A DNA stretch of 64,000 nt, taken from NCBI RefSeq assembly GCF_000428105.1, contig NZ_ATZH01000009.1, forward strand, positions 62,001 to 126,000. The letters are read 5' to 3'. The DNA is from Bacteroides pyogenes DSM 20611 = JCM 6294. GTDB taxonomy: Bacteria; Bacteroidota; Bacteroidia; Bacteroidales; Bacteroidaceae. Under the pieces are notes generated by a model. The model had not been told where the DNA came from, did not search any database, and was given only the letters and a program-made list of their open reading frames with translations. Both the position numbers and the translations under genes were made by a program. Below, one piece after another: positions 1 to 64,000 of this stretch (its first letter is position 1; each line of letters begins with the position of its first letter).

Positions 1-2
1 CC

Positions 3-311
3 GAAAACCAATTGGGAGCTGTTTATCCGCGTCCGGCAGAAGAATCGGAAAGCTGGAACTCCGAGCCTTCTACCTTATGGTTACAGGATGCTTCTTATCT
101 CAGGCTGAAAAGTTTGAACGTAGGATATACCATTAGCGGCAACCGCCTACTGAAGAAGGTGGGAGTCAAATCTCTCGGAATCACCTTTAGCGGTTATAAC
201 CTGTTAACGTTCTCTCCGCTCAAGTATATCGATCCGGAAAGCAACCCCGACCGGTTGGGAGATTATCCGTTAATCAAACTGTATAGTTTCGGTTTAAATC
301 TTAACTTCTAA
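3..311 (+). CDS. SusC/RagA family TonB-dependent transporter, C-terminal end (partial)
   Basis: The open frame enters from the left edge and stops at a TAA ending at 311, so only about 102 C-terminal residues are present. They contain the usual last strands of a SusC barrel: a segment reading SLWLQ/STLWLQDASYLRLKSL-like, followed by a 'NLLTFSPLKYIDPES' type loop and a terminal strand ending in Leu-Asn-Phe, the aromatic C-terminus expected for BAM-assembled outer-membrane barrels. A SusD-like gene starts 12 bases downstream, the standard susC-susD order. This is the first of two SusC/SusD pairs in the same locus. The ligand cannot be told from this fragment. Family call is firm; everything upstream lies outside the window. 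Confidence 0.9.
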   Translation, partial: ENQLGAVYPRPAEESESWNSEPSTLWLQDASYLRLKSLNVGYTISGNRLLKKVGVKSLGITFSGYNLLTFSPLKYIDPESNPDRLGDYPLIKLYSFGLNLNF

Positions 312-323
312 AAAAGACGACTT

Positions 324-2087
324 ATGAATAGCATATTAAAAGGTTTTGGAGTTGCGTTGGGCTGCGCGCTGATGGCGTCTTGCTCCGAGATAAGTTTCGG
401 AGATAGCTTTCTGGGCAAACAGCCGGAAAGCTCCGGTGCCACTACCGAAGAGATGTTCTCTTCGAAAGAGAATGCGGAGAAGGTGCTGACAAAGGCTTAT
501 ACCGGATTGAGTTACGGATTGCCTACCGCTTCGGATTATAAGCTGGGAGGAAATATACTCGAATCTATTACCGACTTGTGTTACAGCTTCCGTGATAATA
601 TAAGCGACGGTCCGGTGAAGCTCTATTATAACGGGGCTTTAGGAGCCAACAACGTACCAAGGAATTCGGCTTACAGATTTGGAGCCAAATCGGATTGGAC
701 TACGATACGCTATGCCTGGCTGTATATTGAAAACATAGGAAAGGTTCCCAACATCTCCGATGCTGAAAAAAACGAAGGAGTGGCAGAAGCCAAAACACTG
801 ATCGCGCTCTCTTATTTCGAAATGTTGAGGTATGTAGGAGGCGTGACTTGGTTGGACCATTATGTGGATGTGAATGAAGCCTTGAATTTCCCGCGGATTG
901 GGTTTGCGGAAACAGTGGAGAAGATAGTGGCATTGCTCGATGAAGCCATCCCTGCTTTGAAATGGAAGCAGGACGATATTAATGACGGGCGGATGAGCAA
1001 AGCCGGAGCGATGGCATTGAAATTCAAAGTACTTCACTGGGCTGCCAGTCCCGCTTTCAACTCCGATAAGAAATGGCATCCGGAAGCCGATGAATACACG
1101 TGTTACGGAAATTATAACGCGCAACGCTGGAAAGATGCCGAAACGGCAGGCAGGGAGTTCTTCGAGGAAATGGAGAAACAAAACGGCTATAAATTGATTC
1201 TCCCTTCGGCAAATACTCATCAGGCAAGACGTGCGGCTTATCGCAAAGCTTATTATGACCGTGGTGGAACGGAAGTGCTGATCTCGGTACGAAAAGGCTA
1301 CCTTCCCGCTACACATGCCGATTTTATCGACCAGCGATACTATACCGGGCCTACACTGAATTATGTTGACATGTTTCCTTGGGAAGACGGTTCGGACTTT
1401 CCGGAAGATTTCAATTGGAAGTCGCCTTCCCGCCAACCGTTCTTTAAATATTCCGAAAGCGAAGGCATGGTGCCTACCCGCGATCCGCGACTGTATGAAA
1501 ACGTAGCCTGTCCCGGTGATACGTATTGTGACGGAACTACCGCGCCTGTATACGTGAACCATGCTTCCTACAAACCGGGTAGCGGATTCCTGATTATGAA
1601 ATATATCTTGCAGGAAAACGGAGACCGCGCCAACCGCCCCGTACAATGGCCGCACACCCGGCTGGCAGAAATCATGCTGGGGTATGCGGAGGCCATCAAC
1701 GAGGTCAATGGACGCCCGAACGACCGGGCTTATCAATTGGTGAATGACGTACGTGAGAGAGTGGGGCTTTCGAAACTCCGTCCGGGAATGAACCGCGAGC
1801 AGTTTTTGGAGGCGGTGCTCAGGGAAAGAGCTTTGGAATTGGGATTCGAAGAGGTGCGTTGGTTCGATTTGGTGCGCAGAAACCGCCAAAGCGATTTCAA
1901 GAAGAAGTTGTACGGGTTGAAAAGCAGGGGGAATGATCTGAATCATCCTACGGCATTCACTTTTGAAAAGGTGGCACTCCCCGACCGCTATTGGGTGGCC
2001 AACTGGGATACGAAATGGTATCTGGCCCCGATTCCGCAAGACGAAATCAACAAGAAATACGGAATGACTCAAAATCCGGGTTGGTAA
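324..2087 (+). CDS. SusD/RagB family surface glycan-binding lipoprotein
   Basis: A 587-residue SusD-like lipoprotein that should sit as a lid on the SusC barrel encoded just upstream. The N-terminus is a lipoprotein signal with the lipobox MASC (Cys20). The middle holds helical TPR-like segments typical of the family (for example around 'EAKTLIALSYFEMLRYVGGV'). The C-terminal third carries the conserved SusD signature, with a 'RLAEIMLGYAEAINE' helix, an 'RERALELGFEEVRWFDLVR' helix and the terminal 'LAPIPQDEIN..Y..TQNPGW' motif. The start ATG at 324 follows the upstream stop by 12 bases. It is probably cotranscribed with the genes through the GH16 enzyme. The bound glycan is not evident from sequence alone. 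Confidence 0.95.
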   Translation: MNSILKGFGVALGCALMASCSEISFGDSFLGKQPESSGATTEEMFSSKENAEKVLTKAYTGLSYGLPTASDYKLGGNILESITDLCYSFRDNISDGPVKLYYNGALGANNVPRNSAYRFGAKSDWTTIRYAWLYIENIGKVPNISDAEKNEGVAEAKTLIALSYFEMLRYVGGVTWLDHYVDVNEALNFPRIGFAETVEKIVALLDEAIPALKWKQDDINDGRMSKAGAMALKFKVLHWAASPAFNSDKKWHPEADEYTCYGNYNAQRWKDAETAGREFFEEMEKQNGYKLILPSANTHQARRAAYRKAYYDRGGTEVLISVRKGYLPATHADFIDQRYYTGPTLNYVDMFPWEDGSDFPEDFNWKSPSRQPFFKYSESEGMVPTRDPRLYENVACPGDTYCDGTTAPVYVNHASYKPGSGFLIMKYILQENGDRANRPVQWPHTRLAEIMLGYAEAINEVNGRPNDRAYQLVNDVRERVGLSKLRPGMNREQFLEAVLRERALELGFEEVRWFDLVRRNRQSDFKKKLYGLKSRGNDLNHPTAFTFEKVALPDRYWVANWDTKWYLAPIPQDEINKKYGMTQNPGW

Positions 2088-2117
2088 ATAGCATGTTAAC
2101 TAATATTGATTGAAGAA

Positions 2118-4898
2118 ATGAATAAACTGAATTATATATTAACCACTCTGCTTCTGGGAGGAGCGGTTTCCGCGAATGCGCAATCATCGGTTGTGGCTTC
2201 GGAAAGCAAGCTGCCCGATACGTTAAGTGTCGGTTACCAAATGAATGTATCTTCCCTGACAAGCAGTTATTCTGTAAGCGGAGTCAATGCTTCCGCTTTT
2301 GAGAAGTCTCCGCATGTGGATGTCAGTAAAGCCCTGTACGGGAAAATAGCCGGCTTGAACGTATATCAGGGAACGGGAGCGTCGCCCGACAACCTGTCGG
2401 GCCTGTCCATTCACCGGAATGCACCTTTGGTCTTGGTAGACGGATATCCGCGAAACATTGATGATATCACGTCGATGGAAATAGAGTCGTGCTATATCCT
2501 CAAGGATGCAGCCGCGGCAGCTCTTTACGGAATGAGAGGAGCCAACGGTGTGGTGCTGATTACTACCAAGCGGGGTGCGAACGCTCGTCTGAAAGTGAAA
2601 GTGGATTATAACTTTGGCGTGAACAGCCGGTTTCGCTCACCGGAGTTTGCCGATGCTTACACCTATGCCAAAGCGTTGAATACGGCATTGGCAGCCGATG
2701 GATTGGAAGAACGTTATAACGTGCAGGAACTGGACGCGTTTCAAACGGGAATTTATCCGTACGAATATCCCAATGTAGACTGGTGGAAAGAGATTCTGAA
2801 TAAAAACGGATTTACGCACAACCTGAAAATGTCGTTCAACGGAGGCAATGAGAAGTTCCGTTATTTCACCGTAATCGATTATTATCGCGACCGGTCTATG
2901 TTGAAAAAGAATACGGAAGATGACCGTTATGACACCAATCCTACCGACACACGGTTGCTTCTGCGCACCAATATCGATGTGAATATCACCGAAGGAACGT
3001 ATCTGAAAGCGGGAATAGTAGGAAAACTGCATGAGACGAACGGTACGCATTACGGACGAAATGCCATCTTCCGGCCTGTTTACCGGACTCCTTCGGCGGC
3101 ATTCCCTATCCGTTATGCCAATGGCATATATGGAGGAAGCGCCGTTTACGGAGAGAAGAACCCCGTAGCGTTGTTGAAAGACTACGGTCACATAAGGAGT
3201 ATGTATGGAACACTATTGGCCGATTTGAGCCTTCGCCAGAAGCTGAATATGCTGACTCAGGGCTTAGCGGCGGAAGTATCCGTTTCGTTCGATAACATCG
3301 GGGGCATGCAGGAGAGTAGCAGAAAAGAATACCGCTACATGAATGCCAACGCCCGGATTACAGATGACGGAACATTGGTGACTACTCCGAAAGTATATGG
3401 AAAAGATTCTGAAACACTTGGGCATAGCCAGCCTTTCGAAAGCTTGTTGATGAGAAGCGACCTTCAGGCGAAAATAGATTATCGCCGCGCTTTCGGCAGG
3501 CACGAAATCGGTGGAGCGTTGATATACGATATGCAGTCGGTTGTGAAGCACGGAAGGAACAATACCGCCAAAAACCAGTCGGTGATTGTAAATGCCTCCT
3601 ATATTTACGACAACCGCTACAGCATCAATGCGGTTTTCAATCGTTCCGGTTCGGCTTACCTGCCGGATGGGGATAAATTCGATAACTATCCCGCCCTTTC
3701 TGCCGCATGGGTAGTGTCTAACGAAGCATTTATGAAAAAGATTCTTCCGGTCGATCTGCTTAAACTTCGCGCTTCTTACGGATTGTCAGGCTGGGATGGA
3801 AATCTAACTCACGAGTTGTGGCGGCAAGCTTATGGAGGCAGCGGAACCGGATACAACTTCGGAGCCAATGCAGCACAGGTATGGGGTGGTAGCGAAGGAG
3901 ATCTGCCTGTTACAGGGCTGGTGGCCGAGAGGTCGGAAAAAGCGACGATAGGTGTGGATCTCGCAGCTTTCCGCAACCGATTGAATGTAAGCATGGAAGG
4001 ATTTTATGAAAAGCGTTCGGATGTGTTGGTGCCGGGTTCGAACTCTACTTCCGGAATTATTGGCATCGGTGTAGGGAAGGTGAATGAAGGAATCTATAAG
4101 TACAAGGGTTTCGATCTTGCTTTGGGATGGAATGACCAAATCGGGGATTTCCGATATGGTGCGGGAGCTACGATGTCTTATCTCGATTCTGAAGTGGTAA
4201 ATGAGAATCAGGCTTATCAGGAGCACGATTACTTGTACACAAAGGGAAATCGTGTGGGACAAAGGTATGGCTTGGAAGTTATCGGCTTTTTCAACAGCCG
4301 TCAGGAGATTAACAATAGTCCGAGACAGACATTCTCTCAGGTATCGCCCGGAGATGTGAAGTACAAAGACCAGAACGGCGATAACATTATCGACGAAAAA
4401 GACGTTGTTCGCATGTTCGGCTCGTCCATCCCCCGTTGCTACTTCGGATTTAACGTAAATCTGGGTTATAAACGGTTCGAAGTTTCCGCCGATTTCCAAG
4501 GGATGACGGGAGTAACTGTTTCGTTGCTCGACAGTCCGCTCTACCGTCCGCTTGTGGATAACGGAAACATTTCGCACACTTTCCTTAAAGAAGAAGTGTA
4601 TTGGACTGCAGAGAATAAGGCGGGAGCCACCATGCCCCGGCTTACCACTCTCGAGAATATGAACAACTATCGCGCCAGTTCGCTTTGGTATCGCGACGGG
4701 TCGTTCATCAAACTGCGCAACCTGCTAGTGGCTTATACTTTCCCGAAATCGCAAACACGGTTTGCCGATTTGAAAGTGTTTGTGCAAGGAACCAATCTGT
4801 TTTCGCTGGATAACATCGGCTTTGCCGATCCCGAACAACTCGGAATCGCTTATCCGTCGACGAGAAGCTATTGGGCGGGTATTAAACTGAATTTCTAA
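2118..4898 (+). CDS. SusC/RagA family TonB-dependent transporter, short form without N-terminal regulatory domain
   Basis: An outer-membrane TonB-dependent importer of 926 residues from the ATG at 2118. An in-frame TTG at 2106 is possible but leaves four extra residues before a good signal peptide (MNKLNYILTTLLLGGAVSANA). The plug domain begins almost at once: 'VSKALYGKIAGLNVYQGTG', 'PLVLVDGYPR', 'YILKDAAAAALYGMRGANGVVLITTKRG' are the classic SusC plug blocks. The beta-barrel follows and ends in Leu-Asn-Phe. Most SusC proteins carry a CarboxypepD_reg-like domain and a clear TonB box before the plug. Here there is room for only about 45 residues between the signal peptide and the plug, and the upstream gap is 30 bases, so the domain is truly absent. 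It is the second SusC of this PUL. Confidence 0.93.
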   Translation: MNKLNYILTTLLLGGAVSANAQSSVVASESKLPDTLSVGYQMNVSSLTSSYSVSGVNASAFEKSPHVDVSKALYGKIAGLNVYQGTGASPDNLSGLSIHRNAPLVLVDGYPRNIDDITSMEIESCYILKDAAAAALYGMRGANGVVLITTKRGANARLKVKVDYNFGVNSRFRSPEFADAYTYAKALNTALAADGLEERYNVQELDAFQTGIYPYEYPNVDWWKEILNKNGFTHNLKMSFNGGNEKFRYFTVIDYYRDRSMLKKNTEDDRYDTNPTDTRLLLRTNIDVNITEGTYLKAGIVGKLHETNGTHYGRNAIFRPVYRTPSAAFPIRYANGIYGGSAVYGEKNPVALLKDYGHIRSMYGTLLADLSLRQKLNMLTQGLAAEVSVSFDNIGGMQESSRKEYRYMNANARITDDGTLVTTPKVYGKDSETLGHSQPFESLLMRSDLQAKIDYRRAFGRHEIGGALIYDMQSVVKHGRNNTAKNQSVIVNASYIYDNRYSINAVFNRSGSAYLPDGDKFDNYPALSAAWVVSNEAFMKKILPVDLLKLRASYGLSGWDGNLTHELWRQAYGGSGTGYNFGANAAQVWGGSEGDLPVTGLVAERSEKATIGVDLAAFRNRLNVSMEGFYEKRSDVLVPGSNSTSGIIGIGVGKVNEGIYKYKGFDLALGWNDQIGDFRYGAGATMSYLDSEVVNENQAYQEHDYLYTKGNRVGQRYGLEVIGFFNSRQEINNSPRQTFSQVSPGDVKYKDQNGDNIIDEKDVVRMFGSSIPRCYFGFNVNLGYKRFEVSADFQGMTGVTVSLLDSPLYRPLVDNGNISHTFLKEEVYWTAENKAGATMPRLTTLENMNNYRASSLWYRDGSFIKLRNLLVAYTFPKSQTRFADLKVFVQGTNLFSLDNIGFADPEQLGIAYPSTRSYWAGIKLNF

Positions 4899-4911
4899 TG
4901 CAAACTAACTG

Positions 4912-6639
4912 ATGAATGCTATGAGAGTAAAATACATTATCATGACTATATGGTCTTCGTTGTTGTTGGCTTCATGTAACTATCTCGATTTCGATGAGAC
5001 AAGCGGACTGAAAACAAAAGAAGACATGTACAAATATTTCGGAAGCACCGAGAATATGCTTACCCATGTATATTCATTCATGCCGCAGGGATGCCGCTGG
5101 TTCGGAGCTTCGGGAGCTTTATACCCTGAAGGGTACGGAATGCGTGATTGCGCTTCCGACGACGGAGAGTTCGGAGCGGTAGCGGAACCCGTGCAAAATG
5201 TGAACAACGGCAACTGGTCGCCGATTAAGACTTACGATGATGCGTGGATGCTGTACAATGGCATACGTGCGGCTAACAGCTTTATTGAAGACATTGCCAA
5301 GGTCGATTTCTCGCGTTACGAGTACAATGGGAATTATAAGAACTGGATGAAGAAGCTGAAGTATTTCCCCTACGAGGCGAGGGTGCTGCGGGCGTATTAC
5401 TTTTTTGAACTGGCGCGCCGTTACGGCGATATTGCCATGCCCTTGAAGGTTCTGAATAAAGAGGAGGCGAACACGATCGGAAAAACTCCATTCGATGAGG
5501 TGATCCGCTTCATTGTCGACGAATGTGAAGAAGCGACAGAGAATTTGCCCGAGAGCTATGCCAACGAACCCGACAAGCAGGTGGGACGCATAACGAAAGG
5601 CTTTGCCATGGCGGTGAAATCGAAGGCTTTGCTCTATGCCGCCAGCAAGCTGCACAACCCTTCGATGGACGCTGAAAGATGGAAACAGTCGGCTAAAGCG
5701 GCACTGGATATAATGGAAACCGGGTTGTATGCTCTCTCTTCACAGGAGAGCGCCAATAATGTTGCTTCTACCGAAGTGGTCCTGATGCGCATGAATTCCG
5801 AATCGGCAAACTTCGAATTGTATAATTTTCCTATCCGGTTCACCGAAGGGAGACGTGGCTCAGGTATGATTGCTTACGGCAATTTCCCTTCCCAGAATCT
5901 TGTAGATGCTTTTGAGACGGTAAACGGCTATAAAGTGACTTTGGAAGATAAAGGTTGGGTCTGCGCCGATCCGCAGTTTGATGCGCAGAATCCTTACGCT
6001 AATCGTGACCCGCGCTTCTACCGGGTGGTTCTGGCCAACGGATCGAAGTTCAAAGAAAGCACTATCGAGACCTTCGAGGGTGGAAAAGACTGTTTCCCGG
6101 TAACGCAAGGCGGCTCTCCTACCGGATATTACCTGCGCAAATACATTCAGGAGACTACGAGCTTTACGCCCGACAAGGAAGTAAGCAACAAGCATCATTG
6201 GGTGATTTACCGTTATGCGGAAACGTTGCTCACGTATGCCGAATCGATGATAAACGCTTTCGGTGATGCAAACTATACGGACGGTGTGTATAAGCATTCC
6301 GCTCTATGGGCGCTCAATGAGGTGCGAAAGAATGCAGGCATGCCCGCAATCCCTTCGTGCGACAAAGATGAGTTCATCCGGCGTTTGTACAACGAGTGGC
6401 GGGTAGAGTTTGCTTTCGAAGATCACCGCTTTTGGGATGTGAGAAGGTGGAAGATTGCCGATTCTACACAAAGGGAACTATACGGTGTAAAAATAGAAAA
6501 GAAGCAGGACGGTAGTTTCTCTTTTTACAGAAACCTTTACGAAATCCGCAAGTGGAGGGACTGCATGTATCTGTATCCCATTCCGCAAAGCGAGTTGTAT
6601 AAAAATAAGAACTTGAATCCTCAAAACACAGGATGGTAA
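4912..6639 (+). CDS. SusD/RagB family surface glycan-binding lipoprotein
   Basis: A SusD-like protein of 575 residues, partner of the short SusC that ends 13 bases upstream. The N-terminus has a lipoprotein signal with lipobox LLLASC. A second ATG three codons in (4921) would work equally well. Conserved SusD blocks are visible: 'YDDAWMLYNGIRAANSFIEDI', 'EARVLRAYYFFELARRYGDIAMP', 'YAETLLTYAESMINAFGD', 'RRLYNEWRVEFAFEDHRFWDVRRWK' and the terminal 'YLYPIPQSEL...LNPQNTGW'. Together with the upstream pair it makes a tandem SusC/SusD-SusC/SusD arrangement, which suggests two oligosaccharide ports for one polysaccharide or two recent paralogues with different preferences. Confidence 0.95.
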   Translation: MNAMRVKYIIMTIWSSLLLASCNYLDFDETSGLKTKEDMYKYFGSTENMLTHVYSFMPQGCRWFGASGALYPEGYGMRDCASDDGEFGAVAEPVQNVNNGNWSPIKTYDDAWMLYNGIRAANSFIEDIAKVDFSRYEYNGNYKNWMKKLKYFPYEARVLRAYYFFELARRYGDIAMPLKVLNKEEANTIGKTPFDEVIRFIVDECEEATENLPESYANEPDKQVGRITKGFAMAVKSKALLYAASKLHNPSMDAERWKQSAKAALDIMETGLYALSSQESANNVASTEVVLMRMNSESANFELYNFPIRFTEGRRGSGMIAYGNFPSQNLVDAFETVNGYKVTLEDKGWVCADPQFDAQNPYANRDPRFYRVVLANGSKFKESTIETFEGGKDCFPVTQGGSPTGYYLRKYIQETTSFTPDKEVSNKHHWVIYRYAETLLTYAESMINAFGDANYTDGVYKHSALWALNEVRKNAGMPAIPSCDKDEFIRRLYNEWRVEFAFEDHRFWDVRRWKIADSTQRELYGVKIEKKQDGSFSFYRNLYEIRKWRDCMYLYPIPQSELYKNKNLNPQNTGW

Positions 6640-6671
6640 TCAATTTGTTTAATCCAATAGTTTAAAGACGT

Positions 6672-8150
6672 ATGAAAAAGTTATATAACAACACATTATT
6701 GCAACTGATTTTTGCCTTGTGCGCATTCAGTTTCACCGCTTGTCAGGAGTTCGATATCGACTCTCAACCGGAAGGTCCGCTCAATATCCGCATCGATGCG
6801 CAAGACGCGTATACCGTAACGGCTACTTCACCCAGCAATGTGGTTTTCAATATCAGCTCCAACACTCCGTGGACAATCAGCAGCGACCGGCAATGGTGCA
6901 AGGCTACTCCCGCCATGAGCGCGTCCAGCTCGCTGGTTTCGGAAATTGTGGTGACAACGGAGCCGAATACCGGAAAACAGTCGCGTACAGCTACGCTGAC
7001 AATCAAAGCCGAAGGCATCGAAGAAGCAAGGGTAATCACCATCACGCAAGCTTCGAAAGAAAATCTGGTGGTGATTCCTTACGACGGAATGGTTCCCACC
7101 GAAGGCGGAAAAATCTCTTTCAACATCATTTCGAATAAACCTTGGGAGATTATTCCTTCCACTCAGTTCCTCGAAAACATTGACAAGGCTTCCGGGCAAG
7201 GGAATGAGAGTGGAGAGAAAGAGAGTATCAGCATCACTCTTCCCGAAAATCCGGGTGCGCGGAGAAGCGGCACACTTACCGTGAAGACCGATTATGAAGA
7301 GTTTACCTTCACTGTTCATCAGGATGGAGTGGTAATTGAGCAGGAAGAGCCTTCGGAAAGCGGAACAATTGACTTCGGCTGGAACGAATCGGAAAAAGTG
7401 GTGAAAGTGCGGGCGAATAAGGCATGGAAGGTGAAAGTGCCCGAAGAGTTTGCTGCTTGGATGAGAGCGGAAGCTCTGAACGAATCGGAACTGAAGATAT
7501 CTGTGAAGCCCAGCAACCGGTTGGTTACCCGGAAGGCACATGTGTTGCTGTCGACAGTAGACATTATTCCGGGCTTTGAGGGAGTATCTTTCGGAATCAC
7601 GCAACGCCCGCAGTTCTGGTTCAGTGCGGCCGGTGAAAACTATACAGTGGACGAGCAAACCGGAAATGTGAAAATGAAGGCAGTTGTAAACAACAATATC
7701 GTTTCCAACTATGCGTTCAGGAAAGGACGCCTGAGTTTCGAATTCGCAGAAATGAACCTGACGGGAAAATCGCGCTTGGTATTCAATATGTGGCCGAACA
7801 AGGGAAATACCAACTTCCATTTCTGGCTGAGGTCGGATGCTCCATGCCAGTACACATGCGGCGGCAGCGGGTTTGCGTGGCAGCAGAAAACCTTCAAGCT
7901 GACAGCGGAACAAGTGAACGCGATTCGCAAGATAGATTTTTATGTGGAAAACGATCCGGATAATGCCGGCAAGCTGAGATTGAGACTGGTGATCGACGGG
8001 ACGGAGATGGCCGTGCTCGGCAATAAGAGCAACTGTTACGAGGAAGATCCTGATAACAATCCGGGGCAAATGGTGAATCTTCAGATCACAGTAGCGGAAC
8101 CTGACGATTACTATGTGATTAAGAGCATCACCCACGAACCTGAGGAGTGA
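6672..8150 (+). CDS. BACON-domain surface lipoprotein (putative surface glycan-binding protein)
   Basis: A 492-residue lipoprotein with lipobox FTAC. It has three tandem Ig-like BACON-type domains, at about residues 45-128, 130-217 and 225-317. The repeated pattern is 'F.I.SN.PW.I' ... 'SRTATLTI' ... 'ITITQ'. The C-terminal part (about 320-492) has no enzyme motif I can see and resembles a beta-sandwich ligand-binding module. BACON domains act as spacers or glycan-facing modules in PUL lipoproteins. In characterised beta-glucan PULs a BACON-containing protein sits between susD and the glycoside hydrolase, as here. It lies 32 bases after susD and 27 bases before a second protein of the same design, which suggests duplication and divergence. 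Confidence 0.85.
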   Translation: MKKLYNNTLLQLIFALCAFSFTACQEFDIDSQPEGPLNIRIDAQDAYTVTATSPSNVVFNISSNTPWTISSDRQWCKATPAMSASSSLVSEIVVTTEPNTGKQSRTATLTIKAEGIEEARVITITQASKENLVVIPYDGMVPTEGGKISFNIISNKPWEIIPSTQFLENIDKASGQGNESGEKESISITLPENPGARRSGTLTVKTDYEEFTFTVHQDGVVIEQEEPSESGTIDFGWNESEKVVKVRANKAWKVKVPEEFAAWMRAEALNESELKISVKPSNRLVTRKAHVLLSTVDIIPGFEGVSFGITQRPQFWFSAAGENYTVDEQTGNVKMKAVVNNNIVSNYAFRKGRLSFEFAEMNLTGKSRLVFNMWPNKGNTNFHFWLRSDAPCQYTCGGSGFAWQQKTFKLTAEQVNAIRKIDFYVENDPDNAGKLRLRLVIDGTEMAVLGNKSNCYEEDPDNNPGQMVNLQITVAEPDDYYVIKSITHEPEE

Positions 8151-8177
8151 TTTTAAAAAGCTAAAAACGAAAAGATT

Positions 8178-9659
8178 ATGAAACTTGTGAAATATAGAAC
8201 AGCATTATTGGGCTTTTCGCTCTTTGCTCTTTGGGGGATGTCTACCTTGCTGCAAAGTTGTAAAGATGATGAGAAAGCCGAGAAATGGGTCGACTTGCGT
8301 TACAGGGTGGAAGATGCTTACTTGTTGGAAGCCAAAAATCCCGAGCCGGTTTCTTTCCTTGTCAAATCGACCGATCCTTGGGAAGTGTTCGGCAAATACG
8401 ATTGGTACGCTATCTCGCCCGCTAAGGGCGAGGCGGGTGAGACTTATACGGTAACCATCACCTGCAAAGAAAATACGGAGCTCGACGACCGGACGGATAC
8501 CATCAGTATCAAAAGCGACTATTGGACGGGCAAACGGTTTGTGCTTATGCAAAAGGGCATCGCCTATCTCGATGTGGAAGGCGTGGAGATGATTGGAAGG
8601 GAAGGAGAGGAGATGGCATTCGATGTGCTCAGCAATCAGAAATGGACGGCGAAGGTAACGGAAGGCGCTGTTTGGCTGAAACTCCGCTCGGGGATGTCCG
8701 GCGAGCAGAATGGGAAAGTTGTAGTATCCGCTTCTCCCAATACGGGCGAGCAGCGCACGGGCGTAGTGACCATATACGATCGCCACGGTAAGGTGGCGCG
8801 CGAAGTGGCGTGCACGCAAGACGGTGTTTTGCTGACTCCCGCAACTCCCGAAAACGGAAAATGGTTTGCCGTGTACGAGAAAGCGCAGCAACTGGTGATT
8901 CCTGTGGAGTCGAACGCAGAATGGAGCGTATCTAAAGAGAATGAGGCAGATGACGACTGGTACGAGTTTGAAAAGACTTCGTTCAGCGGTTCCGCCAATC
9001 TGGTAATCAATGTATCCGAACACAAAGGTTCCAGCGTGCGTACAGGGATAATCGTGCTCACTACCAAAGCTGACGAGGGAGCTACTCCGCTTGTGAAAAC
9101 AGTGAAGTTCAAACAAGCCAATCCGAAGATTCCGGTGGTAAAAGAGGTGAACCGTACCATCAGCGGAGATTTCTACGGTCCGGGCGGCTTGATGCCGGGA
9201 CGCTACAATTTCTATCTGGAGCCGTTTGGCAATACACGCGTCAATCTGTTCTTTATCTGGAGCGGAAGCAACCCGTATGCGGAATTGCGTTTCCATGTGC
9301 TGAACAAGAAAACGAGCCTGAGCACTACCCCTTGGTGCGGCGATGTGTTTAGCGAGAACAGCAATTGTATCCGCGACGTAGATACCGGGAAGCCGAATGT
9401 GTTGTCGTTCGATATTCAGAAGGCGGTCGACCCGAATGATCCGTCTAAGGCATGGATTTATACCGAATGGATACTCAACGATGCGGTGATAGCCAAGGCA
9501 ACCAGCGACGGTATAACCGATTCGAACGGTTCGAGCGATACATGGAAAGTTCCGTTCGACCAGATCAGCGCCGGGGGAACCTTCTTGCTGCGCGCGTCAG
9601 GAGGAAGCGTAGTGTTTACGAAGTGGGAGTACATCGCTCCGTTGGTTTGGGGAGATTAA
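8178..9659 (+). CDS. BACON-domain surface lipoprotein, second copy
   Basis: A 493-residue lipoprotein with lipobox LQSC followed by Lys-Asp-Asp-Glu. That matches the K-(D/E)2 surface-export pattern of Bacteroidota lipoproteins. Its design matches the preceding gene: three BACON-like repeats (about residues 40-126, 128-216 and 225-318; blocks 'VSFLVKSTDPWEV', 'MAFDVLSNQKWTAKV', 'LVIPVESNAEWSV') and a different 160-residue C-terminal module beginning near 'RTISGDFYGPGGLMPGRYNFYLEP'. Nothing in it looks catalytic. The most likely role is surface glycan binding for the GH16 enzyme encoded next. The C-terminal modules of the two BACON proteins are not obviously alike, so they may bind different parts of the same polymer. 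Confidence 0.82.
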   Translation: MKLVKYRTALLGFSLFALWGMSTLLQSCKDDEKAEKWVDLRYRVEDAYLLEAKNPEPVSFLVKSTDPWEVFGKYDWYAISPAKGEAGETYTVTITCKENTELDDRTDTISIKSDYWTGKRFVLMQKGIAYLDVEGVEMIGREGEEMAFDVLSNQKWTAKVTEGAVWLKLRSGMSGEQNGKVVVSASPNTGEQRTGVVTIYDRHGKVAREVACTQDGVLLTPATPENGKWFAVYEKAQQLVIPVESNAEWSVSKENEADDDWYEFEKTSFSGSANLVINVSEHKGSSVRTGIIVLTTKADEGATPLVKTVKFKQANPKIPVVKEVNRTISGDFYGPGGLMPGRYNFYLEPFGNTRVNLFFIWSGSNPYAELRFHVLNKKTSLSTTPWCGDVFSENSNCIRDVDTGKPNVLSFDIQKAVDPNDPSKAWIYTEWILNDAVIAKATSDGITDSNGSSDTWKVPFDQISAGGTFLLRASGGSVVFTKWEYIAPLVWGD

Positions 9660-9701
9660 AGCATCGGCAACCGATATATGAATCAATAAAACAACAAGAA
9701 T

Positions 9702-10808
9702 ATGATAAAGAAAAAATTATTACTTTCGCTGGGTATGGCTTTGCTGGGGTTCTCCTGCATCGCCTGCTCGGATGACGACAGTACGGGAAGCGTTGTTTCG
9801 CCAAAGAAGTACCCGCTCACCGCCTTTGCTGTCAAGGTAGGAGATTCGTTTTTTCACGGGAAAATAGGCCAGACGGCGCATAAGGTGGAAATCGGGGCTA
9901 TCGAAGATGCCAATACCATTACAGGAGTGGAATATACGCTGATGAGCAATGACGCTGTCATTGCTCCCGACCCTTCCGCGTTTATCGGGAAATGGGAAAA
10001 AGAGCAGACAGTGACCGTTACAACCGAAGATGGCAAGCAGACGACTTATACCATCGTACTTACGAAGTTTGACGAAACGTATAAGAACCTGTTGTTCGTA
10101 GACGACTTTAACACCGGCAGCACGCCCGATCCGGAGAAATGGGCGCTTTGTAAGAAAGCCGGCTCCGACTGGAACGATGAGATGTCTGAAAGTTACGACC
10201 AAGCCTATCTGAAAGACGGCAAGCTGGTGTTGGTGGCAGAAAAAGTTAACGGAGAATATAAGGCGGGCGGCATAGAGACCAACGGTAAATTCGATTTTAC
10301 TTTCGGACGCGTAGAGGTACGGGCAAGAATCACCCAATGTCCGAACGGTGCTTTCCCCGCCATCTGGATGATGCCCCGCAAGTTTATCTACAACGGTTGG
10401 CCCAACTGCGGAGAGATTGACATTATGGAACATGTCAAGCAGGAGCCTCATATTCACCATACGATACACACCAACTATACTTATAATTTGGGCATTAAGA
10501 AACCGTCTAACACAAAAACGGTGGTCTGCGATTACCGGAATTGGAATACCTATGGGATGGAATGGAGCGAAGACCGGCTTACCTTTTTTGTCAATGGGCA
10601 GGAAACATTCTCATACCCCAACCTCAAGTTGGAGAACGAAGCGGAAATGAAGCAATGGCCCTTTACCAAAGATTCTTCATTCTATCTGATACTGAACATG
10701 GGTTTGGGCGGAGATCGCCCCGGCTCGTGGGCAGGCCCCGTAGACGACGATAATCTGCCGGCTGTGATGGAGGTGGATTGGGTGAGAGTGACCAAACTGT
10801 CCGAATAA
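9702..10808 (+). CDS. GH16 family endo-glycosidase lipoprotein with N-terminal DUF5018-like domain
   Basis: A 368-residue secreted enzyme. The lipoprotein signal ends in Cys22 followed by Ser-Asp-Asp-Asp, a surface-export pattern. Residues about 36-124 look like a DUF5018-type beta domain. Residues 128-366 are a GH16 beta-jelly roll. The active-site strand reads GEIDIMEH, giving nucleophile E238, D240 and acid/base E243 in the ExDxxE (beta-bulge) form of laminarinase-like GH16 enzymes. GH16 enzymes cut beta-1,3- or mixed-linkage glucans, but some gut members of the same subgroup are mucin O-glycan endo-galactosidases. Here the usual 'GTIHGP' strand is replaced by 'HHTIHTNYTYN', so the substrate is open. 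It is the last gene of the PUL and is followed by a terminator. Confidence 0.9.
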   Translation: MIKKKLLLSLGMALLGFSCIACSDDDSTGSVVSPKKYPLTAFAVKVGDSFFHGKIGQTAHKVEIGAIEDANTITGVEYTLMSNDAVIAPDPSAFIGKWEKEQTVTVTTEDGKQTTYTIVLTKFDETYKNLLFVDDFNTGSTPDPEKWALCKKAGSDWNDEMSESYDQAYLKDGKLVLVAEKVNGEYKAGGIETNGKFDFTFGRVEVRARITQCPNGAFPAIWMMPRKFIYNGWPNCGEIDIMEHVKQEPHIHHTIHTNYTYNLGIKKPSNTKTVVCDYRNWNTYGMEWSEDRLTFFVNGQETFSYPNLKLENEAEMKQWPFTKDSSFYLILNMGLGGDRPGSWAGPVDDDNLPAVMEVDWVRVTKLSE

Positions 10809-10915
10809 CCGCAAGCGCGGAGAAAGACTTGAAGCTGTCTTTCGGGATGAAGGCAGATGTGCAAGAGGCGCTCTGAAACACTCGGAAGTCATCATCTGCA
10901 TTCGAGTATACAATG

Positions 10916-10956
10916 AAAGCCGTTTCAGCTATAAATTCACAAGCTGAAACGGCTTT
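10916..10956. terminator. Bidirectional hairpin terminator between convergent PULs
   Basis: A perfect 15-bp stem (10916-10930 with 10942-10956) and an 11-base loop lie between the end of the + strand GH16 gene and the end of the - strand SusD gene. The stem starts with AAA and ends with TTT, so it can work on both strands, though the U tract is short. Confidence 0.75.
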
Positions 10957-11016
10957 ATTCGGATATACGCCGATGGAGATAGATATCTATCGCCGTAAGC
11001 ATATATAGACAGATTA

Positions 11017-11087
11017 GTTTCCCACTGGGGAAACAAAAGTTTCCCTTAATGGACACAAAAGTTTCCCCAGTGGGAAACTCTTGTGTC
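11017..11087. repeat. Array of GTTTCCC...GGGAAAC palindromes, 22-bp period (site 1)
   Basis: Three 18-bp units start at 11017, 11039 and 11061, exactly 22 bases apart, with AAAA between them. The first (GTTTCCCACTGGGGAAAC) and the third (GTTTCCCCAGTGGGAAAC) are exact reverse complements of each other, and each is itself an inverted repeat. The middle unit is decayed in its second half. The third unit sits in a longer palindrome (11052-11067 with 11072-11087, one mismatch). The same design occurs at 58231-58314. No gene overlaps it. Confidence 0.85.
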
Positions 11088-11132
11088 ACAAGCATGAAAA
11101 ACAACGAAACTCTGCATCAGGTAAAACACCGG

Positions 11133-12953
11133 CTACCATCCTTTATTCTGCTCCAATGTGTAGCCATGACTCTTGTAAAGTGTGATTTCATCCAGAGGAA
11201 TGGGATATAGGTAGTCCTTTTCCTGAAGGGTGCGTTTCATCACATCCGACTCTATGGGCACGATATATCCGGCATTGCCCGGCCTGTCGAGGATAATGTT
11301 TTTCAAGCTCTCCAGACTGATGGGGGTTAAAAGGTGGTTGGCATTGTACCAGGCTATGTAGCGTTCTTTGTCGAGCCACGCTCCCATATTGATGGCCGGA
11401 TTCTTCACCATGTCGGCATAGTGCAACTTGTTCCATCGTCGCAAATCGTTGAAACGGATGCCTTCGTACACCAGTTCTACGCGGCGCTCGCGGCGAATTT
11501 CCCAGATCAGCGAAGGTACGTCACCGTCGCGTTTGGGGTCGTTGATCACGATGCCGTTGACGGACAGGTCTGTGCCCGCAAGTTTCACGTGCGGCATGTT
11601 CGTGCTCTTGCGGCTGCGGATGACATTGATTGTTTGGTCAAAGTCGGCTTGTGTCAGCGTGTAGTCGTTCATTTGCGCCAGTTCGGCGGCGGCTTCGATG
11701 TAGTTCATCAGCACCTCGTTGAGTTTCATCACCGGAGCGTCGGTGATGCAAGTAGAGCTCGTTCCTCCCGGTTTGTCTATCAACTTTTCGTTTACGAAGC
11801 GGTTGGCGAAGTATCCCGAAATGGCATACACGGCTTCCACGTCTTTCAGGCGAAGCCCTTTGGTTTCTATTGTTGCCGACAGGCGCGGATCGCGGTCGGC
11901 AATCTCGTCAAAGAACCATTTGTCGCCTTTGAACTGCTTGTTTTCGGCTTGATGGATAGGCAGCCCGTTGGCAGACAGGTAGCTGTCGACCAATGATTTC
12001 GACGGACTGTTTTTTTCTTTCTCCGTATTCTGGAATGTCATCAGGCTGTGGGTGACTGCTCCGTCTACGTAAGAGCGGTAGATGATGATTTCGGGATTGC
12101 CCGCCAAGTCTTCCGAAGTGGTGAGCGATTTGTAATCGTCTGCCAGTTTGTAATCATTCCGGTTCATCAGCTCTGCCGCCGCTTCTTTGGCGGCTTTCAG
12201 GAACTTCTTGGCCGCTTCGTTGTTTTTCGCGCGGTATTTCTGCCAAGTGCCCTCGAAAAGCATAAGGCGTGAAGTGTAAGCATAAGCCACCGCTTTGTTG
12301 ATGGTAAGTCCCGGCTTGCCATCCGTCTTTCGTATGTTTTCGCAAGCGAACTTCAGGTCGTCGAGTACCTTCTCCATGACTTGAACACGGTTTTCGCGGG
12401 GTTTGTACAGCGCTTCGTAGTCGGTGTTGCTCAATGGTTCGCCATACCACGGCACGTCGCCGAAGCGGGATACCAGCTTGGAGTATTCCATGCCGCGCAG
12501 CAGCCGTGCGACTCCCAGCCAATGGTTCTTCGCTTCTTCGTTCATGGTCGACTTGCCGATGCGGTCGATCAGCGTGTTGAACTGCCGTACGTAGCTGAAT
12601 GTCCATGTGCGTTCGTCGATTTTGGTTTTCGTGTTGTCCGTTTCCGATGTGGGGGCCACTTTGGTGAAGAACGTTGCGGCTTCCTGCGCGTTATCGTCCG
12701 TCCAATCGGCCACGTTGGTCTCCGAATACCAGTCGGCACGGTTCCATCCGCTCCGGTATCCTTCGAAGTAGATGTCGTAAAAGGCGTAGATCGAAGTGCG
12801 TATGTTATTTTCGTTGTTCCAGAAGCCGGGAATGTCTGTGGTGGTATCCATAGGGTCGCGCGTAAGGAAACTTTCGCACGATGACAAGGACGCCAAACTC
12901 ATTGCTGCAAGCAGCAAGCTGTATATCTTTGTTCTCATAATCTTTCTTTTCAT
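11133..12953 (-). CDS. SusD/RagB family lipoprotein
   Basis: The partner of the SusC gene upstream on the - strand. Start chosen at 12953, giving MKRKIMRTKIYSLLLAAMSLASLSSC; the ATG at 12938 is equally plausible. Longer starts would overlap the end of susC and add a non-signal leader. Lipobox LSSC is followed by Glu-Ser-Phe. SusD blocks are clear: 'WNNENNIRTSIYAFYDIYFEGY', 'WLGVARLLRGMEYSKLVSRFGDVPW', 'LMNYIEAAAELAQMNDYTLT', 'EIRRERRVELVYEGIRFNDLRRW' and the terminal 'YLYPIPLDEITL....LEQNKGW'. About 606 residues. No glycoside hydrolase, sulfatase, protease or regulator is encoded on this strand next to the pair, so the substrate is unknown. Confidence 0.94.
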   Translation of the reverse strand: MKRKIMRTKIYSLLLAAMSLASLSSCESFLTRDPMDTTTDIPGFWNNENNIRTSIYAFYDIYFEGYRSGWNRADWYSETNVADWTDDNAQEAATFFTKVAPTSETDNTKTKIDERTWTFSYVRQFNTLIDRIGKSTMNEEAKNHWLGVARLLRGMEYSKLVSRFGDVPWYGEPLSNTDYEALYKPRENRVQVMEKVLDDLKFACENIRKTDGKPGLTINKAVAYAYTSRLMLFEGTWQKYRAKNNEAAKKFLKAAKEAAAELMNRNDYKLADDYKSLTTSEDLAGNPEIIIYRSYVDGAVTHSLMTFQNTEKEKNSPSKSLVDSYLSANGLPIHQAENKQFKGDKWFFDEIADRDPRLSATIETKGLRLKDVEAVYAISGYFANRFVNEKLIDKPGGTSSTCITDAPVMKLNEVLMNYIEAAAELAQMNDYTLTQADFDQTINVIRSRKSTNMPHVKLAGTDLSVNGIVINDPKRDGDVPSLIWEIRRERRVELVYEGIRFNDLRRWNKLHYADMVKNPAINMGAWLDKERYIAWYNANHLLTPISLESLKNIILDRPGNAGYIVPIESDVMKRTLQEKDYLYPIPLDEITLYKSHGYTLEQNKGW

Positions 12954-12970
12954 ACTGTTGTCATTCAAGG

Positions 12971-15900
12971 TTAAAATCCTAATTGCATGCCGAAGGAGAT
13001 GGTTCTCGAAAGCGGATAGCTTCTTCCGAACGACCATGTACTGCCTTTCACTCCTACTTTATAGTCCGTCGATTCGGGGTCGAGCGGCAGATGCAGGCTG
13101 TCGAACTCGAACAGGTTTTCTGCGCTTACATAAAGTCGTGCCCGTTCGAAATGTATCTTCTTCATCCATTCTCTGGGGAGGCTGTACCCGATGGTGATGT
13201 TTTTGCATCGCAGGTACGCCATGTTGGCAAGGTATCGGGTCTGTCTCAGGAAGTTCATGCCGTTGCTCGTCCATGCGTTGTTGGCGGGACGCGGATAGAA
13301 GGCGTGTGGGTTTTCCGGTGTCCAGTAATCCATCTGATGTGCGAATGCTCCTTCCGCATAGCCCGATCCTCCAGCAGGTATTCCTACCGAACCGTATGCC
13401 CAGAAATCGCGCTTGCCCACTCCTTGGAAGAACGCGCTGAAGTCTATCCCTTTATAACTTGCTCCCAACGTGAAGCTGTATTCGTATCGGGGCAGCGAAT
13501 TGCCGATCACTTTCATATCGCCGGGATTATCTACGGTGTTGTCTCCGTAGCTGATTTTCGAATTGTCGCTGTCGAGATTTTTGTATTTCACATCGCCCGG
13601 GCCGAAGGTAAAGTCGCCGGTCTCATAGAGTGACTGTGACGGGATTCCGTCTTTTAGTTTATAGATCGTTTTGCTGCCGTTCTTTATGATGTCGAAATCC
13701 GATTCCTGAAACAGACGATCGGTTTCGTATCCCCAAATCTCGCCCAAGACCTTGCCTTCGTAATTTCTGTTGATGTTTCTGTCTGTGCTGTTGAATTTGG
13801 TGATCTTCTCTTTTACATTCGAGAGAGCTGCTCTCAGGCTCACTCCCAAACCATTGGCGAAGGTGTGGTTGTAGTCTGCCGCCAGTTCGAATCCCTTGCC
13901 GGTGATTTCACCGTAGTTGATTTTCGGTGCTATGGCTCCGAAGGTCAGCGGAAGTGCCTCGCCCACGCTGTGCATGTCCGAAGTGACGCGCTTGTACCAA
14001 TCGAAAGATATGCCCAGTTCGTCGTTAAAGAAACGGACGTCGAATCCGAGATCGAGTGTAGTGACCCGCTCCCATGTCAATGCGGGTGAAATAACCGACG
14101 GAGAGCTCAGATAAAGAACTTCCTTTCCGTCTATCACCCATCCCGAATCGCCCGAAGACATGGTGGATATGAATGAATTGGCGGCTACGTCCTGATTGCC
14201 AATCGTTCCCCACGAACCCCTGAACTTCAGATTGCTCAGCGCAGGTTTCGCCCATTCCATGAAAGCCTCTTCGGAGGCGCGCCATCCTGCCGATACGGAA
14301 GGAAAGAAAGCCCATTTTTTACCTTTGGGGAAGCGCGACGATCCGTCGTAGCGCATATTCAGCTCCAGCAGATAGCGTTGCATGTAGTCGTAATTGATAC
14401 GGCCGAACAAACCTGCCGCAGCGAAATCGTTGTGATAGCTGTCGGTCGTGCTGTAAGCAAATTCTTCTCCGGTGGTAAGCGCTATTTCAGGAAGATTGCT
14501 GCTGATAAGTCCCCGGCGTTCCGAATAATGACCGAGTCGTTCGCGTGTCTCTGCATCCATACCTCCCATCACTTTGAAGTTGTGCACATCATTGAATCTG
14601 AACAGGTAAGTAGCATAGGCTTTGAAAATATTCGACATGGTGTATTTGCTGGTTTGAACCACACGGTTGTGCGAAGAGTGGGTGACCTCCTTGTAGTTGC
14701 TGAAAGGGCTTGTGGCAAACATATCATATGCCGTGATGGTTCCCCCGTCGCGCTTTTGTGCGTCGATCAGCATTGAGAAAGTGTAGTCGAAGTTGATGCT
14801 CAGGTCTTTTATCGGATTGATTTCCGTACCCAAATTGGTGCGTATGTAGTTCGAAGCCACTCGTTCACGGTTGCCTGCCTTGATTTCGGTCACCGCCGAG
14901 CGGAAGTCTCTTCCTTCGTACTGTCCGTACGGATACCATCGGGGCCAGCGTTGGAGGTAGAACCATGAGTCGTATTGTCCCGAAGAGTAACGGTAGGGCT
15001 GCTCGTTGATGGAGCGTGTAAAAAGCACGTTGGCTTTCACCTTCCACCAGTCGCGTACGGCGGTGGTGATGCTGCTGTTCAGCGTGTAGCGGTCGTACAA
15101 GTCGGTGTTGAACTTCATCATACCTTTTTGGTTGAGATAGCCGAGGCTGATGTTGTAGGTTGTACGGTCATTGCCTCCTGTTACCGACAGGTTATGATTC
15201 TGTTGCGGCGTCCACTTGCGTGTAAACTCCTTCACGGCATCGAACGAGCGGTAGAAGTAGGTCTTTCCGTTTTTAATTTCAAAATCCCGTCCTTCTTTCA
15301 TCTCTCCCAGTTCGCTTTGCGACATGCCGCCGTATTGCTTTTCCCAATCTTCGATACGTCCCAGCGCATAGTCGTCTATGGTGTATCCGATGGTGCTCAC
15401 GGTGCTTTTTCCCAAACGCTTCATAATGGATAAGATAAATCGGGCGTTGTCTGTGGCGGATGCCAGCTCTGCTGTTTTGGTGGGAGTATTCCACGCGAAG
15501 TTGTTCGAGTAAGTCACGCTTACTTTATTGTTCTTCTTGCCCTGTTTGGTGGTAATCAGGATAACTCCCCATGCGGCCCGTGTACCGTAGATGGATGCCG
15601 AAGCGGCATCTTTGAGTACGGAGATGGTTTCAATGTCGTCGGGGTTGATTACGTTCAGGTTCGGGACTTCCACATTATCTACCAGAATAAGGGGAGATGT
15701 TCCTTCGGTAGCGCTCAGCGACCCGATAGAACCGCGGAGCTTGATGGTCGACTCTGTTCCTACTCCGCCTATCTTATTTGTAATGGTCAATCCCGGAGTG
15801 ATGCCTTGCAGGGCTTTCGCCGCATCGATCACCGGACGGCTGGCGATGGCTTCCTGCACATTCACGTTTGCCACTGCGCCTGTCAGGTTGACTTTCTTTT

Positions 15901-16309
15901 GTGCGCCGTATCCTACAACCACTACTTCGTCTATTAACTCGGTGTCTTCTTTCAGCACAATTTTCATTTGGTTGCTTGCCTTCACCTCCTGCGTTTTGTA
16001 GCCTACATAGGATATCTCCAACACGGCATTCGGTTTTACGTTGAGGGAAAACTTGCCTTCCATGTCGGTAATAATACCGTTTGTTGTACCTTTTTCTACT
16101 ACACTGGCACCTATCATGGGTTCACCTTTGGTGTCTACCACCCAACCTGTAACGGTTTGATTTTGCATCTGTTCCATCACTGTGAATGACGGACCGGAAC
16201 TCAAATCTGAAGCCATCACATGGCTGTTGCCTAAAAGCAGGGAGCTTATGGCCATTGCCGTTAGTATACGGCGAGGAGCAATTGCTCGGTTCTTGTGATT
16301 TCCATTCAT
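12971..16309 (-). CDS. SusC/RagA family TonB-dependent transporter
   Basis: A full-length SusC of about 1112 residues. Start placed at the ATG at 16309 (MNGNHKNRAIAPRRILTAMA...), which gives a basic N-region and a hydrophobic signal ending near 'NSHVMA'; the 29 codons before it do not look like coding sequence. Residues 51-121 form the CarboxypepD_reg-like domain ('VTGWVVDTKGEPMIGASVVEKGTTNG'). A TonB-box-like 'DEVVVVGYG' follows, then the plug with 'LILVDNVEVPNLNVINPDDIETISVLKDAA' and the barrel, which ends in Gly-Phe. The stop lies 17 bases before susD. With no adjacent enzyme this is a two-gene, orphan-type import pair. No STN domain is present, so it is not itself a trans-envelope signalling receptor. 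Confidence 0.95.
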   Translation of the reverse strand: MNGNHKNRAIAPRRILTAMAISSLLLGNSHVMASDLSSGPSFTVMEQMQNQTVTGWVVDTKGEPMIGASVVEKGTTNGIITDMEGKFSLNVKPNAVLEISYVGYKTQEVKASNQMKIVLKEDTELIDEVVVVGYGAQKKVNLTGAVANVNVQEAIASRPVIDAAKALQGITPGLTITNKIGGVGTESTIKLRGSIGSLSATEGTSPLILVDNVEVPNLNVINPDDIETISVLKDAASASIYGTRAAWGVILITTKQGKKNNKVSVTYSNNFAWNTPTKTAELASATDNARFILSIMKRLGKSTVSTIGYTIDDYALGRIEDWEKQYGGMSQSELGEMKEGRDFEIKNGKTYFYRSFDAVKEFTRKWTPQQNHNLSVTGGNDRTTYNISLGYLNQKGMMKFNTDLYDRYTLNSSITTAVRDWWKVKANVLFTRSINEQPYRYSSGQYDSWFYLQRWPRWYPYGQYEGRDFRSAVTEIKAGNRERVASNYIRTNLGTEINPIKDLSINFDYTFSMLIDAQKRDGGTITAYDMFATSPFSNYKEVTHSSHNRVVQTSKYTMSNIFKAYATYLFRFNDVHNFKVMGGMDAETRERLGHYSERRGLISSNLPEIALTTGEEFAYSTTDSYHNDFAAAGLFGRINYDYMQRYLLELNMRYDGSSRFPKGKKWAFFPSVSAGWRASEEAFMEWAKPALSNLKFRGSWGTIGNQDVAANSFISTMSSGDSGWVIDGKEVLYLSSPSVISPALTWERVTTLDLGFDVRFFNDELGISFDWYKRVTSDMHSVGEALPLTFGAIAPKINYGEITGKGFELAADYNHTFANGLGVSLRAALSNVKEKITKFNSTDRNINRNYEGKVLGEIWGYETDRLFQESDFDIIKNGSKTIYKLKDGIPSQSLYETGDFTFGPGDVKYKNLDSDNSKISYGDNTVDNPGDMKVIGNSLPRYEYSFTLGASYKGIDFSAFFQGVGKRDFWAYGSVGIPAGGSGYAEGAFAHQMDYWTPENPHAFYPRPANNAWTSNGMNFLRQTRYLANMAYLRCKNITIGYSLPREWMKKIHFERARLYVSAENLFEFDSLHLPLDPESTDYKVGVKGSTWSFGRSYPLSRTISFGMQLGF

Positions 16310-16926
16310 AAAAGATTGATTGATTATATTATTAATAAAAACATCTTCTGATCCTTGTTCATCAGATGCAGAGACCGAGAAGATACTGAAAAGCATATCT
16401 TGTCTCTTCGTTTTGTATTTCGAAGATAAGTTGTTTTTTATATATAGATATATATATTTCTGTTTTTTTGTTTTATCTTTTTCTTTTAACTTATTATTTA
16501 GAAGTCATGATCCATCTTTTTTAAACCTCTTTTTTTACTGATTCTTTCTGAATTTGAATGAACCGCTGTTGATGAATCCGGAAAATATAATTATGGAATG
16601 ATTCTATATCTAATGAAGATTTTTTCTTTTTCTCAAATCGGATGGAAAGATAAAAAACAGCTGAAACCAAACCTGTTTCATGGTATTGCCGTGAGAGCTG
16701 AACTGTTAACGCATCCATAGTGACGAATCATTCCTTGCCTTTATTCTTAATCTTATGGAGAACAATACCCATCTCAGATTCAATGGCCGATTGTTTAGGA
16801 GCGGATGAAGAAGCTACTATCACAACTTATTCAAAGAATATTGAAAATATCAAAACGAAAGTTTCTAATGTAAAAAATAGATATATCTTTGTTCCAACCA
16901 ATGTTTACTTACATACCAATTGATAT
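16310..16926. other. Divergent intergenic region between susC (-) and the NamZ-like gene (+)
   Basis: An AT-rich stretch of about 617 bases with no convincing gene. The + strand carries a promoter -7 element, TATCTTTG at 16884-16891, about 36 bases before the NamZ-like ATG; its -33 element is poor (GTTT). The - strand side has an imperfect hairpin (CATCT..CTGAT with ATCAGATG, about 16350-16377) in the susC leader. A 67-codon open frame at 16720-16923 has no signal, motif or clear ribosome site, and I do not call it. Confidence 0.6.
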
Positions 16927-18171
16927 ATGAAAAAACTCTCAGCTTTTCTATTTTCCCTTTTCCTGTTTTCCACGCTGTGGGTAAAGAGCGATACGGCACT
17001 TTCCGCTTGTGAACGGACAGGAGTTGATTGCTCCGCCAATACTGAAGTCCCGTTGACGGATTCGGGGAAGGTGATTCTCGGCGACGAGCAGACCGACAAG
17101 TATTTCCCTCTGCTGAAAGGGAGGCGCATTGCCATATTCTCCAACCATACGGGAATGGTAGGCGATAAACACCTGCTGGATGTTCTTGTGGAAAACGGTT
17201 TTAATGTGACCGCCATCTTTTCACCCGAACACGGATTCAGGGGGAATGCGGATGCCGGCGAGCATGTATCGAGCTCTACCGACCCGAAAACGGGAGTACC
17301 CATCTTTTCGCTATACGACGGGAAAGATAAGAAACCGAGCGCGAAAACGATGAGAGAGTTCGACTTGCTGATTGTAGATATACAGGATGTGGGGTTGCGG
17401 TTTTATACCTATTATATTACGATGTGCCGCCTGATGGATGCTTGTGCCGAACACGGCCGAGAGGTGTTGGTGCTCGACAGGCCTAATCCGAACGGACACT
17501 ATGTGGACGGTCCTATCCTGAACATGAAATATAAGTCGGGGGTAGGTTGGTTGCCTATTCCCGTAGTGCATGGGATGACACTGGGCGAGCTGGCACGAAT
17601 GGTGAACGGAGAAGGATGGCTTCCTCAGGGACGCCGTTGCAAGCTGACGGTGATTCCGTGTGCCAACTACACGCACGCCACACTCTACAAACTGCCCGTT
17701 CCTCCTTCGCCCAATCTGCGGAACATGAAGGGCGTCTACCTATATCCTTCCATTTGCTATTTCGAGGCTACACCCGTTAGTTTGGGAAGGGGAACTCCGC
17801 TGCCTTTTCAGGTGTACGGACACCCGAACATGGTGGGATACGACTTCAGCTTTACTCCGCAGAGCGTGGAGGGAGCCAAGAATCCTCCTCAACTGGGAAA
17901 GCGTTGTTACGGAGTCGACTTGAGCGGCATGGAGGATGAAGAGATCTGGCGGCGAGGTGTCGATCTGAGTTATGTGATAGACGCTTACCGCAACCTGAAT
18001 CTGGGCGACCATTTCTTCCGTCCTTTCTTCGAATTGCTTATCGGCGTGGACTATGTCCGTCCCATGATTAAAGCAGGGAAAAGCGCCGAAGAGATAAAAG
18101 CCCGTTGGAAAGGGGATGTGGAGAAGTTCAAAAAGCAGCGAAAACCTTACTTGCTGTATCCCGAAGAGTGA
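16927..18171 (+). CDS. DUF1343 / NamZ-like exo-beta-N-acetylmuramidase (GH171)
   Basis: A 414-residue secreted protein of the DUF1343 family, whose characterised member NamZ removes terminal MurNAc from peptidoglycan fragments. Recognisable blocks are 'GRRIAIFSNHTGMVG', 'VTAIFSPEHGFRG' (the conserved EHG), 'LLIVDIQDVGLRFYTY', 'VLVLDRPNPNGHYVDGP', 'PIPVVHGMTLGELA' and 'SLGRGTPLPFQVYGHP'. The N-terminus is hydrophobic and has an 'LSAC' sequence at Cys28, so it may be a lipoprotein, but a Lys and an Asp between the hydrophobic core and that site make this uncertain. A sodium/solute symporter follows 69 bases later. In Tannerella a comparable pairing links NamZ with the MurNAc transporter MurT. 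No murQ or kinase gene is visible nearby. Confidence 0.88.
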   Translation: MKKLSAFLFSLFLFSTLWVKSDTALSACERTGVDCSANTEVPLTDSGKVILGDEQTDKYFPLLKGRRIAIFSNHTGMVGDKHLLDVLVENGFNVTAIFSPEHGFRGNADAGEHVSSSTDPKTGVPIFSLYDGKDKKPSAKTMREFDLLIVDIQDVGLRFYTYYITMCRLMDACAEHGREVLVLDRPNPNGHYVDGPILNMKYKSGVGWLPIPVVHGMTLGELARMVNGEGWLPQGRRCKLTVIPCANYTHATLYKLPVPPSPNLRNMKGVYLYPSICYFEATPVSLGRGTPLPFQVYGHPNMVGYDFSFTPQSVEGAKNPPQLGKRCYGVDLSGMEDEEIWRRGVDLSYVIDAYRNLNLGDHFFRPFFELLIGVDYVRPMIKAGKSAEEIKARWKGDVEKFKKQRKPYLLYPEE

Positions 18172-18240
18172 TACGCATCCGGAAAAACAAACAAACGTAA
18201 CTGAATCATTTTATACCATAATTATACTTGTCGAAATATT

Positions 18241-19713
18241 ATGTCACCACTATCTGTCATTATCACCATTGCCGTTTATTTTATTGTGTTGTTCGCTATC
18301 TCGTATGTCACAGGCAAGAAAGCCGACAATGCCGGTTTCTTTACCGGTAATCGGCAATCATCGTGGTATGTTGTCGCTTTTGCCATGATCGGGGCCAGCA
18401 TATCGGGAGTCACTTACATTTCTGTGCCGGGTATGGTAGCAGGCAGCGGCTTCGGTTATTTACAGATGGTGATGGGATTCATCGTGGGGCAGCTTGTCAT
18501 CGCATACGTGCTCGTTCCTCTGTTCTATAAAATGAACTTGGTTTCGATATACGAGTATCTCGAAAATCGCTTCGGAATGCGTTCGTACCGAACGGGGGCA
18601 TGGTTCTTCTTTGTCTCGAAGATGCTGGGCGCCTCTGTCCGCCTGTTTCTGGTCTGCCTTACGCTGCAATTGCTCGTATTCGATCCGTTGCGTCTTCCCT
18701 TCTTGCTGAACGTGACGATTACCGTGTTGCTGGTGTGGCTTTATACGTTTCGGGGCGGCGTGAAATCGCTGATATGGACAGATTCGTTCAAGACGCTATG
18801 CCTTGTCGTGTCGGTGGGACTCACCATCTATTATATCACCGGAGAACTCAGGCTTTCTTTCGGAGAGATGCTGGGAGCTATTGCCGACAGCGACATGTCG
18901 CGTCTTTTCTTCTTCGACGACGTGAACGACAGGCAATTCTTCTTCAAGCAGTTTCTGGCGGGAATATTTACCACTATCGCCATATCGGGATTGGATCAGG
19001 ATATGATGCAGCGGAACCTCAGCTGCAAGAATTCGAAAGACTCCCAAAAGAATATGGTTGTCAGCATCTGCCTTCAGTTCGTAGTCATTCTGATGTTCCT
19101 CATGCTGGGTGTGATGCTCTATCTCTTTGCCGCCGATCAGGGGTTGACGGTAGAGAAAGGCGATGAGCTGTTCCCCATGATTGCCACAGGAGACTACTTC
19201 CCTGTGTTTGTGGGAGTGCTATTCATTATCGGGCTTGTTTCTTCCGCCTATTCGGCAGCCGGATCGGCGCTGACAGCCCTCACCACTTCGTTTACTATTG
19301 ATATTCTTGGCGCCAAAGGCAAGAGCGATGAAGCGCTGACCTCCACCCGGAAGCGGGTGCATGTGGCGATGGCGGTGTTGATGGGAGTTACAATTTTTGT
19401 CTTTAACAGTCTCAACAATACGAGCGTTATCGATGCCGTTTATACGTTGGCAAGTTATACTTACGGCCCCATACTCGGACTGTTCGCGTTCGGCATTTTC
19501 ACCAAACGGCAGGTGCGCGACCGTTACATTCCGCTTGTTGCTATCGTTTCTCCGCTGCTCTGTCTGGTGTTACAGCTCAATTCCGAAGCGTGGTTCGGAG
19601 GCTACCGGTTCAGCTATGAGTTGCTATTGTTCAACGCATTTTTCACATTTCTGGGCTTGTGCCTGTTTATCAAACAGGGAGAAACCGTGCGGGAGAACCT
19701 GCGGAAGGTGTGA
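18241..19713 (+). CDS. Sodium:solute symporter (SSS family), probable amino-sugar (MurNAc) importer
   Basis: A 490-residue polytopic inner-membrane protein with about 13 hydrophobic segments spread over its length. It starts with the SSS pattern 'FFTGNRQSSWYVVAFAMIGASISGVTYISVPGMV', followed by 'EYLENRFGMRSYRTGAW' and 'FRGGVKSLIWTDSFKTLCLV'. The core block 'ISGLDQDMMQRNLSCKNSKDSQKNM' and 'GLVSSAYSAAGSALTALTTSFTIDI' are also typical of SSS sugar/acid symporters. It would couple sodium entry to solute uptake. Its position directly after the NamZ-like muramidase, on the same strand, makes MurNAc or a related peptidoglycan sugar the best guess. That is inference from context; sialic acid and other SSS substrates remain possible. 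Confidence 0.88.
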   Translation: MSPLSVIITIAVYFIVLFAISYVTGKKADNAGFFTGNRQSSWYVVAFAMIGASISGVTYISVPGMVAGSGFGYLQMVMGFIVGQLVIAYVLVPLFYKMNLVSIYEYLENRFGMRSYRTGAWFFFVSKMLGASVRLFLVCLTLQLLVFDPLRLPFLLNVTITVLLVWLYTFRGGVKSLIWTDSFKTLCLVVSVGLTIYYITGELRLSFGEMLGAIADSDMSRLFFFDDVNDRQFFFKQFLAGIFTTIAISGLDQDMMQRNLSCKNSKDSQKNMVVSICLQFVVILMFLMLGVMLYLFAADQGLTVEKGDELFPMIATGDYFPVFVGVLFIIGLVSSAYSAAGSALTALTTSFTIDILGAKGKSDEALTSTRKRVHVAMAVLMGVTIFVFNSLNNTSVIDAVYTLASYTYGPILGLFAFGIFTKRQVRDRYIPLVAIVSPLLCLVLQLNSEAWFGGYRFSYELLLFNAFFTFLGLCLFIKQGETVRENLRKV

Positions 19714-19973
19714 TGAAGGAAGCTTTCGGGAAAGTTATCGGATACGGACAGAACACAGTTCATCCCACCGATAATTATTGCCTGGCATGATAGATATTAT
19801 GTTTCACGCAATGTATATATATGTCCGCCAAAGTAGACAATAGCGTGAACATCATGTTTTCTAAAAGGTCGGCTTCGAGAGGCAGCTGCCGCACAGCAAT
19901 AATTTATAGAATAAACTCTGAATGCGTACAATTCTGAAGATTAGCTTATCCAAGTATCGCAGGATTATGAAAT
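19714..19973. other. Intergenic region, no gene seen
   Basis: About 260 bases between the symporter stop and the tRNA terminator. I see no open frame with a start site, no strong hairpin with a U tract and no repeat. It separates the accessory PUL region on the left from the core-gene block on the right. Confidence 0.6.
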
Positions 19974-19995
19974 AAAAAACACTTCGCCTTCGAAG
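19974..19995 (-). terminator. Intrinsic terminator of tRNA-Arg
   Basis: Read on the - strand, a 5-bp CTTCG/CGAAG stem with a 4-base loop (19982-19995) directly follows the tRNA 3' end and is followed by a T-rich tract (A run on the + strand at 19974-19979). Confidence 0.7.
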
Positions 19996-20067
19996 TAGCC
20001 TCGAGGGGAATCGAACCCCTATCTAAAGTTTAGGAAACTTCTATTCTATCCGTTGAACTACAAGGCC
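19996..20067 (-). tRNA. tRNA-Arg (anticodon CCT)
   Basis: A 72-base cloverleaf on the - strand. The acceptor stem is GGCCTTG with CGAGGCT and discriminator A. The D stem is GTTC/GAAT, the anticodon stem GAAGT/ACTTT, and the T arm AGGGG-TTCGATT-CCCCT. The anticodon loop TTCCTAA gives CCT, reading the arginine codon AGG. CCA is not encoded. A Bacteroides-type promoter lies upstream and a small terminator follows at once. No integrase gene or duplicated tRNA 3' end was seen nearby, so there is no sign that it serves as an attachment site in this window. Confidence 0.95.
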
Positions 20068-20084
20068 GTTTTCTATCTTGGGCA

Positions 20085-20115
20085 CAAAGATAGCGGTTTC
20101 TACCGATTTATCAAG
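20085..20115 (-). promoter_or_regulatory. Bacteroides sigma-ABfr-type promoter for tRNA-Arg
   Basis: On the - strand, CTTG (20112-20115), a 19-base spacer, then TATCTTTG (20085-20092). The -7 box matches TAnnTTTG fully and the -33 box differs from TTTG by one base. It ends 17 bases before the tRNA 5' end. Confidence 0.7.
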
Positions 20116-20274
20116 AGGAAAGAGCATACTTCCTTCGAATAAGTTTGAATCTTTGTGATGACATATGCCAATAAAGAGGTTTTTATTTTGAAAATTCGAT
20201 TAACTTTCCGACCTTTACCGCGCCTTTAAACAAGGCTGTTTTAATCTTAAAATCAACTATAGTAATTCAAAGTT

Positions 20275-22125
20275 ATGGCAGACGAAATGATGGTAAAGAA
20301 TTTGGAGGAAGTAGTAGTACGTTTCTCCGGGGATTCCGGCGATGGCATGCAGCTGGCCGGTAACATCTTCTCGAACGTGTCGGCTACGGTAGGGAATGAT
20401 ATTTGCACATTCCCCGACTATCCGGCAGATATTCGCGCTCCGCAAGGTTCGCTCACCGGTGTTTCAGGCTTCCAGATACATGTGGGCGCCGGACAGGTGT
20501 ATACACCGGGAGACCGTTGCCATGTATTGGTAGCGATGAATCCGGCTGCATTAAAAACACAAATTCAGTTTTGTAAACCTAATGGATTGGTTATCACAGA
20601 CTCCGACTCGTTCACACCGAGGGATCTTGAAAAAGCTAAATTCATGACTCAAAACTCCTTTGAGGAATTAGGCATCAGGCAAGAGGTGCTTGAAGTTCCC
20701 ATTTCGTCTATGTGTAAGGAGAGCCTGAAAGACTCGGGACTGGACAACAAAACTATTCTTCGCTGCAAAAACATGTTTGCACTCGGATTGGTTTGCTGGC
20801 TGTTCAACCGAAACTTGGCGGCGGCGGAAAAGATGCTGCGACAGAAATTTGCCAAGAAACCTGAAATAGCGGCAGCTAACATCAAGGTGCTGAATGACGG
20901 ATACAACTATGGAGCCAATACTCACGCTTCGGTTTCCACTTATAAAATAGAAAGCGCATCACTGAAAGAAAAAGGACTTTATACCGATATCAACGGCAAT
21001 AAAGCGACTGCTTACGGACTTATTGCCGCTGCTGAAAAAGCTGGTTTGCAGCTTTATCTCGGTTCCTACCCCATTACACCGGCTACGGATATTCTGCATG
21101 AACTAGCCAAACACAAATCGCTTGGTGTGAAAACCGTGCAGTGCGAAGACGAAATAGCGGGTTGCGCGTCGGCTGTGGGAGCTTCTTTTGCAGGAGCCAT
21201 GGCGGTGACTACGACTTCCGGACCGGGCATCTGCCTGAAAAGTGAGGCAATGAACCTCGCGGTCATCGCCGAGCTTCCGCTGGTTATTATCGACGTACAA
21301 CGCGGGGGACCTTCTACCGGCTTGCCTACCAAGTCCGAACAGACCGACCTGATGCAAGTACTCTACGGACGCAACGGTGAAAGTCCGATGCCTGTTATTG
21401 CTGCAACCTCGCCTACGAACTGCTTCGATGCCGCGTACATGGCAGCTAAAATAGCGCTGGAACACATGACGCCGGTTGTATTGCTTACCGATGCTTTTGT
21501 AGCCAACGGTTCTGCGGCTTGGAAATTGCCCGACTTGGAGAAATATCCTCCCATTTGTCCTCCCTATGTAAAGCCTGATATGGCAGAAACTTGGACGCCT
21601 TATCTCAGAAACCCCGAAACGGGCGTACGTTATTGGGCGACACCCGGAACAGAAGGGTTCATGCATCGCATTGGCGGATTGGAGAAAAGCAGTGAAACCG
21701 GTGTGATTTCAGGAGATCCCGACAACCATGAAAAAATGGTTCATCTGCGTCGTGAAAAAGTAGAAAAGATTGCCGACTCGATACCCGAGCTTGAGATCTT
21801 GGGAGATGAGGATGCCGACCTGTTGATTGTAGGATGGGGAGGTACTTACGGGCATCTTCGTCTGGCTATGGACTTTATGCGCGCACGTGGACAGAAGGTG
21901 GCGCTCGCCCACTTCCAATACATCAATCCGCTACCCAAGAATGCAGCCGAAGTGTTGCGCCGCTACAAGAAAATCATTGTAGCCGAACAGAATCTGGGAC
22001 AATTTGCCGGATATCTTCGCATGAAAGTGCCCGGATTGGACATTCGGCAGTTCAACCAGGTGAAAGGACAGCCCTTCGTTACGAGAGAACTGATAAATAC
22101 ATTCACTAAATTATTGGAGGAATAA
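20275..22125 (+). CDS. korA: 2-oxoglutarate:ferredoxin oxidoreductase, alpha subunit (fused gamma-alpha)
   Basis: 616 residues. This subunit, with the beta subunit encoded next, oxidatively decarboxylates a 2-oxoacid to an acyl-CoA and reduces ferredoxin in the cytoplasm. Residues 1-190 are the gamma domain ('VVRFSGDSGDGMQLAGNIFS', 'FPDYPADIRAPQGSLTGVSGFQIHVG'). The alpha/pyrimidine-binding domain follows with 'YPITPATDILHELAK', 'CEDEIAGCASAVGASFAGAMAVTTTSGPG' and 'VIIDVQRGGPSTGLPTKSEQTDL'. The Bacteroides enzyme is annotated as KorAB, feeding 2-oxoglutarate and succinyl-CoA interconversion; a 2-ketoisovalerate-type activity cannot be ruled out from sequence. The ATG at 20275 fits the family N-terminus. 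A GGAGG for the next gene lies inside its last codons, so the two are translationally linked. Confidence 0.93.
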   Translation: MADEMMVKNLEEVVVRFSGDSGDGMQLAGNIFSNVSATVGNDICTFPDYPADIRAPQGSLTGVSGFQIHVGAGQVYTPGDRCHVLVAMNPAALKTQIQFCKPNGLVITDSDSFTPRDLEKAKFMTQNSFEELGIRQEVLEVPISSMCKESLKDSGLDNKTILRCKNMFALGLVCWLFNRNLAAAEKMLRQKFAKKPEIAAANIKVLNDGYNYGANTHASVSTYKIESASLKEKGLYTDINGNKATAYGLIAAAEKAGLQLYLGSYPITPATDILHELAKHKSLGVKTVQCEDEIAGCASAVGASFAGAMAVTTTSGPGICLKSEAMNLAVIAELPLVIIDVQRGGPSTGLPTKSEQTDLMQVLYGRNGESPMPVIAATSPTNCFDAAYMAAKIALEHMTPVVLLTDAFVANGSAAWKLPDLEKYPPICPPYVKPDMAETWTPYLRNPETGVRYWATPGTEGFMHRIGGLEKSSETGVISGDPDNHEKMVHLRREKVEKIADSIPELEILGDEDADLLIVGWGGTYGHLRLAMDFMRARGQKVALAHFQYINPLPKNAAEVLRRYKKIIVAEQNLGQFAGYLRMKVPGLDIRQFNQVKGQPFVTRELINTFTKLLEE

Positions 22126-22128
22126 CAG

Positions 22129-23139
22129 ATGAGCGAAAAAGTATATACCATGCAAGATTATAAATTCGGACAGCCACGCTGGTGTCCGGGATGCGGCGAT
22201 CACGCTTTTGTAAATTCTCTGCATAAAGCTATGGCAGAGTTGGGGATTCCTCCTCATCAAACCGCTGTTATTTCGGGTATAGGTTGTTCTTCTCGTCTGC
22301 CTTATTATGTAAATACGTATGGTTTCCACACCATTCACGGACGTGCGGCAGCTGTGGCAACGGGAGCCAAAGTGACCAATCCCGATCTCACTATATGGCA
22401 AATATCGGGTGACGGAGACGGTCTTGCTATTGGCGGAAACCACTTCATTCACGCTGTTCGCCGGAACATCGACCTGAACATGATTTTGCTCAACAACCGC
22501 ATTTACGGTTTGACCAAAGGACAGTATTCTCCTACTTCGGAACGCGGGCTGGTGACTAAATCATCGCCTTACGGGACAGTGGAAGATCCGTTCCGACCTG
22601 CAGAACTGGCATTCGGAGCAAGGGGACGCTTCTTTGCGCGCTGTATTGCAGTAGACGGACCGGCATCGATAGAAGTACTGAAAGCGGCGGCACGCCATAA
22701 AGGCGCTTCGGTAGTGGAAGTGCTTCAAAACTGCGTAATCTTCAACGACGGGACGCATGCTACCGTTGCTACTAAAGAAGGGCGCGCGAAAAATGCTATT
22801 TATCTGGAACAAGGAAAACCGATGCTTTTCGGTGAGAACAAAGAGTTCGGGCTGATGCAGGAAGGTTTTGGTTTGAAAGTGGTGAAACTAGGTGAGAACG
22901 GTGTCACGGAGAAAGATATTCTGGTGCACGACGCTCATAGTCAGGACAACACGCTTCAGCTGAAGCTTGCACTGATGGAAGGTCCCGAGTTCCCTATCGC
23001 GCTCGGTGTGATTCGCGACGTGGAAGCTCCTACGTACAATGATGCCGTTTGTCAACAAATAGAAGAAGTGAAAAGCAAAAGAAAGTATCATAATTTTCAG
23101 GAGTTGCTTATGACAAACGATACGTGGGAGGTGAAATAG
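22129..23139 (+). CDS. korB: 2-oxoglutarate:ferredoxin oxidoreductase, beta subunit
   Basis: 336 residues, the thiamine-diphosphate-binding subunit. The N-terminal 'RWCPGCGDHAF' holds the CxxC that starts the family. Then come 'ISGIGCSSRLPYY' and 'HTIHGRAAAVATGAK'. The TPP/Mg motif is 'ISGDGDGLAIGGNHFIHAVRR' followed by 'MILLNNRIYGLTKGQYSPTS'. It starts 3 bases after the korA stop. A strong GGAGG (22116-22120), 8 bases before the ATG, supports the start. A good intrinsic terminator follows. The separate ferredoxin-domain (delta) subunit of four-subunit relatives is not encoded next to it, as is normal for this two-subunit type. Confidence 0.94.
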   Translation: MSEKVYTMQDYKFGQPRWCPGCGDHAFVNSLHKAMAELGIPPHQTAVISGIGCSSRLPYYVNTYGFHTIHGRAAAVATGAKVTNPDLTIWQISGDGDGLAIGGNHFIHAVRRNIDLNMILLNNRIYGLTKGQYSPTSERGLVTKSSPYGTVEDPFRPAELAFGARGRFFARCIAVDGPASIEVLKAAARHKGASVVEVLQNCVIFNDGTHATVATKEGRAKNAIYLEQGKPMLFGENKEFGLMQEGFGLKVVKLGENGVTEKDILVHDAHSQDNTLQLKLALMEGPEFPIALGVIRDVEAPTYNDAVCQQIEEVKSKRKYHNFQELLMTNDTWEVK

Positions 23140-23179
23140 GCTATTTCACATTACAGAAAATATAAGTAATCAGAACAAA

Positions 23180-23235
23180 AGGAGCCCTGAGAGTCCTCGA
23201 AAATAACATTTGAGACTTCTCAGGGCTCCTTTTTT
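23180..23235 (+). terminator. Intrinsic terminator of korAB
   Basis: A perfect 13-bp stem (23180-23192 with 23218-23230) is followed by an uninterrupted T run. The inner bases continue the pairing imperfectly. It ends the korAB transcript and faces the convergent permease gene. Confidence 0.92.
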
Positions 23236-23337
23236 AATGCTTCAAACAATTCCAATTAACATTATTATTTGAAGTCCACTAAAATTATTTTGCGGAAACA
23301 ATTGCATACCCGCAATGAAAGATTTAAAAAACGGTAT

Positions 23338-24564
23338 TTACAAAAGCCTCTTACTCAGGTAACGAACCGGATACCAGACAGAGAGAAAACCTACCGTCAG
23401 CACTGTGATAAAAATCAAAGCCACATCCCACGCATGTACGCTTACCGGATATGCATCTACAACGAAAGCTCCCGTGCCTTCGCCCAATGAAATGAGACCG
23501 AATTTCTGCTGAATGAAGCAGAGAAGCAGTCCCAATACAACGCCGGTGACAGCCCCGGAAACAGTGATGAGCCGCCCTTCGAACAAGAAGATGCGCGCAA
23601 TCAACTTGTCGTCCGCTCCCAAGCTGCGCAGTGTCACCACATCGTCTTTTTTATCCAGAATCAGCATCGAGAGCGAACCGATGACATTGAAGCAAGCGAC
23701 GGCAAGGATGAAAGTAAGAAATAGGTAAGAAATCAGCTTTTCTATTTCCATGATACGGAACACATCGGCCTGTTGCTGATAACGGTCTTGCACCAAAAAC
23801 TCTTCTCCCAGCATCTGTTCTATCTTTGCCTGTACGGTAGAGGTGTTTGCTTCCGGCTTCAACTTCAGCTCGATGGCGGAAACCTCTGTGCTGTAATCCA
23901 GCATGCGACGGAGAAACCCGAGCGAAGTCAATATGTACTTGCTGTCGTACGGTTGCTGGTTGACCACGAATATTGTTCCCGGCGAGTGGAGATAATCGCG
24001 GTTGAACGAGGCATTGGGATTTGCCATGTTCACTTTCGCGTTACGCTTGGGTAAATATACTTGCAGAGGATCCACAAACTCCAGTCCCGTGCCCAGTGTG
24101 GATATCAGCTCTACACCCATAATTCCGTAATCCGCCACCGAATCATGAAGCAAAAACTGCCCGGCTCCATACAAAATGCTGTCAATCGCCGTAAGCTGTT
24201 CGAAGTTGTCCTCCACTCCTTTCAGTACCACCATCGCCTGACGGTCTTTGTACTGCACCATCGCGTTCTCTTCGAGCGTTTCTGTAAACACCTCCACTTC
24301 CGGAAGCGCGCAGACCGCCCTGATACGCTCTTCACTGCCATCGAATACTTTTCCTCGACGAGCGGTAATTTTCAGTTGCGGGTCGAAAGCCGTAAAGAAT
24401 CCTGCCACCATATCTTGAAATCCGTTGAAGACGGATAACGTGCATACCAGTGCCAGCGTAGCCAAGGCCACGCCGCATACCGATACGCCCGAAATGATAT
24501 TGATGGCATTGTGTTTCTTTTTCGAGAAGAGATACCGTAGGGCTATGTAGAAGGGGAGGTTCAC
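23338..24564 (-). CDS. LolC/LolE-type ABC transporter permease (FtsX domain)
   Basis: A 408-residue inner-membrane permease related to LolC/E, which extracts outer-membrane lipoproteins for delivery to LolA. There is one N-terminal membrane segment ('NIISGVSVCGVALATLALVCTLSVFNGFQ', about residues 23-50), then a periplasmic MacB-like domain. Three C-terminal segments form the FtsX domain, with 'FILAVACFNVIGSLSMLILDKKDDVVTLRSLGA' as the signature block. The start is a GTG at 24564 that overlaps the rbfA stop in a GTGA, giving a 4-base overlap and translational coupling. The ATPase partner is not encoded in the window. The role fits an organism with very many surface lipoproteins. Confidence 0.88.
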   Translation of the reverse strand: MNLPFYIALRYLFSKKKHNAINIISGVSVCGVALATLALVCTLSVFNGFQDMVAGFFTAFDPQLKITARRGKVFDGSEERIRAVCALPEVEVFTETLEENAMVQYKDRQAMVVLKGVEDNFEQLTAIDSILYGAGQFLLHDSVADYGIMGVELISTLGTGLEFVDPLQVYLPKRNAKVNMANPNASFNRDYLHSPGTIFVVNQQPYDSKYILTSLGFLRRMLDYSTEVSAIELKLKPEANTSTVQAKIEQMLGEEFLVQDRYQQQADVFRIMEIEKLISYLFLTFILAVACFNVIGSLSMLILDKKDDVVTLRSLGADDKLIARIFLFEGRLITVSGAVTGVVLGLLLCFIQQKFGLISLGEGTGAFVVDAYPVSVHAWDVALIFITVLTVGFLSVWYPVRYLSKRLL

Positions 24565-24893
24565 TTCAGCAACGAATCGATCTTTTCAATATAATCCAAC
24601 GAGTCGTCCACAAAGAATTTCAGTTCGGGGATAATGCGGAGTTGGTGGCGAACACGTGTACCGAGTTCATAGCGTACCGACTTCACATTGTCGTTCATGT
24701 TCTTCACCATCTCTTCCGCCTTTTCCGAAGGGAACACGCTGAGATACGCGCGTGCGACACTCATGTCGGGGCTGATGCGCACGGCGCTCACCGATACCAA
24801 TGTTCCGTGCATGGCTTTCGTCTGCAACAAAAACATTTCGCTCAACTCTTTTTGCAGCAAGCGGGCAATCTTATTTTGTCTGGTTGTTTCCAT
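24561..24893 (-). CDS. rbfA: 30S ribosome-binding factor A
   Basis: 110 residues with the KH-like RbfA fold. The N-terminus 'RQNKIARLLQKELSEMF', the block 'VSVSAVRISPDMSVARAYLSVFP' and the C-terminal 'VRYELGTRVRHQLRIIPELKFFVDDSLDYIEKIDSLL' are all characteristic. RbfA helps 16S rRNA 5'-end maturation and late assembly of the small subunit in the cytoplasm, especially in the cold. It lies between an O-methyltransferase and the LolC/E-type permease and overlaps the latter by four bases, so the three genes probably form one transcript. Confidence 0.95.
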   Translation of the reverse strand: METTRQNKIARLLQKELSEMFLLQTKAMHGTLVSVSAVRISPDMSVARAYLSVFPSEKAEEMVKNMNDNVKSVRYELGTRVRHQLRIIPELKFFVDDSLDYIEKIDSLLK

Positions 24894-24942
24894 AAGTTTG
24901 TTTATAAATCGTTGTTTGGGTCCTTATATTTTATTTTCACTA

Positions 24943-25620
24943 TTATTCATAGGCGCTCAGAGGAGAGCTACCCGGCATCGCGGGTTTCTTCCGGATAATC
25001 GTCAGTCCGTCGCGCAGCGGGAGTATCACCTTTTCTACCCGTTGGTCTGCTGCTACAAAATCATTGAACGCCTTGATACCAATGGTCTGCATGTCAGTGG
25101 GGTGAGGCAGTTCGAGCACATGCCCGTCCCAGAGCGTGTTGTCTGCTATGATGTATCCTCCTTCCGAGAGATGCGCCAGCGTCATTTCGTAATACTCGAT
25201 ATACTTTCGTTTGTCGCCGTCGATAAAGGCTAAATCGAAAGTCAGATTCATACGAGGCACAAGCTCCAAGGCATCTCCGATATGAAAACGGATTTTATCG
25301 GCAAACGGCGAACCTTCGAGCCACGGGCGTGTAAAATCTTCCTGTTCGTCGTTTATCTCGAACGTGTGCAGCATTCCACCCTCAGGCAGGCCTTCGGCAA
25401 GACAGAGGGCAGAGTATCCGCTATACGTTCCGATTTCCAATATCCGGCGAGGGCGAATCATCTCCACGAACATTTTCAGCATCCTTCCCTGCAGATGTCC
25501 GGACGCCATGCGCGGACGGAGCAGTTTCACATGCGTGTCGCGATAAAGTGCCTTCAGGTACTCGCTCTCCGCATCGATGTGGTTTAAAATATATTCGTCG
25601 ATAGATTCGGTTTCCTTCAT
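24943..25620 (-). CDS. SAM-dependent O-methyltransferase (COMT-like family 3)
   Basis: 225 residues with a class I methyltransferase fold. Motif I is 'ILEIGTYSGYSALCLAEGL' (SAM binding). A 'LHTFEINDEQ' strand supplies the acidic residue, then 'IGDALELVP', 'FDLAFIDGDKRKYIEYYE' and 'GGYIIADNTLWDGHV', whose Asp and Asn residues bind the divalent metal in family members. Relatives methylate catechol-type hydroxyls or tRNA wobble 5-hydroxyuridine (TrmR type). The bacterial housekeeping context next to rbfA makes an RNA substrate attractive, but that is inference. It is 49 bases from both rbfA and pyk. Confidence 0.88.
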   Translation of the reverse strand: MKETESIDEYILNHIDAESEYLKALYRDTHVKLLRPRMASGHLQGRMLKMFVEMIRPRRILEIGTYSGYSALCLAEGLPEGGMLHTFEINDEQEDFTRPWLEGSPFADKIRFHIGDALELVPRMNLTFDLAFIDGDKRKYIEYYEMTLAHLSEGGYIIADNTLWDGHVLELPHPTDMQTIGIKAFNDFVAADQRVEKVILPLRDGLTIIRKKPAMPGSSPLSAYE

Positions 25621-25669
25621 ATCGTTTTAAATGTCTTGATGACGATAAATAAAAAAACAGTTTTCCAGG

Positions 25670-27127
25670 TTAGAGGTAACGGTTCTTATTGGGCAACACG
25701 GTTCCTTCGGCATGTTTCAGAGCGTCTTCCACCACGTTTATTTCGAGGAAAGAAGTCTGAGTGCCTGCCTTGCCGCTGCTCAGGTAGCCCACCATATCCG
25801 TCGGTTTCAGACGTCCATCTTTAATCAAACGACGTAAGGCGGCGAAATAATATTCTTGTCCGTTCGCCAGCTCAGGCATATAGATAGCCTCCACACCATA
25901 CGAGAGAGCCAGATGGCGCATCGTCTTCTCCTTGTAGCAGATGGCGAGCACCGGGAATTTTCCGCGGAAAGCTGCCAAGTTGCGTGCGGTGCGTCCGCTG
26001 AAACTGTCGGTAATGATGGCTCGTATTTTAAGTTTTGACGTAGCTTTCACAGCCTGCTTGGCAAGGAAAGCCGTCACGTCGTCACCGTGTTCGGGCAGAG
26101 GGATTCGGATATCGTTTTCCTGCATCTTGTCCTTTTCGGCTTGTGCCGCCACTTTGGTCATGGTCTTCACTGCCTCGAGCGGATATTTTCCGTAAGCCGT
26201 TTCGCCGCTCAGCATCAACGCGTCTGTGCGGTAGTAGATGGCATTGGCGATATCGGTCACCTCGGCGCGTGTGGGGCGCGGGTTATTAATCATCGTGTGA
26301 AGCATTTGCGTGGCAACGATCACCGGTTTTTTGGCAAGGATACATTTGCGGATAAGCAAACGCTGGATGCCCGGAATGCGTTCCTGCGGAACTTCGATGC
26401 CCAAGTCGCCGCGGGCCACCATTACTCCATCGGCTACTTCGAGAATTTCGTCTATGTTGTCTACACCTTCTTGATTCTCGATCTTGGCGATGATGCGGAT
26501 ATCGCTGTTGTGTGCGTCGAGAATCTCCCGGATGTCAAGTACGTCCCGGCGATTGCGCACGAACGAGTGGGCGATGAAGTCGATGTCTTTCTCAATGGCG
26601 TACAAAATGTTGTTGCGGTCTTTCTCCGTAAGCGAAGGCAGATTGATGCGTACACCCGGCACGTTCACACTTTTGCGGCTGCCCAGCGTAGCTTCGTTCT
26701 TCACTTCACAAAGAAGGTGGTCGATACCCTTGTCGATTACCTCTAATTCGAGGTCTCCGTCATCAATCAGAATCATTCCCCCCACGTTCAGGTCGTTTAC
26801 AAAATTCGGGTAAGAAACGGAAATGCACTCGCGGGTGGTTTCCAGTTCCGGCCTCCCCACAATCTTCACCTTTTCACCTATGTTGTAGGCGATAGGTTCG
26901 GCGCATGCGGTTGTTCTCACTTCCGGACCTTTGGTATCCATCAGGATAGCAATCCGGTTGGACACTTGGCGTACGTTTGCAATCAGGGTTTCGAATCCTT
27001 CGCGGCTTGCGTGTGCGGTATTCATCCGCACAACATTCATTCCCGCTTCGAACAACCCCTTTATAAAATCCACATCGCAACGTCTGTCTGAGATAGACGC
27101 CACTATTTTTGTTTGTTTCAATAACAT
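25670..27127 (-). CDS. pyk: Pyruvate kinase
   Basis: 485 residues. It catalyses phosphoenolpyruvate plus ADP to pyruvate plus ATP, the last step of glycolysis. The metal-binding signature 'GVMVARGDLGIEVP' and the block 'KPVIVATQMLHTMINNPRPTRAEVTDIANAIYYRTDALMLSGETAYGKYP' are diagnostic. 'LMDTKGPEVRT' keeps the Glu associated with potassium-dependent enzymes. The usual 'RLNFSHG' strand reads 'RMNTAHA', so the Ser that normally helps bind potassium is Ala. The start ATG at 27127 matches the family N-terminus. It probably heads a transcript that continues into the methyltransferase. Length is typical for a bacterial PK with a C-terminal allosteric domain. Confidence 0.96.
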   Translation of the reverse strand: MLLKQTKIVASISDRRCDVDFIKGLFEAGMNVVRMNTAHASREGFETLIANVRQVSNRIAILMDTKGPEVRTTACAEPIAYNIGEKVKIVGRPELETTRECISVSYPNFVNDLNVGGMILIDDGDLELEVIDKGIDHLLCEVKNEATLGSRKSVNVPGVRINLPSLTEKDRNNILYAIEKDIDFIAHSFVRNRRDVLDIREILDAHNSDIRIIAKIENQEGVDNIDEILEVADGVMVARGDLGIEVPQERIPGIQRLLIRKCILAKKPVIVATQMLHTMINNPRPTRAEVTDIANAIYYRTDALMLSGETAYGKYPLEAVKTMTKVAAQAEKDKMQENDIRIPLPEHGDDVTAFLAKQAVKATSKLKIRAIITDSFSGRTARNLAAFRGKFPVLAICYKEKTMRHLALSYGVEAIYMPELANGQEYYFAALRRLIKDGRLKPTDMVGYLSSGKAGTQTSFLEINVVEDALKHAEGTVLPNKNRYL

Positions 27128-27638
27128 AATCTTTATACCTATTATTATATATTACATTTATCTTCTCTTCTTCGAGTAAAAGCCTTTACCGCATAACGAA
27201 GTTTGTCTTTTTGAGCTTGCAGACAACCCGTGTAAAAGTTTACTTCCGGTTTTTGAGGCCGTTTGCCGACAGCAGCCTCCCAACAGATTGACAATCTGCT
27301 TCTAACGGGTAACCAAAGGTTTTTCATCATATTTGGTAACGATGACCTGGCTGCAAAGGCTTCAAAAATATTTCAATAAAAGCTATTCCGATTGCTTCTG
27401 AAGCTCTCCGGTTGCTGTTTGCTCACCTTTGTCATACAAGCAAAAAGTTATTCCTTTCACCTCCTGAGATTTTATCTTTCTGTTATGCAGCTTGATAAAC
27501 CTTTCCGCCTACTCCTGAAAATTACTTGCTTCTATTTCCTTTTTGGGCTATAAAACCGGGAAATTCATTCCGGCTATCTCCTGAATTTTTATACACCGAT
27601 TCTAAAAGCTCCGTCTTTGTGCCGAAGAATCTCCGTTG
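27128..27638. other. Intergenic region with degenerate TTCC...CTCCTGA repeats
   Basis: About 510 bases between pyk and aroQ without a convincing gene on either strand. It contains four imperfect copies of a short pattern, TTCC followed some 8-12 bases later by CTCCTGA or CTTCTGA, near 27385, 27450, 27503 and 27568 (spacing about 51-66 bases). No clear promoter with both boxes was found for pyk. Confidence 0.5.
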
Positions 27639-28055
27639 CTACCCTTTGAATGCCTCCATCGCGAGGCGGTAAGAGTCCAGCCCGAATCCGCAAATCACTC
27701 CTTTGCAGGCGCAGGCAATCATCGAAACGTGTCGGAAAGGCTCACGGCTGTGCACATTGGATATATGCACTTCGATTACCGGCGACGTCACTGCCCGGAT
27801 AGCATCCTGCAAAGCGATAGACGTGTGCGTGTAAGCGCCTGCATTCAGGATAATTCCGTCTGCTTCGAATCCGACCCGCTGAATGCAGTCTATCATCTCA
27901 CCCTCGATGTTCGATTGAAAATAGTCGATTTCCACGTCAGCATACCTTTTACGAAGCTCTTTCAGGTAGTCTTCAAATGTAACGCTTCCGTAGACGGAAG
28001 GTTCACGCTTTCCCAACAGATTTATGTTTGGGCCGTTAATAATTTGTATCCTCAT
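27639..28055 (-). CDS. aroQ: 3-dehydroquinate dehydratase, type II
   Basis: 138 residues, the usual length for the dodecameric type II enzyme that dehydrates 3-dehydroquinate in the shikimate pathway. 'IINGPNINLLGKREPSVYG' contains the N-terminal signature with the flexible-loop Arg and the catalytic Tyr. 'FQSNIEGEMIDCIQ', 'GIILNAGAYTHTSIALQDAI' and 'PVIEVHISNVHSREPFRHVS' give the remaining active-site Asn and His residues. The start is the ATG at 28055. The open frame runs much further upstream, but a promoter at 28110-28141 lies inside that extension, which rules it out. The gene is divergent from xerD. Confidence 0.96.
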   Translation of the reverse strand: MRIQIINGPNINLLGKREPSVYGSVTFEDYLKELRKRYADVEIDYFQSNIEGEMIDCIQRVGFEADGIILNAGAYTHTSIALQDAIRAVTSPVIEVHISNVHSREPFRHVSMIACACKGVICGFGLDSYRLAMEAFKG

Positions 28056-28109
28056 CGCGCAATCCTGTTTTTTTGATACCTTTGTATCGAAGAACAATAT
28101 TTCAAGGTG

Positions 28110-28141
28110 CAAAGATAGTGCAAATGAAGCGGAGCAACAAA
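28110..28141 (-). promoter_or_regulatory. Bacteroides sigma-ABfr-type promoter for aroQ
   Basis: On the - strand, TTTG (28138-28141), exactly 20 bases, then TATCTTTG (28110-28117), a full match to the TTTG-N19..21-TAnnTTTG consensus. The expected start of transcription is about 45-50 bases before the aroQ ATG at 28055. Confidence 0.85.
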
Positions 28142-28200
28142 TCTTGCCCATATGCAGCAAGGTACAATCTGTCTTTGCGAGGCAAAGGTAAAAAAAAGAA

Positions 28201-29151
28201 ATGGAAATCAATAAAAAAAAGAGAAATAAGGAACGACAAGCCTTGATAGTCAGAAAGTATAGGGAGTATCTGAAATTAGAAAAAGGTTTGTCTCCCAACA
28301 CACTGGAAGCTTATCTGACGGACTTGGACAAGCTCATGAGCTTTCTTACTTTGGAGGGTATTGATTTTCTAGAAGTATGCCTGGCAGATCTCCAGCGATT
28401 TGCCGCCGGATTGCACGATATCGGCATTCATGCTCGCTCCCAGGCACGCATCATATCGGGGGTCAAGTCTTTTTTCCGATTTCTTCTGATGTCAGATTAC
28501 TTGGAAGCCGATCCTAGCGAATTGCTGGAATCGCCCAAAATCGGATTTAAGTTGCCCGAAGTACTGTCGGTAGCAGAAATAGACGCCATAATCTCCGCCG
28601 TCGACCGTTCGAAACCGGAAGGACAGCGCAACAGGGCTATTCTGGAAACACTTTATAGTTGTGGGCTGCGTGTGTCGGAGCTTGTCAACCTCAAACTATC
28701 CGACCTCTATCTCGACGAAGGGTTTATCAAGGTGGAGGGAAAAGGAAGTAAACAGCGGCTGGTTCCCATATCACCACGCGCTATATACGAACTCAGGCTC
28801 TATTTCTCCGACCGCAACGGCATTGAAGTAAAGCCGGGATACGAAGATTTCGTCTTTGTGAGCCACCGGCGCGGAAAATCGCTTTCCAGAATCATGATTT
28901 TCCATCTGATTAAAGAGCTTGCCGTGCAGGCAAACATCACCAAAAACATCAGCCCCCATACGTTCCGCCATTCTTTCGCCACACATCTGCTCGAAGGAGG
29001 GGCCAATCTGCGTGCCATCCAGTGTATGCTCGGGCATGAATCCATCGCAACAACAGAGATTTATACGCACATCGATCGTGAAATGCTGCGCAGTGAAATC
29101 ATAGAGCATCATCCGCGAAACATCAAGTATCGGAGAGAACAGGAGAAATAA
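28201..29151 (+). CDS. xerD: Tyrosine recombinase XerD
   Basis: 316 residues. XerC/XerD act at dif to resolve chromosome dimers. Residues about 15-105 are the SAM-like core-binding domain ('YLKLEKGLSPNTLEAYLTDL'). The catalytic domain has the full set of residues: R157 ('CGLRVSEL'), K181 ('GKGSKQRLVPI'), H253 and R256 ('SPHTFRHSFATHLLEGGA'), H279 ('LGHESIATTEIYTH') and nucleophile Y288. Every one of these is offset by nine from the E. coli XerD positions as I know them, which argues for a housekeeping XerD rather than a phage or transposon integrase. The ATG at 28201 is preceded by an AAAAGAAA purine tract. Confidence 0.92.
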   Translation: MEINKKKRNKERQALIVRKYREYLKLEKGLSPNTLEAYLTDLDKLMSFLTLEGIDFLEVCLADLQRFAAGLHDIGIHARSQARIISGVKSFFRFLLMSDYLEADPSELLESPKIGFKLPEVLSVAEIDAIISAVDRSKPEGQRNRAILETLYSCGLRVSELVNLKLSDLYLDEGFIKVEGKGSKQRLVPISPRAIYELRLYFSDRNGIEVKPGYEDFVFVSHRRGKSLSRIMIFHLIKELAVQANITKNISPHTFRHSFATHLLEGGANLRAIQCMLGHESIATTEIYTHIDREMLRSEIIEHHPRNIKYRREQEK

Positions 29152-29455
29152 AAACACCTGTCTCGTTCGCGACAAACACTTTTCCCACTTTATCCGGAAC
29201 ACCTCTTCTGCCTAATGAAAAGAACATACGCTTGTCACCTATAAAAAACCGAGTTTAGAAAATATAGAAATATTTTTAAGTAAACGACAATATCTTTTTA
29301 AGCAGGAGTCTTTTGCTCGCATCAGAATCAGAATTCGGAAGGAATTCTACCGCCGGATATTTTTTCGAAAACATGCCCTTTGGCACGTACCTTTGTTCCG
29401 TTTGTTGTTCTATTAGCGAAAAGTAAAGGTTTTTTAGTGAACTCGTGGCTTAAAA
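29152..29455. other. Intergenic region, no gene seen
   Basis: About 300 bases between xerD and the promoter of the OmpA/TPR lipoprotein. AT-rich, with no open frame or strong hairpin that I can support. Confidence 0.5.
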
Positions 29456-29488
29456 TTTGATAAAATCGCAAAACTCTCCTTACTTTTG
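29456..29488 (+). promoter_or_regulatory. Bacteroides sigma-ABfr-type promoter for the OmpA/TPR lipoprotein
   Basis: TTTG (29456-29459), 21 bases, then TACTTTTG (29481-29488), a full consensus match. A second -7-like box, TATCTTTG, lies at 29502-29509 but has no -33 partner. The leader to the ATG at 29591 is roughly 95 bases, and it rules out the longer in-frame start at 29507. Confidence 0.8.
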
Positions 29489-29590
29489 CATTAAGATTTA
29501 ATATCTTTGCTAATACTTTCCCTGTTTCAGGTGAAAGAAAGTTTACGCATCAATAAAATCAATTATAAACCAATTAATTTATACCTAAAA

Positions 29591-31285
29591 ATGACAAAGA
29601 AGTTGTACGTGCCTTTACTCATGGCAATGTTTGTTGCTCTGGTATCTTCCTGCAGCAAAAAAATGGGTGAATTATCTGCCGATTATTTTACTGTTACTCC
29701 ACAAATACTGGAAGCAGTAGGAGGCAAAGTTCCTGCAACCATCAATGGCAAATTCCCTGAAAAGTATTTCAACAAAAAAGCGGTGGTAGAAGTAACTCCA
29801 GTATTGAAATGGAAAGGAGGCGAAGCCAAAGGCCAGCCGGTGATGTTCCAAGGTGAAAAAGTGGAAGGAAACAATCGTACTATCTCTTATAAGATGGGCG
29901 GTAACTACACCATGAAAACCTCTTTCGACTATGTACCCGCAATGGCGAAGTCTGAACTCTATCTTCAATTCAAAGCCAGAATCGGCGGTAAGGAGTTCGC
30001 TATCCCTGCGGTGAAAGTGGCTGACGGAGTAATCTCTACTTCCGAGCTGGTAAACAATACATTGGGTAGCGCTAACCCGGCTTTGGGCGAAGATGCTTTC
30101 CAGCGCATCATCAAAGAAAAACACGATGAAAACATCATGTTCCTCATCCAACAAGCCAATATCCGTTCCAGCGAGCTGAAAAAAGCTAAGGATTTCAACA
30201 AAGAAGTAGCTAATGTGCACGAGGCTGCCAACAAAAAAATCAGTAATATCGAGATTTCCGCATACGCTTCTCCGGACGGTGGCGTGAGCTTGAACACGAC
30301 TTTGGCGGAAAATCGTGAAAGCAACACTTCTAAAATGCTGAACAAAGATTTAAAGAAAGCTAAAATTGATGTTCCGGTAGATGCTAAATATACAGCGCAA
30401 GACTGGGAAGGATTTCAAGAGCTTGTTTCAAAATCCAATATCCAGGACAAAGAACTCATTCTGCGTGTGCTATCTATGTATAAAGATCCGGATCAGAGAG
30501 AGCAGGAAATTAAAAATATTTCTTCCGTATACAAAAACCTGGCCGAAGAAATTCTTCCCCAATTACGTCGTTCTCGCTTGACACTGAACTACGAAATCAT
30601 CGGTAAGTCCGATGAAGAAATTGCTAATCTGGCCGCTTCCGACCCGAAAGTTCTGACTGTTGAAGAGTTACTCTACGCAGCAACGCTGACCGATGACAAC
30701 GCTAAAAAAGAAGCAATTTATACTCAGGCTACCAAGCAGTACCCGAACGACTACCGCGCTTACAACAACCTCGGCAAGCTTGCTTATCAAGCTGGAAACA
30801 TTGACAAAGCAGAGTCTTTCCTGAAGAAAGCCGAAAGCTTAAATGCCGCTCCTGAAGTGAACATGAACTTAGGCTTGGTTGCTTTAGTAAAAGGCGACAA
30901 AAACGCTGCCGAGACTTATTTCGGTAAGGCTCCGGGCGCAAAAGAGTTGGGAGAATCAATGGGTAACCTGTACATTGCTCAAGGCCAGTACGAGCGAGCT
31001 GTAAATTCATTTGGAGATGCCAAAACAAACAGTGCGGCGTTGGCTCAAATCTTGGCAAAAGACTACAACAAAGCCAAAAACACATTGGCAAATGTAGAAA
31101 GCCCCGATGCTTACACAGACTATCTGATGGCTGTGCTGGGCGCAAGAACTAACAATATTTCCATGGTCACCGGTAGCCTGAAGAACGCCATCGCCAAAGA
31201 TCCGTCGTTGGCAAAGAAGGCAGCTACCGACTTAGAGTTTGCCAAATACTTCACAAACTCGGCATTCATGAGCTTAGTTCGATAA
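29591..31285 (+). CDS. OmpA-like / tetratricopeptide-repeat lipoprotein
   Basis: 564 residues from the ATG at 29591 (MTKKLYVPLLMAMFVALVSSC, lipobox VSSC). The middle has an OmpA-like segment, 'ISNIEISAYASPDGGVSLNTTLAENRESNTSKML', a peptidoglycan-associated fold with an extra ASPDG loop common in Bacteroidota. The C-terminal third contains TPR units ('YPNDYRAYNNLGKLAYQAGNIDKAESFLKKAESL', 'MGNLYIAQGQYERAVNSFGDAKT'). The N-terminal 200 residues are beta-rich and unassigned. A consensus promoter and a strong terminator on either side make it a single-gene unit, as expected for a highly expressed envelope protein. Its role is probably structural, tethering outer membrane to peptidoglycan or acting as a scaffold; that is inference. 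Confidence 0.85.
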   Translation: MTKKLYVPLLMAMFVALVSSCSKKMGELSADYFTVTPQILEAVGGKVPATINGKFPEKYFNKKAVVEVTPVLKWKGGEAKGQPVMFQGEKVEGNNRTISYKMGGNYTMKTSFDYVPAMAKSELYLQFKARIGGKEFAIPAVKVADGVISTSELVNNTLGSANPALGEDAFQRIIKEKHDENIMFLIQQANIRSSELKKAKDFNKEVANVHEAANKKISNIEISAYASPDGGVSLNTTLAENRESNTSKMLNKDLKKAKIDVPVDAKYTAQDWEGFQELVSKSNIQDKELILRVLSMYKDPDQREQEIKNISSVYKNLAEEILPQLRRSRLTLNYEIIGKSDEEIANLAASDPKVLTVEELLYAATLTDDNAKKEAIYTQATKQYPNDYRAYNNLGKLAYQAGNIDKAESFLKKAESLNAAPEVNMNLGLVALVKGDKNAAETYFGKAPGAKELGESMGNLYIAQGQYERAVNSFGDAKTNSAALAQILAKDYNKAKNTLANVESPDAYTDYLMAVLGARTNNISMVTGSLKNAIAKDPSLAKKAATDLEFAKYFTNSAFMSLVR

Positions 31286-31329
31286 GAGATTTGCTCTCCT
31301 GATTTCGGAATATTCCGAAATCTCAAAAG

Positions 31330-31360
31330 GAGGTGTGTCAAAATGCACACCTCTTTTTTT
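31330..31360 (+). terminator. Intrinsic terminator of the OmpA/TPR lipoprotein gene
   Basis: The stem GAGGTGTG (31330-31337) pairs with CACACCTC (31346-31353), followed by seven T. The 5' arm could instead pair with a second downstream copy at 31390-31404 (see findings). A perfect 11-bp palindrome, GATTTCGGAAT/ATTCCGAAATC, lies just before it at 31301-31322. Confidence 0.88.
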
Positions 31361-31404
31361 ATGCACAAAGGAAGTGCATCGTACATTACGACACACCTCC
31401 TTTT

Positions 31405-31785
31405 AAATCTTTAAGCACTCTCTCGAAATTAAGGTTGATGACGAAAACGGGAAAATTCAATAAAAACAGATAGATAAAACACGAAATATTTACAAAATTC
31501 AGCCTACGTTGAGTCTCATTCATTTGCTCTTTCCTTTTTCTTTCCTCGTTTAAGAGATAAGTTTAAAATCCTATTTTTTTTGGGGGGCAAAGGAGTTGCT
31601 TTTCTACCTGCGTAAGATTATTCTAACTGTTCTCAAGTCCTATACGAGATTGTCAGACCATCACCCGATTGAACAACTCAACGCCAATATCCACTTTCCG
31701 GCTTTTCTGAGATTTTCTGTTTTTCACTCAAAGTTTTAACGGTAGCCTTAATTATAAATAGCGTAAAATTAAAATAAAAAAAGAC
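31405..31785. other. Intergenic region before the ECF sigma gene
   Basis: About 380 AT-rich bases with no gene. One notable feature is a T8-G6 homopolymer junction at 31574-31587. It is not in a coding frame or between promoter boxes that I can recognise. Confidence 0.5.
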
Positions 31786-31793
31786 TATATTTG
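31786..31793 (+). promoter_or_regulatory. Promoter -7 element of the ECF sigma operon
   Basis: TATATTTG matches TAnnTTTG and lies 26 bases before the sigma factor ATG at 31819. No TTTG is present at the expected -33 distance, so the promoter may be weak or may need an activator. Confidence 0.5.
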
Positions 31794-31818
31794 CAGCGTT
31801 AAACTTTTAAGAATCAAA

Positions 31819-32406
31819 ATGCAGAGAAGTACTGTAGATCAAATTCTGATTGAAAAAATAAACAAAGGAGATGAAAAAGCCTTTGAGGTATTATACAACA
31901 GTTACTTTGTTTATCTTTGTACGTGTGCCAATTCTTATATTTTCAACTCTATCGAAGCGCAGGATATTGTAAACGAAATTTTTGTCAAGATATGGTATAA
32001 GCGTGGCGAGTTATCTTTCCCGATCCATGGTTATCTTACACGAGCAGTCCAGAACGGATGCTTAAACTATCTCCGTTCGCTTCATAGTCGGGAGAGAGTT
32101 TTAGACGAATATCGTGAAGCATTACTTGAATATCAAGAAGAATACTGTGTTTCGGAATGCTCGCCTTTACAGGAAATCGAATTGGCGGATTTGGAGCGTC
32201 AAGTCCGTGATCTCATATCTTCTCTTCCGGACAAATGCAGATTTATTTTTGAGCAATATCTCTATGCTAATTTAACTCCTCAAGAAATAGCGGAGAAGAA
32301 TAACATTTCCGTCAATACGGTCAGGGTGCATGTGAAAAATGCCATGGACAAGATAAAAGATAAAATGGGTGCACGAATAGGGATTTTATTATTATTTCTT
32401 TTCTAA
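31819..32406 (+). CDS. ECF-type RNA polymerase sigma factor
   Basis: 195 residues of the sigma-70 ECF group. Region 2 is about residues 10-85 ('KAFEVLYNSYFVYLCTCANSYI', 'AQDIVNEIFVKIWYKR', 'YLTRAVQNGCLNYLRS'). Region 4 is about 128-185 ('LISSLPDKCRFIFEQYLYANLTPQEIAEKNNISVNTVRVHVKNAMDKIK'). It should bind core RNA polymerase and drive the downstream PUL when released by its FecR anti-sigma factor, encoded 140 bases later. A SusC with an STN domain in the same cluster completes the trans-envelope relay known from mucin and host-glycan PULs of Bacteroides. A short hydrophobic tail (ILLLFLF) at the C-terminus is common in this group. Confidence 0.93.
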   Translation: MQRSTVDQILIEKINKGDEKAFEVLYNSYFVYLCTCANSYIFNSIEAQDIVNEIFVKIWYKRGELSFPIHGYLTRAVQNGCLNYLRSLHSRERVLDEYREALLEYQEEYCVSECSPLQEIELADLERQVRDLISSLPDKCRFIFEQYLYANLTPQEIAEKNNISVNTVRVHVKNAMDKIKDKMGARIGILLLFLF

Positions 32407-32546
32407 GCATCGAGATTCCATTGCTGATTAAGGAAACTATGCGGAATATTCAAAAACGATGAAAAAAATCGGTTTCTGCCTAAATGCTTTGGCTGTTACT
32501 CGTGTATTATATATAGGTAAATCTAAATCTATATCTATTATACGAC

Positions 32547-33554
32547 ATGAGCTCTTCGGTAGATGAATTTGAACAAATAATGCTGAATTATCTGAAAGGC
32601 GATATCGAGCCTGAAGATATGCAGAAACTGGTAACATTGTTGAAAGAAGATGAATCTTGCAGGGAAAAATATCGTGAATTGTCACGTGCCTACGCATTGG
32701 CGTCTTCGACTTGGTTTGCACAAAGGAAAAAACAGAACTTTGAGCAATTGCGTGATATACTGAACTTCCATTCTTCTCGCAAACAAACTTTTTCACGCAG
32801 ACTAAGAGTATGGAGTGCGGTCGCTGTATGGGTGTTGCTTATCGGATGCGGCATTCTTTTATATGTATCCCGGTCATCCGTTCCAGCTTCCAACCCGGTG
32901 TCTTATTGCCGAATAGAAGTACCTGAGAGTTCTACGTCCAAGCTATTGTTGCCCGATAGTACGGTGGTTTTTCTGAATGGAGGCACTATTTTAAAGTACG
33001 ACGCCGCTTTGCCATATAAACCCGACCGGAAGGTTTATCTATCGGGCGAAGCTTGTTTTAAAGTGGCTGAAAATAGAGAAAAACCTTTTATTGTCCATGC
33101 AGGCGAATTAAATGTAAAAGTACTTGGTACTACGTTTAACGTTACTTCTTATCCTGATGATCCCGAAATTAAAGTAAGTTTGGTAGAAGGTCATGTGAGT
33201 GTTTTTACCGATTCTGAAACAAGCAAAAACATATTTCTTTTGCCTAACGAACAGGCTGTTTATAATAAGAAAGAGAAGCGATTATCTATGAAAAAAACAG
33301 ATGCAACTCTGCAAACAGCTTGGATTACCGGGCGTCTGGTATTTATCAATGAAAAACTATCCGATATATTACAGGGCGTCGGGAAAAAACATAATGTGCA
33401 GATAGAAATCCGGTCTCAGAAGGTGTATGATGAATATTTCTCTGGAAGCATAGACGCTCATTTGACCTTGGACGAAATACTTTCTTTATTAGATGTAGAT
33501 AATAAGTTCGTTTGCAAAAAAAGAGGAAAAACAATTACCATCACAGACAGATAA
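32547..33554 (+). CDS. FecR family anti-sigma factor
   Basis: 335 residues, a single-pass inner-membrane protein. The cytoplasmic N-terminus (about 1-85) should hold the sigma factor. Residues 88-108 form the membrane segment ('VWSAVAVWVLLIGCGILLYVS'). The periplasmic FecR domain follows ('VPESSTSKLLLPDSTVVFLNGGTILKYD', 'RKVYLSGEACFKVAENREKPFIVHAGELNVKVLGTTFNVTSYP'). The C-terminal 60 residues form a DUF4974/STN-like domain ('LVFINEKLSDILQGVGKKHNVQIEI'). It senses the loaded state of the STN-type SusC encoded 65 bases downstream and passes it to the ECF factor. Family and role are standard; the inducing sugar is unknown. Confidence 0.93.
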   Translation: MSSSVDEFEQIMLNYLKGDIEPEDMQKLVTLLKEDESCREKYRELSRAYALASSTWFAQRKKQNFEQLRDILNFHSSRKQTFSRRLRVWSAVAVWVLLIGCGILLYVSRSSVPASNPVSYCRIEVPESSTSKLLLPDSTVVFLNGGTILKYDAALPYKPDRKVYLSGEACFKVAENREKPFIVHAGELNVKVLGTTFNVTSYPDDPEIKVSLVEGHVSVFTDSETSKNIFLLPNEQAVYNKKEKRLSMKKTDATLQTAWITGRLVFINEKLSDILQGVGKKHNVQIEIRSQKVYDEYFSGSIDAHLTLDEILSLLDVDNKFVCKKRGKTITITDR

Positions 33555-33619
33555 TAAATGAGATAAAAAACAACTGAAAGCAATAAAACTTATAATATTG
33601 TTAACTAAAAATTCTAAGT

Positions 33620-36600
33620 ATGAGAAAAAACTTCTGTAAAATTTGCAGAGGGCATTGCAGTCCTCTGTTCTGGATTATTTCATTGTTGCTATGGGGAAAT
33701 GTGGCTATGGCTGCATTGCCTGTCCAGCACTCTAAATTTTCCATGCAAAAACGTTCTGTGTCTTTAAGCGCTGTTTTTCGGGAGATAGAGAAACAGACGG
33801 GTTATTCTTTTTTAGTTCGTAATAACGATGTCGATATTAATCAGAAAATTTCTATCGATGTAGAGAATAAGAGCGTGGAAGAAGTGCTTGAAATTCTGTT
33901 TGCGGGAAAGAATATCCGTTACGAAGTGGATAAGAAGCAAATTTCCGTTTATACTCCCCGGCAGGTGAAGCAAGGCACAGTAAAGGGGCAGGTGCTCGAT
34001 GTCTCAAAAGAGCCGATTATCGGAGCATCTGTCATAGTGGTGGGGTCGACCAATGGAACTATTACAAACTTTGACGGAAAGTTCGCTCTGGAGGTTACTT
34101 CATTTCCGGTGAAGTTACAGGTTAGCTATATCGGTTACAAAACTCAGGAGATAATGGTGAGCGATACAAAAGCCATTCAGGTAATCATGAGCGAAGATAC
34201 CGAAACGCTGGAAGAGGTCGTGGTAGTGGGATACGGCTCGCAAAAGAAAGCCAATCTGACCGGTGCGGTCGCTTCTGTGAAAATGGATGAAGTGATGGCC
34301 AACCGCCCGTTATCTAAAGCAGCCGATGCTTTGCAAGGGACAGTGCCGGGATTGCTTATTTCCAGCAACGGCAATGCTCCCGGAAAAAGCAAATCTTTCC
34401 AGATCCGGGGTGCTTATTCGGTAGGTATTAAGAACGCTGACGGTTCTTATGGCGGAACCATCAAACCTCTGGTTCTGATTGATAACGTAGAAGGTGATTT
34501 GGATTTGATTAATCCGGAAGATATTGAGACCATTACCGTATTGAAAGATGCGGCTTCCGCCGCAATTTATGGCGCACGTGCCGCCGGCGGTGTTATTTTG
34601 GTCACTACCAAACGCCCCAAGGGAGCAACCACATTCCAATTAAATTATAACAATAACTTTGCTTTTGCCTCTGCTGTCAATTTGCCCGAGCAAGCTCCTC
34701 TGACCGATTACTTGAAGGCGTATTCCCATGCAGCGGGTGATCAATTCTGGACCATCGGGGCTCCAAGCGTAAGTAAATGGTTAGGTTATCTGGAGCAATA
34801 CCGCAGCAATCCTTCTTCGATAAAGGTCGAAGGCGATGGTTTGTATAAAGACGCGGATGGTGCTGTGTACTATCTGAATGAGAAAGATCTGGTGAAAAAC
34901 ATGCTTGAAACCAGCTTTCAGCAGACCCACAATATCTCTATGACGGGCGGTACGGATAAATTGCGCTATCGCTTGTCTGCAGGGTATATCAATCATGATG
35001 GCGTGCTTATCACAGATAAAGATAAGTATCGGCGTATGAATGTGAGCGGGTTTATTTCTACGGATATAACCGGATGGCTTACTCAGGAGGCTACATTTAG
35101 CTATGCGCATAGTAAGAATTTGGAGCCGAGGTCGCCTTTAGGAGCTGTTTATTCAACTCGTTTGGCTTCTTTCTATCCCGAAGGAAGTATGCCGAAAGGC
35201 ATGTCGGATAAGGTTTCGGATGATTTGCCTTTTTTCACTCCCTCTAATCAGATTCGCTGGTCTAATCCGGCCAAGACCTTATATGATAATCCTCGTATAT
35301 TCTTGAAATCTATTTTCAAGCCGTTTAAAGGATTCGAAGCTATATTCGAGTATACTTATGACAAGAATATATATGATTATCACTGGTATACCGGCAGTGT
35401 GGCTTATACCACCGTGCAGGGAGGGAGAGACGTTACGCCCACCAACGACTATCTGCAAAAGACAAAACGATATACCGATTATAACTCCATCAATCTCTAT
35501 GGTTCGTATGACTTTCAGCTAAGCGATCATAAGTTCAAAGTAATGGCAGGCTTTAACCAGGAATCGAGCTATAGCGAACTAATGGAGGCTCTTTCATACG
35601 GACAGGCAGTTATTGAAGTTCCTTCATTGGGTTCGGGAACTTCTACTTTGAGGGCTGTCGATCAATACAATGAATATTCTGTACGGGGTGGTTTCTTCCG
35701 GGTAAACTACAATTACATGGATAGATATTTGATGGAGGTAAACGGGCGTTACGACGGCTCTTCCAAATTCCCCAAAGATTCTCGCTTCGGGTTCTTCCCT
35801 TCCGTTTCGTTAGGGTGGAATGTAGCTCAGGAGAAATTTATGGAAAATATTCAAAGTTGGTTAGGAGCATTGAAAATACGTGCTTCTTACGGTATGATAG
35901 GAAATCAGAATGTACCGGCTTATTCGTTCATTCCGACCATGAGCGTAAACAACAAGTACAACGGATGGCTGGTTGATGGGAATCGTGTAACAGCCATTAC
36001 CTCCATTCCTTCACTGGTAAGCAACAATTTTACTTGGGAAAAAGTAGGTACAGTAGACGTGGGGCTTGACTTCTCCATGTTCAACAATCGCTTTACCGGA
36101 ACATTCGATTGGTATCAGCGCAATACGGATGGAATGCTCGCCCCAGGTATGCAGCTACCAGACGTAGTAGGCGCCGATGCTCCTTATCAGAATACGGCAG
36201 ATATGCGTACACGCGGCTGGGAGCTGAGTTTGAACTACCGTGACCGGATTGGTAAAGTCGGTTACCGCATCGGTCTGAATATCTCGGACAATAAGTCGAA
36301 AATTACGAAATATGACAGTAATTCGTCTTATATCTTAAGCAGCCAGCGTAGAAATGCGCAAACAGGTGGAACCTATACTTTTTGGGACTTTTATGAAGGC
36401 AAGGACCTGGGTGAAATATGGGGATATGAGTTCGACGGCTTTTACGATATAGACGATTTCGTCGATACTTCATCGTGGAAGTTGAAAGACGGTGTTCCCA
36501 GTATCGACGGTTATAACCCTCGTCCGGGCGATGTTAAATTTAAAAACTTGATGGACGACGACAGGGGAACGAACCTGATTTCAAGTGGTGACAATACATT

Positions 36601-37150
36601 AAATAATCCGGGCGACCGTAAGGTTATCGGTAACACAACCCCGCGTTACCTTTACGGTATTAATTTAGGAGTCAACTATAAAGGGTTGGATTTGAATATA
36701 TTCATGCAGGGAACGGGTAGGAGAGATGCATGGATTGCTAACAACTTGGTTTTTCCGATGTATTCGGACTATAAATTTATTCCTTTATATAAGGGCTTGG
36801 GAAATTATTGGCAACCGGTGGATGCCGCTAACGGCAATTACGCTCCTGTGAATCCGAATGCGGAATTTCCGCGTATCTATGGCAACTATGGGAACCAGGG
36901 TTCTAACTACCGCCCTTCTGACAAATATTTGTCAGACGCTTCGTATTTCCGAATCAAGAATATGACTTTGGCATATACCTTACCCAAAGTATGGACCTCG
37001 AAACTCTCCTTGTCTCAGTTGAAAGCATTCGTCAGTGTAGAAAACTTGGCTACATTCTCTTCTCTGCCTAAAGGTATAGACCCAGAGACTCTGAGATGGG
37101 ATTATCCTGCTTTCCGTACCGTGTCATTCGGTTTTAATATTACATTGTAA
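33620..37150 (+). CDS. SusC/RagA family TonB-dependent transporter with STN signalling domain
   Basis: 1176 residues. After the signal segment (about residues 14-33) comes an STN domain (45-112: 'VSLSAVFREIEKQTGYSFLVRNNDV', 'KSVEEVLEILFAGKNIRYEV'), which contacts FecR in the periplasm. Then a CarboxypepD_reg-like domain (118-205), the TonB-box-like 'EEVVVVGYGSQKKANLTGAV', the plug ('LVLIDNVEGDLDLINPEDIETITVLKDAASAAIYG') and the barrel, ending 'FGFNITL'. The STN domain makes this a transducer as well as an importer. It sits between fecR and susD in one cluster whose last gene is a sulfatase, so a sulfated glycan is the probable ligand. Confidence 0.95.
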   Translation: MRKNFCKICRGHCSPLFWIISLLLWGNVAMAALPVQHSKFSMQKRSVSLSAVFREIEKQTGYSFLVRNNDVDINQKISIDVENKSVEEVLEILFAGKNIRYEVDKKQISVYTPRQVKQGTVKGQVLDVSKEPIIGASVIVVGSTNGTITNFDGKFALEVTSFPVKLQVSYIGYKTQEIMVSDTKAIQVIMSEDTETLEEVVVVGYGSQKKANLTGAVASVKMDEVMANRPLSKAADALQGTVPGLLISSNGNAPGKSKSFQIRGAYSVGIKNADGSYGGTIKPLVLIDNVEGDLDLINPEDIETITVLKDAASAAIYGARAAGGVILVTTKRPKGATTFQLNYNNNFAFASAVNLPEQAPLTDYLKAYSHAAGDQFWTIGAPSVSKWLGYLEQYRSNPSSIKVEGDGLYKDADGAVYYLNEKDLVKNMLETSFQQTHNISMTGGTDKLRYRLSAGYINHDGVLITDKDKYRRMNVSGFISTDITGWLTQEATFSYAHSKNLEPRSPLGAVYSTRLASFYPEGSMPKGMSDKVSDDLPFFTPSNQIRWSNPAKTLYDNPRIFLKSIFKPFKGFEAIFEYTYDKNIYDYHWYTGSVAYTTVQGGRDVTPTNDYLQKTKRYTDYNSINLYGSYDFQLSDHKFKVMAGFNQESSYSELMEALSYGQAVIEVPSLGSGTSTLRAVDQYNEYSVRGGFFRVNYNYMDRYLMEVNGRYDGSSKFPKDSRFGFFPSVSLGWNVAQEKFMENIQSWLGALKIRASYGMIGNQNVPAYSFIPTMSVNNKYNGWLVDGNRVTAITSIPSLVSNNFTWEKVGTVDVGLDFSMFNNRFTGTFDWYQRNTDGMLAPGMQLPDVVGADAPYQNTADMRTRGWELSLNYRDRIGKVGYRIGLNISDNKSKITKYDSNSSYILSSQRRNAQTGGTYTFWDFYEGKDLGEIWGYEFDGFYDIDDFVDTSSWKLKDGVPSIDGYNPRPGDVKFKNLMDDDRGTNLISSGDNTLNNPGDRKVIGNTTPRYLYGINLGVNYKGLDLNIFMQGTGRRDAWIANNLVFPMYSDYKFIPLYKGLGNYWQPVDAANGNYAPVNPNAEFPRIYGNYGNQGSNYRPSDKYLSDASYFRIKNMTLAYTLPKVWTSKLSLSQLKAFVSVENLATFSSLPKGIDPETLRWDYPAFRTVSFGFNITL

Positions 37151-37157
37151 ACCTTAA

Positions 37158-39095
37158 ATGAATAAGAATAATATGAAGAAACTATTTATAAGTATGGCGG
37201 TTTTTGCAGGAATGCTATGTGCCGGTTGCAACGACAGCTTCCTGGAAAAAACGCCCGTAACGGATTTAACGGAAAATAATGCGTTCAACTCGTACGATAA
37301 CTTCAAGGCTTTCATGTGGCCTTGCTATGAAATGTTTACCAATAATACCATTCGTACTTCTTTCCAAAGTTATGCACAGAACGGCAGTTATAGAGGAGAT
37401 ATGGATGCGGGCTATCTGGAAAGAAAGCAGGAAAGCGGATACAATCAGTTTGCTTATCAAACGGTAGCCAGTGTTGCCAGTGGAAACGGTTGGGATTTTA
37501 AGTCATTTATCCGCCGCATCAATATCATGCTTTCTCATATCGACGATTCCAACATGAGCGATGCCCAAAAAGATCATTGGCGTGCTGTGGGATATTTCTT
37601 CCACTCCTATTGGTATATGGAGCTGATCGACCGCTTTGGGGCCGTACCTTGGATAGATCAGGTACTGAAAGAAGACTCACCTGAGGCTTATGGACCGCGC
37701 ATGAATAGAAAAGAAGTTGCCGACAAGGTTTTGGAACGCTTGAAATGGGCGGAAGAACATATCGGTGATTTCACCGCTGCGGATGGTGCCAATACCATCA
37801 ATCGTAATTGTGTGCGAGCTGCCCTTTCCCGTTTTGCATTACGCGAAGGTACATGGAGAAAATACCATGAGCTGGGCGACCATGAAAAATATCTTCAGGA
37901 ATGTGTGCGTGTTTCGGAACTGTTGATGGAGGCTTATCCTGCCTTGTATGAAGGAACAGACGGACAGCCGGCTGCCGGATATGGAGAAATGTGGATAAGC
38001 AGCGATTTAAGTGTCGTTCCCGGTGTCATTTTGTATAAGTCTTACGTGGAAAATACGAATGAGCATAGCATGGGGCATATTGAGCACACTTCTTCCCATC
38101 ACGTGGAGATGAACCACAACACGGTTAATTTGTACCTGATGAAAAATGGGAAACCTATCAAGAATGTTTCATCGGGCTATCATGGGATGAAAGATATGTA
38201 TGCCGAGTTCCGTGATCGCGATCCGCGTTTGTATCATACGGTGATGCCTCCGTATAAAGTAAAGCCGGGTAAGGGTGACTATCCTACGTGGTCGTATACA
38301 AGTAATCCTGCCGACAGGGAGTATATCGACATTATGGGGCCCAATGAGAGCTGCACCAATCCGGGCGTCGGTATGAAACGTTTGCCGGGACAAAACTGGG
38401 GAGCGTCTTTGGTTCCTGAGATTCCTCGCATCGGTACGGGCTCATTCGTCAGTTGCCGCTCGGGATACTATGTGTGGAAACATTGGAGCAACTGGGAAAG
38501 AAACTTCAATAATGGTGCAGTCAATACATCCGACAAACCTATTTTCAAGATAGAAGAGATACTGTTGAATGTTGCCGAAGCCAAGTTCGAGCTGGGTTCT
38601 TTCAATCAGGCTGTTGCTGATAAGACGATTAACAAATTGCGTGCGCGTGCGGGCGTGGCAAAGATGGTTGTGGCCGATATCGACGACAACTTCGACCCCG
38701 ACCGAGCTAAATATTATCCGAAGAACAATGACCGGGGTGTTACGCTTGATCCTGTATTATGGGAAATTCGCCGTGAGCGTATCGTAGAGTTGATGGGCGA
38801 AGGATTCGGATTTTACGACGTGCGTCGCTGGCGGATGGCTCCATGGTTTCTGAATAGGGCGGCAACAGGCATTTGGATGAGCAAAGCCGAAGCAGCGAAG
38901 AAGAATATGACTTTGTACAATCCTTCTACCGGCTATTCGGATGGGACAAGCGGTTCCATGGCAGAAGGACATTTGTTCCTCTTTAACGATCCTTTGAAAG
39001 AAGGTAAGGGATGGTTGGAGAAATATTACTTATATCAGATTCCCACTTCCGAGATACTGTTAAATCCGAAATTAGAACAAAATCCCGGTTGGTAA
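37158..39095 (+). CDS. SusD/RagB family lipoprotein of the sulfatase PUL
   Basis: About 645 residues; the ATG at 37173 (MKKLFISMAVFAGMLCAGC) is an equally good start. Lipobox LCAGC is followed by Asn-Asp-Ser-Phe. The protein is longer than an average SusD. Family blocks are present: 'WRAVGYFFHSYWYMELIDRFGAVPWI', 'RNCVRAALSRFALREGTWRKYHEL', 'FKIEEILLNVAEAKFELGSF', 'LWEIRRERIVELMGEGFGFYDVRRWRM' and the terminal 'YYLYQIPTSEILLNPKLEQNPGW'. It follows its SusC by 7 bases. The stretch 'NTNEHSMGHIEHTSSHHVEMNHN' is unusually rich in histidine. A terminator-like hairpin separates it from the sulfatase. Confidence 0.94.
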   Translation: MNKNNMKKLFISMAVFAGMLCAGCNDSFLEKTPVTDLTENNAFNSYDNFKAFMWPCYEMFTNNTIRTSFQSYAQNGSYRGDMDAGYLERKQESGYNQFAYQTVASVASGNGWDFKSFIRRINIMLSHIDDSNMSDAQKDHWRAVGYFFHSYWYMELIDRFGAVPWIDQVLKEDSPEAYGPRMNRKEVADKVLERLKWAEEHIGDFTAADGANTINRNCVRAALSRFALREGTWRKYHELGDHEKYLQECVRVSELLMEAYPALYEGTDGQPAAGYGEMWISSDLSVVPGVILYKSYVENTNEHSMGHIEHTSSHHVEMNHNTVNLYLMKNGKPIKNVSSGYHGMKDMYAEFRDRDPRLYHTVMPPYKVKPGKGDYPTWSYTSNPADREYIDIMGPNESCTNPGVGMKRLPGQNWGASLVPEIPRIGTGSFVSCRSGYYVWKHWSNWERNFNNGAVNTSDKPIFKIEEILLNVAEAKFELGSFNQAVADKTINKLRARAGVAKMVVADIDDNFDPDRAKYYPKNNDRGVTLDPVLWEIRRERIVELMGEGFGFYDVRRWRMAPWFLNRAATGIWMSKAEAAKKNMTLYNPSTGYSDGTSGSMAEGHLFLFNDPLKEGKGWLEKYYLYQIPTSEILLNPKLEQNPGW

Positions 39096-39116
39096 ACAAC
39101 CTTTGTAGTTGCATAT

Positions 39117-39178
39117 AAAGACAAGGAAAGTAATGTTGCTTTTGCTTCAGGCGTCAAACTGCTTTCCTTGTCTTTTTT
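39117..39178 (+). terminator. Terminator or partial attenuator between susD and the sulfatase gene
   Basis: A 14-bp stem (AAAGACAAGGAAAG at 39117-39130 with its complement at 39162-39175), a 31-base loop and a T run to 39178. It lies in the 123-base gap between susD and the sulfatase ATG, so it may end most transcripts or lower sulfatase expression relative to susCD. Confidence 0.82.
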
Positions 39179-39218
39179 CTTCGCTTGTTGATTAGTAAGA
39201 CTTTAAAAAATCAAGGAT

Positions 39219-40733
39219 ATGAAATTTGAGAAATGGATGATAGGCTGTTCGCTTCTTTCTTATACCGGTTTACAAGCGCAACAAGCCGTATCGCATCCCA
39301 ACATTATTCATATATTGATGGATGATTTGGGCTATGGCGATCTGCAATGCTACGGGCAACAGAAAATAGAAACACCCCATATCGACCGGCTCAGGGAAGA
39401 TGGAATGAAGTTCACGCAACATTATTCGGGATCGCCGGTGTCCGCTCCTTCGCGCTGTGTTCTTCTTACGGGATTGCATTCCGGGCATTCGCAGATACGG
39501 GGCAATGACGAGATGGCTTTCAGAGGTGCTGTCGGAGATTACGATTCGATGCACGTGCATAGAAATTTAGAAGGGCAGTTTCCCTTAAAAGCCGAAACCA
39601 TGACGTTGGGAAGGATGTTGCAACAAGCTGGTTATGTGACCGGATGTTTTGGTAAATGGGGGTTAGGATATCCCGGCTCTGAGGGAACACCCGGAAAGCA
39701 GGGATTCGATCACTTCTTCGGATACAACTGTCAGCGTCAGGCACATACTTACTATCCTGCTTTTTTGTATGAGAATGAGGAGCGAATCTATCTGAGAAAC
39801 CGTGTGATGAATCCGCACACGGAGAAGTTAGATGCTCATGCCGACCCGTATGATGCCGCCGGCTATGCCAAATATGTGCAACAGGAATACGCCAACGACC
39901 TTATTTTCGATCGTTTGATGCGCTTTGTCGATCAACACCGCTCTTCCCCCTTTTTCCTGATGTGGACTACTCCGCTTCCGCACGTCTCTCTGCAAGCTCC
40001 CGAACGGTGGGTGCAGCACTATGTGCAAAAGTTCGGTGACGAACCTCCTTACCTCGGAGAGAAGGGATATATGCCCTGTCGCTACCCCCGTGCCACTTAT
40101 GCCGCCATGATCAGCTATTTCGACGAGCAGGTGGGCAAACTGGTAGAGAAACTCAAAGTTGAGGGATTGTATGAGAAAACGCTCATTGTTTTTACTTCTG
40201 ACAATGGGCCGACCTTTAACGGAGGAACAGATTCGCCTTGGTTTAACAGCGGCGGACTGTTTCGCTCGGAATATGGTTGGGGAAAGGGCTCTCTACACGA
40301 AGGCGGCATTCGTGTGCCGGCGATATTTACGTGGGCAGGCAAAATTGCTGCCAATAGCGAATCAGATCATTTGTCGGGCTTTCAAGATGTGATGCCTACG
40401 CTGGCAGATATTGCCGGTATTCCCTCTCCCCGCACAGACGGTATCAGCTTCCTGCCGACTCTGTTGGGCAGAAGCGATAAGCAGGCGCAGCATCCATTCC
40501 TCTACTGGGAATTTCCCGAATGGGGTGGAGAGAAAGCCGTCCGCAGCGGAAAATGGAAAGCTTTGTGGAAAAACATTAAGAAGGGGAACAAACGGATAAT
40601 GCTGTTCGATTTGGAGAACGACCTCAAAGAAGAGCACGATGTAGCCGATAAGTATCCCGACGTGGTGAGAGAGATGGAACGCTTGATGAGGCAGTCGAGC
40701 ACGCTGCCTGAGAATAAACGGTTTAGAATGTAG
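39219..40733 (+). CDS. Sulfatase (S1 family, serine-type formylglycine site)
   Basis: 504 residues with a type I signal peptide (cleavage near 'GLQA-QQA'), so periplasmic. The metal site starts with 'ILMDDLGYGD' (D35, D36). The FGly signature is 'SAPSRCVLLTG' with S75 as the residue to be oxidised; a serine here requires the anaerobic radical-SAM maturase (anSME) rather than the aerobic enzyme. 'FGKWGLGYPG', 'TTPLPHVSLQAP' and 'VFTSDNGPTFNGG' give the other metal and sulfate ligands. The S1 subfamily, and so the sugar position cut, cannot be set from sequence alone; arylsulfatase-A-like relatives in Bacteroides act on sulfated host glycans. No maturase gene is in the window. Confidence 0.92.
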   Translation: MKFEKWMIGCSLLSYTGLQAQQAVSHPNIIHILMDDLGYGDLQCYGQQKIETPHIDRLREDGMKFTQHYSGSPVSAPSRCVLLTGLHSGHSQIRGNDEMAFRGAVGDYDSMHVHRNLEGQFPLKAETMTLGRMLQQAGYVTGCFGKWGLGYPGSEGTPGKQGFDHFFGYNCQRQAHTYYPAFLYENEERIYLRNRVMNPHTEKLDAHADPYDAAGYAKYVQQEYANDLIFDRLMRFVDQHRSSPFFLMWTTPLPHVSLQAPERWVQHYVQKFGDEPPYLGEKGYMPCRYPRATYAAMISYFDEQVGKLVEKLKVEGLYEKTLIVFTSDNGPTFNGGTDSPWFNSGGLFRSEYGWGKGSLHEGGIRVPAIFTWAGKIAANSESDHLSGFQDVMPTLADIAGIPSPRTDGISFLPTLLGRSDKQAQHPFLYWEFPEWGGEKAVRSGKWKALWKNIKKGNKRIMLFDLENDLKEEHDVADKYPDVVREMERLMRQSSTLPENKRFRM

Positions 40734-40917
40734 GTGTTGTGATATTCCTATGTGCCGATTCATGATAAGAATATCATATCCTATTTTTAATTCGTTATGA
40801 ATTCTTGTCCTCGTGAATAAATCAGTCTAAGTCTTTTATAGGCTATTTGTTTACTTTTTGTTCTTCTTATTCTTTTTTATTTGCAAAAAGCTGTACTTTC
40901 GCAACAGACAAATGTCG

Positions 40918-41029
40918 GTTCAACGGAAAGTTTGCTCTGCATGACTTACGCAACGTAGCGTTGAAGCTTGCCGGAAGGCATTCTTCACAATATCTCAAGA
41001 ATGGTTGGCGGTGCTTCCGGTTGTTGAAC
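40918..41029 (+). promoter_or_regulatory. Candidate structured leader RNA of the DUF4369/thioredoxin-like gene
   Basis: The 324-base gap before 41058 can fold compactly. P1 is GTTCAAC (40918-40924) with 41023-41029. P2 is CAACG/CGTTG (40951-40963, 3-base loop). P3 is CCGGAAG (40971-40977) with 41014-41020, and P3b is CATTCTT (40979-40985) with 40997-41003. P1 would enclose P2 and P3 in a three-way junction. A weak -7-like box, TACTTTCG, lies at 40894-40901. A 66-codon frame (40847-41047) covers the same bases. It matches no known riboswitch class that I recognise. Confidence 0.3.
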
Positions 41030-41057
41030 GGTTACTTTAATTTATAGGAAAGCAGCA

Positions 41058-42110
41058 ATGAAAAAGAATGATATTTTAACCCTTATACTTACCCTTTTGT
41101 TCCTGACGGGGTGTAATAAGAATACGGACAAAGTGGTCATTACGGGAGAAATCGGCGGGATGGCAACGGATACGCTTTATCTGTACGGAGCGGACGAAGG
41201 ATACGACCGGATAGATACTCTTTTCGTCGACGAAAAGGGCAAGTTCTCGCATACTGTCCGTGTAGATACGCTTACTTCGGTTTATCTGCTCATAGGCAAC
41301 AGGGTGGAATATCCGCTGTATCTCGATAAAGGGGATAAAATCAGCATCAAAGGAGATACCGCACGGCTCGATCTGCTCGAAGTGAACGGTAATGCGGACA
41401 ATGAAGCGTTGACCGCTTTCATGAAAGAGACGGCTGACGATACGGAGGCGGTAAAAAGAAAGAAGGCGGAGGAGTTTATCAAAAATCATCGCCATATGTT
41501 GGCAGGTATCTACCTGCTGGATCGTTTTCTGGTCGATGCCGATTCTATAGATATAGAAAAGGTGAAGGGGCTGATGGAAACGATGCCCGGGAAATTACAG
41601 GATACTCGCTACGTCGAATGGCTGAAAGAGAAGATAGCTCAAGCAGAGAAGGTGCAGGTCGACCGCTACGTTCCTTATTTCGACTTGCCCAACACGAAAG
41701 GCAAAAGAATCAACCGGCTATCGGAAGCTTTCCGTGAAAAATACTTGTTGGTCAATTTCTGGGCTTCGTGGGCGGACAGCCTGTCTAACGAATATCGCAA
41801 TAGGGAGCTGCGCCAACTTTACCAAAAATACAAGAAGAACAAATACATCGGTATGCTGGGCGTTTCGCTCGATGTAGCCCCCGAGACATGGAAAGCAGCC
41901 GTGAAGAAAGACAGCCTCGAATGGGAACAGGTATGTGATGAGGGAGGCTTGAACTCGGAAGCAACTGCTCCTTATGTGGTTGACGGACTGCCCGCAAACG
42001 TACTTATCTCGCCCGAAGGAAGAGTGGTGGCTAAAAACATCTGGGGGGATGCGCTGCAACAGAAGCTGGAAGAATCGGCTGCCGAATTAGAGAAGAGAAA
42101 GAAGAAATAA
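41058..42110 (+). CDS. DUF4369/thioredoxin-fold lipoprotein lacking the CxxC active site
   Basis: 350 residues. Lipobox LTGC (Cys19). Residues about 25-115 resemble DUF4369 ('VVITGEIGGMATDTLYLYG'), the usual N-terminal partner of TlpA/ResA-like thioredoxin domains in Bacteroidota. Residues about 204-345 are the redoxin fold ('VPYFDLPNTKGKRINRLSEAF', 'YLLVNFWASWADS', 'GLPANVLISPEGRVVAKNIWG'). Where active relatives have WCxxC, this protein has W238-A-D-S-L242, so both redox cysteines are gone. A thiol reductase role is therefore unlikely; it may be a binding or scaffold protein in the envelope. It stands alone with a long leader and is not linked to cytochrome maturation genes. Confidence 0.85.
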   Translation: MKKNDILTLILTLLFLTGCNKNTDKVVITGEIGGMATDTLYLYGADEGYDRIDTLFVDEKGKFSHTVRVDTLTSVYLLIGNRVEYPLYLDKGDKISIKGDTARLDLLEVNGNADNEALTAFMKETADDTEAVKRKKAEEFIKNHRHMLAGIYLLDRFLVDADSIDIEKVKGLMETMPGKLQDTRYVEWLKEKIAQAEKVQVDRYVPYFDLPNTKGKRINRLSEAFREKYLLVNFWASWADSLSNEYRNRELRQLYQKYKKNKYIGMLGVSLDVAPETWKAAVKKDSLEWEQVCDEGGLNSEATAPYVVDGLPANVLISPEGRVVAKNIWGDALQQKLEESAAELEKRKKK

Positions 42111-42242
42111 ATCTCAATAAACCGACCTGAGAAAGCCTGTGTATGTTTGTTTGAAAACACGAGGCGAAAGAAAGCCGCTGAACCATGATTCGGCAGAAAA
42201 CGGCTTCTGCGAAGGTCTTAACAAGCAAACCTGAAAGACACT

Positions 42243-43781
42243 GTGTTAACCAAAGTTTTCGGAGCGGCCGTGCAAGGAATCGACGCCACGCTCATTACCA
42301 TCGAAGTGAACAGCTCGCGCGGCTGTATGTTCTATCTCGTCGGTCTCCCCGACTCGGCGGTGAAGGAAAGCCACCAACGCATTATCTCCGCATTGCAAGT
42401 GAACGGCTATAAGATGCCCACCGCCAATATCGTCATCAACATGGCTCCTGCCGATATACGCAAGGAAGGTTCGGCTTACGACCTTCCGATCGCCATCGGC
42501 TTGTTGGGCGCCAATGAAATCATCTCTTCGGAACGGTTTTCACGCTATCTGCTCATGGGCGAATTGAGTCTCGACGGGAGCATACAGCCGTTGAAAGGAG
42601 CTTTGCCTATCGCCATCAAAGCGCGCGAAGCGGGATTCGAGGGGCTCATCGTTCCGCGCCAGAACGCCCGCGAAGCAGCAGTAGTGAACAAGCTGAAGGT
42701 GTACGGCGTAGAGAATATCAAAGAGGTAATCGAATTTTTCAACGGCGAACGCGAGTTGCATCAGACTGTGGTCAATACCCGAGAGGAGTTCTATGCCCGG
42801 CAAAGCTCCTTCGAATTCGATTTTGCCGACGTGAAAGGACAAGAGCATGTGAAGAGGGCGCTGGAGGTGGCTGCCGCCGGCGGTCATAACCTGATTATGG
42901 TAGGCGCTCCCGGAAGCGGAAAGTCGATGATGGCGAAGCGCCTGCCGTCCATTCTTCCTCCGCTTTCTTTGGGCGAGAGCTTGGAGACCACCAAAATCCA
43001 CTCTGTGGCAGGCAAGCTTGGCGGAGGTTCGTCGCTCATCTCCCAACGCCCGTTTCGCGATCCACATCACACCATCTCGCAAGTGGCTATGGTGGGCGGA
43101 GGCAGCTTCCCCCAACCCGGCGAAATCAGCTTGGCGCACAACGGAGTACTCTTTCTCGACGAGTTGCCCGAATTCAGCCGCACTGTGCTCGAAGTGCTGC
43201 GTCAGCCGCTCGAAGATCGCCGCATCACCATCTCACGCGTGAAAAGTACGATCGATTATCCTGCCGGCTTTATGCTTGTCGCCTCCATGAATCCCTGCCC
43301 CTGCGGCTATTACAACCATCCTGCAAAAGAGTGTGTATGCAGTCCCGGACAGGTGCAGAAGTATCTGAACAAGATTTCCGGCCCGTTACTCGACCGTATC
43401 GACATACAAATCGAGATAGTTCCCGTGCCTTTCGAAAAGATTTCCGACCGGCGGCAGGCAGAGCCGAGCGTAGCCATCCGCGAGCGGGTGATCAAAGCCC
43501 GGCAGATGCAGGAAAAACGTTATGCTTCGCACCCGGGCATCTACTGCAATGCGCAGATGAACAGCCGGCTGCTTGCAATGTATGCACGTCCCGATGAGAA
43601 AGGGCTGGCGCTCTTGAGAAACGCCATGAACAGGCTCAACCTTTCTGCCCGCGCTTACGACCGCATCCTGAAGGTATCCCGCACCATTGCCGACCTGGAA
43701 GGAGCGGAACAGATACTCTCCTCCCATTTGGCAGAAGCTATCGGCTATCGGAATCTCGACCGCGAAAATTGGGCAGGGTGA
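42243..43781 (+). CDS. YifB/ComM family Mg-chelatase-like AAA+ ATPase
   Basis: 512 residues from a GTG at 42243; 'VLTKVFGAAVQGIDATLITIEVNSS' is the exact family N-terminus, which supports the unusual start. A Lon-like fold domain comes first ('MAPADIRKEGSAYDLPIAIGLL', 'MGELSLDGSIQPLKGALPIA'). Then the AAA+ module has Walker A GAPGSGKS (221-228) and Walker B 'LFLDELPEF'. A cysteine cluster 'NPCPCGYYNHPAKECVCSP' may bind zinc. The C-terminal helical lid ends 'IADLEGAEQILSSHLAEAIGYRNLDRENW'. ComM is a hexameric branch-migration helicase in natural transformation of Vibrio. In Bacteroides the role is unproven; general recombination is a fair guess. Confidence 0.92.
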   Translation: MLTKVFGAAVQGIDATLITIEVNSSRGCMFYLVGLPDSAVKESHQRIISALQVNGYKMPTANIVINMAPADIRKEGSAYDLPIAIGLLGANEIISSERFSRYLLMGELSLDGSIQPLKGALPIAIKAREAGFEGLIVPRQNAREAAVVNKLKVYGVENIKEVIEFFNGERELHQTVVNTREEFYARQSSFEFDFADVKGQEHVKRALEVAAAGGHNLIMVGAPGSGKSMMAKRLPSILPPLSLGESLETTKIHSVAGKLGGGSSLISQRPFRDPHHTISQVAMVGGGSFPQPGEISLAHNGVLFLDELPEFSRTVLEVLRQPLEDRRITISRVKSTIDYPAGFMLVASMNPCPCGYYNHPAKECVCSPGQVQKYLNKISGPLLDRIDIQIEIVPVPFEKISDRRQAEPSVAIRERVIKARQMQEKRYASHPGIYCNAQMNSRLLAMYARPDEKGLALLRNAMNRLNLSARAYDRILKVSRTIADLEGAEQILSSHLAEAIGYRNLDRENWAG

Positions 43782-43831
43782 CTCATGCAATTGTGTGCTG
43801 TTCGACAGCTGTATTTTGTCGTTTCGGTATG

Positions 43832-43985
43832 TATATATACTCATGGGTGGTGACTATATATACTCATGGGTGATGACCATATATACTCACCGCGCTGACT
43901 ATATATACTCATGGGTGATGACTATATATACTCACCGATGCTGACCATATATATGCACCGGGCCGGCTACATACACCGCGTCGGG
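43832..43985. repeat. 23-bp tandem repeat with two alternating unit types
   Basis: Six recognisable units and a decayed seventh start at 43832, 43855, 43878, 43900, 43923, 43946 and 43968. Type A is TATATATACTCA followed by TGGGTGRTGAC (units 1, 2, 4). Type B is YATATATACTCA followed by CCGNNCTGAC (units 3, 5, and a drifted 6). Unit lengths are 22-23 bases, so the array cannot be coding. It begins 50 bases after the yifB stop and runs into an IS3-family remnant. Confidence 0.9.
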
Positions 43986-44024
43986 GAGGGTTTTCAGCCT
44001 CATCCGGGAAGTCTTTTACCCGAC

Positions 44025-44144
44025 GATGACTTCATGAAGACTTTAGAGGGATGTATCGATTATTACAGTAACGGGAGAATTAAGTTCCGGTTAAAAGGAA
44101 AGAGTCCGGTACAATGCCGAACTCTTTTCAAAATAGTTTCATAA
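44025..44144 (+). pseudogene. IS3-family transposase (OrfB) C-terminal remnant
   Basis: The last 39 codons of this frame read DDDFMKTLEGCIDYY, then SNGRIKFRLKGKSPVQCRT and LFKIVS. This closely follows the C-terminus of IS3/IS150-type transposases, where a 'YI.YYN..RI...LKG.SPV.YR' block precedes the stop. No DDE catalytic core is present upstream; the frame runs straight back into the tandem repeat. It is therefore a 5'-truncated relic. The bases encoding KSPVQCRTLF also form a terminator-like hairpin (about 44100-44125). Confidence 0.75.
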
Positions 44145-44172
44145 TTTACGGTCCGACTTCGGGGCAGTTCAA
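44025..44172 (+). mobile_element. 3' end of a degenerate IS3-family insertion sequence
   Basis: The transposase relic is followed by GTCCGACTTCGGGGCAGTTCA (about 44152-44172, shown here as its family features). Its reverse complement starts TGAACTGCCCCGAAGTCGG, close to the TGAACTGacCCC..AAGTTGGAC terminal inverted repeats of many IS3-family elements. The left end and most of the element are missing, so it cannot move. Identification rests on my recall of the family ends and needs an ISfinder search. Confidence 0.65.
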
Positions 44173-44555
44173 AAGTCGGGTAACCCCTTGCTGTTACTTA
44201 CAGATTGAAACAGAAAGATGTGAAATTTTCTTTACCTCCTGTTCGAAAAAACTAATCATCCCGGGTTTATTGAATTTTTCTTTATAGCCTTACAGGCTGC
44301 AAGTTAAAACACCGAGACAGATGAGCCAATACGTCATCGGTTTCCGTGAGCGTCTTATAGATTGTAAGTTATCATGCCAAGGGGCCGCTTTTTGGGGCAG
44401 CCCCTTTCTATAACAGCTTGATGTTGTACCTGTCAAACTTTGGGTGATCACCTCACGTTGCACCGTGAAAGCGGTACACTCCTTTTTGAAGCACGACAGA
44501 TGCGGCCGGCGGATATTCACACGGAGGCGACAAACAGCTGCCGGTTGCAGGTGTC
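44173..44555. other. Non-coding region after the IS remnant, unexplained
   Basis: About 380 bases with no gene I can support. It has a GC-rich hairpin (AAGGGGC at 44379-44385 with GCCCCTT at 44400-44406) that could end transcription of the nine-gene - strand operon. It also has an imperfect direct repeat of a TTATAG...GYAAGTTA pattern near 44282 and 44354. A 76-codon - strand frame (44290-44520) has no start signal or motif. The segment may be a second decayed mobile element. Confidence 0.45.
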
Positions 44556-45482
44556 TTACTTCTGCCCGTAAGGGAGTAGAAATTTAAATCCTTTTCCTCT
44601 CAGCATGACTTCCGACTCGCGCACTTCCTCTACATAGAGCCGGTGTATCCCTTCTTTTATTTTGCCGTGTGAAGCCGAGTAATCAAGGATATTCAGGTCG
44701 ATGGAATCGCCTTGTACGGGATTCACGATGGGGGCAATCTTCATGTGAGAGCCATCGTAGGTTGTGATCCGTCCGCCGTAAGGGCGGGCGCTGTCTATGA
44801 TCCATGTGCCTACTCCTTTTCTTTTCACTATCATTCTGTTATTCAACATCACGTAATATGAACTGTTGCGAGTGTCATACCATCCCGGAATCTGCAAATC
44901 TCCTTCGGGCTTCACTTTGATATGGATGGTTTTCTGCTCTTTCCCGTCTTCGGATATGGCGGTAACTTCGGCTTCTCCTTCGTATTTGGGCATTATTTCG
45001 AGCATGCCGGTAGAGCCGTCCCATTTTATATCCATTACATCTGCCGGATCGTTTTCCTGTAGTGTGACGCGTTCTCCTCCTCCCGAAATGCTTACGAACT
45101 TGCTTATGTCTTTAGGCCGGAGCCGGACGGCGGAATGGCTTATCCCCAATTCGGGGAAAGTCACGTTGATTTTCAGCCGTACACGCTTGTCGTGCGAGAG
45201 GATCGTGGCAAACGTTTCGCCCTCCAGCAATCCTTTCACCTTTAGCGTGTCCATGCTCATTTGCGCGGTGGCTATTTGCGAGTTCTCCACGTTGACGATG
45301 TATTTTCCGTTTCCCCCCGAAACGAGAAGCCTTTTTTCCGTTTGCTTATTCAGCGACAATTCGTCGACGGGGTTTTCTTTTCCTATCCGGATGTCCGGAT
45401 ATTCCTCTTTCCCGTCTTCGCAGGCAAAGCAGCAAATAATCGAGAAAGCGATGCACAGTGCGGTTATTATATTCTTGCTCAT
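44556..45482 (-). CDS. Ig-like repeat lipoprotein of unknown function (last gene of the nine-gene operon)
   Basis: 308 residues, lipobox CFAC followed by Glu-Asp-Gly. Two beta-rich repeats can be seen: about residues 40-115 ('LSLNKQTEKRLLVSGGNGKYIVNVENSQIATAQM...LKVKGLLEGETFATILSHDKRVRLKINV') and 120-195. Both follow the bacterial Ig-like pattern 'sGGnGkY.v...n..ia....dtl.v.g...G.a.i...D'. The C-terminal 110 residues begin at 'GWYDTRNSSYYVMLNNRMIVKRKG' and are unassigned. The same repeat style occurs in the lipoprotein at 60.8-62.4 kb. The gene follows the CBM/FN3-like protein by 34 bases. Probably surface-exposed and ligand-binding; function unknown. Confidence 0.75.
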   Translation of the reverse strand: MSKNIITALCIAFSIICCFACEDGKEEYPDIRIGKENPVDELSLNKQTEKRLLVSGGNGKYIVNVENSQIATAQMSMDTLKVKGLLEGETFATILSHDKRVRLKINVTFPELGISHSAVRLRPKDISKFVSISGGGERVTLQENDPADVMDIKWDGSTGMLEIMPKYEGEAEVTAISEDGKEQKTIHIKVKPEGDLQIPGWYDTRNSSYYVMLNNRMIVKRKGVGTWIIDSARPYGGRITTYDGSHMKIAPIVNPVQGDSIDLNILDYSASHGKIKEGIHRLYVEEVRESEVMLRGKGFKFLLPYGQK

Positions 45483-45516
45483 TGGTTTGTAAACAGTTTA
45501 ATGATGTTCTTTATTC

Positions 45517-46665
45517 TTAAATATTTCGCACGCTCAGCTCATTATACAGAATTTCCCACTCTCGCCCTTCTCCTTCATCGATATGGATTTCCAGTTGAAA
45601 GCGTTTGTAATACCCTTCGAAAGCGGGGAATTCCAGCGTATTGTCTTTCGGCTGAACAGGCTTTCCATCGAGTTTGTAAGAGATTTTTGCATCCGGATTT
45701 GCCAAATCGTTGTAGTAGAGCTTGAGAAAACGTCCTTTGCATGTAGCATCGGCTTCGATAGTACGCAGATAGGGGATACGGTCTTCTGAATCGACTGGTC
45801 TTTCGAGGTTTTTCGTTCTGGCGGTCGTTTTCGCATATTCAGACCTTACTCCGTCTTTTACGGCACATACTTCGATATCGTACGTCTGTCCGGGAGTCAG
45901 TTTCTCTACTGTGAACGAGTTTCCGGTGATTCCGGTATATGCCTGTTTTCCATCTTTTACTTCGTAAGTGATTCCTTCTGCATTGCTTTTTTCCCACGAC
46001 ACTGTAATTTCACGCTGGAAACTTTGGGGGTACTTCAATCCGGGTTTTTCCGGTTTTTCTACTTCAGGCGCGCTGGAACCGCCCTCTGATTTTACCAAAG
46101 AAATATCATCGAAATAAATTTTCTCGTTTCGCCTGTACGGGAAACTTATGCTCATTGAGGCTACGTCTATATCTTCGTTTTCAGGTACCTTGACCACCTG
46201 TTCGAATTTCACCCATTTGTCTTTTTGGGTGGTGAAGCTGTAATCTGTGCTGCTTTTCCAGATTTCGTCATCGGAAAGTTTTTTGTAGAAGTTAAACATA
46301 GCATAGAATTTCAAATTATCGTGTGTGCCCTTGTGCCAAACGGTCAGTTTGTACGAAGCTCCTTTCTCCAGGTGCAATGCTCCGCCGCGCCAAGCCTCGA
46401 CACTCTTGTCAATGGCTCTGATGGCCCCCCCATTGTCGAGATACGCCATGAATATATTCGTTCCGCTTCCTCCGTCCCGCTTTCCTGACACGCGCTCGGT
46501 CGCCGCTCTGTGTACCTTCCATCCTTCGGGACTCATATCAAAGTACGATCCGCTCCATGCACCTTCAAAGTCTCCGTTTTTCAATAAATTCTCTTGTGCG
46601 TTCGCTGTGGGAATCATCCATGCCCACATCATTGCGAATAATGCTATTCTGTGAATTGCTTTCAT
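45517..46665 (-). CDS. Secreted protein with CBM4/9-like jelly roll and fibronectin type III domain
   Basis: 382 residues with a type I signal peptide (cleavage near 'PTANA-QEN'), so not a lipoprotein, unlike its neighbours. Residues about 26-192 start 'NLLKNGDFEGAWSGSY', the standard opening of CBM4/9-like beta-sandwiches, and close with 'KIYFDDISLVKSEG'. A Pro-rich linker leads to an FN3 domain (about 208-290: 'REITVSWEKSNAEGITYEV', 'LTPGQTYDIEVCAVKDGVRSEYAKTTART'). The C-terminal 85 residues are a third unassigned module. No catalytic motif. It is encoded 7 bases after the DUF4856 gene in the same operon. A binding role is likely; whether for glycan or protein is open. Confidence 0.78.
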   Translation of the reverse strand: MKAIHRIALFAMMWAWMIPTANAQENLLKNGDFEGAWSGSYFDMSPEGWKVHRAATERVSGKRDGGSGTNIFMAYLDNGGAIRAIDKSVEAWRGGALHLEKGASYKLTVWHKGTHDNLKFYAMFNFYKKLSDDEIWKSSTDYSFTTQKDKWVKFEQVVKVPENEDIDVASMSISFPYRRNEKIYFDDISLVKSEGGSSAPEVEKPEKPGLKYPQSFQREITVSWEKSNAEGITYEVKDGKQAYTGITGNSFTVEKLTPGQTYDIEVCAVKDGVRSEYAKTTARTKNLERPVDSEDRIPYLRTIEADATCKGRFLKLYYNDLANPDAKISYKLDGKPVQPKDNTLEFPAFEGYYKRFQLEIHIDEGEGREWEILYNELSVRNI

Positions 46666-46672
46666 GTTTATT

Positions 46673-47854
46673 TTATTTTTTTATTTCCTCAGGTGACACT
46701 CCGAACCTCTCGCCTATCTGTGCTGCCAGATGGCGTAACGAGCCTTCGTCTTTTTCTTCTCCCAGCAAGCGCTCCTTGTCCCATAGTCCGCCTTCTTGCT
46801 CCAATGTCTGCAAGAGCTGCCGGGTTTCGTCGTAGGTAATGAATGGTTGCCCTTGTGCGTTTCGGGCAAACTGCGAGGCATAAATGAGTCCGTAAGCTTG
46901 CGACAGAAGTCGAAAAGCCTGTTTCGGATTTTCTTTCAGATTGGCAAAGGTGTTGGCTCCTATCAGCAGGTTCATTGCTCTGACAGCCGCCACACGCCCG
47001 AGCTCGTGCCTGATAGTATCCGCTTGCAGCTTGATTTCATCGTAGCGTGACGTTTCCATATAGATGCGTCCTCTTACAAAGCATTGAAAGATACGGCGGT
47101 GCGAATCTTTCAATGCCGGCAAGCCTTCAGACTGGGCGAGCGGCTTCCAGAAATCGTAATATCCGTAAGCCAAATCCCAGTGATGCTCCAATTCCGTATA
47201 GTTGTGTCCCGCAGACAGTCGGGTCAAGTCGTGCGCGGAGCGTACTTCCGGATTGTCCGTTACATCTTCGCTCAGGTGTACGTTGAGTATTTTGTCCAGA
47301 TATATGGCGCCCATGACGGCATATCTGTAAACTTCGGCCACCGCAATTCCTTTTTCATTCACAAAGCAGATATCTTTGTCGCCTATATTGATTCCTACAT
47401 ATCCCGTCATTCCTTTTCGGGCTTCCGTATTCCTGTGTTCGTGCGGATTTTCCAACCCTAATCCGCCTATACGTGTCGACTCATCAAACCAACTGCCGAA
47501 ATCTTTCAGGATTTTTTCTCTGTCGGCAAGATGCAGCGTAGAAGTGGCTATCTCGTTTTGCGGCTTCAAACCGTACTCTCCTTCGCGGAACATCTGCATC
47601 GCTTCGTCATAGTCCATTTTCGTGCTCATGCGTGCTTCGCTCATGTATCTCGAAAAGATTCTGTCGATAGGAGCCTTCAGAAATTTACACTCCAACGTGT
47701 TTACGCTGCTCTCTCCGTTTCTTGAGAACTTGTACGGCAGCTCCGGCAATACAGGAAGCTGGTATGCGCTTTCTACCGTTTCGTTCGTCCCTTCGGTGCA
47801 AGCTGTCACACCCGTCAGCAAGCAGAGGGGAAGTATATGTTTTAGATAATTCAT
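46673..47854 (-). CDS. DUF4856 family lipoprotein
   Basis: 393 residues from the ATG at 47854 (MNYLKHILPLCLLTGVTAC, lipobox VTAC); the 12 upstream codons of the open frame do not improve the signal. The DUF4856 family is recognisable from 'YKFSRNGESSVNTLECKFLKAPIDRI', the 'KGMTGYVGINIGDKDICFVNEKGI' segment and the helical 'HNYTELEHHWDLAYGYYDFWKPL' block. DUF4856 is distantly reminiscent of imelysin-like helical proteins and is often found with TonB-dependent receptors. Here it lies in an operon with a FecA-like receptor, so a part in metal acquisition is a reasonable inference. No enzyme motif is visible. It is 11 bases from the preceding gene and 7 from the next. Confidence 0.8.
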   Translation of the reverse strand: MNYLKHILPLCLLTGVTACTEGTNETVESAYQLPVLPELPYKFSRNGESSVNTLECKFLKAPIDRIFSRYMSEARMSTKMDYDEAMQMFREGEYGLKPQNEIATSTLHLADREKILKDFGSWFDESTRIGGLGLENPHEHRNTEARKGMTGYVGINIGDKDICFVNEKGIAVAEVYRYAVMGAIYLDKILNVHLSEDVTDNPEVRSAHDLTRLSAGHNYTELEHHWDLAYGYYDFWKPLAQSEGLPALKDSHRRIFQCFVRGRIYMETSRYDEIKLQADTIRHELGRVAAVRAMNLLIGANTFANLKENPKQAFRLLSQAYGLIYASQFARNAQGQPFITYDETRQLLQTLEQEGGLWDKERLLGEEKDEGSLRHLAAQIGERFGVSPEEIKK

Positions 47855-47865
47855 TTTTCTTTTTC

Positions 47866-48540
47866 TTAGGGTAAAACAATGTATTCGCAATAGGGATTCC
47901 TCAGCATATTCGGCCCTTCTTCGTTCTGATATTGATTGGTGTTTAATTCGGGAATTTCGATCAACCCGTCTGTGGAGACGGCTTTAATGCTTGCTTTCAC
48001 GTTGGAGTTTCTGGGTCCCACGCCTCTCACACTTAGGTATAAGGGAAACCCGGAATAGACGGTGAATGTGATTTCAAGGTCTTGTCCGTTGCGCATCACA
48101 TCGATGTTTTTTCCTTCATCTCCGTCCTCATCGTTGCCTTCTTCGGTGTCATCTTCTTCTGCGGATTCTTGGTTCTTTTTGCCGCAAGTGATCGTTACCA
48201 GCTTTTTCTTTTCGTTGATGTATTTCACTTCGTAGCGGGCTGTTACCAACTGATCATCCACAAGATCTCCTTTACGGTCTATTTCATTAAACCGACATAC
48301 CAGAGTTACCTTATACTGCTCTGCCCCTTCGGGCATTTCCGTGCCGGGGTATTTGTAGTTCTCCAACGCCAGATCGGGATCACACAGCTGCACGGTCAGT
48401 TCTCCGCGTTTGTTTTCCGGTTTTTCTATTTCCTTCGGCGGAAATAGCTTTTCATACTCTTCGTTTATTATGGTGTCTTCTTTCACGGTGTTGCAACTGC
48501 ATACCAGTAGCGATAGACACATTGTCCATATATACTTCAT
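47866..48540 (-). CDS. Lipoprotein of unknown function with acidic low-complexity insert
   Basis: 224 residues, lipobox LVCSC. I do not recognise the family. The protein looks beta-rich ('AEQYKVTLVCRFNEIDRKG', 'QLVTARYEVKYINEKKKLVTITC', 'DLEITFTVYSGFPLYLSVRGVG'). A strongly acidic stretch, ESAEEDDTEEGNDEDGDEG, sits between two of these segments at about residues 125-145, like a flexible or cation-attracting loop. The gene is tightly packed between the DUF4302 and DUF4856 genes (16 and 11 bases). A metal- or cation-binding role for the acidic loop is only a guess. Confidence 0.7.
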   Translation of the reverse strand: MKYIWTMCLSLLVCSCNTVKEDTIINEEYEKLFPPKEIEKPENKRGELTVQLCDPDLALENYKYPGTEMPEGAEQYKVTLVCRFNEIDRKGDLVDDQLVTARYEVKYINEKKKLVTITCGKKNQESAEEDDTEEGNDEDGDEGKNIDVMRNGQDLEITFTVYSGFPLYLSVRGVGPRNSNVKASIKAVSTDGLIEIPELNTNQYQNEEGPNMLRNPYCEYIVLP

Positions 48541-48556
48541 GTCGCTCTTTGTTTTT

Positions 48557-49585
48557 TTAATTATCAGATTTATCCCAAATTTCGGCTATCACTCCGGTTG
48601 TCTCTCCGCCGGGGGCAAGATGCTTGCTTACCCAACGTCCGGTCTTGCTATAGGGGTCGAACACCTTCACGAGTTCGCAAACAAACCGGTTTCCTTCTCT
48701 GCGGAAATCGTAGAACGTGTAGTTTTTGCTGTATCGTATGCCGGGTCTGAAGGTCAGTCCGTCTGTTGTACCTACATATCCCGATCCCAGGCCTACTACC
48801 TCTTTGGGCCATCCGTGAGGCGCATAGGGGTCTTTGGCAAAAAGAAACAGGTGATAGCGTTGATAGGCTTCCTGTTCTTTTCTTTTCTTTGAGTTTTCAT
48901 CTCTGCTGTCAATAATGATTCTGGTCTGCATGTCGCTGCGGAAATATATCCGGTCTGCTTTTCGGATGACCAGTTGCGGATTCTTCATCTCTTGGAAAAA
49001 CAGGTTGTTGGCATATGCTTTCTGCATGTCTTCCGTCCAACTGTTTTCGCTTTTCAGTTTTGTGAATACCATATATTCGCGAGCCGGTTCTATGTATGAG
49101 GCTGTGCGGAAAACAAGGTTGCCATCGGCGTCTTTGCCGGTATAAAGAAAATCGGAAGAGGCGGCAAATTCGTTGTTTACCAAACTGTGCAGATAGTTGT
49201 GAGTGGTGAGGCTCAGTTGAGTGAATGTATTTTGCCTTATTTCAAATTCACTTATCCGGCTCTCTGTCCGGCTCTGCTCGTCATAGTCGGCTATGGTTTC
49301 TACCGTTCCGTTGTCGGCGAACTTCATGAAGAAACAGTGTCCGCCGTATCCGTATTTGTTCCGGAATTCGAACTGGGCTATCTGTTCGTTCACGTTTGTA
49401 AACAGCAGCGAGTCTGTGCGCGGGAAGTAGGTGACACACCATCCGTAGGGGGCATCTGTAAGCTCCTTCCTCAGTTCGCTGATATGTTTTGCACTCCGCT
49501 CGGAAGGAGATGAATCGAAGATATTCTCATCCTTGCAGGAGAAGCAAACCGCTATCAGAATAAGTAGTTGGAATCCTATTTTCAT
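48557..49585 (-). CDS. DUF4302 family lipoprotein
   Basis: 342 residues, lipobox CFSC followed by Lys-Asp-Glu, a surface-export type sequence. The N-terminal block 'IFDSSPSERSAKHISELRKELTDAPYGWCVTYFPRTDSLLF' is the hallmark of DUF4302 ('..F..sp.eR......ky...L..a..GW...Y.P'). The next segments are typical too: 'FEFRNKYGYGGHCFFMKFADNGTVETIADY' and 'LHSLVNN'. The family regularly accompanies SusC/SusD and the import-associated zinc metallohydrolase lipoproteins. That is the order here, with 5 bases to the metallohydrolase-like gene. Molecular function is unknown. Probably a surface accessory of the SusCD port. Confidence 0.82.
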   Translation of the reverse strand: MKIGFQLLILIAVCFSCKDENIFDSSPSERSAKHISELRKELTDAPYGWCVTYFPRTDSLLFTNVNEQIAQFEFRNKYGYGGHCFFMKFADNGTVETIADYDEQSRTESRISEFEIRQNTFTQLSLTTHNYLHSLVNNEFAASSDFLYTGKDADGNLVFRTASYIEPAREYMVFTKLKSENSWTEDMQKAYANNLFFQEMKNPQLVIRKADRIYFRSDMQTRIIIDSRDENSKKRKEQEAYQRYHLFLFAKDPYAPHGWPKEVVGLGSGYVGTTDGLTFRPGIRYSKNYTFYDFRREGNRFVCELVKVFDPYSKTGRWVSKHLAPGGETTGVIAEIWDKSDN

Positions 49586-49590
49586 ACTTT

Positions 49591-50595
49591 TTATTTTTGT
49601 TTCGTATATGCTTTTAATTGTTTTATGCTTATCATTTGGAGATAATCGAGCGAGATTTTGATTTCTTTGTTGAAGTAATCCTCCACAAACGCTTCTTTCT
49701 CCGTCAGCTCTTTGTATGCTTGGCGCGCCTCTTCATCGTAAGTTTTCTGAACTTCCGGATCCGACGGGTCGTAGTAAGGCTTTTTGGCTTCTGCCAAAGC
49801 TTTAAGCACTTCTTTAGGCGTATGCGTAAGCTTAGTGCTGATGATCTCGGCGAAATCATCTTCGGCAGAGAGGAAAGAGTGGAAAGTGAAAAAACCTCTC
49901 TTGCTGGGATAGGGCGATAGAGTAAGCAATCTGCGCCCTTGCATCTCTCCTTTGAAGACGTCGGCAATGAGTTTGGTCGATTCGATATATCTGCTTCTGC
50001 TGATGGTCAGGAACTTGTTTCTGTCGTAAGGAAACAGTTCCATCAGGTGCTTGGCAAATTGGTGATGCACGCTTCGCATCAGGATAAATACCTTGTCCTC
50101 ATCTTTCGGGTCGAAATCGTTCACGTTGTACAGAAACATCTCGTTGGTCGTTGCTTCCGCATTTCCTAACAGCTCCACCCCGTTTCCGTCTATATTCTTT
50201 CCGCCATACATGTAAATCTTAACGGGATTCTTGCCCAGAAAGAACTTTTCTCCTCCCAAATCGGAAGCTGTATAGAGGTCGATCCACAACGCTTTGATAG
50301 TTTCGAGCACACTTTTTACATTAGCGGCTTCCGGCGGATAGGTGTAGCTTCCGTTCTGCGCCACGTTTTTATCCCAACGATATTCGATTTCGATACCGTA
50401 AGGACGTGTGAATGTATTTAATATCCACTCGTCGAGTTCTGTCCTATTGCGTTGTACTGCTCCCAAGTCTACTACGCTTTGGTCGGATAAGGTAGCTTCC
50501 TGTTCGCAGCCCGCTAACAGCAAGCATGTGGCAAACAGGGACAAGCTCCGCCCGATAAAATATCTGAATCTCATTCTTTTGCTTATTGTTTTCAT
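49591..50595 (-). CDS. Import-associated zinc metallohydrolase family lipoprotein with degenerate HExxH (probable pseudo-enzyme)
   Basis: 334 residues, lipobox LLAGC (Cys30). It matches the substrate-import-associated zinc metallohydrolase lipoproteins (Peptidase_Mx1-like) through 'LDEWILNTFTRPYGIEIEYRWDKN', the 'PVKIYMYGGKNIDGNGVELLGNAEATTNEMFLYNVNDFD' block, 'YYDPSDPEVQKTYDEEARQAYKELTEKEAFVEDYFN' and the downstream 'EDDFAEIIS' (E250). Active members have HHEFxHI in the 'vfHHEF' helix. Here the helix reads H177-H178-Q179-F180-A181-K182-H183, so the catalytic Glu is Gln and the second His ligand is Lys. The fold is probably kept without proteolysis. It lies between susD (38 bases) and DUF4302 (5 bases). 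Confidence 0.85.
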   Translation of the reverse strand: MKTISKRMRFRYFIGRSLSLFATCLLLAGCEQEATLSDQSVVDLGAVQRNRTELDEWILNTFTRPYGIEIEYRWDKNVAQNGSYTYPPEAANVKSVLETIKALWIDLYTASDLGGEKFFLGKNPVKIYMYGGKNIDGNGVELLGNAEATTNEMFLYNVNDFDPKDEDKVFILMRSVHHQFAKHLMELFPYDRNKFLTISRSRYIESTKLIADVFKGEMQGRRLLTLSPYPSKRGFFTFHSFLSAEDDFAEIISTKLTHTPKEVLKALAEAKKPYYDPSDPEVQKTYDEEARQAYKELTEKEAFVEDYFNKEIKISLDYLQMISIKQLKAYTKQK

Positions 50596-50633
50596 GTTTT
50601 TAATATTCTCTGTCCATTAAATGTTCAATATAT

Positions 50634-52139
50634 TCAACGCGGGTTAGGTTCTAATCCCCGGTTAATGGCTTCGGCAGGTATTTGCAGGAGCTTTCTCGGG
50701 TCTTCTTTTTCCAGCTGCTTATAGAACTTATACTTCGATGTACGTTTCACCGGTATATAAAAACGGCGGATATCGAACCATCTCAATCCTTCGTGGATGA
50801 ACTCCTGACGCCTGAATCCTAAAATGGTTTTTACCATTGCCAATTGCTTGATACTCATCCCGTAGAACGGAGTATAAGTCTGGTAATTGTCGCTGCTTGT
50901 TTGTGTGTAGTCCGGACGGCTGCACGAAGGAGTGATTCCGAATTTGGCAGAAAGATAGATAAGCAGGTCGTTTATGGATTTGTCGTATTCTCCGATCATG
51001 GCGTATGCCTCCATCCGGTTGAGCATTACCTCATCGGTGGAGAATAAAACGTTGGTGACATACAGTCCCTTCGGTCGTATGCCTGTATAGCCCGATAACG
51101 AAAGCTCGTCGAATTTGCCGATATATTGTCCGTCGCCTATGCGTCCGTCATTATAGTTGAAAAGGAAAACCGGTTCCATATTCACTTTCCGGAAGTTGGC
51201 GCATCCGTCTACCCCATGCTGGTTGTACACTTTGTCTGCGCTTTTGCTTGTCACTCCGTACTTTTCTGTGGATATGTTGCGGGCTACCCTTGACTCTGTT
51301 GTGGAGAGTAGCAAATTGGCGGGCTCTTCAGTACTTGTGTATCGGGTATAGAGATGCTTGCGGTTGAAATAAAAATCTTTGCTGTACTTCTGCCAGTTCC
51401 GAAGAACAGGTTTGGGATCTATGCCGAGCACGTAGTCTGAATAGGCAATAACGAGTTCCCATTCTCCTTTAATCAGGTAGAAGCGGGAAGCGAAAGCGTA
51501 TGCGGCTTTTTTATTGAAGTGGAATTTCGGTTTGCCGTAATAGCTGTCGTCTACCAGTGAAATACCGAGTTTCAAGTCTTTCTCGATCTTTTCGTATACT
51601 TCCTTTACGGTTCCGCGCTTGTAGTCCACCAGCGCGTACTTTTCAGGCTTTGTCAGGTAAGGTATGCCGGGTGCAGTCTCCGACTTGGATGTACCGTACG
51701 GCTCCGCCCAGATGTTGACCAGCATAAAGTGCAGATAGGCGCGAAGTAGGAATGCTTCGCCGTACAAAGCTTTCACACGGTCGGTTTTAGGATATTTGCT
51801 CAGAAGTTCCAACGCTTGGTTGGCTTGTGCGATACCCGCGTAGCATGCGTTCCAATAGTTCAGCGGAGTGTCCAGATCTTCCTGATCGTAATCTTCCCAA
51901 TAATACATGGCTTCGTTCAGCCGTGAATGGATGCCGTTCACCCGCTCGCCCACATTGTCAGTACGTGTTTCCAAGAACGCGAAGTAACTGGCTTCGGGGT
52001 AAGCTCCGGCGAGCAATTCGGCTATTTTCTCTTCACTGTCTATCTTCACATCGAGCGTAGAGTCGGGGTTTGTTTCCAGATAGCCTTGGCATGCCGTGAG
52101 CAGCGTGAGTATGATACTTAAGTAAATTGTTCTTTTCAT
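50634..52139 (-). CDS. SusD/RagB family lipoprotein of the nine-gene operon
   Basis: 501 residues from the ATG at 52139 (MKRTIYLSIILTLLTAC, lipobox LTAC); the longer frame would overlap the SusC end. Family blocks are 'EDLDTPLNYWNACYAGIAQANQALELL', 'GEAFLLRAYLHFMLVNIWAEPYG', 'EVMLNRMEAYAMIGEYDKSINDLL' and 'LGFRRQEFIHEGLRWFDIRRFYIPV'. The C-terminus ends 'RGLEPNPR' rather than the common NPGW. It is shorter than glycan-PUL SusDs here and belongs to the branch usually found with metallohydrolase-like and DUF4302 lipoproteins. It follows SusC by 10 bases. The ligand is unknown; the neighbouring genes lack glycoside hydrolases. Confidence 0.92.
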   Translation of the reverse strand: MKRTIYLSIILTLLTACQGYLETNPDSTLDVKIDSEEKIAELLAGAYPEASYFAFLETRTDNVGERVNGIHSRLNEAMYYWEDYDQEDLDTPLNYWNACYAGIAQANQALELLSKYPKTDRVKALYGEAFLLRAYLHFMLVNIWAEPYGTSKSETAPGIPYLTKPEKYALVDYKRGTVKEVYEKIEKDLKLGISLVDDSYYGKPKFHFNKKAAYAFASRFYLIKGEWELVIAYSDYVLGIDPKPVLRNWQKYSKDFYFNRKHLYTRYTSTEEPANLLLSTTESRVARNISTEKYGVTSKSADKVYNQHGVDGCANFRKVNMEPVFLFNYNDGRIGDGQYIGKFDELSLSGYTGIRPKGLYVTNVLFSTDEVMLNRMEAYAMIGEYDKSINDLLIYLSAKFGITPSCSRPDYTQTSSDNYQTYTPFYGMSIKQLAMVKTILGFRRQEFIHEGLRWFDIRRFYIPVKRTSKYKFYKQLEKEDPRKLLQIPAEAINRGLEPNPR

Positions 52140-52149
52140 TTCAATGCGA

Positions 52150-55100
52150 TTAAAATTCAACATGCAGCGTCATCGTATATTGTTTCGGAGTAGGCAATGA
52201 AACTCCTCCCGATTTGTAGAACTCCGGGTCTTGCCCTTTCAACTTCTTGTCCGCATAAATCAGGAACGGATTGGTTACATTTGCCTTCACACTCATTTGT
52301 CTGATCTTGAGTTGTGCAAGAAGCTTTTTGGGCAATCGGTATCCCAACGAGATGTTTTTCATGCGCACGAAACTTCCGTCTGCCACTCTGTTCTGAGAGT
52401 AATTATAAGTGTTGTAAGCCTTTTCAATGTTTTCTTTTCCGATGTTGCGAATCAAATCCTGCGAAGGAATGACGGGGATGTTCGTTTTCCACTCGTCGCC
52501 CGGATTGAGCCAGCGGTCGTAGTACTCTTTGGAAAACACATTCAGATCGGCGAACGAAGGGTCGAATGTCGGGTTAAGGCGTATCTTGTTGCCCGCTTGC
52601 ATAGTGACGAAGCACGAAAGCTCCCAGTTCTTGTATTTAAATGTGTTCGATACTCCGCCTATGTAAGTAGGCTCGATAGGACCGTGGTAGATAAGGTACG
52701 ATTTCGAGTACTGCGCGTCGAGGAAATCGGCTCCTGATATTTCGCTGTTCACACCTTGGTTGGAAGGGTAAAGTCCGAAATCGAAGGTAGGCAGACCGTT
52801 GTTGTTGAGTCCCTGAAAGTTGAAAGAGAACAGAGAACCCCGTGGGAATCCGAGGATATTGCCGCGTCCGGTTCCCGCCACCATATCGAACGTATTCGGC
52901 ATATTCAGCAGGCGAGTGATCTTCTGCTTCATGCCGCTCACGGTGAAAGCCGTAGTCCAGCTGAAATTGCCGGTTACGATATTCTTGGTTTGCAGCGCCA
53001 ATTCCACTCCTCGTGTGCGCATGTCTCCAAAGTTTGCGTACTTGTAATACTGTCCGCCCACACCGGAGGTACGGATGAGGTCTATCAGGTCGAATGAGTT
53101 TCGCTGGTAGACATCGAATGTTGCGCTTATGCGGTTGTTGAACAGCCCGAGTTCCAAACCGAGATTCAGCTCATACATTTTCTCCCATGTCAGGTCTCGG
53201 TTCTCAAGATGCAGGATGCGCAACGCATTCTCGCGGTCTTTCAGCAGTGTACGGTTGATGATGAGATGCTTGAACACAGCTGTGGAGTTTATCGCCTGTT
53301 CGTTCATTTTGGCCGTCAGTCCGTAGCTGGCACGCAGGGCGAGCTTGGAAACGGCAGGATACTTTTTCATGAACTTCTCTTGATCCATGTTCCACTTTGC
53401 TCCGATATTCCAAGTAGGCAACCAGCGCGAACGGCTGTATTTGCCTGCCGTATTCGACCCTTCATAGTTGAATACGCCGTTGAAAACGTATTTGCCCGCA
53501 TATCCGTAGGTGGCGCTGGCGGAGAGGGTCACCCCTCTTTCGTAGCGTTCGGTAAGCGAGAAATAAGTGTTTCCTTCGTTAGTGAGTTTATCGAAAATCA
53601 AAGGATTGGTGAACACCTGATTCCCTCTGTCGTATTGTATCCCATAACCTTGGAAAGGGTTGATGCTGCGGTCGGCATAGCGTATTTCGGTAAATCCGAA
53701 AGCGCGTATGTCGTGCTCACCCATCTGTTTGTTGTAGTCGAGCGCAAAGCGTCCCAAATAGCTGCGCAGAGAAGTCTCGGTCTTATTGAACATGCCTCCG
53801 TGAGTCAGCGCCACTTGCGGCAGTTGCAAGGGGTTGTCTTTATTCTTCAACAAATAGATATTCTCTTGCGCCACGTAGGGAGTTTCGTTGGCGCGGAAAG
53901 CCTGTATCACATTCGATTGTTCGGTGATGAAGTGCGAACTTTTGGTAACCGCATGACGTACCGACGCCAATCCTTTGGCTTCGATGTTGTCGTTGAGTCT
54001 GTATGAAAGTTCGCCTTGCAGTTTGAAGTCGAGCACTTCGGTTTTCAGGTAATTGTTGTCAAACTCGTTCAGGATATTGAACGGAGCCCAGTTATTGCGG
54101 TAGTATTCCGGTTCGCCGTTAGCATTGCGGGGGCGCAAGGTACGGCTTGTTCCCAAAGCATAGGCAAAGGGATTGATGTCGAAGTCGCGTTCGAACGTTC
54201 CGATCACCGTATTCTTTCGCTGAGAAATCGTACCCGGAGAGTTTTGGTTACGCAAGTTCCCTTGTGCGGATATGGTAGCCTTTATCTTGTCCTCATTCCA
54301 GTAGAAAGAGTTTTTTATGTTGGCGGTGATGCGTTTTACATTATCGGCAAGCGTCCATCCCCTGTCGTCGTAGAAACCGATGGAGGCATACATGGTCGAA
54401 TTCTCTCCTCCTCCGGAGAAGGTTACGGTGTGCGTATGGATGGGGTTGTATGTAAACACCTCCTTGAACCAGTTGGTGTTGGCATATTCCCGCTCGCGCA
54501 TGAACGCGCGCTTGGCTTCGTCCGTGTTTTCCAGATAATATCGTCCGGTAGACGGATCGACGGTTCCGAGAGCCTTATACATCTGGTGGTAAATACCGCT
54601 GCGGCGCCCGTATAATGTGTTTTGCACAGAAAAGTATCCCTTCCTGTTCATCTCCTGATAGATGGACATGCTCTCTTGCGAATTGAGCAGATCGAAGTCC
54701 GTATACGAAGGGATGGACCGCATACTCAACTCGTATGAGTAAGAAAATCTGTTCGACGTGTTTCTTTTACCTGCGCGGGTAGTGATTACGATTACCCCGT
54801 TCAGGGCTCTGGCTCCGTAAATAGATGTGGCGGAAGCGTCTTTCAATACTTGTATGTCTTCGATGTCCGAAGCGTTGAGTCCGGCAACGGCGGAGCTGAT
54901 GAGCGTCACGGCATCGCCCGAAGCCAATTGGTCGAGCGTGAGCGACACTAAGTCTTCGTACACAGCTCCGTCGATAACCCACAGAGGTTGCACGTTTCCC
55001 ATGATGGAAGCGCCGCCGCGTATGTTGATGCGGGGAGCCGATCCGAAACTGCCGGTGACGTTTTGTATCGACAGTCCCGCCACACGCCCTTCGAGCATGC

Positions 55101-55527
55101 GCGATACGTCCGCCACACCGTCGAGCTTGATGTCGTCCAGCTTCACCGAAGCGGCCGCTCCCGTAAATACCCGGTTCTTTATGTTCTGATAGCCGGTCAC
55201 TACCACTCCTTCTATCTCCTGCACGTTGTCCTGAAGCGTGATGTTCATGACGGTGGAGGTGATTTTCACTTTCCGGGTTTTCATTCCCACGAAGCTCACT
55301 TCCAACGTTTGTCCTTTGCGGGCCTTGAGTGTGAACCGTCCGTCGCCGTCTGCGATGACTCCCTTTGCCGTGCCCGCCACCATGGCTGTGGCGCCCGGCA
55401 GAGGCTCTCCGGAAGCAGAGCGCACTGTGCCTTTTATTTTCATTAGTTCCTGTGCCGGACAAACCTGAGAGAAGATTGCCGTGAACAGGATGCTGATTAC
55501 TAATTTTATAACCGATGATACATTCAT
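52150..55527 (-). CDS. SusC/RagA family TonB-dependent transporter of the nine-gene operon
   Basis: 1125 residues. The signal peptide ends near 'VCPAQ'. Residues about 29-100 form the CarboxypepD_reg-like domain ('KIKGTVRSASGEPLPGATAMVAGTAKGVIADGDGRF'). A TonB-box-like 'IEGVVVTGYQ' follows. The plug contains 'VSRMLEGRVAGLSIQNVTGSFGSAPRINIRGGASI', 'PLWVIDGAVYEDLV' and 'DIQVLKDASATSIYGARALNGVIVITT', and the barrel ends 'HVEF'. It is the large partner of the SusD encoded next. It is unusual that a separate, non-SusC TonB receptor is encoded 52 bases upstream in the same operon, so two outer-membrane ports are made together. Confidence 0.95.
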   Translation of the reverse strand: MNVSSVIKLVISILFTAIFSQVCPAQELMKIKGTVRSASGEPLPGATAMVAGTAKGVIADGDGRFTLKARKGQTLEVSFVGMKTRKVKITSTVMNITLQDNVQEIEGVVVTGYQNIKNRVFTGAAASVKLDDIKLDGVADVSRMLEGRVAGLSIQNVTGSFGSAPRINIRGGASIMGNVQPLWVIDGAVYEDLVSLTLDQLASGDAVTLISSAVAGLNASDIEDIQVLKDASATSIYGARALNGVIVITTRAGKRNTSNRFSYSYELSMRSIPSYTDFDLLNSQESMSIYQEMNRKGYFSVQNTLYGRRSGIYHQMYKALGTVDPSTGRYYLENTDEAKRAFMREREYANTNWFKEVFTYNPIHTHTVTFSGGGENSTMYASIGFYDDRGWTLADNVKRITANIKNSFYWNEDKIKATISAQGNLRNQNSPGTISQRKNTVIGTFERDFDINPFAYALGTSRTLRPRNANGEPEYYRNNWAPFNILNEFDNNYLKTEVLDFKLQGELSYRLNDNIEAKGLASVRHAVTKSSHFITEQSNVIQAFRANETPYVAQENIYLLKNKDNPLQLPQVALTHGGMFNKTETSLRSYLGRFALDYNKQMGEHDIRAFGFTEIRYADRSINPFQGYGIQYDRGNQVFTNPLIFDKLTNEGNTYFSLTERYERGVTLSASATYGYAGKYVFNGVFNYEGSNTAGKYSRSRWLPTWNIGAKWNMDQEKFMKKYPAVSKLALRASYGLTAKMNEQAINSTAVFKHLIINRTLLKDRENALRILHLENRDLTWEKMYELNLGLELGLFNNRISATFDVYQRNSFDLIDLIRTSGVGGQYYKYANFGDMRTRGVELALQTKNIVTGNFSWTTAFTVSGMKQKITRLLNMPNTFDMVAGTGRGNILGFPRGSLFSFNFQGLNNNGLPTFDFGLYPSNQGVNSEISGADFLDAQYSKSYLIYHGPIEPTYIGGVSNTFKYKNWELSCFVTMQAGNKIRLNPTFDPSFADLNVFSKEYYDRWLNPGDEWKTNIPVIPSQDLIRNIGKENIEKAYNTYNYSQNRVADGSFVRMKNISLGYRLPKKLLAQLKIRQMSVKANVTNPFLIYADKKLKGQDPEFYKSGGVSLPTPKQYTMTLHVEF

Positions 55528-55579
55528 TGCCTTATCTTGTTATATTTCTTCTTTTTTATATATGATTGCACGTATTTGT

Positions 55580-57826
55580 TCAGAACCGGACGTTAGCTCC
55601 TGCGTAGATGCCGAAAGGATGTCCTGCCCTCAACCCTGCCGGATGGCGTGAAGTGAGATAGACCTTATTGGTCAGGTTCACGGCGTTTACTTTTACCGTC
55701 AGGTATTTGTTTACATATACGCTGGCCGATGCGTCCAGCACGAGGTGCGCAGGCACTTTCTCTCTTTCGGCGATTGTCCCCTGTCCGGGAGATGTGCGCA
55801 TATCGCTATTGTAGCGTGCTCCTATGTTTGCGTCGAACCATTTGTGCTCTATTCCCACCTGCATGTTCAGCGCGTGTTTGAAGATGTAGGGAATTTCGTC
55901 TCCTTTCATCACGTTGCCCCATGAATGGCTCGAGAACGAGTTTCTCATCTCCGTATCGGTATAAGTATATGATACTTGCAGGGGCATGCGCACTCTCCAC
56001 GCTTCGGGCAGGGGTTGGTATTGCATAAGGAACTCCACGCCTTTTACGCGGGCTTCGCCCACATTAAACTGTTCGAGCGTTCCCAATCCGCCCGAGGCGG
56101 CGAGGTCGCTTCCAAGCATATTGCTGTAATTGTTGTAGAAGCCGATCAGCTCTGTTTTGAAGTTACCGGCGGAAACGCGTGTTCCCAATTCCATATTCAC
56201 ACTGCTTTCGGGTTTTTGATACAACTCCGCGCTCGGCGGTGCGAATCCTTTGTGAACTCCGAAGAATACCGACGCTTCGGGAACGAGCTGATAGTTTACT
56301 CCCACGCCGGGAATCCAAACGCGCGCATGGTTGGGCGTTTCGATGCGAACCTTTCCCGTACGCTCCAAATCTGCTTTCGTATAGTCTTTTTTCAGCAGGT
56401 CGATGTCTTCGTAGCGCAACCCGGCAGTGATAGTCCATGAGTTGTATCTTAATTTGGCGAGCAGGTAGCTTGCCAGTGCGTCCGCCGATGTGACGCGGTT
56501 GGCATTCGTCCCGTGAATGCCTTCCCTGAACAGCACCATCTTCTTGTTCTTCATGGAGTAAGCATCATCCCATTGGAAGCGGTCTTCCTCGTCGTGATGA
56601 TAACGCAGTCCGAACTCTATATCGAAGAAGAACTCATTCAGGTTGAAGCGGTATTCCGCTTTGGTTTGTATCCCTCTGGCACGATATGTCCTGTTGTTGG
56701 CTCTTACCAGCAGCGCTTCGCCTTCGCGGTCGGTTTTGCCCGTCAGTATGTCGAAGTAACGGATGTTTGTTTCCGGATCGATGAGCACATCGGCAATAGA
56801 CCTCTTCTCTTTAGAAGTGATTCCCGCCCGTACGTCGTTCAGTTTGTACCAGTTGCGGTGGAAGCGGTTGTAATATGCGTTGGTGGTTACTTTCAGTTTG
56901 TTGGAGAAGTTGAGCAGGTAAGTGGCTACCCATTGCCGGTGATTGGTTTTCATCTCGTCCATCTGCGAGCCTGCATAGCGGAGGAAAGGAGTTTGCTTGA
57001 AATCCTTTTCGGAAAGCCCCACATACGTTTCGTCCGAGTTCTCGCCCGCGTATCCGAACTTCAGTTCCAGTGCATGGTTTACACCCGTGCCTTTGTCGGT
57101 TTTCACCATTACTTTGGCTATGAGGTCGTCTCTGGTGAATCCTTTGACGGGATGGTCTTCGTATTTCTTGAATCCGTCCGACTGATAGCGCAGGTATTCC
57201 ACCGCAAAGCCGAAGTGCTTCCACATGTTTCCGATGTGCGTATGCGACTTGAACGTGTTCTTGCTTCCGTAAGAGAGGTTCGCCTTGCCCGAGAAAGCAT
57301 TCGGTATGGGAGTCGATACCATGTTGATGGCTCCTCCTGTGGTGAACGGACCATACTGCACCTGGCTGCTTCCTTTCAGCACTTCGACGGCTTCCATACG
57401 GGCGGCGTTGGGGAAATAATACGCCGCCGGAGCCGAATAAGGTGCGGGAGCGGCCAGTATCCCGTCTTCCATGATGGAGATGCGTTCGCTTCGTTCGGCT
57501 TTCGTACCGCGCAAGCTGATGTTGGGGCGCAGCCCGAAACCGTCTTCTTCGTACATGTTTACTCCCGGAACCGCCTTTAGCATACGATTGATGTCGGTGT
57601 ATCCGAATTTCTTCATCTCTTCGGGCGAGATGTAATAGGCCGAACCCGTACGGTTTCTGGCTTTAAATTTACTCCCGAGTATTTGTCGGGACGAAACTAC
57701 CACCTCTTGCAGCTGGTAGACGGAGTCGTTCTTTATTTCCGGTTCTTGCTTTTGGATTTGCGAATGAGCTTCCGCGTATCCAGAAAGAAGAAGAAGAAGT
57801 AACAACTGTCTTTTACTTATTATCAT
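55580..57826 (-). CDS. FecA-like TonB-dependent receptor (probable iron-complex or metal receptor)
   Basis: 748 residues, clearly not of the SusC type. After a signal peptide (near 'AEAHSQ') comes the TonB-box region 'LQEVVVSSRQILG'. A short plug follows with 'INRMLKAVPGVNMYEEDGFGLRPNISLRGTKAERSERISIMEDGILAAPAPYSAPAAYYFPNAARMEAVEVLKGSSQVQYGPFTTGGAINM'-type blocks that are close to FecA and related ferric-siderophore receptors. The barrel ends 'GIYAGANVRF', with the terminal Phe. No STN domain, so it does not signal. It is the first gene of the nine-gene operon, with a promoter about 190 bases upstream. Iron-citrate or another chelate is the likely ligand; this is family-level inference. Confidence 0.9.
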   Translation of the reverse strand: MIISKRQLLLLLLLSGYAEAHSQIQKQEPEIKNDSVYQLQEVVVSSRQILGSKFKARNRTGSAYYISPEEMKKFGYTDINRMLKAVPGVNMYEEDGFGLRPNISLRGTKAERSERISIMEDGILAAPAPYSAPAAYYFPNAARMEAVEVLKGSSQVQYGPFTTGGAINMVSTPIPNAFSGKANLSYGSKNTFKSHTHIGNMWKHFGFAVEYLRYQSDGFKKYEDHPVKGFTRDDLIAKVMVKTDKGTGVNHALELKFGYAGENSDETYVGLSEKDFKQTPFLRYAGSQMDEMKTNHRQWVATYLLNFSNKLKVTTNAYYNRFHRNWYKLNDVRAGITSKEKRSIADVLIDPETNIRYFDILTGKTDREGEALLVRANNRTYRARGIQTKAEYRFNLNEFFFDIEFGLRYHHDEEDRFQWDDAYSMKNKKMVLFREGIHGTNANRVTSADALASYLLAKLRYNSWTITAGLRYEDIDLLKKDYTKADLERTGKVRIETPNHARVWIPGVGVNYQLVPEASVFFGVHKGFAPPSAELYQKPESSVNMELGTRVSAGNFKTELIGFYNNYSNMLGSDLAASGGLGTLEQFNVGEARVKGVEFLMQYQPLPEAWRVRMPLQVSYTYTDTEMRNSFSSHSWGNVMKGDEIPYIFKHALNMQVGIEHKWFDANIGARYNSDMRTSPGQGTIAEREKVPAHLVLDASASVYVNKYLTVKVNAVNLTNKVYLTSRHPAGLRAGHPFGIYAGANVRF

Positions 57827-58009
57827 TGTATATGTCTGAATAGTGTCGGAGTTTGTTTGAAAATATTCGTTTTTACCTTATTGATTTCTCGAAAAGTTCT
57901 AACGACTCCTTCATTTGATAAATAAAGATATTGTAGCTGATTATTAATATTTTATAGGAATTAACCTATCCCATCCGCTTAATAGGAGTGGTTATTTTTA
58001 ATTACGCTG

Positions 58010-58041
58010 CAAAGATATGCACATCGGATTTGCGGTACAAT
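58010..58041 (-). promoter_or_regulatory. Probable Bacteroides promoter of the nine-gene operon
   Basis: On the - strand, ATTG (58038-58041, one mismatch to TTTG), 20 bases, then TATCTTTG (58010-58017). It gives an untranslated leader of roughly 175 bases before the ATG at 57826. That leader holds a small CCTAT/ATAGG hairpin near 57965-57985. No clear Fur box was identified by eye. Confidence 0.65.
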
Positions 58042-58230
58042 CGCTATATTCAGGTATTAATGAGGGCTAAAATACCTTTTTTTTAGTATATGAGTTGTCT
58101 GTACACTTTGAAGACCGGAGCCAACCTCGCTTACAAATTAAGGTGACAAAAGGCGGATTAAAAACGTTCAACCACAATTAAAGAGGCTAAGCTATATAGC
58201 TAAAAACATTCGGCTATATGGTTTTAGTTA

Positions 58231-58314
58231 GTTTCCCTTCGTTGAAACAAAAGTTTCCCGCTGGGGAAACTTTATTTTCCCAATTGGGAAACTTTTGTTT
58301 CCCCGGTGGGAAAC
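58231..58314. repeat. Array of GTTTCCC...GGGAAAC palindromes, 22-bp period (site 2)
   Basis: Four 18-bp units start at 58231, 58253, 58275 and 58297, exactly 22 bases apart, with 4-base A/T spacers (AAAA, TTTA, TTTT). Units 2-4 have near-perfect inverted arms around 4 variable bases; unit 1 is decayed (GTTTCCCTTCGTTGAAAC). The array is bracketed by TATAGCTAA (58195-58203) and its exact complement TTAGCTATA (58329-58337). It lies between divergent operons and matches the array at 11017. Confidence 0.88.
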
Positions 58315-58380
58315 TATTTTGACCTCAGTTAGCTATAAAAAGCTTTATAGATAAGTATCGCAGAATCTTTTATGCATATT

Positions 58381-58412
58381 TTTGCATTTCTTTGCCGGAA
58401 AGAATATATTTG
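58381..58412 (+). promoter_or_regulatory. Bacteroides sigma-ABfr-type promoter of the acyl-CoA synthetase gene
   Basis: TTTG (58381-58384), exactly 20 bases, then TATATTTG (58405-58412), a full consensus match. Transcription should start near 58420, which leaves a short leader to the ATG at 58444 and excludes the longer in-frame start at 58372. Confidence 0.85.
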
Positions 58413-58443
58413 TAGTCATGTTAAACATAAATCTGCGTACTAT

Positions 58444-60513
58444 ATGATTACAAGTCAGTTGCTTCGCCCTGAAAGCATTGTTGTAGTAGGGGCATCCAAT
58501 AACGTGCATAAACCCGGAGGCGCCATTTTGAGAAATTTAATAAGCGGTGGCTTTCGGGGAGCGCTCAGAGCGGTGAATCCTAAGGAGAAAGAGGTGCAGG
58601 GAGTTACGGCTTTTGCAGATGTGAAAGACGTGCCTGATACCGAATTGGCTATTCTGGCTATCCCGGCGGCTATGTGTCCGGAAGCTGTGGAGGTGCTGGC
58701 CAACGAGAAAAAGACAAAGGCGTTTATCGTACTTTCTGCCGGATTCGGCGAAGAGACGCACGAAGGGGCGTTGCTCGAACAGCAGATTCTGGATACGGTG
58801 AACCGTCACAAAGCTTCGCTTATCGGGCCCAACTGTATCGGACTGCTCAATACTTGGCATCACAGTGTGTTCAGCCAACCCATTCCGAATCTTGATCCCA
58901 AAGGAGTGGACTTGATTTCCAGCTCCGGCGCAACAGCTGTCTTTATATTAGAGAGCGCCGTCACAAAGGGATTGCAGTTTAATTCCGTATGGTCGGTAGG
59001 AAACGGCAAGCAGATCGGTGTGGAGGATGTACTGCAATTTATGGACGAACATTTCGACGCGGAAAAAGATTCACACATCAAGCTATTGTATATCGAAAAC
59101 ATCAAAGACCCCGATAGACTTTTATTTCATGCATCATCACTCATACGCAAGGGATGCAAAATAGCCGCCATCAAGGCGGGAAGTTCCGAAAGCGGGAGCC
59201 GTGCGGCTTCTTCGCATACGGGAGCCATAGCCAGCTCAGATTCGGCGGTGGAAGCTCTTTTCCGTAAAGCGGGAATCGTGCGCTGTTTTTCACGCGAGGA
59301 GCTTACTACGGTAGGTTGCGTATTTACGTTGCCCGATTTGAAAGGAAAGAATTTCGCCATCATCACTCATGCCGGAGGTCCGGGCGTGATGTTGACAGAC
59401 GCGTTGAGCAAGGGTGGGCTGAATGTACCCAAACTGGAAGGCGAAGAAGCGGAAGATTTGAAAGCACAGTTGTTTCCCGGCGCTTCGGTAGGCAATCCGA
59501 TCGACGTGCTCGCCACCGGCACTCCCGAACACTTGCGCCTTTGCCTTGATTTCTGCGAAAGCAAGTTTCACAATATAGATGCCATGATGGCTATTTTCGG
59601 CACACCGGGACTGGTGACTATGTTCGAGATGTACGACGTGCTGCATGAGAAGATGCAAACCTGCCGCAAACCGATCTTCCCCATCTTGCCCTCTGTCAAT
59701 ACCGCCGGTGCTGAAGTAGCCGAATTTCTTGCCAAAGGGCATGTGAATTTCGCCGATGAAGTAACGTTGGGCACAGCTCTCTCGCGCATCATGAACGTTC
59801 CTCGTCCTGCCGCTTCGGAGATCGAATTGCTGGGCGTAGACATTCCCCGCATCCGGCGAATCATCGACTCCATCCCCGAAAACGGATACATTGAGCCTCA
59901 TTACGTGCAGGCATTACTGCACGCTGCCGGCATTCCGCTGGTCGATGAGTTTGTTTCGGACAATAAAGAAGAAGTTATCGCTTTCGCACGCCGTTGCGGA
60001 TTCCCCGTAGTAGCGAAAGTGGTGGGTCCGGTACATAAATCGGATGTAGGCGGAGTGGTGCTCAACATCAAAGGAGAGCAACATCTGGCTCTCGAATTCG
60101 ACCGCATGATGCAGATTCCCGCTGCGAAAGCCGTCATGGTGCAGCCTATGCTCAAAGGAACGGAACTGTTTATCGGCGCCAAATACGAAGAAAAGTTCGG
60201 GCATGTGGTGCTCTGCGGATTGGGCGGCATCTTTGTCGAAGTATTGAAAGACGTCTCTTCCGGCCTTGCTCCTCTTTCTTATCCCGAAGCCTATTCGATG
60301 ATACGCTCCTTGCGCGCGTACAAAATCATTCAGGGCACGCGCGGACAAAAAGGTGTGAACGAAGACAAGTTTGCTGAGATCATCGTCCGCCTGTCTACAC
60401 TGCTCCGGTTTGCCACAGAGATTAAGGAAATGGACATCAATCCGCTGCTCGCCACCGAGAAGTGGGTGATAGCTGTGGATGCCCGCATCCGGATAGAGAA
60501 AAAGGCGGAATGA
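58444..60513 (+). CDS. ADP-forming acetate/acyl-CoA ligase (fused alpha-beta)
   Basis: 689 residues from the ATG at 58444. Domains in order: CoA-binding Rossmann domain ('LLRPESIVVVGASNNVHKPGGAILRNL', 'AILAIPAAMCPEAVEVL', 'KASLIGPNCIGLLNT'), then two succinyl-CoA-ligase-like domains. 'GSRAASSHTGAIASSDSAVEALFRKAGIVR' holds the phospho-acceptor His. A C-terminal ATP-grasp half follows ('GFPVVAKVVGPVHKSDVGGVVLNI', 'LFIGAKYEEKFGHVVLCGLGGIFVEVLKDVS', 'EMDINPLLA'). This is the single-chain ACD form, which converts acyl-CoA, ADP and phosphate to acid, CoA and ATP. It could make acetate or propionate with ATP gain in fermentation. No GNAT domain, so it is not a Pat-type protein acetyltransferase. Single gene with its own promoter and terminator. 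Confidence 0.9.
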   Translation: MITSQLLRPESIVVVGASNNVHKPGGAILRNLISGGFRGALRAVNPKEKEVQGVTAFADVKDVPDTELAILAIPAAMCPEAVEVLANEKKTKAFIVLSAGFGEETHEGALLEQQILDTVNRHKASLIGPNCIGLLNTWHHSVFSQPIPNLDPKGVDLISSSGATAVFILESAVTKGLQFNSVWSVGNGKQIGVEDVLQFMDEHFDAEKDSHIKLLYIENIKDPDRLLFHASSLIRKGCKIAAIKAGSSESGSRAASSHTGAIASSDSAVEALFRKAGIVRCFSREELTTVGCVFTLPDLKGKNFAIITHAGGPGVMLTDALSKGGLNVPKLEGEEAEDLKAQLFPGASVGNPIDVLATGTPEHLRLCLDFCESKFHNIDAMMAIFGTPGLVTMFEMYDVLHEKMQTCRKPIFPILPSVNTAGAEVAEFLAKGHVNFADEVTLGTALSRIMNVPRPAASEIELLGVDIPRIRRIIDSIPENGYIEPHYVQALLHAAGIPLVDEFVSDNKEEVIAFARRCGFPVVAKVVGPVHKSDVGGVVLNIKGEQHLALEFDRMMQIPAAKAVMVQPMLKGTELFIGAKYEEKFGHVVLCGLGGIFVEVLKDVSSGLAPLSYPEAYSMIRSLRAYKIIQGTRGQKGVNEDKFAEIIVRLSTLLRFATEIKEMDINPLLATEKWVIAVDARIRIEKKAE

Positions 60514-60576
60514 GGATATCCGGGGTGATCAATTTTATCCGGACTGCAAGGTTGTTTGCAGCTCAGTAAACTAAAA

Positions 60577-60615
60577 AAGTGAGGGCGAGTTCTAATCTCA
60601 CCCTCACTTGCTTTT
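60577..60615 (+). terminator. Terminator after the acyl-CoA synthetase gene
   Basis: The stem AAGTGAGGG (60577-60585) pairs with CCCTCACTT (60601-60609), and the inner GAG/CTC extends it past one mismatch. A T-rich tail follows on + and an A run precedes it, so it can serve both strands at this convergent junction. Confidence 0.85.
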
Positions 60616-60773
60616 ATATGCTCTAATCAATCTTTAATAAAGACTTTCAAAAGAAACGCGGTAATTTTGTCGACGAGAAAACATGCTATTGGACTATCAA
60701 CCCGTGTTAGTTCTATTTCCAGCATTTCAATTGTTTTGCCAAATTCCCTATTTCTTCCGAAAGATCTTTTTAC

Positions 60774-62390
60774 TTAAGCGCCACAGCAAATATATCCTTT
60801 TCTTTCTTTTCCGTCTTTACTTGTATAAATGAATGTTGCCCAGATTTTTCCATCACTGTTTTTCAATACTTTAAATGATTTTGCAGTAGTAGTGATGAGT
60901 GAAGAATATGGATCTAACCCATAAACATAAATCCTAATATTACTTTTTTCACCTACTTCCTTATCTTCCAATTCCATAAAAACAATGCCTTTTCTAGGGC
61001 TTCTCTGCTTAAACCCTAATTGTTTTGGAGATTGTATAACTTCCATATCCGAAACAGAGATGGAACTACCATCAATTACTAAACGCTCTTTATCGTCAGA
61101 CATGATTTTCTCATCCAACGAAAAGGCCTTTTCAGCCGCTCCTTCTTCCGATGCTTTCAGAATAACGGTAATCTCTTCCTCCTGATTGTTCTCCTTGTCT
61201 TCAACAGCTACTGTCGCTTCAATCTCTTCCTCCTGGGGAATTCCGGTGATAAGAAGTACGCCGTTCGATTCGGTAACTTCTATCCCGTCATAATCCGAAT
61301 AGGCTTCATAATTTCCGCTGCCTGATAGAATTTTGACTTCCACGCTCTTCGGTTCTCCTTTTTTACCGGAAATTGTTACCATGTTTGTTTCCAATTTCAA
61401 CTTAATAAGCTCTTTGTCGATTGTTTTATCGCAGAAGTAGCCATAATGTATCACCCCGTCTTTTTTATAGCTGAAGATAGCCCAGATATTTTCTCCGTCA
61501 TTTTGAATGATTTCTAAATCGACAGCCTCTTCAGTCGGATTATAGTACATACTATATGCATAAATCGCTTCTGTTTTCTTTCCGACACTCAAATCTCCTT
61601 TGAATGAAATCTGCAGGCTGTATATCGAATAGTATGTCCATCCATATGAATATTGTCCGTCTTCCAATTTTCTGACAGGTGTGCTATTATCCCTATCCTT
61701 GCTTTCACCGTCAAAGAAATAACGCCGTTTGCTGTCCGCTTTTATTTCAGCAAGAAACTCTTCGGGGAAAGGATTTGTAGTGACCGCTACTTTCACCGGG
61801 AGGGAAGCAGTGAAACCTGCTTTGTCTTTTATGGTAACAGAGCCGGAGAAAGATTCCTCTTTCGCTATCGCTTCGATGGTTATCTCTCCCTCTCCTGTGA
61901 CATTGACTTTTATATCCCGGTTGTCGGATTCGGCTTTGTAACCGCCGTTCCCTTCGGAGATATTTACTTTTATCAACTTGCGGTGTCCTGCCAATATTTT
62001 CATTTCAACTTCTTCTTGGCTGAACTTTATTTTATCGGTAAGATATACGCTGACGGGAAACTTCAGATACTTGGAGTTCTTATCGGACAAAACCAATGCC
62101 GCCTCCCCGATCGCTTTTCCTTCCAGAGAAACTTTGTTGTCGATAATTTCGGCTGTAACAACATCTTCGTTGGTAGAAAAAACGTTGTATTCTCCACCGC
62201 CTTCCAAGATGTCGATACTGACTTTATTGTCCGTACCGATCTTGACTTTTATGGGATCTTCTTTTATTTTCAGTTCGGGCAACGGAGAGGCAATCTCTTT
62301 TCTTTCTTTCTCATTTTCATCGGAACACCCGGCTATACCGAATGAAAACAGCATAATACATGAAATAGACAGATATTTATATAGTTTCAT
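60774..62390 (-). CDS. Multi-domain Ig-like lipoprotein with an internal duplication
   Basis: 538 residues, lipobox IAGC (Cys22) followed by Ser-Asp-Glu, a surface-export pattern. Ig-like repeats lie at about 38-118, 120-204 and 327-413, each with a 'IL.G.G.Y...S.n..v' core. Between and after them lie two copies of another module (about 208-321 and 425-537). Both end alike: 'DGENIWAIFSYKKDGVIHYGYFCD' and 'DGKIWATFIYTSKDGKERKGYICC'. No catalytic motif. It lies 23 bases after the GH18-like gene in an apparent PUL, so a surface glycan-binding role is likely. The repeat style is shared with the lipoprotein at 44556-45482. Lys/Glu-rich composition. Confidence 0.78.
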   Translation of the reverse strand: MKLYKYLSISCIMLFSFGIAGCSDENEKERKEIASPLPELKIKEDPIKVKIGTDNKVSIDILEGGGEYNVFSTNEDVVTAEIIDNKVSLEGKAIGEAALVLSDKNSKYLKFPVSVYLTDKIKFSQEEVEMKILAGHRKLIKVNISEGNGGYKAESDNRDIKVNVTGEGEITIEAIAKEESFSGSVTIKDKAGFTASLPVKVAVTTNPFPEEFLAEIKADSKRRYFFDGESKDRDNSTPVRKLEDGQYSYGWTYYSIYSLQISFKGDLSVGKKTEAIYAYSMYYNPTEEAVDLEIIQNDGENIWAIFSYKKDGVIHYGYFCDKTIDKELIKLKLETNMVTISGKKGEPKSVEVKILSGSGNYEAYSDYDGIEVTESNGVLLITGIPQEEEIEATVAVEDKENNQEEEITVILKASEEGAAEKAFSLDEKIMSDDKERLVIDGSSISVSDMEVIQSPKQLGFKQRSPRKGIVFMELEDKEVGEKSNIRIYVYGLDPYSSLITTTAKSFKVLKNSDGKIWATFIYTSKDGKERKGYICCGA

Positions 62391-62413
62391 AACTTCCTGT
62401 TTTTACTAAATTA

Positions 62414-63829
62414 TTACTTCCAATCTTTCGGATATTTCTTCCCGTCGAACACGAGTTCGTCGTCGTAAAAGGCTCGTGCTATGCGTTGCATAGATGTCAA
62501 TTGCCCATATTCGAAATTCCAGCGATTGGGGTCCATCGCAAAAATCATATGTGAACCGTATCCGTTTTTTCTCATCTGTACTAACTGGCTTTCGTATGCC
62601 CAATATCCCCGGCTATACTCCTGAGAGTGGAGCCCCATATTCATTTTAGGCATACCCGGAAAGTAACGACCTAAATCGGAAGATCCGCCATAATCATGCA
62701 ACGCATAGTCTACAAATTCACCCGACTGTTTGCCATCTACTGCCGGTAGCCCATAAGTTGTACTGTACGCATAAGCAATGACCCACCTGTCCGGCTGTGC
62801 CATTTTAACCTCGTAACATAGGCGTGCGGCAGCTTCTTGCGATGGAAATACGAATCCCGGCGTAATGTTTTGAGTCTCGTATTTTGAATACTCGTCGTCT
62901 ACAAAGATTCCGTCCAGATTATAGGCGTCGCACATGGCTTTTACTTCTTGTGCGAAAGCTTTTGCCGTTTCGTCTGCCAAATTGGCGATACCCGAACGGT
63001 CGTGATTGCCCAAGATTCCGAGTATTACTTTCATCCCTCTGTCTTGTAACGGTTTCAGATAATGTTCGCGTTTGTCGAGAATCGCCTGTACGTTCTCATT
63101 ATTATATATGTATACGCGCCCTGTCTTTTCGTCATAATTGATGTTGGCAGAAAAGATTATCAATACGTCGATCAACGGTTTCCCGCTTTTCTTTAGCGTA
63201 AAGCTCAGATTATTCAGCGGATTCGTATCGTTCACCTCCATGCAGCTGAATACCTTTATGCCGCTCTCTTTTTGGCAGTCGGGCAATCCGGTCAGATCTT
63301 TTACAAAGATCAGCCTTGTTTCATCTTCTTTGGCTAACTTGAAGTTACCTGAAGTTACTTTCATGCGTAAGGGAATTACATAGCTTTTATCCGTAGAAAG
63401 CGTTCCGTCAGAGGTAAAAGAGATTTTCAATCCCGACGATTTCATTTCTCCGGCATTCAGCGTGATAATACCTTCTTTATCGAAAGTGACATGTTGTTCC
63501 GGAAAGGCTTCATAATCGGAATTATTATTTGCATTATACGTATCTAATACAGATTTGTCATAAGTGGCGGTAACACTACTGTTAGCCGAGGACTTTTTAG
63601 GAACATTCACAAACAGTTCGGTGCTCCCTTCGTTACGAAATTCTGTAACAGTAAACATGCGTTTACCGTTTATATCGTTGATAAACGCTAATTCTTCACT
63701 ACTGACAGTATAGTTTCCTTCATCTACTTGGCCTATTTTTATATCGTCATTCGTACAAGCGGCCAAACAGGCGGTCAAAACGAATGCCATCAGCCAATAT
63801 TGCGGTTTGATAAACTTGATTCTTTTCAT
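62414..63829 (-). CDS. DUF1735-GH18 lipoprotein, endo-beta-N-acetylglucosaminidase-like
   Basis: 471 residues from the ATG at 63829, lipobox LAAC followed by Thr-Asn-Asp-Asp. Residues about 55-180 form a DUF1735-type beta domain. Residues 190-470 are a GH18 TIM barrel: 'DVLIIFSANINYDEKTGRVYIYNNENV', 'GMKVILGILGNHDRSGIANL', the active strand 'YNLDGIFVDDEYSKY' and 'VDYALHDYGGSSDLGRYFPGMPKMNMGLHSQEY'. D311 and E313 fit the catalytic DxE; the earlier Asp of DxxDxDxE is Phe309. This architecture matches Bacteroides N-glycan endoglycosidases such as BT_3987. It should release N-glycans at the chitobiose core on the cell surface. Confidence 0.88.
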   Translation of the reverse strand: MKRIKFIKPQYWLMAFVLTACLAACTNDDIKIGQVDEGNYTVSSEELAFINDINGKRMFTVTEFRNEGSTELFVNVPKKSSANSSVTATYDKSVLDTYNANNNSDYEAFPEQHVTFDKEGIITLNAGEMKSSGLKISFTSDGTLSTDKSYVIPLRMKVTSGNFKLAKEDETRLIFVKDLTGLPDCQKESGIKVFSCMEVNDTNPLNNLSFTLKKSGKPLIDVLIIFSANINYDEKTGRVYIYNNENVQAILDKREHYLKPLQDRGMKVILGILGNHDRSGIANLADETAKAFAQEVKAMCDAYNLDGIFVDDEYSKYETQNITPGFVFPSQEAAARLCYEVKMAQPDRWVIAYAYSTTYGLPAVDGKQSGEFVDYALHDYGGSSDLGRYFPGMPKMNMGLHSQEYSRGYWAYESQLVQMRKNGYGSHMIFAMDPNRWNFEYGQLTSMQRIARAFYDDELVFDGKKYPKDWK

Positions 63830-63858
63830 TTTCCGTATTTTAAAGTAATTTGAAAAAG

Positions 63859-64000
63859 TTATTTGGCAGGCAACTCTATGGCTTTCCAAGTCAAAGGTTT
63901 GGATGATGCGATATTATTTCCATTGTTAGTATGGTCTTTGACAACAATACCGGCCCCTTCGTCGAATTTCCAATAAGCCACCAATCCTTCCGCTTCGGGA
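63859..64000 (-). CDS. C-terminus of a LamG-like (DUF1735/LamG type) lipoprotein, partial
   Basis: Read on the - strand from the right edge, an open frame of 46 codons ends in TAA at 63859. It reads PEAEGLVAYWKFDEGAG, then IVVKDHTNNGNNI and PLTWKAIELPAK. 'GLVAYWKFDEGAG' and 'DHTnNGN' are the start of a LamG/concanavalin-like domain, yet here they occur just before the stop, as in PUL proteins where a DUF1735 domain is followed by this short segment. It lies 29 bases upstream of the GH18-like gene in the same direction, so it belongs to the same PUL and probably binds glycan. Most of the gene is outside the window. Confidence 0.8.
   Translation of the reverse strand, partial: PEAEGLVAYWKFDEGAGIVVKDHTNNGNNIASSKPLTWKAIELPAK

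Follow-up and report, generated by a model that had tools for sequence, protein, structure and literature searches.

The array of short palindromes at positions 58231-58314 of the window, by which is meant the whole 64,000-nucleotide stretch of DNA that was analysed, is probably one copy of a dispersed family of phased palindromes, bound in register by a putative dimeric protein and used as a docking site by an IS3-family insertion sequence. In Proteobacteria, palindromes of the dispersed kind have been described in detail, and many of them are tied to RAYT transposases. In the mechanism proposed here the family would consist of dispersed, mainly intergenic and helically phased arrays, most often of four dyads placed 22 bp apart, with each dyad providing the binding site for one protein dimer. 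Several dimers could then stack on one face of the DNA to give a single nucleoprotein complex, and selection would retain the half-sites and their phase and little else. Either this complex or the phased DNA itself may act as the landmark for an IS3-family transposase that inserts next to arrays, the element keeping step with the repeat and pointing its 3' end towards the array.

What does the array look like? Its units, like all the palindromes described here, are recorded without strand; they start at 58231, 58253, 58275 and 58297, which confirms the four palindromes on an exact 22-bp period of the preliminary description. The conserved GTTTCCC and GGGAAAC arms that were also described are less uniform than had been thought. 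The motif GTTTCCC-N4-GGGAAAC occurs without mismatch in two of the four units, those at 58253-58270 (GTTTCCCGCTGGGGAAAC) and 58297-58314 (GTTTCCCCGGTGGGAAAC), with one mismatch (TTTTCCC) in the unit at 58275-58292 (TTTTCCCAATTGGGAAAC) and with two in the unit at 58231-58248 (GTTTCCCTTCGTTGAAAC), where the right arm reads TTGAAAC. The palindrome that is shared among arrays is instead GTTTC-N8-GAAAC, and this fits all four units, the first without any mismatch. The third unit is asymmetric, combining a TTTA linker with TTTTCCC, and the same asymmetric unit recurs in many other arrays. Two further dyads lie in phase to the left, namely the palindrome GCTATATAGC at 58191-58200, with its dyad 44 bp from that of the first unit, and the near-palindrome GGCTATATGG at 58212-58221, with its dyad 22 bp away. 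The local structure at 58191-58314 is one of six phased dyads, two of the TATAT type and four of the GTTTC type. Across the window there are 11 matches to GTTTCCC-N4-GGGAAAC at up to three mismatches against 3.15 expected, a number that was reached by none of 100 shuffles of the window, and the phased-palindrome score of the four units is 50, where roughly 0.9 Mb of shuffled sequence reaches no more than 31. An Rfam search of the window returned a tRNA as the sole match. The array sits between divergent genes, which from their translations are a minus-strand TonB-dependent receptor-like gene and a plus-strand gene resembling an ADP-forming acyl-CoA synthetase.

The array had also been seen as a small mobile unit bracketed by TATAGCTAA and TTAGCTATA. 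These nine-base words are indeed present and mutually inverted, as the ends of a miniature mobile unit might be, but both are missing from the orthologous site in Bacteroides pyogenes DSM 19673 (G034), the nearest relative found to the genome of the window (G000), despite the array being retained there. The left word is part of one of the six phased dyads: it overlaps GCTATATAGC, exactly 44 bp from the dyad of the first unit. A target duplication and an empty site were looked for and neither was found, and a miniature element bounded by these words is hardly credible.

The design recurs throughout the 3.43-Mb draft genome of the window, in which pattern searches give 54 exact matches to the single 7+7 unit and 43 to the two-unit array with 22-bp spacing, against none for the reversed control, and in which it is present at no fewer than 27 places. 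Four is the commonest number of units, in 17 of these 27 loci and in 19 of 24 in G034. The GTTTC arrays are dispersed and mainly intergenic, and those that fall in open reading frames of at least 100 aa do so in frames assigned by length, a crude criterion, and many of these frames are probably spurious. Of 59 other genomes in the genus, 17 also carry a two-unit GTTTC array, as do three genomes from two further genera in the family; it is absent from all 41 other sampled families of the order. The gene context of the GTTTC family is mixed, so no common regulatory role is visible. The GTTTC half-site raises the idea of a parS- or Noc-like site; this seems unlikely, as the spacing of such sites differs and the arrays are dispersed. 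A literature search on GTTTCCC/GGGAAAC, Bacteroides REPs and phased palindromes, mostly outside subscription journals, returned no match.

The window itself holds a second GTTTC-family array at 10995-11078, where a TATATA unit (10995-11012) lies in phase one period to the left of GTTTC units at 11017, 11039 and 11061; there may be a degenerate further unit at 11083. Palindromes centred on TATATA also form a second phased family of their own, present in both G000 and B. pyogenes, as in the array with a 23-bp period at 43872-43958 (ends approximate), which recurs at the orthologous position in B. pyogenes (G034 C2:333441). Where TATATA dyads occur near GTTTC arrays in G000 and G034, all 18 occurrences, some of them sites that are counted in both genomes, are separated from the closest unit dyad by 21-25 or 44-45 bp.

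A sequence-independent scan, which looks for runs of four like palindromes with constant spacing and in which known arrays score 46-56 and shuffled DNA no more than 31, was applied to 2.4 Mb comprising the synthetase loci of 80 species together with B. pyogenes. At a score of 36 or above the period was 22 in 63 hits and 23 in nine, with every remaining period combined accounting for 11. Within the 80-species loci only (1.04 Mb), and at a score of 40 or above, periods 22 and 23 made up 21 of 29 hits. These tandem palindromes at 22-23 bp are built from many unrelated palindrome sequences across the 80 species, and four segments of E. coli K-12 (200 kb) gave no hits at either period. No gene family was common to the neighbours of arrays in distant species, orthologous array sites being found only among close relatives. 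It is possible, and we put it forward tentatively, that Bacteroidaceae and Prevotellaceae share a design and not a sequence, consisting of about four palindromes on a 22-23-bp grid, whose sequence changes from lineage to lineage, of a fast-evolving family of dimeric binders that would build phased complexes on the chromosome, and of IS3 elements that would follow the arrays and co-evolve with every new palindrome.

When orthologous array sites from less closely related species (L041/L282/L272 and L271/L274) are compared without gaps, changes affect 17 of 170 arm positions (10%), 64 of 136 inner bases (47%), 25 of 56 linker positions (45%) and 209 of 360 flanking positions (58%), where arms, inner bases and linkers are in one register and the flank value is an upper bound. 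Between G000 and G034, 13 array pairs differ at 7 of 550 arm positions, 24 of 440 inner bases and none of 168 linker positions; the pooled flank figure of 25% for these pairs is inflated by ungapped alignment and is not usable. The distance from one GTTTC to the next is 22 in most cases, with the dyad spacing tolerating one base either way (12-14). Linkers are mostly AAAA, TTTT, TTTA or TAAA in G000 and are free in other species. The preliminary description held that selection or copying acts on the arms, and both appear to operate: selection on the arms is supported by the comparison between species, and the likeness of units within a species implies copying or homogenisation as well. Arms and spacing are thus kept elsewhere in the genome and at orthologous sites, and the claim survives the comparison that might have overturned it.

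At the B. pyogenes orthologue of the window locus there is a five-unit array in the same intergenic place, within which the inner asymmetric unit is inverted relative to G000, and the surrounding intergenic DNA, like the bracket words, is not conserved. Wherever the flanks of an array could be aligned between G000 and G034, at about 16 sites, the array was present in both genomes.

Because arms and period are kept whilst inner bases, linkers and flanks have diverged, contact between DNA and protein is favoured over pairing in RNA. Half-sites that are retained on a period of two helical turns, with the bases between them free to change, would be needed for dimers to stack along one face of the helix, and in this indirect way the comparison lends support to the earlier suggestion of protein-binding half-sites on a single face. 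The alternative, that the arrays act as RNA elements whose tandem or foldback hairpins serve as terminators or mRNA stabilisers, would draw on the predicted fold of the window array as RNA, which is one long hairpin of -45.8 kcal/mol with z = -7.8, on four other arrays (z from -2.9 to -6.8) and on the placing of the TATATA-type arrays in B. pyogenes, where, in small numbers, none of 19 lies between divergent genes and nine lie between convergent ones. However, the fold is strong since any tandem palindrome folds back on itself, and the window array lies between divergent genes. Pairing at inner positions is no higher than in shuffled controls in the B. pyogenes clade and weakly higher in others, changes in inner bases and linkers have no visible counterpart on the opposite side of the array centre, and other species have not retained the long-range pairing. 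The strong hairpins described at the outset therefore stand as a computed property of the window array, without inner covariation behind them; they are probably a by-product, and a function as RNA is improbable.

Some arrays also differ in arrangement between the sister genomes. Between L022 (1469-1552) and L172 (2164-2247) an inner 26-bp unit lies in opposite orientation between inverted outer units, and an inner unit is apparently inverted between L012 and L158 as well. The arrays at L008 1484-1567 and L024 1436-1519, compared with L221 and L210, have exchanged flanks between the sister genomes, the breakpoint being the left edge of the L008/L024 arrays in what is one case in two draft assemblies. 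Arrays may serve as rearrangement breakpoints. Such inversions and exchanges would follow if the units were recombinase sites, but template switching during replication can also invert small segments inside palindromes, the flank exchange is one event in draft assemblies and the arrays have no linked recombinase, which makes this explanation very improbable. At L210 (10950-13000) about 2 kb of extra sequence lies beside the B. pyogenes array and is absent at the corresponding G000 edge (L024).

The second component of the preferred reading, the docking of an insertion sequence, comes from a repeat that adjoins several arrays and proves to be the right end of an IS3-family element. The element encodes an OrfA of 122 aa and an OrfB of 300 aa, and scores 215 against a cut-off of 160 with the IS3-family model NF033516. 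Membership rests on the two reading frames, on the rve fold of OrfB and on 3-bp target duplications, which were taken from homologues in the complete genome G191, the G000 contigs breaking at this point. A genome-wide search for the right end in G000 gave 11 matches, one of which is the transposase end of the contig carrying the gene and another a 30-base right-end fragment at a locus without an array. The remaining nine, right ends or relics of at least 86 bases, all adjoin arrays within 55 bp, including the degenerate array of L223, and in every G000 case the same end of the element faces the array. The terminal motif TTAAACCACA marks decayed ends at L010 and L016, each again adjoining an array. 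A filled site in G000 (L023) can be set beside its empty counterpart in B. pyogenes (L211). The distance from the IS end to the first unit in G000 is 9-12, 30-33 or 55 bp. The values show phasing (R = 0.94 for a 22-bp period, with periods of 20-23 fitting about equally and none of 100,000 uniform draws as phased), although they are measured to the outermost detectable unit, which can itself favour quantised values.

Seventeen other Bacteroides genomes encode homologues of OrfB, at 43-66% identity. Where a locus extends far enough past the right end, the strongest repeat lag is in most cases 22 or 23 bp, and in most of those the signal exceeds the shuffled maximum. The palindromes beside the homologues vary, with GTTTC/GAAAC at L240, L292 and L293, GTATC/GATAC at L289, TTCTC/GAGAA at L291, TTGGCA/TGCCAA at L294, ATGTACAT at L305 and L307 and CACCCGGGTG in G191; at several loci (e.g. 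L296, L301, L302, L308) there is no array within about 200 bases of the IS end. G191 contains 13 CACCCGGGTG arrays at 23 bp, of which about ten consist of exactly four units, and six of the 13 have no IS. In five of its seven IS copies the interval between the IS end and CCGG is 25, 26, 26, 27 or 48 bp; another copy lies some 0.8 kb away from an array, and one adjoins an array by its opposite end. Inspection by eye of six copies revealed 3-bp duplications in five (CAT, GTA, ATT, ACA and CTT). The existence of arrays without an IS, together with in-register copies flanked by duplications, argues that the arrays pre-exist and that the element inserts into their register. Taken with the phase-locked TATATA and GTTTC dyads, in-register insertion points to a common nucleoprotein scaffold. 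Solo right ends of 95-98 bp occur at L023 189-284, L218 7459-7554 and L005 1227-1322, with one pair (L017/L218) flanked by a repeated sequence of 15-16 bp, and the right end carries several GTCAAC repeats about 33-37 bp apart. Several G000 draft contigs end in the IS beside an array, which serves as a practical warning.

How, then, do the arrays relate to systems that are already known? The BIME/REP clusters of enterobacteria and pseudomonads are extragenic palindromes in ordered clusters and are targets of IS3-family elements (PMC1525189, PMC3733652). The present arrays resemble them in being short, extragenic palindromes, dispersed in many copies, with ordered clusters, mixed orientation, lineage-specific sequence and IS3 targeting. 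They differ in having 18-bp units on a strict 22-23-bp period, usually four to an array, in keeping only 5-bp arms between species and in the lack of a RAYT in G000. The GTAG or CGTC tetranucleotide at the foot of the stem, a REP feature as defined in PMC3733652, is absent from the array linkers, and PF01797 gave no match in G000 and was present in five of 16 other array-bearing genomes. With both the foot tetranucleotide and the Y1 transposase wanting, the arrays are not filed under REP/RAYT despite their BIME-like working. REPIN-RAYT systems (PMC3116915, PMC6006769) are likewise short, intergenic, dispersed palindromes with several families per genome, but most of the array-bearing genomes examined, like G000, have no PF01797 protein.

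It could nevertheless be argued that the arrays are selfish REP-like repeats, spread by a transposase acting on palindromes and with any host role secondary. Their dispersed, extragenic and species-specific character, mixed unit orientation and IS3 targeting are all REP/BIME biology, and inner sequences are shared between units of different arrays in one species. This explanation is unlikely, given that a Y1/RAYT transposase is missing from G000 and from 11 of 16 other array-bearing genomes, that the stems lack a constant GTAG/CGTC foot, that alignable arrays are present in both sister genomes and so show little recent mobility, and that a strict 22-bp phase is not among the REP features in the literature examined. 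Nor do the arrays behave as CRISPR or ordinary tandem repeats, as their linkers are 4 bp and their inner bases diverge while the arms stay. The BrickBuilt MITEs of Porphyromonas gingivalis (PMC4596501) are likewise short repeats in tandem (23 nt), scattered through the genome of a member of the Bacteroidales. Identity with them is rejected, as BrickBuilt elements are direct repeats inside IS5-type terminal inverted repeats, and none such surround the arrays inspected here.

The closest parallels for the insertion sequence are IS1397, ISKpn1 and ISPsy8, IS3-family elements that insert into REPs (PMC1525189). The present element shares with them an IS3-family transposase and an insertion specific to clusters of palindromic repeats. 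Unlike them it inserts beside the array, no more than one or two periods from the first intact unit, in phase and with one end towards the array, and its homologues use different palindromes in different species. As far as the work cited in PMC1525189 is described there, the transposase itself has been reported as the binder for IS1397 and ISKpn1, and by comparison the candidate binder of the present arrays may be a protein of the host or, to some extent, the transposase.

Returning to the docking-site reading, we infer that a protein binds the dyads, that this protein is a host protein and not only the transposase, and that the arrays have a role for the host. By analogy with the BIMEs of E. 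coli, this role would most likely be in chromosomal or 3'-end architecture rather than in promoter control. Against such a reading stands the variation of the palindromes from species to species, and inside a single genome too, as with the GTTTC and TATATA families of B. pyogenes; this pattern would not be expected from one conserved host factor. Moreover, within a species the units closely resemble each other from array to array, and some of this likeness is accounted for by copying or gene conversion.

These observations indicate that the Bacteroidaceae possess a widespread class of palindromes with a strict helical register and several families, for which no RAYT is required, and that the register of the arrays is read by an IS family. 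The arrays offer a direct handle for finding the putative DNA-binding protein and, together with the IS, a natural system of targeted transposition for asking how an IS3 transposase finds its landmark.

B. pyogenes contains more repeats with a 22-bp period that are built from other units (GCTTCAGCCTGACGGAGC, CAAAGCCCGCCGCCTTT and others), at about 16700-16930 of L163, 1591 of L144 and 9307 of L164. The region of the window array is 84.7% identical to B. pyogenes on the synthetase side, which is more diverged than most array flanks. Over the whole of the synthetase side, 58363-64000, identity is about 85-92%, as against about 94-98% for most array flanks, a divergence that suggests past recombination of this segment.
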